Virus record (IMG/VR): IMGVR_UViG_3300046170_000180
Location: 1 to 32,333 of that record
DNA: 32,333 nt
Direction: 5' to 3' (one strand)
Source of the DNA: a virus
Under the pieces are notes generated by a model, which had not been told where the DNA came from, did not search any database, and saw only the letters and a list, made by a program, of their open reading frames with translations. Position numbers and translations under genes: made by a program. Positions within the stretch are counted from its first letter, which is position 1. Every line of letters begins with the position of its first letter. Below are positions 1-32,333 of this stretch, in pieces.

Positions 1-11
1 ACTCCATCCAT
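1..11 (-). CDS. Possible start of a leftward gene running off the left edge
   Basis: On the minus strand an ATG at 11-9 is preceded, five bases upstream, by GGAG (complement of 17-20), a good ribosome binding site. Only three codons (Met-Asp-Gly) lie inside the window, so no product can be named. Its strand agrees with the leftward genes at the right end of the window. It may be the 5' end of the gene whose 3' end lies at 32241-32333 if the molecule is circular, but the frames do not join exactly. Confidence 0.25.
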
Positions 12-82
12 TCTCACTCCTCTCATTCTGCCAGGCATATTGCTTTGCGTTCTGCGAATGTGGCAAAAGTGACAAGCGAAAC

Positions 83-123
83 GGGGACGGGGAGGGGGGA
101 TTGCAAACATGGCTGACGGGGGG
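83..123 (+). other. G-run cluster, possible G-quadruplex
   Basis: Four runs of four to six G occur within 41 bases on the plus strand (83-86, 89-92, 94-99, 118-123). The spacing between the third and fourth run is long (18 bases), so a quadruplex is possible but not optimal. No coding signal covers it. Confidence 0.3.
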
Positions 124-228
124 TGCCACCCAGACACAAAAAAGGAGTATTTTGGAATTACGTTAAGTATCTGTTTCCTTTAGTTATATTGTAGGTATTT
201 TTATTCCATTAAGTTCTAAGGTATAACT

Positions 229-280
229 AACCCGCCCCCTATTTGTGGGGTACGCTGGGGATTCTGGGGATTCTGGATTT
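229..280 (+). repeat. Hairpin plus 9-bp G-run repeats, copy 1
   Basis: AACCCGCCCCCTA at 229-241 begins a small inverted repeat (CCCC 236-239 with GGGG 247-250). Tandem 9-bp units CTGGGGATT follow at 255-263 and 264-272, with a decayed third unit at 273-280. The same arrangement, starting with the same 13 bases, recurs at 23811-23873. It is therefore a dispersed element and not chance low complexity. Its role is unknown; protein-binding iterons or a G-quadruplex are the simplest ideas. Confidence 0.6.
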
Positions 281-307
281 TTTTTAGGAAAAAGATAGAT
301 CGCAGTC

Positions 308-336
308 TTGTTTAACTAAAGGTATATATATAGGAT
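308..336 (+). promoter_or_regulatory. Candidate sigma-70-type promoter for the rightward block
   Basis: TTGTTT (308-313) is followed after 17 bases by TAGGAT (331-336); each box matches the consensus only partly. The spacer is AT-rich (TATATATA). The position just upstream of the first rightward gene at 384 and the absence of other candidates make it plausible. A phage-specific promoter cannot be excluded. Confidence 0.35.
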
Positions 337-346
337 AGGGAGGGTA

Positions 347-372
347 GGAGGGCAAATAGCCCTTCTTTTTTT
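347..372 (+). terminator. Terminator-like hairpin in the leader of the first gene
   Basis: A 7-bp stem (GGAGGGC 347-353 with GCCCTTC 359-365, one G-U pair) and a 5-base loop AAATA are followed by seven T (366-372). This is a textbook intrinsic terminator shape. It ends only one base before the GGAGA ribosome binding site of the 384 gene and lies downstream of the candidate promoter at 308-336. It could either end transcripts arriving from the left or act as an attenuator for the late block. Confidence 0.6.
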
Positions 373-383
373 GGAGAATAGAC

Positions 384-563
384 ATGGAAAAGAAAGATCA
401 CACGGTTACCTATACACCTACGGAATACTATTCGATGTGCGAAACGTCGAAGAAGCGTGTTAAGGAAATGCAGGAGCGTGGCATTCCTACTAAGTACGAC
501 CCTAAAGAGAATCCAGAAGAGGTAGGTCAGATGGATTCGTTCGGCTTTGTGATGATTAAGTAA
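384..563 (+). CDS. Small conserved-looking phage protein, 59 aa
   Basis: ATG at 384 has GGAGA (373-377) six bases upstream. The protein is short, charged and rich in Lys, Glu and Tyr (begins MEKKDHTVTYTPTEYY, ends DSFGFVMIK). No domain was recognised. It is the first gene of the rightward block and its stop lies five bases before the small-terminase start, so it is probably co-transcribed with packaging genes. Function unknown. Confidence 0.7.
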   Translation: MEKKDHTVTYTPTEYYSMCETSKKRVKEMQERGIPTKYDPKENPEEVGQMDSFGFVMIK

Positions 564-568
564 TCAGC

Positions 569-1003
569 ATGGAAGAAACGCACGTTCAACGAAGAAAGCG
601 CGAGATAAAGCAGCGTAAACAGGAGTCAGGGAGGCCATCCAAAAAGGATATAGTCTCTAATTCGCCTGGGGGAAGGGGTAAAGTAGGTCGTCCAAAGGGT
701 GATGCAACTATAATTAACGAGTATAAGGCTCGTATGCTGGCATCCCCTAAGTCCAAACGGGTACTAGATACCATATTCGATGCAGCGTTAGACCACGATC
801 ACAAGAATCAGGCGGCAGCATGGAAGTTAGTTATGGATCGTATACTACCTGTGGCGGCCTTTGAGAAAGAGGTGGTACAAAACGGCGGTAAATCCGCTAT
901 TCAAATCAACATAACGGGCGTGGGTACAGCTGAGGTCAAAGACATTGATCCGACTACTATCCAACCTACGGTAATTGACGGGGACAACGGTGAAATACTT
1001 TAG
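569..1003 (+). CDS. Putative terminase small subunit
   Basis: This 144-aa protein has a strongly basic N-terminus (residues 1-60, with a GRPKGD stretch). A helical core follows (about residues 62-95, SPKSKRVLDTIFDAALDHDH then KNQAAAWKLVMDRILP), and the C-terminus has a predicted beta character (SAIQINITGV). The core and its place at the head of the packaging genes match small terminase or DNA-packaging proteins of podoviruses, which recognise phage DNA and hand it to the large subunit. No helix-turn-helix was identified with certainty. The end overlaps the endolysin start by 14 bases. The assignment rests on memory of the family and on gene order. Confidence 0.6.
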   Translation: MEETHVQRRKREIKQRKQESGRPSKKDIVSNSPGGRGKVGRPKGDATIINEYKARMLASPKSKRVLDTIFDAALDHDHKNQAAAWKLVMDRILPVAAFEKEVVQNGGKSAIQINITGVGTAEVKDIDPTTIQPTVIDGDNGEIL

Positions 1004-1334
1004 GCTAGAGGAGTTTGACTGCACTCATACCAACCGAAATGAGATGGATGAGGCGTTTTTAGAGAAATTAGACGAGCTGCGCGAAAAATGCGGCTTTCCG
1101 TTTAAGATTACGTCAGGCTATCGTGATCCTTCGCACCCCGTGGAGTCCCGGAAACAGTTTCCCGGCGTTCACACGTACGGGATTGCGGCCGATATTGCGG
1201 TAAGCAACGGTAAAGACCGCATGAATCTCGTGCATGAAGCGTTAAAAATGGGATTTGGTGGTATTGGGGTAGCCAGATCGTTCGTTCACGTAGATACTCG
1301 TGACACAACTCAGGTTATGTGGACGTATTCATGA
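990..1334 (+). CDS. Endolysin, M15 family D-Ala-D-Ala carboxypeptidase-like
   Basis: This zinc peptidase fold should cut peptide cross-links in peptidoglycan at lysis. With the GTG start at 990 the protein is 114 aa. The M15A signature is complete: SGYRDPSHP at 42-50, zinc ligands His61 and Asp68 (GVHTYGIAADI) and His100 with Asp102 (SFVHVDTR). A TTG at 975 in the same frame is an alternative start, but the family match begins at KYFRLEEFDC. There is no signal peptide, so export would need a holin. The gene sits between the two terminase genes, far from the holin candidates at 11.5-12.3 kb. Confidence 0.9.
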   Translation: MKYFRLEEFDCTHTNRNEMDEAFLEKLDELREKCGFPFKITSGYRDPSHPVESRKQFPGVHTYGIAADIAVSNGKDRMNLVHEALKMGFGGIGVARSFVHVDTRDTTQVMWTYS

Positions 1335-1672
1335 AGTTTTCTCACGGCGATGCACTAACGGCAGGCTCTGCTAACACAATATTAGACGTGCCTGCTGGCT
1401 ATGATGCTATTGTTACCTACTTATTTATCTCCAATACGACGGGTAGTAGTAAGAGCATTGATGCTCGCTGGGTGCATAACAGTGTCAACATAGATTTTTT
1501 AGCAGGAAAGAACGTAGGCAGTGGTGAGTTTCTAGAGTTTGGCGGGCAGTTCGGTGAATTTCTTGTTGCAAAAGAAGGAGATACGCTAACACTAACGCCA
1601 GAGGCTGCGTCTACATTCGTTAGCATTCTTTCGTTTGAGTTAGTACCAGCAACACCGAGGCTAAACTTCTAA
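1331..1672 (+). CDS. Small beta-rich protein, possible virion decoration protein
   Basis: Start at ATG 1331, overlapping the endolysin stop by four bases (ATGA). The 113-aa product is rich in Thr, Ser, Gly and Phe with alternating hydrophobic residues, which suggests a beta-sandwich, and it has no Cys. Similar small proteins near packaging genes of podoviruses are often virion surface or decoration proteins, but no specific family was recognised. The function is inference from composition and position. Confidence 0.45.
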   Translation: MKFSHGDALTAGSANTILDVPAGYDAIVTYLFISNTTGSSKSIDARWVHNSVNIDFLAGKNVGSGEFLEFGGQFGEFLVAKEGDTLTLTPEAASTFVSILSFELVPATPRLNF

Positions 1673-1673
1673 T

Positions 1674-1937
1674 ATGGTTATTGTTCTCGGGGCAGATTGG
1701 TGCGCCGGTTGCAAAGCAGTTCGCACTAAGCTGGCTAAATGCGACATAGAACACAGATATGTAAAAATCCCGCCCGGACAAGCCGGATGGGATATGGTTG
1801 AATCACTAACAGGCCGTCGTGCAGTGCCGGCAGTTATGTATAAGTTTGGTTCTCCTGTTGAGCTAAACGATTTGTTGCGGCAAGCAGGGGCATCTGAGCG
1901 AGAACTAACAGAAGAAGAGTTAGACGAATTTGACTAA
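1674..1937 (+). CDS. Glutaredoxin/thioredoxin-like protein
   Basis: The 87-aa product begins MVIVLGADWCAGC and carries the CxxC redox motif (Cys10 and Cys13). It then has the family's cis-Pro region (RRAVPAVMYKFG). Length and motif order fit a phage glutaredoxin, which reduces disulfides or feeds ribonucleotide reductase. No ribonucleotide reductase is seen here, so the partner is probably a host protein. The acidic tail (EEELDEFD) is unusual. It lies between the decoration-like gene and the large terminase and is probably co-transcribed with them. Confidence 0.75.
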   Translation: MVIVLGADWCAGCKAVRTKLAKCDIEHRYVKIPPGQAGWDMVESLTGRRAVPAVMYKFGSPVELNDLLRQAGASERELTEEELDEFD

Positions 1938-1963
1938 ATCACCTAAAGGGAAGTTAAAGGAAT

Positions 1964-3217
1964 TTGACTGATTTAAATATTGAGCTTTTGCCTTGGCAGC
2001 AAAGTGTATGGGCAGACAATACTCGATTTAAAATTGTTGCAGCAGGCCGACGAACGGGTAAGTCGCGTCTTGCTGCGTGGATGCTAATTGTTAATGCGCT
2101 ACAGGCGGACAAAGGCCATGTATTTTACGTCGCACCTACTCAAGGACAAGCCAGAGACATCATGTGGCAAACCCTCATGGAACTGGGGCATCCTGTTATT
2201 GCTGGTAGTCACATTAATAATTTGCAAATCAAGCTGGTCAACGGAGCGACCATCAACCTTAAAGGCGCTGACAGGCCAGAAACAATGCGAGGCGTTAGTC
2301 TCAAGTTTTTAGTGCTAGATGAGTACGCAGATATGAAACCTGACGTATTCGAGCAGATTTTAAGACCTGCATTGGCCGACCAAGAAGGCGGCGCAATGTT
2401 TATTGGGACACCGATGGGAAGAAACCATTTCTACGAACTGTATAAATATGCGGAGTTTGGAGATGATAAAACGTACAAGGCATGGCACTTTACTTCTTAC
2501 GACAATCCTATTCTTAAACGGAGTGAAATCGACATTGCTAAGAAGTCTATGTCTTCTTATGCGTTTCGTCAGGAATTTATGGCGTCGTTTGAAGCCCGTG
2601 GTTCAGAGATGTTTAAGGAAGACTGGGTACGCTTTAGTGAGGATGAGCCGGATGTAGGCGATTACTACATTGCTGTCGACTTAGCAGGCTTTGAAGAGGT
2701 CAATAAGAAAAGAACAAAGAATACAAAACTGGATGATACTGCGATTGCCGTTGTTAAAGTTAGTGAGCATGGCTGGTTTGTTGATAATATTATCTACGGA
2801 CGCTGGAGCCTTGACGAAACGGCAGCCAAAATTTTTCAGGCCGTCAGAGACTATCGTCCCGTTAGTGTGGGTATCGAAAGAGGGATTGCAAAGCAAGCTG
2901 TAATGTCTCCACTGGCTGATTTGCAAAAAAGATATGGTAATTTTTTTAGAGTTGAAGAATTAAGTCACGGAAACAAGAAAAAAACAGATAGAATTATGTG
3001 GGCGTTACAAGGGCGGTTTGAAAACGGCTTTATCACGCTTAACAAGGGAGAGTGGAACTCACGATTCCTTGACCAACTGTTTCAGTTCCCTGATTCTTTA
3101 ACACACGATGACTTAGTCGATGCTTTAGCGTACATTGACCAACTAGCTAATGTCGCTTATGACTATGAATACGAAATTGAAGACCACCAAATACTAGATG
3201 TGGTAGCAGGGTACTGA
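1964..3217 (+). CDS. terL: Terminase large subunit (packaging ATPase/nuclease)
   Basis: The motor that pumps DNA into the procapsid and cuts the concatemer; 417 aa. ATPase domain: Walker A AGRRTGKS at 27-34, Walker B FLVLDE at 115-120, coupling motif GTP at 148-150. RNase H-like nuclease: Asp239 in YYIAVDLAG, Glu305 in VGIERG, and the HDDLVDALAY Asp cluster near 381-388. The start is a TTG, because an in-frame stop lies just upstream and no ATG fits; AAAGG precedes it. The TTG lies in the second of two copies of GAATTTGACT (1926-1935 and 1960-1969), the first of which encodes the end of the preceding protein. Confidence 0.95.
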   Translation: MTDLNIELLPWQQSVWADNTRFKIVAAGRRTGKSRLAAWMLIVNALQADKGHVFYVAPTQGQARDIMWQTLMELGHPVIAGSHINNLQIKLVNGATINLKGADRPETMRGVSLKFLVLDEYADMKPDVFEQILRPALADQEGGAMFIGTPMGRNHFYELYKYAEFGDDKTYKAWHFTSYDNPILKRSEIDIAKKSMSSYAFRQEFMASFEARGSEMFKEDWVRFSEDEPDVGDYYIAVDLAGFEEVNKKRTKNTKLDDTAIAVVKVSEHGWFVDNIIYGRWSLDETAAKIFQAVRDYRPVSVGIERGIAKQAVMSPLADLQKRYGNFFRVEELSHGNKKKTDRIMWALQGRFENGFITLNKGEWNSRFLDQLFQFPDSLTHDDLVDALAYIDQLANVAYDYEYEIEDHQILDVVAGY

Positions 3218-3218
3218 T

Positions 3219-5279
3219 ATGACCGAATTATATGAAGAAGATCCGATTTTAATTGAGCAATCTATCGAAGATTGGGTCATCGTTAAGTGCGAGGATTGGC
3301 GTGACTACTATGAGTCAAATTACGAAGCGCGTTTTGAAGAATATTACCGACTATGGCGAGGGATATGGGATCCTGCTGATAGCGCTCGTAGCTCTGAGCG
3401 TTCCCGCATCATCTCTCCTGCACTTCAGCAGGCCGTTGAGTCTAATGTAGCCGAACTTGAAGAGGCAACCTTTGGTCGCGGCAAGTGGTTTGATGTTTCT
3501 GACAACATGGGCGACACCGAACCGCAAGATGTACAGTTTTTACGCAACAAACTAACCGAAGACTTTGAGGACTGCATGGTACGTAAGGCCGTTGCAGAAT
3601 GCCTTATTAACTCTGCGGTATTTGGTACGGGCATCGGTGAAATTGTCATCGAAGAAATGAAGGAAATGGTGCCTTCTACCCAGCCAATCATGGATGGAGA
3701 CCTGCAGGCAGTAGGCATTAACATCACTGATCGCGTAAAAGTAAAACTAAAGCCTGTTTTGCCGCAGAACTTTCTAATAGACCCCGTTGCAACCAGCGTT
3801 GATGAAGCACTTGGGGTCTGCATTGATGAGTTTGTTAGCCGACACTCCGTTGAGTTGATGCAGGAGCAGGGCATATATCGTGAAGGATATATCGGATACG
3901 CAGCTCCTGACACAGATCTTGAGCCAGACCAAGACATCACCATTTATAACGACGACAAAATCCGCCTAACCAAGTATTACGGCCTTGTTCCTCGTGAGCT
4001 GCTTAATTCTGCCTTAGAAGATGTAGGTGAAGATAAGACAGAAGAAGATACGAAGTACGTTGAAGCAATTGTTGTCATTGCAAATGGCGGAATTTTGTTA
4101 AAAGCAGAGGCCAATCCGTACATGATGCAAGATCGGCCTGTTGTTGCCTTCCCTTGGGACGTAGTGCCTGGTCGATTCTGGGGCAGAGGCGTATGTGAAA
4201 AGGGCTATAACTCGCAAAAAGCACTAGATACTGAGCTTCGCGCTCGTATTGACGCACTAAGTCTGACTATTCACCCCATGATGGCTATTGATGCCACTCG
4301 TTTGCCTCGCGGCGCAAAGCCAGAGATACGACCTGGCAAGATGATCTTAACTAATGGAGATCCAAGAGAGGTTCTTCAGCCGTTTAACTTTGGTCAGGTC
4401 AATCAAATTACCTTTGCTCAGGCTGGTGCGCTACAGCAGATGGTACAACAGGCTACTGGCGCAGTAGATTCTGCGGGGCTTGCAGGAAATGTGAATGGTG
4501 AGGCCACTGCTGCCGGCATTAGTATGTCATTAGGTGCTGTTATTAAGAGACATAAGCGCACACTAATTAACTTCCAGCAATCCTTCCTGATTCCGTTTGT
4601 CAAAAAGGCTGCTTATCGGTATATGCAGTTCGATCCTGAAAACTATCCCGTATCGGATTACAAATTCAACGCCAGTTCAACGCTGGGAATCATTGCCCGT
4701 GAGTACGAAGTAACGCAGCTCGTTCAGTTGTTGCAGACTATGGGTCAAGACTCTCCACTTTATATGACGCTGGTTCAGTCTGTTATTGACAACATGAATC
4801 TTTCAAACCGCGAAGAGCTACTATCAGCTATGCAGCAAGCTATGCAGCCTACTCAGGAAGCACAGCAAATGCAGATGCAAGCTCAACAAATGCAAATGGC
4901 TGCTCAGCAAGCTCAAATGCAATTCCAGCAATCTCAAACCAATGCCCTTAACGCTCAGGCCGATGAGTCTGCAGCAAGAGCGCAGAAGTTAGTGGCTGAA
5001 GCGCAAGCAGTGCCTATAGAGCTTGAGATAGATCGGATCAATGCAGTAACTCGTAACTTGAAAGAAGGCGATGCAGAAGATAAAGAGTTTGAGCGTCGTA
5101 TGAAGTTGGCAGAAACCTTAATCAAAGAAAAGCAAGTGGAGAGCAAAACAAATGTTGACAGACCGAGAGTTACAAATGATATTCCTGAAATTCAACGACC
5201 AGTTGGAGCCGTTGAAAGCGGAAATCAAGGACTTGAAATCCCAACTCAACCAGCTGAACCAGAGCAAGGAGTTGAATAA
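3219..5279 (+). CDS. Portal protein
   Basis: This 686-aa protein forms the dodecameric ring through which DNA enters and leaves the head. The N-terminus (SIEDWVIVKCEDWRDYYESN) and core (RIISPALQQAVESNVAELEE, SRHSVELMQEQGIY, FPWDVVPGRFWGRG, TGAVDSAGLAGN) match P22/T7-type podovirus portals. From about residue 540 it is Gln/Met-rich and helical with repeated QQMQMQAQ-type units, as expected for the crown or barrel that projects into the head. The gene directly follows terL and its stop overlaps the next start (TAATG). Confidence 0.92.
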   Translation: MTELYEEDPILIEQSIEDWVIVKCEDWRDYYESNYEARFEEYYRLWRGIWDPADSARSSERSRIISPALQQAVESNVAELEEATFGRGKWFDVSDNMGDTEPQDVQFLRNKLTEDFEDCMVRKAVAECLINSAVFGTGIGEIVIEEMKEMVPSTQPIMDGDLQAVGINITDRVKVKLKPVLPQNFLIDPVATSVDEALGVCIDEFVSRHSVELMQEQGIYREGYIGYAAPDTDLEPDQDITIYNDDKIRLTKYYGLVPRELLNSALEDVGEDKTEEDTKYVEAIVVIANGGILLKAEANPYMMQDRPVVAFPWDVVPGRFWGRGVCEKGYNSQKALDTELRARIDALSLTIHPMMAIDATRLPRGAKPEIRPGKMILTNGDPREVLQPFNFGQVNQITFAQAGALQQMVQQATGAVDSAGLAGNVNGEATAAGISMSLGAVIKRHKRTLINFQQSFLIPFVKKAAYRYMQFDPENYPVSDYKFNASSTLGIIAREYEVTQLVQLLQTMGQDSPLYMTLVQSVIDNMNLSNREELLSAMQQAMQPTQEAQQMQMQAQQMQMAAQQAQMQFQQSQTNALNAQADESAARAQKLVAEAQAVPIELEIDRINAVTRNLKEGDAEDKEFERRMKLAETLIKEKQVESKTNVDRPRVTNDIPEIQRPVGAVESGNQGLEIPTQPAEPEQGVE

Positions 5280-5566
5280 TGGCGGTGAAGAAAGACCCAA
5301 GGTTGGAGCGCGTGGGCGTAAGCGGGTTCAACAAGCCGAAGAAAACGCCGGGGCATCCCACTAAATCCCATGTTGTAGTTGCAAAACAAGGTGATAAAAT
5401 CAAAACGATTCGTTTTGGTCAGCAAGGTGTGTCAGGTGCAGGAAAGAATCCTAAGACGGCGAAAGAGAAAGCCCGGAAAAAAAGCTACTACGCTCGCCAC
5501 AATGCACAGGACTCAAATCCCAGCAAGCTATCTGCGCGTTATTGGTCGCATAAGGTTAAATGGTAA
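5279..5566 (+). CDS. Small basic phage protein, 95 aa
   Basis: The protein is rich in Lys, begins MAVKKDPRLERVGVSGFNKP and has TPGHPTKSHVVVAKQGDKIK and a FGQQGV stretch. It ends in ARYWSHKVKW. I recall close relatives as a recurrent protein of unknown function next to portal genes in marine phages and cannot check the family name. High positive charge suggests contact with DNA, perhaps inside the virion. Translationally coupled to the portal (TAATG) and to the next gene. Confidence 0.8.
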   Translation: MAVKKDPRLERVGVSGFNKPKKTPGHPTKSHVVVAKQGDKIKTIRFGQQGVSGAGKNPKTAKEKARKKSYYARHNAQDSNPSKLSARYWSHKVKW

Positions 5567-5832
5567 TGGCTAAAGGCTCAAAGCATTACAAGCGTGATGG
5601 CACTGAGCATACAGGTGGCACGCACAAAATGCCTGATGGATCAGTTCACTCAGGGAAAACCCACGGCAAAACATCAGTAAAGCTCTTTCATTTTGATGAC
5701 TTGTCTAAAACAGCAAAGGAGAAAGCTATGCCCGGTTATGGAATGAAGACAACAAAGCCAAAGAAAAAGAAACCAGCTATGCCTATGCGTGGTCAGCGTA
5801 CAATGACTAACAAGAAAAATAAAAAGAAGTAG
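5566..5832 (+). CDS. Small basic phage protein, 88 aa
   Basis: ATG at 5566 overlaps the previous stop by one base. The N-terminal part (MAKGSKHYKRDGTEHTGGTH, then KMPDGSVHSGKTHGKTS) looks like a small His/Gly beta hairpin with two similar strands. The C-terminus is nearly all Lys, Pro and Met and ends KKNKKK. No catalytic motif is visible. Second of four adjacent Lys-rich proteins and probably virion- or DNA-associated, which is inference. Confidence 0.75.
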   Translation: MAKGSKHYKRDGTEHTGGTHKMPDGSVHSGKTHGKTSVKLFHFDDLSKTAKEKAMPGYGMKTTKPKKKKPAMPMRGQRTMTNKKNKKK

Positions 5833-5834
5833 TT

Positions 5835-6014
5835 ATGGCTAAAGCTAAAGCAAAGCCTAAAAAGAAAAGTACGATACCCGATAATGTAAAAAACAAAGCT
5901 CTTTATTCGCGGGTAAAGTCTGAGGCTAAAAGAAAGTTTGACGTTTATCCTAGTGCATACGCAAATGCATGGTTAGTTAAAACATATAAAAAACGCGGCG
6001 GCACTTATGGCTAA
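5835..6014 (+). CDS. Small basic phage protein, 59 aa
   Basis: ATG at 5835, TAA at 6012-6014. It opens with a Lys-rich tail (MAKAKAKPKKKSTIPDN). A compact module follows: LYSRVKSEAKRKFDVYPSAY then ANAWLVKTYKKRGGTYG. That module is widespread in phages as a stand-alone unit, from memory. It overlaps the following gene by eight bases. The function is unknown; its conserved aromatic and basic residues suggest nucleic-acid contact. Confidence 0.8.
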   Translation: MAKAKAKPKKKSTIPDNVKNKALYSRVKSEAKRKFDVYPSAYANAWLVKTYKKRGGTYG

Positions 6015-6261
6015 AACAAAAGGCGGACTAACCAAGTGGTTTAATGAGGAATGGGTAGATGTTAAGACTGGTAAGCCTTGTGGTCGTAAGTCTGCAAGCA
6101 AAAGTAAACGTCCTTACCCTTCTTGTAGGCCAAAAGCAGTAGCAGCCAAAATGACTGCGGCAGAAAAAAAGTCATCTGCAAAGCGCAAGACTGGCCCTAC
6201 TAAAATTAAACACGCTGTAACAGCTTCGGGTCGCCGGAGAAAGACAACTAAAAAAGCCTGA
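6007..6261 (+). CDS. Small basic phage protein, 84 aa
   Basis: It begins MAKTKGGLTKWFNEEWVDV and has KPCGRKSASKSKRPYPSCRP with two Cys, then a Lys/Arg/Ala-rich tail. From memory the GLTKWFxExWVD...PCGRKS block is a well-known small phage domain of unknown function that often neighbours the KRKFDVYPSAYANAW module, as it does here. Fourth of the Lys-rich cluster. After it lies a 56-base gap with no obvious terminator. Confidence 0.8.
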   Translation: MAKTKGGLTKWFNEEWVDVKTGKPCGRKSASKSKRPYPSCRPKAVAAKMTAAEKKSSAKRKTGPTKIKHAVTASGRRRKTTKKA

Positions 6262-6317
6262 CTTTCTTTAAAAATCATGGTAAAAGGCATTTTTCAACAA
6301 ACTAAACAAGGATTGCT

Positions 6318-6572
6318 ATGACTCCTGAATTAGAGGTGTACTTTAATAACTACAATCAGTTATTTAACAGTGAGGGTTTTAAGCAGCTTGTGAGCGAGCT
6401 TTCTAACAACGCTACACAACTTGCAGATATACAAACGGTAAAAGACGAGCAAGATCTTTTTTACCGTAAAGGCCAAGTAGCTGCGTTTGCTACAGTAATT
6501 AATCTTGAAGGTACGATTACTGCGGCGCGAGAACAGGCGGAGGCCGAAGAACAAGAGGATATGGATGTATAA
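6318..6572 (+). CDS. Small acidic protein of unknown function
   Basis: 84 aa, mostly helical and acidic at the C-terminus (ends AEEQEDMDV), with no Cys and no motif recognised. The size, the helical character and the place just before the zinc ribbon and scaffold genes suggest a morphogenesis accessory, but nothing proves this. AAGGA lies upstream of the ATG. Its stop overlaps the next gene by eight bases. Confidence 0.65.
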   Translation: MTPELEVYFNNYNQLFNSEGFKQLVSELSNNATQLADIQTVKDEQDLFYRKGQVAAFATVINLEGTITAAREQAEAEEQEDMDV

Positions 6573-6789
6573 AATATACGATTTCCGTTGCACTAACGGC
6601 CATATCTTTGAAGAAATGGTAGAGAGCGGTATTACAACCAGTAGGTGCGGTTGTGGTGCCAATGCTACTAAAATGCTGTCAGCACCTAAGTGCGTACTTG
6701 ACGGATCTAGTGGGGACTTTCCGGGTCGTCACATGAAATGGGTACGAGAACACGAAGCGGCTGGCAGGAAACCTAAATCTCCACAATGA
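6565..6789 (+). CDS. FmdB-like zinc-ribbon protein
   Basis: ATG at 6565 gives a 74-aa protein starting MYKIYDFRCTNGHIFEE. It has a C-x2-GH knuckle and a second CGC knuckle (TSRCGCGAN), the order seen in FmdB-type putative regulatory zinc ribbons. The C-terminal part (GDFPGRHMKWVREHEAAGRK) is the short helix common in phage versions. The family's biochemical role is unsettled. The start overlaps the preceding stop, so the two are probably translated together. Confidence 0.7.
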   Translation: MYKIYDFRCTNGHIFEEMVESGITTSRCGCGANATKMLSAPKCVLDGSSGDFPGRHMKWVREHEAAGRKPKSPQ

Positions 6790-6809
6790 CTTAGTTCACG
6801 GAGTTTAAT

Positions 6810-7628
6810 ATGTCTAGAGCAACAATGCTTGATCCGCACCTCGAAGAAGAGGGCAATGTGGACAACGTTGAAAACGAAGCAAGCGAGATTCAACAACCTG
6901 AAGAGGAAGTTGAGCAACCTCAATACTCGGAAGAGGAAGACACTGAAGACGACATTCCAGAGAGATACCGTGGTAAATCTCTAAAAGACGTTGTTCAGAT
7001 GCACCAAGAAGTTGAAAAGGTGATGAGTCGGCACTCTACTGAAGTAGGCGAGCTTCGCAAGGTAGTGGATGAGTACATTAATACTCAGTCACAATCAGCA
7101 CCTCAACAGAAAAATGTTGAGCCTGAAAGCGATATTGATTACTTCACAGATCCTCAAGCCGCTGTTTATCGTGCTATTGAGAATCACCCTAAGATTAGAG
7201 AGGCGGAACAATATACTGCAAACTATAAAAGGCAATCTGCTTTAGCAGAGCTTAATAATCGGCATCCAGATATGAATAATATTCTGAATGATCCGAAGTT
7301 TGCTGATTGGATCAAATCTTCAAAGATTAGGACTCAGCTGTTTGTACAAGCTGACCAAGAGTATAACGCTGAAGCTGCTGATGAACTGTTTAACCTCTGG
7401 AAAGAGCGCAAGACAGTTGCACAGCAGACCGCAAATGTTGAAAAACAAGTGCGTAAACAGCAGCTCCGGGCAGCCAACACAGGCAACGCGAAGGGTAGTG
7501 GTGAGAAGACGCGTGAAAAAACATATCGCAGGGCCGACATTATTAAACTAATGAAAACGGATCCCGAGCGTTACCAGATGATTTCAAATGATATCTTGAG
7601 GGCATACGCGGAGGGCCGAGTCAAATAA
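6810..7628 (+). CDS. Scaffold protein
   Basis: 272 aa, very acidic at the N-terminus (residues 10-50 rich in Glu and Asp). Helical, coiled-coil-like segments follow (SLKDVVQMHQEVEKVMSRHS, then VGELRKVVDEYI). The basic C-terminus has ERYQMISNDILRAYAEGRVK. Composition, size and position directly before the coat gene are those of podovirus scaffolds, which guide coat assembly and then leave the procapsid. Exit may occur through the portal; no protease gene was seen. Confidence 0.85.
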   Translation: MSRATMLDPHLEEEGNVDNVENEASEIQQPEEEVEQPQYSEEEDTEDDIPERYRGKSLKDVVQMHQEVEKVMSRHSTEVGELRKVVDEYINTQSQSAPQQKNVEPESDIDYFTDPQAAVYRAIENHPKIREAEQYTANYKRQSALAELNNRHPDMNNILNDPKFADWIKSSKIRTQLFVQADQEYNAEAADELFNLWKERKTVAQQTANVEKQVRKQQLRAANTGNAKGSGEKTREKTYRRADIIKLMKTDPERYQMISNDILRAYAEGRVK

Positions 7629-7646
7629 TCTTGAAAGGAGATTGAC

Positions 7647-8621
7647 ATGGCTACTGCAACTTATCCAGGCGCGGCTGGTTTTACCGCGAAGACAGAGGCG
7701 AATACTTTCATTCCAGAAATCTGGAGTGATGAGATCATCGCTGCTTACCAGAAGAACCTGAAGATGGCTCCGCTTGTAAAAAAGCTAGCTATGACAGGCA
7801 AGAAGGGCGACAAGCTCCACATTCCTAAGCCAGTACGTGGCGATGCAAATGCTAAGGCAGCTGATACAGCAGTCACTATCATTGCAAACACCGAAGGCGA
7901 ATTGACTGTGGATATTGACCGTCACTTCGAGTACTCACGTCTTATCGAAGACATCGTAGAGGTTCAGGCGCTTTCTAGCCTGCGTCAGTTCTACACTGAA
8001 GATGCGGGTTACGCTCTTGCTGTGCAGATCGACAATGACCTTCACGCTGCAGGTACTGGTTTTGGTGACGGTGGCGCTGTTGTATTCAGCCCAGCGGAAA
8101 CTGACTACCAGCACTCTGGTTGTTTCTTCAATGACGGCGGTACTACTACTCAGTACACAGACGATACTATCGTTCCTGCTGACGTATTTACCGATGCGTT
8201 CTTCCGCGACATGATCCAGAAGCTCGATGACAACAACGTACCTATGGACGGACGTGCGCTTATCATCCCACCTTCTGTTCGTAACACAATCATGGGCATT
8301 GACCGTTACGTGTCTTCTGACTTCGTATCTGGTCAGGCTGTCAACAGCGGTCTTATCGGTAATCTCTACGGTGTAGACGTTTACGTTTCAGCTAACTGCC
8401 GCACTATCGAAGCAGCTGGCGACAACACTGCAGGATCTGCTGATACTCGTGCTGCACTCTTGTTCCACCGTGACGCTATTGTCATGGCAGAGCAGCAGTC
8501 TGTACGTTCGCAAACTCAGTACAAGCAGGAATACCTTTCAACCCTGTACACGGCTGATTGCCTGTATGGTGTTCAGGTATATCGTCCTGAAGCTGGTTTC
8601 GTACTCGCAGTCGCAGAGTAA
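7647..8621 (+). CDS. Major capsid protein
   Basis: 324 aa with the T7-group opening AANTFIPEIWSDEI-like region (here EANTFIPEIWSDEIIAAYQK), then KGDKLHIPKPVRG, RHFEYSRLIEDIVEVQA and a C-terminal VYRPEAGFVLAVAE. These fit the HK97-fold coat proteins of podoviruses. GAAAGGAG lies ideally before the ATG, as expected for the most abundant protein. It is followed immediately by an intrinsic terminator, which limits read-through into the fibre genes. No signal for proteolytic maturation was seen. Confidence 0.92.
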   Translation: MATATYPGAAGFTAKTEANTFIPEIWSDEIIAAYQKNLKMAPLVKKLAMTGKKGDKLHIPKPVRGDANAKAADTAVTIIANTEGELTVDIDRHFEYSRLIEDIVEVQALSSLRQFYTEDAGYALAVQIDNDLHAAGTGFGDGGAVVFSPAETDYQHSGCFFNDGGTTTQYTDDTIVPADVFTDAFFRDMIQKLDDNNVPMDGRALIIPPSVRNTIMGIDRYVSSDFVSGQAVNSGLIGNLYGVDVYVSANCRTIEAAGDNTAGSADTRAALLFHRDAIVMAEQQSVRSQTQYKQEYLSTLYTADCLYGVQVYRPEAGFVLAVAE

Positions 8622-8631
8622 CGACCTTATG

Positions 8632-8653
8632 GGGGTCAGCAATGGCCCCTTTT
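8632..8653 (+). terminator. Intrinsic terminator after the coat gene
   Basis: A 6-bp stem (GGGGTC 8632-8637 with GGCCCC 8644-8649, one G-U pair) and a 6-base loop are followed by TTTT (8650-8653) and more pyrimidines. It sits 11 bases after the coat stop and before the fibre ribosome binding site. A strong head-gene transcript probably ends here in part. Confidence 0.75.
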
Positions 8654-8677
8654 CCTTTTCTTTAGTAGGAGTAGTAG

Positions 8678-9937
8678 ATGCCTTTATTCCGTGGAACAGG
8701 TGGTTCTGGTGATGCTAGTACTGATGCGTATGCTTCACAGGTAGCTACCAGCGCCCAGACTGCCACTACTAAAGCAAATGAAGCTAGTGCTTCTGCAGCA
8801 GCAGCGGCAACCTCAGCAACAAATGCAGCAGGCTCTGAAGCGTCTGTAGCAGCAGATGCAACTACTGCATCCAATGCAGCATCCGCAGCACAAACTGCAC
8901 AGACCGCAGCAGAGACAGCTAAGACAGCAGCGCAAGCGGCGCAGACTGCATCAGAAACTGCTCAGACAGCGGCAGAACTAGCAGAGACCAATGCTGAAAC
9001 TGCTGAAACTAACGCAGAGACAGCGGAAACAAACGCTTCTGCTTCTGCTACTGCAGCGGCCTCTAGCGCTACATCTGCAGCGTCTTCAGCTACAACGGCT
9101 ACAACTCAAGCCACAACAGCCACAACTCAGGCTACAGCGGCATCAACGTCTGCCAGTAACGCATCCACCAGCGAGAGCAACGCATCTACCTCAGCGTCAA
9201 ACGCATCTACCTCAGCCACCAATGCGTCTACGTCAGAAACCAATGCAGCAACCAGTGCTACCAACGCAGCAACCAGCGAGACTAATGCGGCTACCTCTGC
9301 TACGTCTGCGTCAGGGTCTGCAACGACAGCTACGACTCAGGCAACTGCAGCGTCAACAAGTGCGACTAACGCAGCTACTTCTGCTAGTAACGCTTCGACC
9401 AGTGAAACCAACGCTGCCTCTAGCGCCTCCTCAGCGTCCACCTCAGCCACGAACGCTGCTACTAGTGCTACTGCAGCACAAACAGCACAAACTGCGGCAG
9501 AGGCTGCTCAGACGGCTGCTGAGGCTGCTCAGGAATCCATTGACGGGTTTTTCTTAGGAGCGCAGGCAAGTAACCCTACAGTAGACCTGAACGGTAATGC
9601 TGTTACTGCAGGGGACTGGTACTTCAACACAGGTGACAACACAACACGCATCTATGACGGTAGTGCTTGGAACACAGTAAACCCAGACCTTATTGGTGAC
9701 ACTAGTCCACAACTAGGCGGTACGTTAGACGCTAATGGCAACACTATCGACATGGGTACTAATGTTATTACTGACACTAAGGTTGGACAGTGGGACACGG
9801 CTTATGGCTGGGGTGACCATAGCACTCAGGGCTACTTAACAGGTAACGAAACAATCACGCTAACTGGTGCTGTCACTGGCTCTGGTACAACTTCTATTGC
9901 AACTACACTGTCGACTATCGATGGGGGAACTTATTAA
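8678..9937 (+). CDS. Tail fibre with long Ala/Ser/Thr/Asn repeat shaft
   Basis: 419 aa. After a short head (MPLFRGTGGSGDAST) residues about 20-285 are almost only Ala, Ser, Thr, Asn, Glu and Gln, in 7-residue units such as ASTSATN, ATSETNA and AAQTAQT. This is the extended helical shaft seen in many phage fibres and stoppers. From about residue 290 a beta-rich end follows (FFLGAQASNPTVDLNGNAV, DWYFNTGDNTTRIYDGSAWN, GGTLDANGNTIDMGTNVITD). The protein ends STIDGGTY, the same tail as the small protein at 16351. Probably receptor binding or adhesion. The DNA repeats could recombine. Confidence 0.8.
   Translation: MPLFRGTGGSGDASTDAYASQVATSAQTATTKANEASASAAAAATSATNAAGSEASVAADATTASNAASAAQTAQTAAETAKTAAQAAQTASETAQTAAELAETNAETAETNAETAETNASASATAAASSATSAASSATTATTQATTATTQATAASTSASNASTSESNASTSASNASTSATNASTSETNAATSATNAATSETNAATSATSASGSATTATTQATAASTSATNAATSASNASTSETNAASSASSASTSATNAATSATAAQTAQTAAEAAQTAAEAAQESIDGFFLGAQASNPTVDLNGNAVTAGDWYFNTGDNTTRIYDGSAWNTVNPDLIGDTSPQLGGTLDANGNTIDMGTNVITDTKVGQWDTAYGWGDHSTQGYLTGNETITLTGAVTGSGTTSIATTLSTIDGGTY
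8940..9510 (+). repeat. Tandem imperfect 21-base coding repeats in the fibre gene
   Basis: Degenerate direct repeats encode 7-residue Ser/Thr/Ala/Asn units. The codons differ between units, so selection acts on the protein and the bases are not recently copied. The repeat number could change by slippage, changing fibre length. Confidence 0.65.
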
Positions 9938-11193
9938 TGACAACGATTAAATTAAAGAATGGCTCAGGTGCGCCTTTAGCTGGTGACTTAGTAGCTGGGG
10001 AACCTGCATTAGACCTGACTAACAAGCGTCTCTACACAGAGGACTCAGGCGGTACTGTTATTGAGGTAGGTACTAATCCTACTAGTTTGACTACGGGTAC
10101 ATTTACCTCTACAGGTATTGACGATAACGCCGCCTCTACAGCTATCACTATTGATGGAAGCGGCAACGTCGGAATAGGCGTAGCTGACGGTGACGTTACA
10201 AATGATGGCAGTGCCGCAAGAACCTACGTAGGTATCATTGGCACAGCGAATAGAGGCAGATTAAATATAGGCACTACTGCATCTAACGGTGCAGACGCGG
10301 CAACTTTAGCATTTACAAACGGTGCTAATACACTTGCAGACATTATTGTTGATACTACCTCTGGGGTACAAAACAGTGGAAATCTAAGTATTAGCTCTAC
10401 TGATTACCTTAGAGTTTTGACAAGTGGCTCAGAACGCATGCGCATCGATGCAAGCGGCAACTTGCTTGTGGGGACTACTACGATAAACGGTGTTGGTGGC
10501 TCTAGCACTCCTGAAGGAGTTATATTAGACGGCAACAACGCACAGATTACCGTAGGAACTTCATCAGATGTTTGTGCAACCTTTAACCGACAAACGACTG
10601 ATGGCGCTGTCGTTCAATTCCGCAAAGACGGCTCAACAGTCGGTAGTATTGCTAACAGAGGTACTAATTTATCTGTCGGCTCTGGAGATGTTGCATTAGA
10701 GTTTAACGCATCTAACGACGCCGTATTACCTGCAAGCACTTCTACAAACAACACAAGAGATGCGGCGGTAGATTTAGGCATGTCTGCTGTACGCTTCAAA
10801 GACCTTTACCTGTCAGGCGGTGTCTACCTAGGCGGCACAGGATCAGCCAACAAGCTGGATGACTATGAAGAAGGGACGTTTAGCGGAACTGTGCAAGGGT
10901 CAGTTTATAGTGGCACGTATACAAAAGTAGGACGCATTTGCCATATTAGTTTGGATGTAGACAACACTAACAGTACAAGCACTCAAATAGCTTCCCTACC
11001 TTTTTCATCAAAAAATGGTGGAACTTCAATTAACGGTTCTCAGCCTACTTTTAATACAAGCAACGCTAATGCTGATGTTTTTGTAGCGCCTTATAACGGA
11101 GGATCAGCAGTGTTTCTTTACACTCGCACAGGAACCACTCAAAACGTAAGTACAGGAACAATAATAGTTAATTTTGTTTACGAAACAGATTGA
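9937..11193 (+). CDS. Second tail fibre or appendage protein
   Basis: 418 aa, starting MTTIKLKNGSGAPLAGDLVA and GEPALDLTNKRLYTEDSGG, a common N-terminal module of phage fibres. It continues as beta-rich repeats (ITIDGSGNVGIG, MRIDASGNLLVG), then LYLSGGVYLGGTGSANKLDD, and ends in a globular domain with YEEGTFSGTVQGS. That last part resembles tail-spike or adhesin C-terminal regions. Start and stop of the neighbouring fibre overlap (TAATG), so both are made together. Confidence 0.75.
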   Translation: MTTIKLKNGSGAPLAGDLVAGEPALDLTNKRLYTEDSGGTVIEVGTNPTSLTTGTFTSTGIDDNAASTAITIDGSGNVGIGVADGDVTNDGSAARTYVGIIGTANRGRLNIGTTASNGADAATLAFTNGANTLADIIVDTTSGVQNSGNLSISSTDYLRVLTSGSERMRIDASGNLLVGTTTINGVGGSSTPEGVILDGNNAQITVGTSSDVCATFNRQTTDGAVVQFRKDGSTVGSIANRGTNLSVGSGDVALEFNASNDAVLPASTSTNNTRDAAVDLGMSAVRFKDLYLSGGVYLGGTGSANKLDDYEEGTFSGTVQGSVYSGTYTKVGRICHISLDVDNTNSTSTQIASLPFSSKNGGTSINGSQPTFNTSNANADVFVAPYNGGSAVFLYTRTGTTQNVSTGTIIVNFVYETD

Positions 11194-11196
11194 TTA

Positions 11197-11216
11197 TCTC
11201 AAGTGGACTCTTGAGA
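11197..11216 (+). other. Perfect inverted repeat between fibre and next gene
   Basis: TCTCAAG (11197-11203) and CTTGAGA (11210-11216) form a 7-bp stem with a 6-base loop in the 43-base gap after the fibre gene. No T run follows, so it does not look like an intrinsic terminator. It could protect or process mRNA, or bind a protein. Confidence 0.5.
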
Positions 11217-11236
11217 CGGACTAAAGGAGAAAGACA

Positions 11237-11515
11237 ATGGCATTAACAGAAGCAAACATCGAAGACAAAATCGAAGTAGTAGGCGACTTTAAACACGTAC
11301 AGGTTCGTACTGCACGAGTCATCTATGACGACGGCACAGAAATTAGTCGTAGCTTTTCACGACACGTGTTGGAGTGTTCTACCAAGTCAGGTGACACATG
11401 GTCAAACACAGACATTTCAGGAGAAAGTACTGAGGTACAAGGCATCTGCAATGCAGTATGGACTGACGCTGTACGCACTGCTTTTCAAACCGCTATGGAC
11501 GCACAAGAGCTATGA
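11237..11515 (+). CDS. Small protein of unknown function, 92 aa
   Basis: AAAGGAG lies well placed before the ATG. The sequence MALTEANIEDKIEVVGDFKH, then VQVRTARVIYDDGTEISRSF and RHVLEC, looks beta-rich with a helical end (AVRTAFQTAMDAQEL). I recall related short proteins following fibre genes in marine phages, possibly fibre or virion accessory proteins, but cannot confirm it. Its stop overlaps the next small membrane gene. Confidence 0.65.
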   Translation: MALTEANIEDKIEVVGDFKHVQVRTARVIYDDGTEISRSFSRHVLECSTKSGDTWSNTDISGESTEVQGICNAVWTDAVRTAFQTAMDAQEL

Positions 11516-11676
11516 TGGAAACTATTTCTGACATTGCCAACATAGCAACAGCCGTTATCTCAGTAGCGTCTATCATTGCGGCTGTAACACCTACGCCTAA
11601 AGACGACGTATGGATAGCTAAGCTGTACCGTTTCATTGACATTATGGCTATTAACATTGGCAAGGCAAAGCAGTAA
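11512..11676 (+). CDS. Small single-span membrane protein, holin candidate
   Basis: 54 aa from ATG 11512 (a second ATG follows immediately at 11515). A hydrophobic stretch of about 18 residues near 8-25 (IANIATAVISVASIIAAV) is followed by a basic, partly amphipathic tail (ending NIGKAKQ). This architecture fits a small holin or antiholin. It sits directly before two further membrane genes, forming a likely lysis cassette. The two start codons resemble the dual starts used by some holins, which is only suggestive. Confidence 0.55.
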   Translation: MMETISDIANIATAVISVASIIAAVTPTPKDDVWIAKLYRFIDIMAINIGKAKQ

Positions 11677-11685
11677 GGATTGGTT

Positions 11686-11961
11686 ATGGACGATCAAGCG
11701 GTACGTCTTAATAGAATCGAAACTAAGCTAGATAAGCTAACTGAAGCTATGTCTATGATTGCTCGTGTCGATGAAAAACTTGTAGCAGGAAGTGCAAGGA
11801 TTGATCGTCTTGAGTACCGTCTTGATGAACAAGAGTCAGACATTGACGGGCTAAAGTCTATTGTTGGTTATAACAGCCAAAGTGTTAAGACTGCTGAGCG
11901 TTTTGTTTGGATACTTATCAGTGCTTTAATTGGTGTTGTTATGTACGGGCTGAAGGTTTAA
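11686..11961 (+). CDS. Coiled-coil protein with C-terminal membrane anchor
   Basis: ATG at 11686 with AAGGA upstream gives 91 aa. Residues 5-60 are a charged coiled coil (RLNRIETKLDKLTEAM, RLEYRLDEQESDIDGLKSIV). Residues 74-91 form one membrane segment (VWILISALIGVVMYGLKV) at the very C-terminus. This layout is like hemolysin XhlA-type lysis accessories, which sit on the inner face of the membrane. A tail or fibre chaperone role cannot be excluded. Confidence 0.6.
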   Translation: MDDQAVRLNRIETKLDKLTEAMSMIARVDEKLVAGSARIDRLEYRLDEQESDIDGLKSIVGYNSQSVKTAERFVWILISALIGVVMYGLKV

Positions 11962-11963
11962 CG

Positions 11964-12308
11964 ATGTGGCAAACACTGCTTGGCCCTATTGTTGATCTTG
12001 TTGGTGGTCATCTGCAACGCAAGGCAGAAGAGAAGAAGGCTGTACATGAGCGTAAGATGGTAGCTATACAGCAGGACGCTAACTGGGAAAACATCCATGC
12101 TAACAACGCAAGCAGTTCATGGAAAGATGAGTGGTTTACGATTTTGTTTTCAGTCCCATGTGTACTTGCGTTTTTCCCTAGCATGGTGCCTGTAGTGATG
12201 AATGGGTTTGCTGCTTTAGACGCTATGCCTGAGTGGTACAAAGGTTTTCTGGGTGCTGCTGTAGCAGCGTCGTTTGGTCTGCGTGGCCTAGCTAACTGGA
12301 AGAAATAA
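11964..12308 (+). CDS. Holin, 3TM gene-transfer-agent type
   Basis: 114 aa with start ATG 11964. A cytoplasmic charged N-terminus (residues 1-52) precedes hydrophobic segments at about 53-75 ([17 protein letters not shown]) and 92-110 ([16 protein letters not shown]). The order SSWKDEWFT...[17 protein letters not shown] matches, from memory, the 3-span holins of gene-transfer-agent and phage type. It would form the hole that lets the M15 endolysin reach the cell wall. No spanin was found. Confidence 0.7.
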
Positions 12309-12310
12309 TT

Positions 12311-14173
12311 ATGGCACGACGACCTATAACAGGAATGTTTACAAACGTCCAAGAAATGTCTCCTGATGAGTTTGCTAGTGGAGTAACTGCACCTGCTTTT
12401 ATTACTGAATCTTCCGGAGGCGATGCTTTTAAAGAGAATGTAATTGATATACCTAGATATGAAGATATAGATGAAGACGACGACACTCCGGCAGAACAAA
12501 CTCTTGACTCTATTCTTGACGAGTTAAAAGCAGAAGGCGCCACTGACGCTGATGTCGGCAATGCTGTAGATCTTTATGAAACAATTAAGGGCGCAATTCC
12601 TACTGACTTAGAAGGAGTAAAGGATCTTCTTGAGTCAATTATTAAAAGCTCTGCTGGAATTGCAGAAGAATGCAAAACATGGACTGGTCGAGTTGGTGAA
12701 GGAGAAGGAGGCTCTGGCTCTGTTCCCGGAAGTGGAAATAGAACTTACCAAGGCTGGAAAGACTGTTTTAATCTTGGGATGCTAAAAAACATTCCGGGAT
12801 TAGACCTACCGATACCACCAGGAATGTCGAGCATTACTTGGAAGGATCTTGAAGACAAGATTGTAGAAGCAGGGCAAAGCGTTGAGGATTTTATTAACGA
12901 TCCTGCGGGTTGGTTTGAAGATAAAGTAGAAGATGGCATACAAGCCGTAAGAGATGCTTGGGGCGATTTAACCTCTGGTGCGATCTTTAGTACAAACGAT
13001 CTTGAAAACGTACTTACAGATATTCTTGGCGGCTGGATATCTGGCGCTGTACTTAACGAGGTTAAGGATGCAGTAGGAGCTGAAAACCCCTTTTTGCTTG
13101 CAGGGGACTGTGAAGATCCAGCATTTAGAGAGGCTAATAAAGAGTTCTGCAATGAAGCCTTGCCTATTCCAGTAAAGGAAGAAGAAGGGCAGTGTGAAAA
13201 CGGAGCTACAAACTTCCCAGAATGCACAGAGTGTCCAGAAGGCTTCCAATATTTTGAAGGCACAAAAACTTGTGAGCCAGAAAAACAAGCACCAATTTGG
13301 CAAGACGATGGGCCAACAGCAGAAGATTGTGCTGCACAAAACAGAACTCATATACCCGGAAATGTAGAAACTGAAACAGACAGCAAGTGCGGCGGCTGTT
13401 TATCTGGCTATGAGCCTAACACTGAAGGTGAGTGCGAAGAAGAAAGCCTAGAAGGGCCATGCCCAACAGAAGGTCAAGTTCGCAATGCATTAGGTGAGTG
13501 CGAAGATCCAGTTGGTTTTGAAGACGGCGCGCCCTGCAAGACTCCTAGTGGCGAAGATGGCACATACGACGATAAAGGTAATTGCGTTGCAGATCCAGAG
13601 CCTCAGCCCGAACCGGAGCCTGAACCTGAACCTGAACCGGAGCCCGAGCCCGAGCCCGAGCCAGAACCAGAGCCTGAGCCAGAGCCTGAGCCTGAGCCAG
13701 GAATTGATTACCCTGAGCCAGAAGAGGAATGTCCTGAAGGCCAATTCCGAAATCAATTTGGCGTATGTACGACCCTTGAGTCTGAAGATCCTGAAGCTGA
13801 AAAGTGTGCTAATGGGGCTACTGACTGGCCTTTATGCTCAGAGTGTCCTGACGGCTCTATTCCAAGTGAAGAGTTTGGTTGCGAAGGGCCAGAAGAAGAG
13901 TGTCCTGAAGGGCTAACTAGAGACCCAGAAACGGGACAGTGCGTTCCTGTCGAAGGTGGTGAAGAGTCGCCAGAAACAGGCGGCGGCGGTGGTGGCGGCG
14001 GTGGTGGCGGCGGTGGCGGCGGTGGTGGCGGCATGATGTCTCCATTTATGGCAGGCATTAACTATCAACTACCTGAAATACAGCCTTTGGTTTTACCGCA
14101 AGCACAACCACAACGAGCAAACGATATGATGGGCGGCTTGCTTACTAAACTAATAGTAGATCGGAGCAGATAA
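12311..14173 (+). CDS. Large Cys-rich, Pro-Glu-repeat, poly-Gly protein of unknown function
   Basis: 620 aa. The N-terminal 290 residues are helical and acidic with few Cys. From about 290 to 555 it is Cys-rich in small repeated modules: two copies of C-x-NGAT-x-x-P-x-C-x-ECP-x-G (starting near 295 and 496) and three of CP-x-EG/GQ...R-N/D...G-x-C type. A Pro-Glu repeat (about 428-465) and a run of about 19 Gly (about 557-575) interrupt them. The C-terminus ([20 protein letters not shown]) ends the protein. No family was recognised. The position directly before the tail adaptor suggests a virion or host-contact protein. The disulfide-like modules are unusual for a cytoplasmic phage protein. 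Confidence 0.75.
13594..13700 (+). repeat. Pro-Glu dipeptide coding repeat
   Basis: A 6-base periodic stretch (CCNGAR pattern) encodes about 17 Pro-Glu pairs. Codons alternate between synonyms, so the peptide is being kept. A rigid, extended spacer between Cys modules is the likely role. Confidence 0.7.
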
Positions 14174-14820
14174 TGACTTATCTAAACTTAGTAAATAACG
14201 TGCTAAGGCGGCTTAGAGAGGAAGAAGTTGCCTCGGTGCAAAGCAGCACGTATTCAAAAATGGCAGGTGACTTTGTTAATGATGCAAAGCGTATGGTCGA
14301 AGATGCCTGGGACTGGTCTGCACTCCGAACCACGCTTACAGTTACAACTACTGCTGACATCTTTAACTATGTGCTTACGGGAAGTCAGAATAGGATTAAG
14401 GCGCTTAATGTCATTAACGACACGACAAACCGCTTTATGGAATATAAAACGGCAACTTACTTCGATGATGTCTACCTAATCTCCGATCCTGTTAAAGGCT
14501 CTCCGACCTACTACACGTATAACGGCGTAGACAGTAACGGCGACACTCAAATCGACATCTATCCAACTCCCGAAAAAGAATACACGATACGGTTTAACTG
14601 CGTTAAAAGAGGGGCAGACCTATCTGCTAATGATGAAGAACTTCTAGTGCCATCTATGCCGGTAATTCACTTGGCTATTGCGCTGCTGGCTCGTGAACGT
14701 GGTGAAACAGGTGGCACGTCTGCTCCTGAGTACTTTGCTATTGCTGATCGTTACTTGGCCGACGCTATTGCATTGGACGCTCAGAAGCACCCAGAAGAAG
14801 TAATCTTCTATACCCCGTGA
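14173..14820 (+). CDS. Tail tubular protein A / head-tail adaptor
   Basis: 215 aa that starts [20 protein letters not shown] and has DWSALRTTLTVTT and a conserved tail (YLADAIALDAQKHPEEVI). These fit the T7 gp11/P22 gp4-like adaptor proteins that form a ring between portal and nozzle. The gene is coupled to the upstream Cys-rich gene (TAATG) and precedes the nozzle gene by seven bases, the usual order in T7-like phages. Confidence 0.82.
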   Translation: MTYLNLVNNVLRRLREEEVASVQSSTYSKMAGDFVNDAKRMVEDAWDWSALRTTLTVTTTADIFNYVLTGSQNRIKALNVINDTTNRFMEYKTATYFDDVYLISDPVKGSPTYYTYNGVDSNGDTQIDIYPTPEKEYTIRFNCVKRGADLSANDEELLVPSMPVIHLAIALLARERGETGGTSAPEYFAIADRYLADAIALDAQKHPEEVIFYTP

Positions 14821-14827
14821 GGTAATT

Positions 14828-16354
14828 ATGGCTCAACAATTACAAAGCATTAATCTTGTTGCACCAGCCTTTAAGGGAATCAATACAGAAGATTCTCCGC
14901 TGGCACAAGATCCTTCGTTTGCCGACATTGCTGACAACGCAGTGATTGACAAGCGTGGACGTATTGCGTCACGTAAAGGTAACTCTGTTATTACAACGGA
15001 CAAGACTGAACTAGGCTCTGCGAAGATTAGGGCGATTAAAGAGTTTGAAGATAACGCAGGCAACACCAAGGTGTTTTCTGTAGGTAACAATAAGATACTT
15101 AGCGGTACTACAACACTGGTTGATGAGACTCCTGCTGCAGTTACGATTACTACTGACAACTGGAAGATGGTCAACTTTAACGACAAGATCTATTTCTTTC
15201 AGCGTAGCAATGAACCACTGGTGTATGACAACGCAGGAGGCGCTGTAATCAAGCTCAGCGCAGTTTCTGGTGCGGCTGGTGTTACTAGTGCTATGTACGG
15301 TAACGAGGTTCTAGCGGCTTATGGAAGGCTCTGGACGGCAGATGTTAATAACGACAAGTCTACTGTCTACTGGTCTGATCTGCTAATAGGCCATGACTGG
15401 TCAGGTGGCACTAGTGGTTCTATCAACTTATCTAAGGTGTGGCCTGACGGTTACGACGAAATTGTTGCATTAGCTGCACATAACAGCCTGTTAATTATAT
15501 TTGGCAAGCACAGCATTGTTGTTTACCAAGGTGCAGAAGCCCCAGCAACGATGGTTTTAGCAGATACAGTAGCAGGAGTAGGCTGCGTAGATAGAGACAC
15601 GGTTCAATACACGGGTACTGATGTGTTGTTCTTGTCACATACAGGGCTAAAGAGCTTTGGCAGGACAATACAAGAAAAGTCCATGCCTATAACCAGCCTG
15701 TCTAGCACTGTGTCAAAAGACATTATTGGCTTGTTGCAAAATGAAACTGGGTTTTACCGTTCTGTTTACAGCCCTGAAGAAGGTTTTTATCTAATTACTT
15801 TTACTGCTCAGGACACGACCTACTGCTTCGACGTTCGAGGCACACTAGAGAACGGTGCGTATCGTGTTACTCGTTGGCCCGGCACTGGCTTTACTAGTTA
15901 CGGCAGACAAGATGATGGCACTCTGTTGATTGGTAACGGCAGTGGCATTAGTGAATACAGCGGCTTTAGAGATAACGGAGAAACATACCGCTTTAAGTAC
16001 TACAGCCCCGGTTTAACCTTTGGCGACCCTTCTAGGTTAAAGATATTAAAGAAGCTACGTCCTACAATTGTTGGTGCTAACAGTGCAATTATGTTTCTTA
16101 AGTGGGCGTATGACTTTGGTACGTTCTTTCAGACTGCAGAGTTTACCGTTGGTAATCAGGTAACAGGTTTTTACAACGAAGATGAATACAACGAAACAGC
16201 AGAATTTACAGGTGGTGATCTAACGTCACGCCGCGGAATAAACACTACCGGGGGCGGTGGAGTTATAACAATAGGGTTGGAAGCGGACATAGACGGTTCA
16301 GGCTTGTCTCTCCAAGAGATCAATGTATTGGCATTAATGGGTAAAGTACTATGA
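14828..16354 (+). CDS. Tail tubular protein B / tail nozzle
   Basis: 508 aa, beta-rich, with a start like other nozzles (NLVAPAFKGINTEDSPLAQD then PSFADIADNAVIDKRGRIAS). Repeated propeller-like blades follow (FSVGNNKILSGTTTLV, IIFGKHSIVVYQG, GTDVLFLSHTGLKSFG). Together with the adaptor it would form the short tail tube. GAGGT precedes the ATG. Its stop overlaps the next start by four bases. Confidence 0.82.
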   Translation: MAQQLQSINLVAPAFKGINTEDSPLAQDPSFADIADNAVIDKRGRIASRKGNSVITTDKTELGSAKIRAIKEFEDNAGNTKVFSVGNNKILSGTTTLVDETPAAVTITTDNWKMVNFNDKIYFFQRSNEPLVYDNAGGAVIKLSAVSGAAGVTSAMYGNEVLAAYGRLWTADVNNDKSTVYWSDLLIGHDWSGGTSGSINLSKVWPDGYDEIVALAAHNSLLIIFGKHSIVVYQGAEAPATMVLADTVAGVGCVDRDTVQYTGTDVLFLSHTGLKSFGRTIQEKSMPITSLSSTVSKDIIGLLQNETGFYRSVYSPEEGFYLITFTAQDTTYCFDVRGTLENGAYRVTRWPGTGFTSYGRQDDGTLLIGNGSGISEYSGFRDNGETYRFKYYSPGLTFGDPSRLKILKKLRPTIVGANSAIMFLKWAYDFGTFFQTAEFTVGNQVTGFYNEDEYNETAEFTGGDLTSRRGINTTGGGGVITIGLEADIDGSGLSLQEINVLALMGKVL

Positions 16355-16584
16355 GCAACTATACAAAGACCACAGACTTTGCCGCGAAAGACAGTCTACC
16401 TTCCGGTGACAGCGGCAAAATTATTAAGGGCGCTGAATTTGAAACAGAATTCGACGCAATTTCTACGGCTGTCGCAACGAAGGCGGATACTGCTTCACCT
16501 ACGTTTACAGGCACAGTAACAATTCCTGCACTGACGTTCACAGGTACGCTGTCAACAGGAACGATTGATGGGGGTACGTACTAA
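16351..16584 (+). CDS. Short fibre-tip-like protein
   Basis: 77 aa. Residues 20-45 (DSGKIIKGAEFETEFDAIST) are like the N-terminal attachment domain of many phage fibres. A beta-repeat tail (FTGTVTIPALTFTGTLSTG) follows and ends TIDGGTY, identical to the end of the long fibre at 9937. It looks like a fibre with the shaft missing and could be a short fibre or an attachment plug. It overlaps both neighbours (ATGA and TAATG). Confidence 0.65.
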   Translation: MSNYTKTTDFAAKDSLPSGDSGKIIKGAEFETEFDAISTAVATKADTASPTFTGTVTIPALTFTGTLSTGTIDGGTY

Positions 16585-17748
16585 TGGCTGGAGAAAAAAA
16601 CACAGGAACCGGAGCAGAAGAAACAAACATCTTTGATTACTTTTTAGGCGGCGCAGGAACTGGGTTGCTTGCTAGTGCTTATGGAGATCTTGGCAAGATT
16701 GGTGAGCGCGGCATTGCGCTAGGGACAGAGCTTGCTGAAGAGCAATTAGGGCAGGCAGAGTTTAGGCCATACACAATTACTACCGGCACAGGTGGTAGGT
16801 TTGGCGTTACGAGAGACCCTGCAACTGGACAGTTAGCTACAACAATGTCCTATTCACCTCAAGAACAAGCGCTGTCCCAGGCTTTATTTGGGCAGGCAGG
16901 CCAAATGCTAGGCCAGCCAACACCCGGCTCAATGCAAGTGCAACAAGCAGGCATGGATGTTCTTGGGAGAGGCCAAGGAATGATAGGTCAGCCAGCGTTT
17001 GGCATTGATCCTACAAGAGCCGCATCTACCCAAGCGTTTGGTTTGGGCGGTCAGTTTATGGAGCAGGCAGGAATGCCGGCTTCTGATCGTGAAGCGGCTT
17101 TGTATGAGCGTATGCGAGCCACTCAAACGCCAGAAGAAGAGCGTCAGCGTTTAGAGTTAGAGCAGCGACTAGCAGCTCAAGGTCGACTAGGCGTTAGCAC
17201 AGCTCAATATGGTGGAACCCCTGAGCAATTAGCAATGGCGAAAGCGCAAGAAGAGGCAAAAAGCCAGGCAATGTTAAGTGCCATGGGCCAAGCCAGAGCT
17301 GAGCAAGCACAACAAGCGGCGTTAGGCGCGCAGTATGCTGGACTAGGAACTACGCTTGCAGGGACAGCAGCAGGCTCTTTCAGCAGGACAGCAGGCTCAG
17401 GCGTTACAGGCGCTGCAAGCAGGCCAAGGTCTTCTTGGTGGATCGCAAGCCCTCATGTCTGGACAGCAACAGCTTGGAATGGGCGCATTGGCCGGTGCTT
17501 ATTTGCCGCAGCAACAACTTGCCGCAGCTTTATCGGCAGGACAAACGGCAGCCGCACAACAGCAACAAGCGCAGCTTTATGGCGCAGGATTGTTTGGAGA
17601 AGCCAGGGCATCTGGAATCGATATGCTTCTTGCTTCTGCGCTTGGTCAGGCAAACCTTGCAGGTGGACTTGGCAGTGGATTATTAGGCGGTGCACTAAGC
17701 AATACAGAAGGGTTTAACTTCCTGTTTGATATTCCCAAATTAGGTTAA
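16584..17748 (+). CDS. Internal virion protein candidate, reading frame broken once
   Basis: The first frame runs to a stop at 17717 but makes sense only to about 17360 (residue 259). Its last 118 residues are Trp/Cys/Arg-rich noise. The neighbouring frame continues the same Gln/Ala/Gly-rich protein from there to 17748 (QQQALSAGQQAQALQALQAG ... SNTEGFNFLFDIPKLG). Removing one G from GGG at 17361-17363 joins TTLAG to QQQALSAG smoothly and gives about 387 aa. The core PEEERQRLELEQRLAAQGRL and GTPEQLAMAKAQEEAKSQAM is typical of proteins at the gp14/internal-core place of podoviruses. The break may be a sequencing error, a mutation, or a +1 shift. Confidence 0.6.
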
Positions 17749-17759
17749 GGAGATTAATA

Positions 17760-18998
17760 ATGGCACGTTTTGGTAGAGATTTAGTTAGATCCTTAACGCA
17801 ACCAGCTTTTGCAGAGGATGTTAGCCGAGTAGGAATGTTGGCTGGGTCAATGCCTGCTAGAAAGGAAAGGGCCGAAAAAACTGCAAGACTTGAAAAAGGC
17901 TTGTTTGGTTTGGAGCAGATGGCCGCATCTGGAGATCTTACTCCTGAGATGTATCAGCAGGCTATGGGTTCATACGCCAACATGATTACGGATGATGAGA
18001 GCGCGCAAAAGATTCGTGAAACCATGAATCGCGTTCAGGCTGATGTCCAGGCTACAGCGCAGTTTGAAGGCGGGACGGCTATAAACGCTGTTAGGGATCG
18101 TATGTATGAAGTCGTAAACGACCCCAACCTTCCTGATCCCGAAAAAAATAAACGCTTAGGAGAGCTTCAAATAGAAGCAAACACGATTGCCAAAGAAAAC
18201 AATCTTGATCCTATGGTTGTAGGTAATCTTGGAAGAACTGTTCGCCAAGATATGTTTGAAAAAAACCAGCAAAAAGAGCAGGCAAAGCGAGTTGCTAAAC
18301 AGTTTGAAATTACTGTAGAGCAAGCTGAAATGGCTGTTGCCAGATTTAGCCAATGGGAAAAAGAAGTAGATTTTCAAAATTTAGCAAACGAAGTAACAGC
18401 GCAGATGAATCAGGATTTGCTTTTAAAGTCCACGATTAGAGGCGGCACTGTAAGTAGAGAGGAGTTTCTGCAGGCAAACCCAGATAAAAGCTATTTGTAC
18501 GATGAAATTGAAACAGAAAACCTAGAAATGCAAAACAGGTTGACTGACGCTAAAAACAAAAGAGATGCAGGCGGGTTCAATTATACAGATGAAGAGCTTA
18601 AATCTATTGGGTATAAGCCAGAAGAAATAAAGATGCTCAGAGAAGCCGCAAAAACGAATTCAAATGTTGCTCATCAAGCAATTATTCAAAGAATAAATAG
18701 AGTTCCTGAGACACGAAAGCTAAACGCGGCAATGCTTGGAAGAATTAGCGAAGCACTTTTAGTTGATGTCATGAAAGAAAAAGACTATGACTATGAAGAT
18801 GATGAGGATGTTAGAGAGGCTAAAGCTATTGCCTCAAAAAGAGCCATTCAGATTGAAGAGCTTATGTCTGGCGGATTAACTTTTAATGGTGCCGTAGAAG
18901 CGTTTTTTGCAAAAAATTCAGCAGAAGAAGATGAAGGCCCAGATGTTGAGAGCGAACTAGCTAGACTTCTTAAAGAGCTTCAAAACGAGGCTGACTAA
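17760..18998 (+). CDS. Internal virion protein candidate (gp15 position)
   Basis: 412 aa, strongly helical and charged. It begins MARFGRDLVRSLTQPAFAED and has repeated acidic helices (ENLEMQNRLTDAKNKRDAGG, RISEALLVDVMKEKDYDYED). No enzyme motif is visible. AAGGAG precedes the start ideally. Size and order after the tail-tube genes suggest an ejected core protein. Confidence 0.6.
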   Translation: MARFGRDLVRSLTQPAFAEDVSRVGMLAGSMPARKERAEKTARLEKGLFGLEQMAASGDLTPEMYQQAMGSYANMITDDESAQKIRETMNRVQADVQATAQFEGGTAINAVRDRMYEVVNDPNLPDPEKNKRLGELQIEANTIAKENNLDPMVVGNLGRTVRQDMFEKNQQKEQAKRVAKQFEITVEQAEMAVARFSQWEKEVDFQNLANEVTAQMNQDLLLKSTIRGGTVSREEFLQANPDKSYLYDEIETENLEMQNRLTDAKNKRDAGGFNYTDEELKSIGYKPEEIKMLREAAKTNSNVAHQAIIQRINRVPETRKLNAAMLGRISEALLVDVMKEKDYDYEDDEDVREAKAIASKRAIQIEELMSGGLTFNGAVEAFFAKNSAEEDEGPDVESELARLLKELQNEAD

Positions 18999-21900
18999 TG
19001 AGCTTTAGACTTCAAACAATGGCATACAAAGTTCGCAAACTTGCGGAAGCGCAGGGTCGTGACGACATTCTTGAAGCTCTAGACAGCATTCCGATTCCTG
19101 AGGATGGTGTTTCCACAAGAGAAGGCCGACTCTTTCAGAGGGAAAAAGAAGATCAGCTTCTATACAGGGATCGCCTAGAGCAAAGAAAGCAGCTCGAAGA
19201 AGTTGAGCGAGTTGCCAAGGAAAAGGGCCGTCAAGATGTACTTGATGCCCTTGTTCCTATTAAGGCTCAGATAGACTCTGACATCTTTGATGCGGAAGAT
19301 ATTAGCGAAGAGGCTATTGGAACAGGACTTGCTATTACTGAGGGTCTTACCCTTGGTATTGTAGGTGATGAGGCCGCCGCTTCTATCTACTCAAAGGTTA
19401 CTGGCGAAGATTACGAAACATCCCTTTCTGAAATGAGAAGGATGGAAAGAGAGTTTGCCAGAGATCACCGAGCTATCGACATGGGCATTCGCATTGGCGC
19501 CGGCCTTATCCCTTCTGTTCGGCTTGCAAGGATGGCGGGCGTTGGTACTACAGCCGCTTCAGGTGCAGCAAGGCAATCTGGGATAACCTCTGCTGAGATT
19601 GCAACGTATCGTTTTGCTGAGGGCGAGGGCGGCGTGCAAGAGCGCCTGGAGGGAGTTGCTGATCTTGCAACAGATCCTTATGCCCTTGGTGCCGTGGCCC
19701 TTACCGGAACCCTTGGCGGTGTTGCTGGAAGGACGGTAGGAAAAGATCTTGAGCTTGAGGCCGGGCTGCGTGCCGCCATTGAAGCTGAAGAGAAAAAACT
19801 TCAAGCCCTTCGAGAGGGTAAGGGCGTTTTATCTGGCAGTAGTGTTGTGGGTAATGCGCAGCTACGTGCCGATGAAATGGTTTTAGACTTTTACAATCAA
19901 ATGGGGCGTATGCCGCAAGGTACTGAAATATCTAATCTCTATAGAGCCCTGTCTGAAGATATGCAGATGCCAATATCTCGCATCATGCAGTCAGAGATGA
20001 AAGCCGGGCAGATGAGAAGTGACCTTAACTATGCAAGGCAAAGCATTGATGATGTCCGAGGAAGGCTTAACCGAGATGTTAAATTCAAGTCTACAGAAGA
20101 GGCACTAGAAAGCAGAAGCAAATACTTCGGCTTTAGAGACTTCTGGGAAGACAAACTTGAGTCCATTGTTAACGTAGCTAAGAATCGTGTTAGTGCTGAG
20201 TTTGGCGGCTCTATGCAGAAGATGGCTACCCGCATGGCTCAGAACCAACAGAGCTTAGACGAGGCCTTTGCAACGCCGCAGGTTCAGGCATTTGGCAAGG
20301 TCATGCAGGGCGATAGGTCTGGTCGAATAAAGATGGAGCTACTTAACTTTTCCAACACAAGCGGAAGGGTTAGTGCTGACGACCGGATGGAGGCGTTTGA
20401 AAACTTTAAGTCCCTGTTAACTAAAGAGCAGTTTGAAGGCTTCCAGACATTACAAAAGCTACGGCTTGCGCAGGCAAAAGACTACAGAAGATTCGTATAC
20501 AGAGAGCTAGGCGATGACCCTCTGTACTTCCCCTCTCAGATGCTGGCTCAAACCAATAGGGCGTCTGTCTTTGTTAGACGTGGAATGCCTAGAAGGGCGG
20601 CAGACGAGAACAGCAAGGCGATAAGCAGAGAGAAACTCGAGTCGCCTTCGGAGGCTTTGTCATACGAAAGCCCCTTGGTTGTTATGCGTGACAAGCTGGT
20701 TTCTGATGATGCAGTTATTCAGATGCATAAAGCATTTAAACTTCAGAACAACTCTAATCGGCTCATTAGTGAGTCAGCAGAGAGGGTTGACGTTCCTGTT
20801 ATTGACAAGAAGAAAGCTGCCTCGGTGGTCAAAAAGCGCAAGAAGACCGTTCAGACTGAAATCGAGAATGGCGAGGCTGCGTTTAGCCAGTTAAGAACAA
20901 ACCTTAAAGGGGCCGGCGCAAGCGATGGCGCTATGTATGCCGCAGACGATTTGATGCGTAGCTTTGTTGTGAGAGGAATACAGGCACCCAACAACTGGCT
21001 GGCTAATATGCGTAAGGCCGCATACATGGGAACCATCGGCAATCCCTACTCAGCCATACTAAACTTTGGCGATAGCGCCAACACGGTTGTTAACTTTGGG
21101 GCTGATAACACGGCTCTGGCAATCAGAGAGTACTTCAAGAAAGGTGGATATACCTTCGGCGTAAAAGACGTTGGCTTGCTGCAGCAGTCTACAGGTGAAT
21201 TTATAAGGGAAGGCTCAAAGGGATGGCAAAAAAGATTCGACAAACTTAGTGAGGTTACCTTTCAGTCCTCTGGTTTCCGTGGCGCAGACCGAGCCGGCAA
21301 GTCATTAACGCTAACCACCGCAGTAAAGCGAGGACAGCAGAAGGTTCTTGATGGTTCGCTTGATGCTGAATATTCCTGGCTATTTAATCGAAACGAAATG
21401 GCAAGACTCAAGTCCGATCTAATTAACAGTCGCAGGACGCAGCGCGTTAAGGAGTTTGCCGCCGCAGAGCTAGGCAAGCTGCAGCCATCTGACATGGCAC
21501 AAATGCCTAAGTGGTACATCGACCACCCGAATGGTCGGTTGCTTTATATGCTACGCACCTTTGGCATCAAGCAGCTACAGCAGATTGATCGCTTGGTTGT
21601 TGAGCAAGCAAAACAAGGAAACAGGAAAGAGGCAATCAAGAATGCACTCGCCTATGTGACTATCGTTGGTGGCGGTAACGCCCTGCTTAACGAGCTAAGA
21701 CAGCCCTTGAAGGGCAAAGAGATCGGGGAAGAGGGAAGATACCTTGATGTTGCCGGAGGCCGCGCACTCGAATACTTTGTTGATTTCCACCTAGGGGTTG
21801 CATCACTGAACAGTCAGAGCGCTTACACTCTTGAAAAACTTGCCGAAGGAGATCCTAAGTCATTTATCAGGGGCTTCATGCCTGTTCCTGTAGATATGGT

Positions 21901-22036
21901 TGAGGATGTTTCGAGTGACTTCTTCCCGTTGATTGCCGGCGAAAAGGATATAGATGAGGCCATACTTGAAGGTAAGGGCATTACTTGGGCGCCATGGATG
22001 CGCGTAGTGCAGCCCGTCCTAGAAGAGAACCTCTAG
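18998..22036 (+). CDS. Large internal virion / DNA-ejection protein candidate (gp16 position)
   Basis: 1012 aa, the largest gene here and the last of the late block. It starts MSFRLQTMAYKVRKLAEAQG. A hydrophobic Ala/Gly region at about 150-200 (GAGLIPSVRLARMAGVGTTA) could contact membrane. Much of the rest is helical (RDFWEDKLESIVNVAKNRVS, FRGADRAGKSLTLTTAVKRG). No lysozyme or transglycosylase motif was recognised, unlike T7 gp16. Its stop overlaps that of the convergent NinG-like gene, with no room for a terminator. Confidence 0.65.
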   Translation: MSFRLQTMAYKVRKLAEAQGRDDILEALDSIPIPEDGVSTREGRLFQREKEDQLLYRDRLEQRKQLEEVERVAKEKGRQDVLDALVPIKAQIDSDIFDAEDISEEAIGTGLAITEGLTLGIVGDEAAASIYSKVTGEDYETSLSEMRRMEREFARDHRAIDMGIRIGAGLIPSVRLARMAGVGTTAASGAARQSGITSAEIATYRFAEGEGGVQERLEGVADLATDPYALGAVALTGTLGGVAGRTVGKDLELEAGLRAAIEAEEKKLQALREGKGVLSGSSVVGNAQLRADEMVLDFYNQMGRMPQGTEISNLYRALSEDMQMPISRIMQSEMKAGQMRSDLNYARQSIDDVRGRLNRDVKFKSTEEALESRSKYFGFRDFWEDKLESIVNVAKNRVSAEFGGSMQKMATRMAQNQQSLDEAFATPQVQAFGKVMQGDRSGRIKMELLNFSNTSGRVSADDRMEAFENFKSLLTKEQFEGFQTLQKLRLAQAKDYRRFVYRELGDDPLYFPSQMLAQTNRASVFVRRGMPRRAADENSKAISREKLESPSEALSYESPLVVMRDKLVSDDAVIQMHKAFKLQNNSNRLISESAERVDVPVIDKKKAASVVKKRKKTVQTEIENGEAAFSQLRTNLKGAGASDGAMYAADDLMRSFVVRGIQAPNNWLANMRKAAYMGTIGNPYSAILNFGDSANTVVNFGADNTALAIREYFKKGGYTFGVKDVGLLQQSTGEFIREGSKGWQKRFDKLSEVTFQSSGFRGADRAGKSLTLTTAVKRGQQKVLDGSLDAEYSWLFNRNEMARLKSDLINSRRTQRVKEFAAAELGKLQPSDMAQMPKWYIDHPNGRLLYMLRTFGIKQLQQIDRLVVEQAKQGNRKEAIKNALAYVTIVGGGNALLNELRQPLKGKEIGEEGRYLDVAGGRALEYFVDFHLGVASLNSQSAYTLEKLAEGDPKSFIRGFMPVPVDMVEDVSSDFFPLIAGEKDIDEAILEGKGITWAPWMRVVQPVLEENL

Positions 22037-22458
22037 TCCCAACTAACAAACTCTAACCATCCCGCAATACCTGCCGCCCTGTCATTCTCCATACGGGCGG
22101 CTTCTTCTTTGTAATGCTTGGCTATTTCTTTCTGCTCTTTATTCATGCGCCTGCCTAGATCAATGTCTTCGGCCTTCTCTCTAATCAACTCAAGGCATCC
22201 TTCGCCGTAGGTATCTATGTAGTGGCGAACAAAGTAATCAGGATTGCTGCCGTACTTCTGATGGCACCCGTAACAGTGTGCGAAGGCGTTTAGTGCGTCG
22301 TACCGAATCCCTTTTTTAGATCTACTAAAGTAGTGCGAGCAGTGTAGCCCTGTACTGTTTGACTCGTACTGTGCGCCACAACCCTGGCACTTAAAGTCGT
22401 TCCGTATTCTGACGCACCTGCTAAACCAATGATCTGCTGCTGTTCTTTTTAGTTTCAT
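22033..22458 (-). CDS. NinG/Rap-like recombination protein
   Basis: 141 aa. In lambda, NinG (Rap) is a Holliday-junction and branch endonuclease. The hallmark cysteine/histidine pattern is present: C24-x2-C27 (KCQGCG), HCSH at 39-42 and HCYGCH at 61-66, with WFSRCVRIRN before it and DALNAFAHCYGC within it, as in NinG proteins. The gene overlaps the methyltransferase (ATGA). Its stop meets the end of the rightward block. Confidence 0.82.
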   Translation of the reverse strand: MKLKRTAADHWFSRCVRIRNDFKCQGCGAQYESNSTGLHCSHYFSRSKKGIRYDALNAFAHCYGCHQKYGSNPDYFVRHYIDTYGEGCLELIREKAEDIDLGRRMNKEQKEIAKHYKEEAARMENDRAAGIAGWLEFVSWD

Positions 22459-23318
22459 TTCAATGCTCTTCCTATAAGCTCTGGTATTGGTGGAACTACT
22501 GCGTTACCTAGGCATTTAAGTCTGTGTGACCTAGAGGGAACCCCATTAGCCACTCGACCCACGTCGGGTTCAACGTCCCAGACTGACGCTCTTCCTTCGC
22601 AGCGGTTGACAACCCAACTTGCTTGCCGATTCTGAGGCGACGCTTTACTGACTCGTCCTCCATGCAGTCCCGATCCCGATTGTCCGACGCATTCGGTGTC
22701 GGCCAGTACGCTTTCGTATGGCGCACCTCGTCCACCAGAGTTATCGTCGATTGCCCCGTCTTGCGGCAGAGATCGTAAAGGGCTTTGCTTTTCGGCCCCT
22801 GGCTCCCATTCGCCGCCGCTGGGGTACGCCACAATCCAGACCCGATCTCTGTGGTGGTGCGCGCCAAGTTCGGAAGCTGGTATACAGTGCCACTCCGCAT
22901 CATACCCGAGCGCGGAAATGTCCCAGAGAACTCGCTTAAACCAAGCTCCCCGTTCTCCATTAAGCAGGTTTGTGACGTTTTCAAAGATGGCGTATCTGGG
23001 CTGAAGCTCCCTAATAAGACGGGCGCACTCTGACCATAGTCCACTGCGCTCGCCTTCAATACCCGCTTGCTTTCCTGCAACGGAGATGTCTTGGCAAGGG
23101 AATCCGCCTGTGATGACATCGACTCTAATTCCGTCTGAAGCCAATCGCTCTGCTGTGATTGTTCTAACGTCGTCATAAATAGGAACCCCTGGCCAATTCT
23201 TTTTTAACACCTTTTTAGCGTATAGGTCTATCTCACAAAACGCGACAGTTTCAAACCCTGCGCGCTCCAAACCTATAGTAAACCCGCCTATGCCGGCAAA
23301 TAAATCAAGAACCTTCAT
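22455..23318 (-). CDS. DNA (cytosine-5) methyltransferase
   Basis: 287 aa and complete for a short phage enzyme. Motif I LDLFAGIGGF at 4-13, catalytic Cys75 in GGFPCQDIS (71-79), ENVTN at 113-117, RDRVWIVAYP at 157-166, a short target-recognition part (about 167-250), and GNAVVPPIPE near 271-280. It transfers a methyl group from SAM to cytosine C5. It could protect phage DNA from host restriction or modify control sites; no partner endonuclease is seen. A second long open frame lies inside it (22508-23176). Confidence 0.92.
   Translation of the reverse strand: MKVLDLFAGIGGFTIGLERAGFETVAFCEIDLYAKKVLKKNWPGVPIYDDVRTITAERLASDGIRVDVITGGFPCQDISVAGKQAGIEGERSGLWSECARLIRELQPRYAIFENVTNLLNGERGAWFKRVLWDISALGYDAEWHCIPASELGAHHHRDRVWIVAYPSGGEWEPGAEKQSPLRSLPQDGAIDDNSGGRGAPYESVLADTECVGQSGSGLHGGRVSKASPQNRQASWVVNRCEGRASVWDVEPDVGRVANGVPSRSHRLKCLGNAVVPPIPELIGRALK
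22508..23176 (-). CDS. Open frame nested in the methyltransferase gene, possible dual-coding gene
   Basis: 222 codons on the same strand as the methyltransferase but in another frame; the longest such nested frame in the window. The peptide has family-like motifs: SFSPDTPSLKTSQTCL, FSGTFPRSGMMRSGTVYQLP, GLWRTPAAANG, WPTPNASDN and LNPTWVEWLMGFPLG near the end. From memory, many phage and metagenome proteins share these motifs and are usually called hypothetical or methyltransferase-related. Here each motif is the other frame of a methyltransferase motif (LNPTWVEWLMGFP overlies VEPDVGRVANGVP). It could be a real overlapping gene or a conserved shadow. No strong ribosome binding site was identified. 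Confidence 0.4.
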   Translation of the reverse strand: MTTLEQSQQSDWLQTELESMSSQADSLAKTSPLQESKRVLKASAVDYGQSAPVLLGSFSPDTPSLKTSQTCLMENGELGLSEFSGTFPRSGMMRSGTVYQLPNLARTTTEIGSGLWRTPAAANGSQGPKSKALYDLCRKTGQSTITLVDEVRHTKAYWPTPNASDNRDRDCMEDESVKRRLRIGKQVGLSTAAKEERQSGTLNPTWVEWLMGFPLGHTDLNA

Positions 23319-23737
23319 TTCAATTGATCCTTGAGTTGTTGAGGGAATGGCACATACACCTGCTTATGCTCTGAGAGCCACCTGATTAGCACCTCAGCGG
23401 CCTCTGATAGTTCCTGTGTAGTTAGCCTGCCTGTGGAGCCTTTGTTGTACATGGACTTAATGATGGGCTTGTAGAGCGTCTCCTTTACTAGCACCTCGGT
23501 AAAGGGAATCTCGAGGGCATCACTAAAGGGGTGACGTACCCAGTATCCTGCATCATTTAGTTCGCTTGCTATCTGCCTAAACCATAGGTGCATAGCGTTG
23601 TTCTGTCTATCACTGCGCGTTGTGTCCTTGATTGCGTACAGTATTTTCTTGCCGTCATCGAACTGCGTAGTAACGAAAGCAATAAAAAAGTCCATCTTGT
23701 CTTTAGTATCGACAAGCCATCGGTGTGACGTATCCAT
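23315..23737 (-). CDS. NinB-like recombination mediator
   Basis: 140 aa. Residues about 38-60 (DTTRSDRQNNAMHLWFRQIA) and the helical rest with TTQELSEAAEVLIRWLSEH match NinB-type proteins, which bind single-stranded DNA and help recombination. From memory, NinB with NinG is the lambda nin-region pair. The start at 23737 lies directly downstream of the G-run repeats, whose last unit GGGGAAAC could serve as ribosome binding site. An ATG at 23695 is a possible alternative start. It overlaps the methyltransferase by four bases. Confidence 0.65.
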   Translation of the reverse strand: MDTSHRWLVDTKDKMDFFIAFVTTQFDDGKKILYAIKDTTRSDRQNNAMHLWFRQIASELNDAGYWVRHPFSDALEIPFTEVLVKETLYKPIIKSMYNKGSTGRLTTQELSEAAEVLIRWLSEHKQVYVPFPQQLKDQLK

Positions 23738-23740
23738 TTA

Positions 23741-23873
23741 GTTTCCCCAGTTTCCCCAGTTTCCCCAGCTTCCCCCGTATACCCCAGTTTTACCCCCGGC
23801 CTTGAGCCTCAACCCGCCCCCTACAGAGGGGGATTACGGGTATTCTGGGTATTCTGGGTATTCTGGGGATTAC
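23741..23873. repeat. Opposed 9-bp G/C-run repeats around a hairpin, copy 2
   Basis: GTTTCCCCA occurs three times in tandem (23741-23749, 23750-23758, 23759-23767), followed by degenerate units to about 23785. Then comes a perfect 6-bp hairpin (CCCCCT 23817-23822, AGGGGG 23827-23832, 4-base loop). GGGTATTCT follows three times (23838-23846, 23847-23855, 23856-23864) and GGGGATTAC (23865-23873). Each strand thus carries at least four G runs of 3-5 with short loops, so each could form a quadruplex. The right part overlaps the end of the ATPase gene. The hairpin start and units resemble 229-280. Confidence 0.75.
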
Positions 23874-25036
23874 ATTGGCACCCATCGGTAGTATTTCTTG
23901 CCATGCTCGCCGCGTCTTTCTAGCTTAAGGTTGTTTCCTTTTAGCAGATCAATGCAGTTCAATAGCTTTTTTCTGGTGCAGCCATTAGGGTTTATGTTTT
24001 CATCGGCAAGAAGCTCCAGCAGCTCAGACTGGCTGAACATTTTGCTTGTCTTCATGACGCTACTTAGCAAGACGTACTCATCTTCATACCTGCTGATTGC
24101 TTTGCCTATGTTGATCTGCGCACGCTGTTTTTCTTTGAGGTCGGTGATGTCGTCGACTGTCATAAACTGCACAGAATCTACTGACTCCTCGTATCCTACT
24201 GTCGCACTAGTCTGCTTGTACTTGAACCCGCCTTCAAAACTAATCTGGCTACGATCCTTTTCATTAATTACTAACAGCTCTTGGTGGAAAGCGAACTTAT
24301 CGTTTACAGGATCTAGGCCAAACATATTGTCTACGTCCGCCTTGAGATCTCCAACGCCCTCATAGATCAGTCGACCGTCCATACTTCTGTGCTTGTTGCA
24401 GTGTCCTAGCAGTATGACAGTGCCGCCTGCGGCAGCGAACTCGCGAAAAACGTGCAGCACTTCTCGCATATCGCCTTTGTTGAGGACTGGCGCAAACTTC
24501 TTGAGCGTGTCACAGATGACGATCTTGCCGTCTGCCTCGCCCTCCTCGCGGATGGCATTTAGCAAATGAAGTGCATCAGTAGTCGTGCGTAGGGATGGAT
24601 CTTGAGAGTTAGCCAAAGTAACCATGGTCATGCCATGCTTGTGGCCCATCTTAGCTTTTTGAAGTACGCCTTTAGCTCCGTCATCTTCGTTAAAGTAGAT
24701 TACATCAGAGCCTTTTATGAGGTTATTCCGAATACTCTGGAATAGATTGCCTAGAATCCATACGGTCTTTCCAGCTCCTGACGGCGCGTATACGAGCGTT
24801 ACAGTGCCGGTGGTAATCATCCCCGGTATCACGTCTTTTTCTTTTGCCAGGCGCATCTCAAGCTCTTCTATGCGGTCATTGACTGCAACACTGCGGAGTC
24901 TTGAGAGTGACGATGATCCGTTCTGTTTTGTGTGGTATGGGTTTCCCGGAAAGGTTTCGTTGATGAGTTGTTCTTTTACTACAAACGCGGGTTTCTGGCC
25001 TACTGCCTCGCAGTAATCAGCCCAGTCGTCTTGCAT
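23870..25036 (-). CDS. RecA-fold ATPase, RepA-like replicative helicase candidate
   Basis: 388 aa. Walker A APSGAGKT at 84-91, Walker B KIVICD at 171-176, and GTVILLGHCNKH at about 205-216, as in RepA/AAA_25-type hexameric helicases. The first 30 residues (MQDDWADYCEAVGQKPAFVV) resemble the segment after the TOPRIM domain in phage primase-helicases, but no primase precedes it. The C-terminal 100 residues look like a winged helix (SQSELLELLADENINPNGCT). It may load host replisome proteins or drive recombination. GGGGACAAG lies before the ATG. Confidence 0.75.
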   Translation of the reverse strand: MQDDWADYCEAVGQKPAFVVKEQLINETFPGNPYHTKQNGSSSLSRLRSVAVNDRIEELEMRLAKEKDVIPGMITTGTVTLVYAPSGAGKTVWILGNLFQSIRNNLIKGSDVIYFNEDDGAKGVLQKAKMGHKHGMTMVTLANSQDPSLRTTTDALHLLNAIREEGEADGKIVICDTLKKFAPVLNKGDMREVLHVFREFAAAGGTVILLGHCNKHRSMDGRLIYEGVGDLKADVDNMFGLDPVNDKFAFHQELLVINEKDRSQISFEGGFKYKQTSATVGYEESVDSVQFMTVDDITDLKEKQRAQINIGKAISRYEDEYVLLSSVMKTSKMFSQSELLELLADENINPNGCTRKKLLNCIDLLKGNNLKLERRGEHGKKYYRWVPM

Positions 25037-25117
25037 TCTTGTCCCCTTTTTTGTTGTGGTGAAAGCCCATAACTGTGACCGACTTTGGCGTATCTGTCAA
25101 CAAACACAGCAAAAGGT

Positions 25118-25146
25118 TTGCAAAGTTTTAAAAAGTTTTGTAGACT
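25118..25146 (+). promoter_or_regulatory. Candidate promoter of the rightward annealing-protein operon
   Basis: TTGCAA (25118-25123) and TAGACT (25141-25146) are separated by 17 bases in the 139-base divergent gap (25037-25175). The spacer contains AAAGTTTT twice, which could bind a regulator. No clear opposite promoter for the leftward ATPase gene was seen in the same gap. Confidence 0.45.
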
Positions 25147-25175
25147 GCAAGCTCAATCAAACAAAGGAGAGCGTA

Positions 25176-25790
25176 ATGTCAGGCACCGTAAAGATTCATG
25201 GCAAGGAATATAAGACTGTAGCCTTGCGTGTTCAGGAGTTCAGAGAAAAGCACTCGGACTTTACTATTCAAACTGAGCTTGTTGAAGCTAACGACACCTT
25301 GGTTATTGTCAAGGCGACGATAGCCGCTGGAGGCATAGTTATTTCTACTGGCTATGCCGAAGAAGTAAGGTCAGCTAGCAAAATCAATCGTACTTCAGCC
25401 CTTGAAAATGCAGAGACCAGCGCAGTAGGCAGGGCTTTAGCATTCTTTGGAATGGGCGGATCAGAGATAGCATCTGCTGATGAGGTGGCTAATGCAATTA
25501 GTCAGCAGAACAGCCAGCCAGCTATCGAAGAAACTAACAAGCTCATTGCCCATAACGAAGCATTAAAAAACAACTTTGCTTCTGTCTACTTTATTAAAGA
25601 GTACATCGACATGGACAGCCCCAACTGGGAAAACCTGGCTGAGGCATGGGGTGAGATTTCAAATGAGGATAAGGCTGCTTTGTGGCTGGCTCCTTCAAAG
25701 GGCGGGGTATTTACTACGGCTGAACGTACCGCGCTTAGATCTGATGAGTTCAACGCCGCAAGAAAAGTAATGGGAGAAAACAATGGATGA
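25176..25790 (+). CDS. Putative ssDNA-annealing protein (ERF/Rad52-like)
   Basis: 204 aa from ATG 25176 with AAAGGAGA upstream. An N-terminal beta-rich part (VKIHGKEYKTVALRVQEFRE) and the segment SALENAETSAVGRALAFFGM resemble ERF-like annealing proteins, which promote strand pairing. The C-terminal half is helical and Trp-rich (NWENLAEAWGEISNEDKAAL). It could pair with the following SSB-like protein and the NinB/NinG-like proteins to form a recombination set. The family match is from memory of short motifs only. Confidence 0.5.
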   Translation: MSGTVKIHGKEYKTVALRVQEFREKHSDFTIQTELVEANDTLVIVKATIAAGGIVISTGYAEEVRSASKINRTSALENAETSAVGRALAFFGMGGSEIASADEVANAISQQNSQPAIEETNKLIAHNEALKNNFASVYFIKEYIDMDSPNWENLAEAWGEISNEDKAALWLAPSKGGVFTTAERTALRSDEFNAARKVMGENNG

Positions 25791-26076
25791 TAAAGTATTT
25801 GTTGAAGGCATGATGGCTAAGCCAGGCCCTGAGGGGGAGGAGTTCCGATGGGTAAAAGCAAAACTATCTATCAAGCTGGATGAGTTTGGCTCTTGGGTTG
25901 CAGCTCAAAAGGCGAAAGATCCTAGTATCGAGTGGTTAAACATCGAGATCAAGGAAGGCCGATCGGGTAGATGGTATGCCGAGCGGAATATGTGGAAGCC
26001 CAGTGAAGACTATGTTGCTAAGCAGCCAGCCCGTCAACCTCAGCAGCCTATGCCGAACGACGATATCCCTTGGTGA
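25783..26076 (+). CDS. Small ssDNA-binding-like protein with SSB-type acidic tip
   Basis: 97 aa. The body (MDDKVFVEGMMAKPGPEGEE to YAERNMWKPSEDYVAKQ) is beta-rich with conserved-looking Trp, and a Pro/Gln linker follows (PARQPQQPMP). It ends NDDIPW, very like the DDDIPF tip of bacterial SSB that recruits replication and repair enzymes. The overlap with the annealing gene (eight bases) supports a joint role. It does not look like a classic SSB in length. A terminator follows directly. Confidence 0.6.
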   Translation: MDDKVFVEGMMAKPGPEGEEFRWVKAKLSIKLDEFGSWVAAQKAKDPSIEWLNIEIKEGRSGRWYAERNMWKPSEDYVAKQPARQPQQPMPNDDIPW

Positions 26077-26083
26077 GTGACTT

Positions 26084-26107
26084 GCCCCGTTTCGGCGGGG
26101 CTTTTTT
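26084..26107 (+). terminator. Intrinsic terminator after the SSB-like gene
   Basis: GCCCCG (26084-26089) and CGGGGC (26096-26101) form a 6-bp stem with a 6-base loop, followed by six T (26102-26107). It separates the annealing operon from the next ORF, whose AGGAGG ribosome binding site (26108-26113) begins immediately after. Confidence 0.9.
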
Positions 26108-26118
26108 AGGAGGACTGA

Positions 26119-26310
26119 ATGACCGAACAAACCGAATACCTGTACTACCGCGACTTGTTTCACATCTTTAAAGCCTATACGTCACCGAAATTGGTCAAGG
26201 TGCTGGACGCCCAGGGCATTAAGTATTTTACCGACGCCAAAGGTAAGCCTTTTACCACAAGGGCGGCCATAGAGGGGGCGCTAAAGGAGCTTTCGGGTCA
26301 GGCGGAATGA
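26119..26310 (+). CDS. Small protein of unknown function, 63 aa
   Basis: AGGAGG at 26108-26113 is well placed before ATG 26119. The sequence SPKLVKVLDAQGIKYFTDAK then GKPFTTRAAIEGALKELSGQ resembles short phage DUF4224-type modules (Gly-Ile-x-Phe, Gly-x-Pro, Arg), which I recall only loosely. It overlaps the PAPS-reductase-like gene by four bases, so they are probably co-translated. Confidence 0.65.
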   Translation: MTEQTEYLYYRDLFHIFKAYTSPKLVKVLDAQGIKYFTDAKGKPFTTRAAIEGALKELSGQAE

Positions 26311-27044
26311 TAGTCGCTAGCTTTAGCGGCGGAAGATCAAGCGCCATGATGATAACTCAGATGGATTTATCTGATGCGATTGTTATTTTTTGTAACACCG
26401 GCAAGGAAATGCCTGAGACACTGGACTTTGTGAGGGATTGCGAGTCCAAGTGGAGCGTCCCTATAATTTGGCTGGAGTACAAGAGCAAGCGCGAATATAA
26501 AGTAGTTAGTTATGAGACCGCCAGCAGAAACGGCGAGCCTTTTGAGAGCTTAATTACTGACAAGAATTATTTGCCAAACATGGTGGCTAGGTTCTGCACT
26601 AGCGAGCTAAAAGTTTTGACGATTGAAAGATATTTAAAAGACCAAGGAATTAGTGACTGGGAGACAGCCGTAGGAATACGAGCCGATGAGCCCAGGAGGG
26701 TGGCAAAAATGCGGCAAAAGGAAGGCTACCTTACCCCTCTGGCTGACAAAGGGATTACATCTAGCGATGTCATTAAGTTCTGGCAGTCTCAGGAGTTTGA
26801 TTTGAACTTGCCTGCATCTGGTTTTTACTCGAACTGCGATTTATGCTTTTTAAAAGGATATGGAATAAAGCAGTCGCTAGTAAATGAAAGACCAAGCCTG
26901 GCGATCTGGTGGGCGGATCAAGAAAAAAAAATAAACGCAAGATTTAGGTCTGACCAGCCAGCATACAAAGACATGATTGCTGTATCAGGGTCTCAATCTG
27001 ATCTATGGGGATACGAAAGCATAGAGTGCTTTTGCGGCGACTAA
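26307..27044 (+). CDS. PAPS-reductase-like PP-loop protein
   Basis: 245 aa. PP-loop SGGRSS at 7-12, then CTSELK at 97-102, CDLC at 177-180 and C-x-C at 241-243. The last four cysteines could hold an iron-sulfur cluster or carry sulfur. PAPS reductases and DndC-type enzymes of this fold activate with ATP and move sulfur. The phage group has no proven role; DNA phosphorothioation-like modification, tRNA thiolation or an anti-defence role are inference. Convergent with the phosphoesterase gene, ten bases apart. Confidence 0.7.
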   Translation: MIVASFSGGRSSAMMITQMDLSDAIVIFCNTGKEMPETLDFVRDCESKWSVPIIWLEYKSKREYKVVSYETASRNGEPFESLITDKNYLPNMVARFCTSELKVLTIERYLKDQGISDWETAVGIRADEPRRVAKMRQKEGYLTPLADKGITSSDVIKFWQSQEFDLNLPASGFYSNCDLCFLKGYGIKQSLVNERPSLAIWWADQEKKINARFRSDQPAYKDMIAVSGSQSDLWGYESIECFCGD

Positions 27045-27053
27045 GCGTCAATG

Positions 27054-28210
27054 CTAAGCTCTTGGTCTGACAGTGATTCGACTAACTTCGCCATCCTGTG
27101 AGTCGTATGTAATAACCTTTGCGCCACGCTGGGACATAAGCCCTAAACGTGTGGCGTATGAATCCCTAGATGCAAGCGTGGGGTGCTGTTCTGTAATGGC
27201 CCCCGCGTCTTCTATTAGTCGCTCATGATGGTAATGGCCTGAATGAATATAGGCTATCTTGGACTTACCCCAATCCTCTCTGAATCTAGGCTCGCTTGAG
27301 AATACCTTGGGCAGGCTACCCATCTTTGCCTTATGCCCATGATGGAAGCACAGCATAGTCTCACCATGCCGATAGGCGTAGTAAGGGAAGTCGTTGTCGA
27401 TGACCTCAAGCCTTGGCTCCTTGGAATACAGCTTCCTAATAAACTTACGTAGCCATATAGAGCCAGCAATATCATGGTTGCCCTCAGCACATACGAACAC
27501 CACCTTCTCGTATTTCTCTAGCATCATACGGACAGCTTCATCCATGACTGTCATCGCTATATCTACTATGCGCGAGTATCTGGAGTCACCCTCCAGAAGA
27601 TTTTTTCCAGACGGAGTGAGCTGCTCTAGACCGTCCCAATGCAAGAAGTCTCCCAGATTGCAGAGCATTCCTATCTTACTTTTGGGGGTGCTGTCGATCA
27701 TCTCCTTGATGCTGGACAAGAACAGATCCCGCGCCATGTTGGTGTCGTAATCTTCGCTAGTCTCTTGTCCCCAGCAGTAGCTGCCCAGATGAAAATCCGT
27801 AATGACCAGTAAACTCAATAGATCTTGCTCAACCTGCTTCGGCTTTTTGACTGGCTTCCATGGCGTGATGCCATCGCACGCTATTTCAATACGCTTAATC
27901 ATTGCCTGGAACTGAGCTTCTTTGTCGGCAATAGACTTAACCCATTGACCAACTGGCTTGCCTTCATCGTTGTAATAAGTTGATACGCCCTTTACGTTAA
28001 ACCCCGAAGGGACAGTGTGCGTCATATCGTGCTGAGGTGAGTAGCCTTGTGCAGCAGCCTTGTCTCTGACCTGACTTAACAATATCTCTGACAGTCCATC
28101 TAGATCCGCCAACTTCTTTGGCTATGTTTGTATAGCCCATGCCAAGTTCGTGCATCTCGATAACTTTGCGCTGTCTTTTCGGTAGTGCAATATCTTAATA
28201 AACTCATCAT
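27054..28210 (-). CDS. Calcineurin-like metallophosphoesterase, N-terminal frame broken twice
   Basis: The main frame (ATG 28112, 352 aa) has all metal-binding motifs: ITDFHLG at 104-110, LGDFLHW, EGNHD, HHGHKAKM and SGHYHHE. The N-terminal helix-turn-helix usual in this family is missing there but is present in other frames just upstream: MMSLLRYCTTEK from 28210, then RKVIEMHELGMGYTNIAKEV and GGSRWTVRDIVKS, then VRDKAAAQGYSP. Dropping one A from AAAA (28176-28179) and one G from GG (28070-28071) joins all three. Phage relatives may act in DNA replication or repair. The breaks may be sequencing errors. Confidence 0.8.
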
Positions 28211-28232
28211 CTCCCCCCGGATAGATGTTGTT

Positions 28233-28439
28233 TTATGGCTGCAAGTTTCGCATCGTATTTGCTCTAGCAAGTACGGCGACAATTTGAGTTAGCTCAACAG
28301 GATCTACAGAAATAGTCATGTTCGACTCTTCGGTGTGCGCTACTTTTGTGTAGTGTAAGTGAAGGTAGGATAGCAATGTCGACAGAGCTTCTTCTTCTGT
28401 TCGTATTGGTTTCAGTGCCTCTTCAGGCTTCGTAGCCAT
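28233..28439 (-). CDS. Small protein of unknown function, 68 aa
   Basis: AAAGGAG lies before ATG 28439. The protein is acidic at the N-terminus (MATKPEEALKPIRTEEEALS) with two helices (LSTLLSYLHLHYTKVA and VELTQIVAVLARANTM). No motif was recognised. It is first in the leftward unit with the phosphoesterase and lies downstream of the sigma-54-like sequence. Confidence 0.65.
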   Translation of the reverse strand: MATKPEEALKPIRTEEEALSTLLSYLHLHYTKVAHTEESNMTISVDPVELTQIVAVLARANTMRNLQP

Positions 28440-28524
28440 AGTGTACTCCTTTGCGGGTCATAACCCAGTGGTTGATAGTTGGATAGGGTGTCATAGCGAG
28501 AGAGGATGTCAAGTGCCAGCACTC

Positions 28525-28540
28525 TGCAAGTATTGTGCCA
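28525..28540 (-). promoter_or_regulatory. Sigma-54-type promoter sequence
   Basis: The minus strand reads TGGCACAATACTTGCA, matching the -24/-12 consensus TGGCAC-N5-TTGCA without a mismatch. It points toward the gene that starts at 28439, with about 90 bases between. Phage use of sigma-54 is uncommon and no activator-binding site was identified; a chance match cannot be ruled out. Confidence 0.4.
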
Positions 28541-28557
28541 CCGCAGGGCAGGAGGGT

Positions 28558-28622
28558 GCAGCGATTTTTGCCCACCGGGGCGCTGCCGACCGGCTCAACA
28601 GGCGAGGAGTACAGGAGTCGCC
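28558..28622. other. Two GC-rich hairpins
   Basis: First: GCAGC (28558-28562) with GCTGC (28582-28586) encloses GCCC (28570-28573) paired with GGGC (28578-28581), with a 7-base bulge. Second: GGCGA (28601-28605) with TCGCC (28618-28622). No T run follows in either direction, so this is not a clear terminator. It could be structured RNA or a protein site. Confidence 0.4.
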
Positions 28623-28637
28623 TTGGACTTGGGCAGT

Positions 28638-28793
28638 CTAACAGTAAGGGTCGAAGTCATGCCACTCTTGTGTTTCATCTGGCTGACCATCGTACTCCAA
28701 TTCTTCGCAGTCAATGCACACTCCATCGTCATCAAGAAAGCCAGACTCCATTTGCTTGAGGCAAATAATGCAATGCTCAAGGTTATCGTCCAT
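28638..28793 (-). CDS. Tiny Cys-pair protein, 51 aa
   Basis: ATG at 28793, TAG at 28640-28638. The protein has two C-x2-C pairs, CIIC at residues 8-11 and CIDC at 26-29, forming a likely zinc ribbon (MDDNLEHCIICLKQMESGFL start). The C-terminus is acidic and ends HDFDPYC. It overlaps the upstream gene's stop by 11 bases, as other genes in this cluster do. Role unknown; such ribbons often bind nucleic acid or protein. Confidence 0.7.
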   Translation of the reverse strand: MDDNLEHCIICLKQMESGFLDDDGVCIDCEELEYDGQPDETQEWHDFDPYC

Positions 28794-29040
28794 TGTTTAT
28801 CCTCCACTCCTTTCCGTCATCGTAGCCATAAATGTAATGGATGGATGCCCGAAGATCTGAGTTGTCTTCAACGGCATCGTTCCAGCCACGCCGGTAGTCT
28901 GCCTTTACCATATCAAGGTAATCATTCATGTGCCACGTACAGACATCGCCTGTAATATTAGGAACTGCTTTAAACGATTCCCGGAAATCACGCAGCGCAC
29001 TGATAGATTCCTCTAGCGAATCAAGTGGTAACTCTTTCAT
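28783..29040 (-). CDS. Small protein of unknown function, 85 aa
   Basis: MKELPLDSLEESISALRDFR start. The middle DVCTWHMNDYLDMVKADYRR then GWNDAVEDNS contains a GWNDA motif frequent in small phage proteins. The C-terminus is Tyr/Asp-rich (HYIYGYDDGKEWRINNGR). No catalytic site is visible. GAGG lies near the start, inside the end of the preceding gene, which it overlaps by four bases. Confidence 0.7.
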   Translation of the reverse strand: MKELPLDSLEESISALRDFRESFKAVPNITGDVCTWHMNDYLDMVKADYRRGWNDAVEDNSDLRASIHYIYGYDDGKEWRINNGR

Positions 29041-29333
29041 TGGAATGCCTCCTCAAGCGCCCAGCAAACATCGGCATCGTTGATGATTGGTCGCCCATGC
29101 CAGGTGCAGGTTTCATTAAACAATATGTCTGTAGGCTTATTGAATACTTGACCCCAAAACTCATGGGTATCAGCAGAGTTTACGACAATGTATTCAGCAT
29201 CAATCTCACTGGCATCAACAAGTAAGCTAGCAATACAGTTGACTCTATCGAAGTCGTCAATGTCAGCACCCTCAAAGTGATCAACATCGTCAGGAACGAT
29301 AGCCTCAACCTTAATAAAGATTTTTTTACTCAT
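29037..29333 (-). CDS. Small acidic protein of unknown function, 98 aa
   Basis: ATG at 29333 lies inside the stop of the upstream gene (ATGAGTAA). The protein begins MSKKIFIKVEAIVPDDVDHF and is rich in Asp and Glu with alternating beta strands (AEYIVVNSADTHEFWGQVF). It ends in DVCWALEEAFQ. A longer reading from 29375 has no better start signal. No family was recognised. Confidence 0.65.
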   Translation of the reverse strand: MSKKIFIKVEAIVPDDVDHFEGADIDDFDRVNCIASLLVDASEIDAEYIVVNSADTHEFWGQVFNKPTDILFNETCTWHGRPIINDADVCWALEEAFQ

Positions 29334-29514
29334 AGTTAAACACCTCATCAATTGTCTTGTATGAAGGTATGCCATTTATCTGCTTGCTGCCAAGCACTTC
29401 AGTAATAAAGTCATCCATATCCTCAAAGGTAGGACGTATGTCATTGCCAGCACAGTAGTTAAAGTAAACCCGGAGTAAAGTCTCCGGGTAGTATTTGTCA
29501 TTGGATTTCTGCAT
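29326..29514 (-). CDS. Small protein of unknown function, 62 aa
   Basis: MQKSNDKYYPETLLRVYFNY start. It is helical and acidic and ends YKTIDEVFNYE. GAAGGACG lies before the ATG. A perfect inverted repeat lies in its 5' part (29469-29488). It overlaps both neighbours (17 bases upstream, eight downstream). Nothing was recognised. Confidence 0.65.
   Translation of the reverse strand: MQKSNDKYYPETLLRVYFNYCAGNDIRPTFEDMDDFITEVLGSKQINGIPSYKTIDEVFNYE
29469..29488 (-). other. Perfect inverted repeat inside a small gene
   Basis: CCCGGAG (29469-29475) and CTCCGGG (29482-29488) form a 7-bp stem with a 6-base loop, starting 26 bases after the ATG of the 62-aa gene. On the minus strand GGGTTTACTTT follows, so a weak attenuator is possible. 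Confidence 0.4.
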
Positions 29515-29863
29515 CGTCCTTCTCCAAGTCGCGCAGCTCTTGATTAAGATAACTGATACAGGAATTTAACTCGATCATCAACGTGGCGCAGTTGTCGGAA
29601 AGTTTTGGGATCTTGTCGAGCTGGTTGTGCGCCGCCTTGATAAACTCGACGGCATTGACGATGCGATCACGCCCGTCTAGGTAGGCTATCACCCGCTCAG
29701 TGGTAACAATGCCAGGGAATAAGCTCCTCGCGGTTGCCCTTACCACTTGCGGATAGATTTCCTTCGGGTGGTACAGGTCGAGCAGATTGTCGATAAGGAT
29801 CTTTACTTCCGACTCCAAAAGCTCGGGGCAAACACCGCTCACATATTTGGCTGTTAAGTTCAT
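29498..29863 (-). CDS. Helical protein of unknown function, 121 aa
   Basis: MNLTAKYVSGVCPELLESEV start. It has GGAGAAAACC before the ATG and is mostly helical (LESEVKILIDNLLDLYHPKE, LMIELNSCISYLNQELRDLE) with a charged C-terminus. There is no motif. It belongs to the leftward accessory chain. Confidence 0.65.
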   Translation of the reverse strand: MNLTAKYVSGVCPELLESEVKILIDNLLDLYHPKEIYPQVVRATARSLFPGIVTTERVIAYLDGRDRIVNAVEFIKAAHNQLDKIPKLSDNCATLMIELNSCISYLNQELRDLEKDDAEIQ

Positions 29864-29873
29864 TGGTTTTCTC

Positions 29874-30152
29874 CTATGTCATGTTGATGTATTCGCGGTT
29901 TATCCGCGTTTGAATGTGGACATAACCTTCCGGCCAGAACTCATACGCATCAGCAAGCGCCTTCGCCGCCTTGAACACGAGATCACTGAACGGCCTGTCC
30001 ATTTCCAGCCCTTCCTTTTCAAACCAGAAGGGTATCCGCAGCACTGGCTCGGCTTCGCCCAAGTGCTCGTAGTAAACAATGATTTCAGCATCATTGCCTA
30101 TCTCTCCGTCATTCCCGAAGTGTTCGGAATGCCTATTGTCGGGCTGTTTCAT
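29874..30152 (-). CDS. Small protein of unknown function, 92 aa
   Basis: ATG at 30152 overlaps the upstream stop by four bases (ATGA). The protein is acidic with aromatic residues (EIIVYYEHLGEAEPVLRIPF, WFEKEGLEMDRPFSDLVFKA), suggesting a compact alpha/beta fold. No relation was recognised. Confidence 0.65.
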   Translation of the reverse strand: MKQPDNRHSEHFGNDGEIGNDAEIIVYYEHLGEAEPVLRIPFWFEKEGLEMDRPFSDLVFKAAKALADAYEFWPEGYVHIQTRINREYINMT

Positions 30153-30367
30153 TTGCAAGTCTCCCTTTTGCTGGTTGATTGTGACAATTCAGACGCGCTT
30201 TTTGCGTACTCATCATCGATGATCTTTATGATGGCGTCCTTACTTAAGCCAAACTCCATGGCCCATCTCGCAAAGCCAATAGGATGGTTCTGATTGATAA
30301 GGTAATGCTCGACATTGGCAAGCACTGTTTCGCCGGCATCGCCACGTTGCCACCATTCAGGATTCAT
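30149..30367 (-). CDS. Small protein of unknown function, 72 aa
   Basis: GGAGG lies six bases before ATG 30367 (another ATG at 30370). It begins MNPEWWQRGDAGETVLANVE and has a helical end with SKDAIIKIIDDEYAKSASEL. It overlaps the previous gene by 11 bases. No family was recognised. Confidence 0.65.
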   Translation of the reverse strand: MNPEWWQRGDAGETVLANVEHYLINQNHPIGFARWAMEFGLSKDAIIKIIDDEYAKSASELSQSTSKRETCK

Positions 30368-30518
30368 CATCGTCCTCCCAAACTTCACAGCTGCCTGCGT
30401 AAGGCTCATCTGTTAGCGCGTCGATAGCGTGTTTGTTTGCTTCGCCTTTAGATTCAAACTCTGCATCAGAGGTAAAGATCTCGCCTCCATCAAAGTCAAT
30501 CAATGTATAGCCCCACAT
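30357..30518 (-). CDS. DGGE-family mini-protein, copy A (53 aa)
   Basis: AAGGAGG fits ATG 30518, which shortens the longer reading that would start at 30566. MWGYTLIDFDGGEIFTSDAE then FESKGEANKHAIDAL and CEVWEDDDES matches the protein at 30855-31052 residue by residue over most of its length (FTIIDQDGGELFSSE, YKEA, LEVWLWDD). The two are clearly duplicates. Function unknown. Confidence 0.75.
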   Translation of the reverse strand: MWGYTLIDFDGGEIFTSDAEFESKGEANKHAIDALTDEPYAGSCEVWEDDDES

Positions 30519-30549
30519 AACTGCCTCCTTAAAAGCATTTTTAGTTGAA

Positions 30550-30762
30550 TTAAAACCAACCGCCATGACGTACGGTTGGATCTTTTTTTAACTTACCATC
30601 GGCAACCTCATATACATCAAGGAAATTCACCAATTTAATTTTCTTTCGCTTGCGAACCCACCATCTACTTCCTTCTCTAGCTTTAGTGCACTTAACAAAA
30701 TCACCTAATCGTTTTGTGTGACGAATGGGATATAAGCAGCCTTCTTCGCTAATGTAATACAT
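30550..30762 (-). CDS. Small basic protein of unknown function, 70 aa
   Basis: AGGAGG lies before ATG 30762. It is basic and Trp/Lys-rich (REGSRWWVRKRKKIKLVNF) with a hydrophobic beta start (MYYISEEGCLYPIRHTKRLG). It could bind nucleic acid, which is a guess from composition. A hairpin terminator lies just upstream of it. Confidence 0.65.
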   Translation of the reverse strand: MYYISEEGCLYPIRHTKRLGDFVKCTKAREGSRWWVRKRKKIKLVNFLDVYEVADGKLKKDPTVRHGGWF

Positions 30763-30780
30763 AACAACCTCCTGTTAGTT

Positions 30781-30814
30781 GAATAATAAAGCGAGGGTTT
30801 GTTGCGCCCCTCGC
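30781..30814 (-). terminator. Intrinsic-type terminator, leftward
   Basis: GCGAGGG (30791-30797) and CCCTCGC (30808-30814) form a perfect 7-bp stem with a 10-base loop. In the leftward direction TTTATTATT follows. It would end transcripts of the DGGE copy B gene and those before it, leaving the 30762 gene to another promoter or to read-through. Confidence 0.7.
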
Positions 30815-30854
30815 ACTCTTCCGGAATACTCGCAAGCAACTAGTATTCTCATCG

Positions 30855-31052
30855 CTATGCCTCCCATGCTTTGGTTATATCCTCGAGGCTGTCATCCCAC
30901 AGCCAGACCTCGAGACTACCGCCATTCATGTCGCAGAGCGTTAAATCACCCGCGGAGAACGCCTCTTTGTAGCTGAGGTATTCAGGTTCGGAGCTGAACA
31001 ACTCGCCGCCGTCCTGGTCGATTATGGTAAAGCCGAACAATTCATCGCTCAT
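30855..31052 (-). CDS. DGGE-family mini-protein, copy B (65 aa)
   Basis: GAGGTG lies before ATG 31052; the ATGA overlaps the end of the previous gene. MSDELFGFTIIDQDGGELFS then SEPEYLSYKEAFSAGDLTLC and GGSLEVWLWDDS aligns with copy A. A longer N-terminal reading from 31109 has no start signal. It ends in a short helix (LEDITKAWEA) that copy A lacks. Confidence 0.75.
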   Translation of the reverse strand: MSDELFGFTIIDQDGGELFSSEPEYLSYKEAFSAGDLTLCDMNGGSLEVWLWDDSLEDITKAWEA

Positions 31053-31252
31053 TTTTTCACCTCGCTTGATGGCTGGTAGCCATCTCCATTGTTGAACAGG
31101 GTATGACACTCGCCCGTCTTTTCAGATCTAACCTGGACGCAGTACCAGCCTTTTAATTGCGCCATGTTTAGCCACTCTTGCAGCTCCTCGTGGTTATTTA
31201 AAACAGCCTTATCTGACAGCCCATCGGCTAGCCTTACTCGATAGCAGATCAT
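31049..31252 (-). CDS. Small protein of unknown function, 67 aa
   Basis: ATG 31252 overlaps the upstream stop by four bases; GGGGGAG lies before it. MICYRVRLADGLSDKAVLNN then HEELQEWLNMAQLKGWYCVQ looks like a small alpha/beta fold with a Lys tail. It overlaps copy B. No family was recognised. Confidence 0.65.
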   Translation of the reverse strand: MICYRVRLADGLSDKAVLNNHEELQEWLNMAQLKGWYCVQVRSEKTGECHTLFNNGDGYQPSSEVKK

Positions 31253-31413
31253 AACTCCCCCTCTAAATAAGCAATACCAAACAGGCACGCGATGCCAGTA
31301 GTCCAGCACAGCGCCAGCGTTAACCATTGATAACTAATCAACGCCAGCAGCCCCCAAAGAAATGTGATGACCACGGCCATTATTAGGATTACCTCTACCA
31401 CGTCTGAATATTT
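31249..31413 (-). CDS. Small two-span membrane protein
   Basis: 54 aa from ATG 31413 with GAGGGG upstream. Two hydrophobic segments, about 7-25 (VEVILIMAVVITFLWGLLAL) and 28-48 (YQWLTLALCWTTGIACLFGI), are joined by a short turn. It ends AYLEGEL. Not near the lysis genes; it could alter the host membrane. No family was recognised. Confidence 0.65.
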   Translation of the reverse strand, partial: KYSDVVEVILIMAVVITFLWGLLALISYQWLTLALCWTTGIACLFGIAYLEGEL

Positions 31414-31418
31414 CATTT

Positions 31419-32165
31419 TTAACCCCTCGCAATAATTGCAGTGTTGAATTTGTTGGAGCGCGATCCATGCACAGCGATCGCAATGTTTTGTGATACCCCG
31501 TCGCAAAGTCTACAGTCTACGCATTGGATGCCTTCAGAATCTGCCAGGCACTCGATCTCGCCGGCCAATAGTCCGTCACCCTCCATTGCGACACGGAAAG
31601 TCTTAGCGCCTTTGGATTGATATCTGCTGGCTTGCTTTGGTGAGTCTGCCGATACTTGGCATAACTTGAAGTAGCGCTGATCGAAGTTTTTATGACTGGC
31701 TTGATGCGTATAACCAGTGTGCGCTCGCGACATTTGAGTTATCTGAAAAAACACTTCATACGGTACAGCTGCCGGATCACCATATGCGCCCAATCTAACG
31801 ATACGCGAACGGAAATAATCAGCGTGGAGCTGGTGGTCATATTGCTCGTACAGTCCGCGCTTATAGCTTTTCCAGATCTGATTAGGTGCCTGTCCGACAT
31901 TTACATAGCACGCGCCGTTATTGTAGTGACGATGCGGACAGCTGCCGCAGATCGATGAGTCATCGCCGGTCTTTGTGGCTTCTACGGGATTGATATCCTC
32001 GCGCAGTATCCACGTTTGTATTGCGTCTCCGGTCTTGACGTTTGACGTTGAAAGGGTAGCGATCACTACAATTGGCTGGCCATCCAATACTGACGGGCCT
32101 TGATACATCACAAATCCTCGGCGCTTGGGTAATGCTTTTGGTGTAGCCTTTTTCTTTCCTAGCAT
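31419..32165 (-). CDS. Cys-cluster phage protein of unknown function
   Basis: 248 aa with GGAG six bases before ATG 32165 (an ATG at 32177 has no such site). CGSCPHR (near residue 73) with GACYVNVGQAPNQIWKSYKR, and a second CVDCRLC near residue 217, suggest two metal sites or one joined site. From memory, a similar CGSCP-HR...CYV..GQAP pattern recurs in phage and plasmid proteins with no known role. An iron-sulfur or zinc protein is plausible. Confidence 0.65.
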   Translation of the reverse strand: MLGKKKATPKALPKRRGFVMYQGPSVLDGQPIVVIATLSTSNVKTGDAIQTWILREDINPVEATKTGDDSSICGSCPHRHYNNGACYVNVGQAPNQIWKSYKRGLYEQYDHQLHADYFRSRIVRLGAYGDPAAVPYEVFFQITQMSRAHTGYTHQASHKNFDQRYFKLCQVSADSPKQASRYQSKGAKTFRVAMEGDGLLAGEIECLADSEGIQCVDCRLCDGVSQNIAIAVHGSRSNKFNTAIIARG

Positions 32166-32189
32166 GATTGACTCCATTTGTTTGTTGAT

Positions 32190-32227
32190 GGTGCAAAGCG
32201 CACCCGAAAGGACACCCGCAGATGTCC
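32190..32227. other. Two adjacent small hairpins
   Basis: GGTGC (32190-32194) with GCACC (32200-32204), and GGACA (32210-32214) with TGTCC (32223-32227). They lie in the gap between the edge gene and the Cys-cluster gene. On the minus strand only TTTC follows the second stem, so terminator activity is doubtful. Confidence 0.35.
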
Positions 32228-32240
32228 AGACGGCTATGCT

Positions 32241-32333
32241 TTAACCTATGATGCAACGGTCAGCGTATGCCTCAGCTTCGCCTTTTGTTTTAAAAGATTT
32301 AGTCCCGACAATCTCGCACTCGTCGACATCGTG
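32241..32333 (-). CDS. C-terminal end of a gene cut by the right edge, DGGE-like
   Basis: Thirty codons before TAA at 32243-32241 read HDVDECEIVGTKSFKTKGEA then EAYADRCIIG. The EI...SF-x-KGEA spacing aligns with copies A and B of the small DGGE family, though the GG is lost. The start lies outside the window, or possibly near position 11 if the molecule is circular. Confidence 0.6.
   Translation of the reverse strand, partial: HDVDECEIVGTKSFKTKGEAEAYADRCIIG

Follow-up and report, generated by a model that had tools for sequence, protein, structure and literature searches.

Locus and gene layout

The window analysed here is the whole stretch of viral DNA, 32,333 nucleotides long, and positions refer to it unless another locus is named. 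On its minus strand, positions 22455..23318 hold a gene for a protein of 287 aa, identified by a PF00145 match, an AF2 model and Foldseek as the catalytic subunit of a C5 cytosine methyltransferase. Entirely within this open reading frame, on the same strand (22508..23176), lies a second frame that begins with ATG and runs for 222 codons with no internal stop. An earlier note had pointed out this frame, and both its coordinates and its ATG are confirmed. The odds given there for a frame of this length, roughly 2 in 100,000, agree with (61/64)^222 = 2.3e-5, and the quoted motifs of its peptide are present, overlying methyltransferase motifs as described.

The methyltransferase is called alpha and its frame A; the nested product is called beta and its frame B, which is +1 relative to A. 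In this register, position 3 of an A codon is position 2 of a B codon, and position 1 of an A codon is position 3 of a B codon. Beta (222 aa) is a putative specificity subunit, as suggested by its open frame, its match to phrog_1008 and its coding signature.

A NinB-like gene lies upstream (23315-23737, minus strand) and a NinG-like gene downstream. Because both neighbours overlap alpha by 4 nt, alpha and beta are placed in a phage recombination operon. A 9-bp tandem repeat, AGTTTCCCC, is present in 5.6 copies at 23740-23790, directly upstream of and overlapping the likely NinB-like ribosome-binding region. Another 9-bp array, GGGTATTCT, has 3.8 copies at 23838-23871. Elsewhere in the window, three long phage ORFs at 12311-14173, 17760-18998 and 18998-22036 (620, 412 and 1012 aa) have no PHROG match at E 0.001.

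The alpha subunit

Alpha matches PF00145 with E=1.4e-53, over profile positions 1-169 of 324 only. It contains the catalytic domain with the PCQ motif, here in the form GGFPCQD, and so belongs to the C5 cytosine methyltransferase superfamily. The AF2 model is confident for residues 1-171, and Foldseek aligns it to M.HhaI over 166 columns with an rmsd of 1.5. For residues 172-271 the pLDDT is below 50.

Motifs I-VIII occupy residues 1-167 (22818..23318, minus strand), as located by PF00145, alignment and AF2. Residues 172-245 (22584..22805, minus strand) form a linker that lies over the beta modules; it is open, unconserved and predicted to be disordered, and its substitutions follow frame B. 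Motif X, LGNAVVPPIPELIG (22470..22511, minus strand), lies mostly past the end of beta. It is invariant in alignment A2, and the alpha-type codon pattern returns there. The LxPRE..RLMGFP element known as motif IX is not recognisable in alpha. Window alpha is a large subunit with motifs I-VIII and X and without a recognisable IX.

Across 146 loci, the linker region contains no stop in the alpha frame, compared with 312 predicted when beta's synonymous codons are permuted. Since stops are absent despite the unconserved sequence, alpha must be read without a break between motifs VIII and X, with this stretch as a linker.

Evidence that the nested frame is coding

The earlier note had offered two explanations for the nested frame: either the phage makes two proteins from one stretch of DNA, or a set of database proteins is merely the shadow of the enzyme. 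In the latter case frame B would be non-coding, its motifs would be methyltransferase motifs read at +1, and the database proteins would be spurious ORFs. The N-terminal motifs of frame B do overlie conserved alpha motifs, and frame B is never found apart from alpha, both of which are in keeping with a shadow.

The openness that alpha itself imposes on frame B can be estimated with a null model in which the alpha protein and its codon usage are kept and synonymous codons are permuted. For the window, this model predicts about 6 stops in frame B. The real sequence has 0, whereas all of the 500 permuted versions are closed by at least one. A set of 80 viral loci was gathered by alpha similarity alone, unselected for frame B; 76 of these A-seeded loci are distinct and have an intact alpha. 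Frame B is open in 71 of the 76, compared with 2.7 expected. Together they contain 17 stops in frame B, where 347 would be expected; their third frame contains 749. A count over 206 loci (0 stops seen, 851 expected) was circular, as these loci had been picked with frame B open, and was replaced by the A-seeded count. In B-seeded loci, stops turn up freely ahead of the beta start and again right after the beta stop, with almost none between. Neither these loci nor the 76 A-seeded ones show free stops within frame B among relatives.

Substitution rates in alpha were compared in gene pairs at 75-99% alpha identity, which share ancestry and are phylogenetically non-independent. In these pairs the third-position difference is 0.10 in residues 95-166, inside beta; outside beta it is higher, 0.50 over the first 38 codons and 0.46 over the last 15. 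Within the overlap, synonymous change in alpha is about 5-fold lower, and on either side it returns to its higher level. The first-position difference of the same pairs is steady and shows no drop (0.10 vs 0.08-0.11). Because the third-position drop is confined to the overlap, whatever constrains the synonymous sites of alpha stops at the end of beta. Frame B shows both marks of dual coding: it is open, and synonymous sites are constrained, to an extent that the reference frame does not account for.

Within the module region of beta, alignment-based substitution counts are unreliable because modules are swapped, and frame-neutral nucleotide matches from blastn were used instead. In the stretch that separates alpha motif VIII from beta motif IX, matches at 60-75% identity differ at frame B positions 3, 1 and 2 by 0.53, 0.27 and 0.18, and those at 85-97% identity by 0.25, 0.05 and 0.03. 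The surroundings of beta motif IX again show the frame-B pattern, while the two alpha-only flanks show the ordinary frame-A pattern. This switch of frame is large and is repeated at three divergence levels, in pairs that are non-independent by ancestry.

The variable middle of the gene is ordinary coding sequence in frame B, in which the methyltransferase frame is passive. These computations show that selection changes frame along the gene, and that frame B is protein-coding and under selection. Aligning homologous loci and comparing substitution rates in both frames, as had been proposed, identifies frame B as coding. Constraint is not explained by the methyltransferase frame, given its restriction to the overlap in alpha and the frame-B pattern in the middle.

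Openness, synonymous constraint and codon pattern all support two proteins from one stretch. The shadow explanation is extremely unlikely: it is refuted by the openness of the A-seeded loci, far above what alpha imposes, and by the frame-neutral substitution pattern, with its frame-B signature where alpha is unconserved. The limitation of synonymous constraint to the overlap also stands against it.

Domains of beta

Beta matches phrog_1008, annotated as 'DNA methyltransferase', with E=3.9e-25. Since all 60 of 60 betas scanned match PHROG 1008, that family is this beta family. Searches of beta against Pfam and NCBIfam gave no matches. AF2 predicts beta alone poorly (pLDDT 61, pTM 0.23), and the model was not used for fold search.

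The N-terminal domain, residues 1-115 (22832..23176, minus strand), is overprinted on alpha motifs II-VIII, and in the sampled loci it is found only in +1 overlap with alpha. In betas, the part between this domain and motif IX holds one to four modules, each about 35 residues long and starting with [W/L]PTP. The window beta has two, both on the minus strand. Module 1, WRTPAAANGS..., spans residues 116-157 (22706..22831) and is recognised by the module inventory and the frame-B codon signature. Module 2, WPTPNASDNRDR..., spans residues 158-200 (22577..22705), and a similar module occurs in loci whose beta N-domains are 21-45% identical.

In 77 pairs, modules are at least 80% identical in betas whose N-terminal domains are less than 45% identical. 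Near-identical modules in divergent betas indicate, on this computed comparison, that modules are exchanged between betas. They look, and in being exchanged also behave, like target-recognition domains, and as such would contact DNA.

Beta ends with a conserved sequence, LNPTWVEWLMGFP, that resembles C5-methyltransferase motif IX (LxPRE..RLMGFP). In the window this motif is LNPTWVEWLMGFPLGHTDL, residues 202-220 (22517..22573, minus strand). Run on the complete set of PDB chains with an E limit of 10, a beta profile finds only two sequences, both DRM C5 methyltransferases and both at motif IX, in matches that are individually weak (E about 1 for beta, 0.02-0.08 for the L135 variant described below). 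Euratis motifs IX-X as a PDB query gave one match, judged to be chance.

Probable translation start of beta

The beta ATG is made by a Tyr codon of alpha. At this site the codon is TAT in 65 of 95 loci (65:30), compared with 22 of 71 (22:49) in alpha Tyr codons that do not overlap (P=2e-6). Most loci with this beta ATG have a GGAG or GAGG-like sequence 9 nt upstream. The window has AGGGG at that distance (23186..23190, minus strand), a weaker Shine-Dalgarno-like site. The simplest reading of these sequences is that beta is initiated independently, at an internal site. In a gammaproteobacterial and Leptospira group (L247, L248, L250), frame B is open from nt 4-5 of alpha, and a possible beta ATG shares a few bases with the alpha start.

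Programmed frameshifting could instead join alpha and frame B into one polypeptide, running from motifs I-VIII into recognition domain and motif IX. Such an order would resemble a normal C5 methyltransferase, and frameshifted phage genes exist. A fusion is disfavoured because frame B is open and constrained far upstream of the modules, or of any useful shift site, and because alpha is kept open to motif X, which a single shift would lose. With the start codon and the Shine-Dalgarno-like site of beta also conserved, it can be regarded as very improbable.

Natural variants

Evidence for the role of the conserved end of beta can also be found in loci where the motifs are divided differently. In L135 (2492-3544 and 2805-3335), motif IX has moved into the alpha frame, directly before motif X, and beta, left with modules only, ends just before motif IX. 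Placed against PF00145, this alpha covers positions 2-322 of 324, vs 1-169 for window alpha. The Streptomyces phages Euratis and RemusLoopin have an alpha that stops after motif VIII; their modules, IX and X are all in beta, in frame B. These variants make a stronger case for motif IX in beta than the PDB matches alone. By these computed comparisons, motif IX lies in beta, and alpha has no recognisable one.

Further arrangements occur. L143 (542-2082) has a three-piece methyltransferase, with alpha to motif VIII, beta with modules and IX, and a separate ORF of 80 residues with motif X. In L158 (133-1952) and L199, two alpha/beta units lie in tandem within a single locus, and several recognition modules are present in the second unit.

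Beta could also be a real protein with another job, for instance in anti-restriction or regulation, that merely overlaps the methyltransferase. It has no Pfam family and no confidently predicted structure, both in keeping with this reading. This explanation is nonetheless very unlikely: beta has the motif IX that alpha lacks, the motif shuttles between the frames in natural variants, beta co-occurs invariantly with alpha, and M.EcoHK31I offers a precedent. Most likely, the nested product is not an unrelated protein but a second subunit of the very enzyme whose gene it overlaps.

Distribution and annotation

The alpha/beta pair is found in hundreds of phage contigs, and also in E. coli prophage-like loci, a Leptospira plasmid and mycobacteriophages. 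In three sets of 80 loci each, the +1 arrangement is present in 78 of the viral loci seeded with B, in 65 of the viral loci seeded with A and in 72 of the bacterial ones. Among 33 further sampled loci, alpha is detectable in 30, all with the +1 arrangement. It had been proposed to map frame-B matches for overlap with a methyltransferase, and doing so never found frame B away from alpha. In evenly drawn genomes of two bacterial classes, matches occur in 14 of 385 and 11 of 391 (about 3%), each count including the seed genome. A plasmid search gave 7 records only.

Beta is unannotated in most database records examined. It is annotated beside alpha in Paenibacillus phage Bloom, and only alpha is annotated in E. 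coli PT62, mycobacteriophage SG4 and Acinetobacter phage ABMM1.

A probable two-subunit enzyme and its significance

One stretch of phage DNA very probably encodes, in different frames, the catalytic and the target-recognising halves of one methylating enzyme. Like M.EcoHK31I, this enzyme is highly likely to be a heterodimeric C5 methyltransferase, with frame B encoding beta as its specificity subunit; its activity and dimerisation are predicted.

In such an enzyme, alpha would supply the catalytic and AdoMet-binding motifs I-VIII, plus motif X, joined by a disordered stretch. Beta would initiate inside the alpha gene, at an ATG about 142 nt from the alpha start. Its N-terminal domain would probably be the part that docks to alpha, followed by tandem exchangeable target-recognition modules and motif IX. 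The chemistry of alpha and the specificity of beta would then assemble, presumably as a heterodimer, into one functional enzyme that may mark phage DNA, probably against host restriction. Overprinting would have gone both ways, with the beta N-domain over the catalytic motifs of alpha and the alpha linker over the recognition modules of beta. Phages could change or multiply specificity by recombination inside the dual-coding region.

On balance, we favour the view that this is a widespread family whose two proteins are each ancient in one half and overprinted on the partner in the other, that swappable modules let phages change or multiply specificity, and that most 'orphan' relatives lack an annotated specificity subunit. 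The locus is an unusually clear case of long dual coding on the same strand, in phages and bacteria, in which selection switches frame along one gene. Many 'DNA cytosine methyltransferase' records, the three named above included, show alpha only; no activity is therefore to be expected when the annotated protein is cloned by itself or its codons are recoded. The origin of the overprinted domain and the exchange of modules within overlapping genes become directly testable.

Comparison with known systems

In M.EcoHK31I, beta is nested in alpha in another frame, and at the window locus, too, the small-subunit gene is nested in the large-subunit gene in another frame. M.EcoHK31I (YGGCCR) is a natural C5 methyltransferase of two polypeptides, with motifs I-VIII and X in the large subunit and IX in the small one (PMC3404938; PMC3439449), a layout shared by the window locus. 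The small subunit of the window carries motif IX, as indicated by the PDB profile match, with its weak E-values, and by the L135 and Euratis variants. The predicted target-recognition domain (TRD) of M.EcoHK31I is placed in the large subunit (PMC3404938). In the window, by contrast, codon evidence places the modules in beta, in a family with tandem arrays of 1-4; the large subunit has no such domain, the region being under frame-B selection and alpha disordered there. The placement in M.EcoHK31I is a prediction, so that having a recognition domain in the large subunit may not truly define that type. The best explanation is that the window locus works like M.EcoHK31I, to which it is likened by the described motif layout.

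M.AquI (CYCGRG) is another split C5 methyltransferase, whose two polypeptides together give motifs I-X (PMC3404938). Two polypeptides supply I-X here as well, and Euratis and RemusLoopin are split similarly (I-VIII and TRD-IX-X). Unlike M.AquI, which has motif X in its small subunit, the window locus has X in alpha, and its beta is fully nested. PHROG 1008 is the same family as beta, but its annotation gives neither the nested arrangement nor a subunit role.

The multispecific C5 methyltransferases of the Bacillus phages SPbeta, phi3T and rho11 carry target-recognition domains that are about 40 residues long, arranged in arrays and exchangeable. Those enzymes are single-chain, whereas here the modules are in a nested second subunit. 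In the part of the literature covered, no description of the nested family in phages was found. Papers on phages that describe alternate-frame genes within methylases deal with inserted HNH endonucleases, which is a separate phenomenon. The two-polypeptide type of C5 methyltransferase is already known; the variation here is that the putative recognition modules are in the small subunit.
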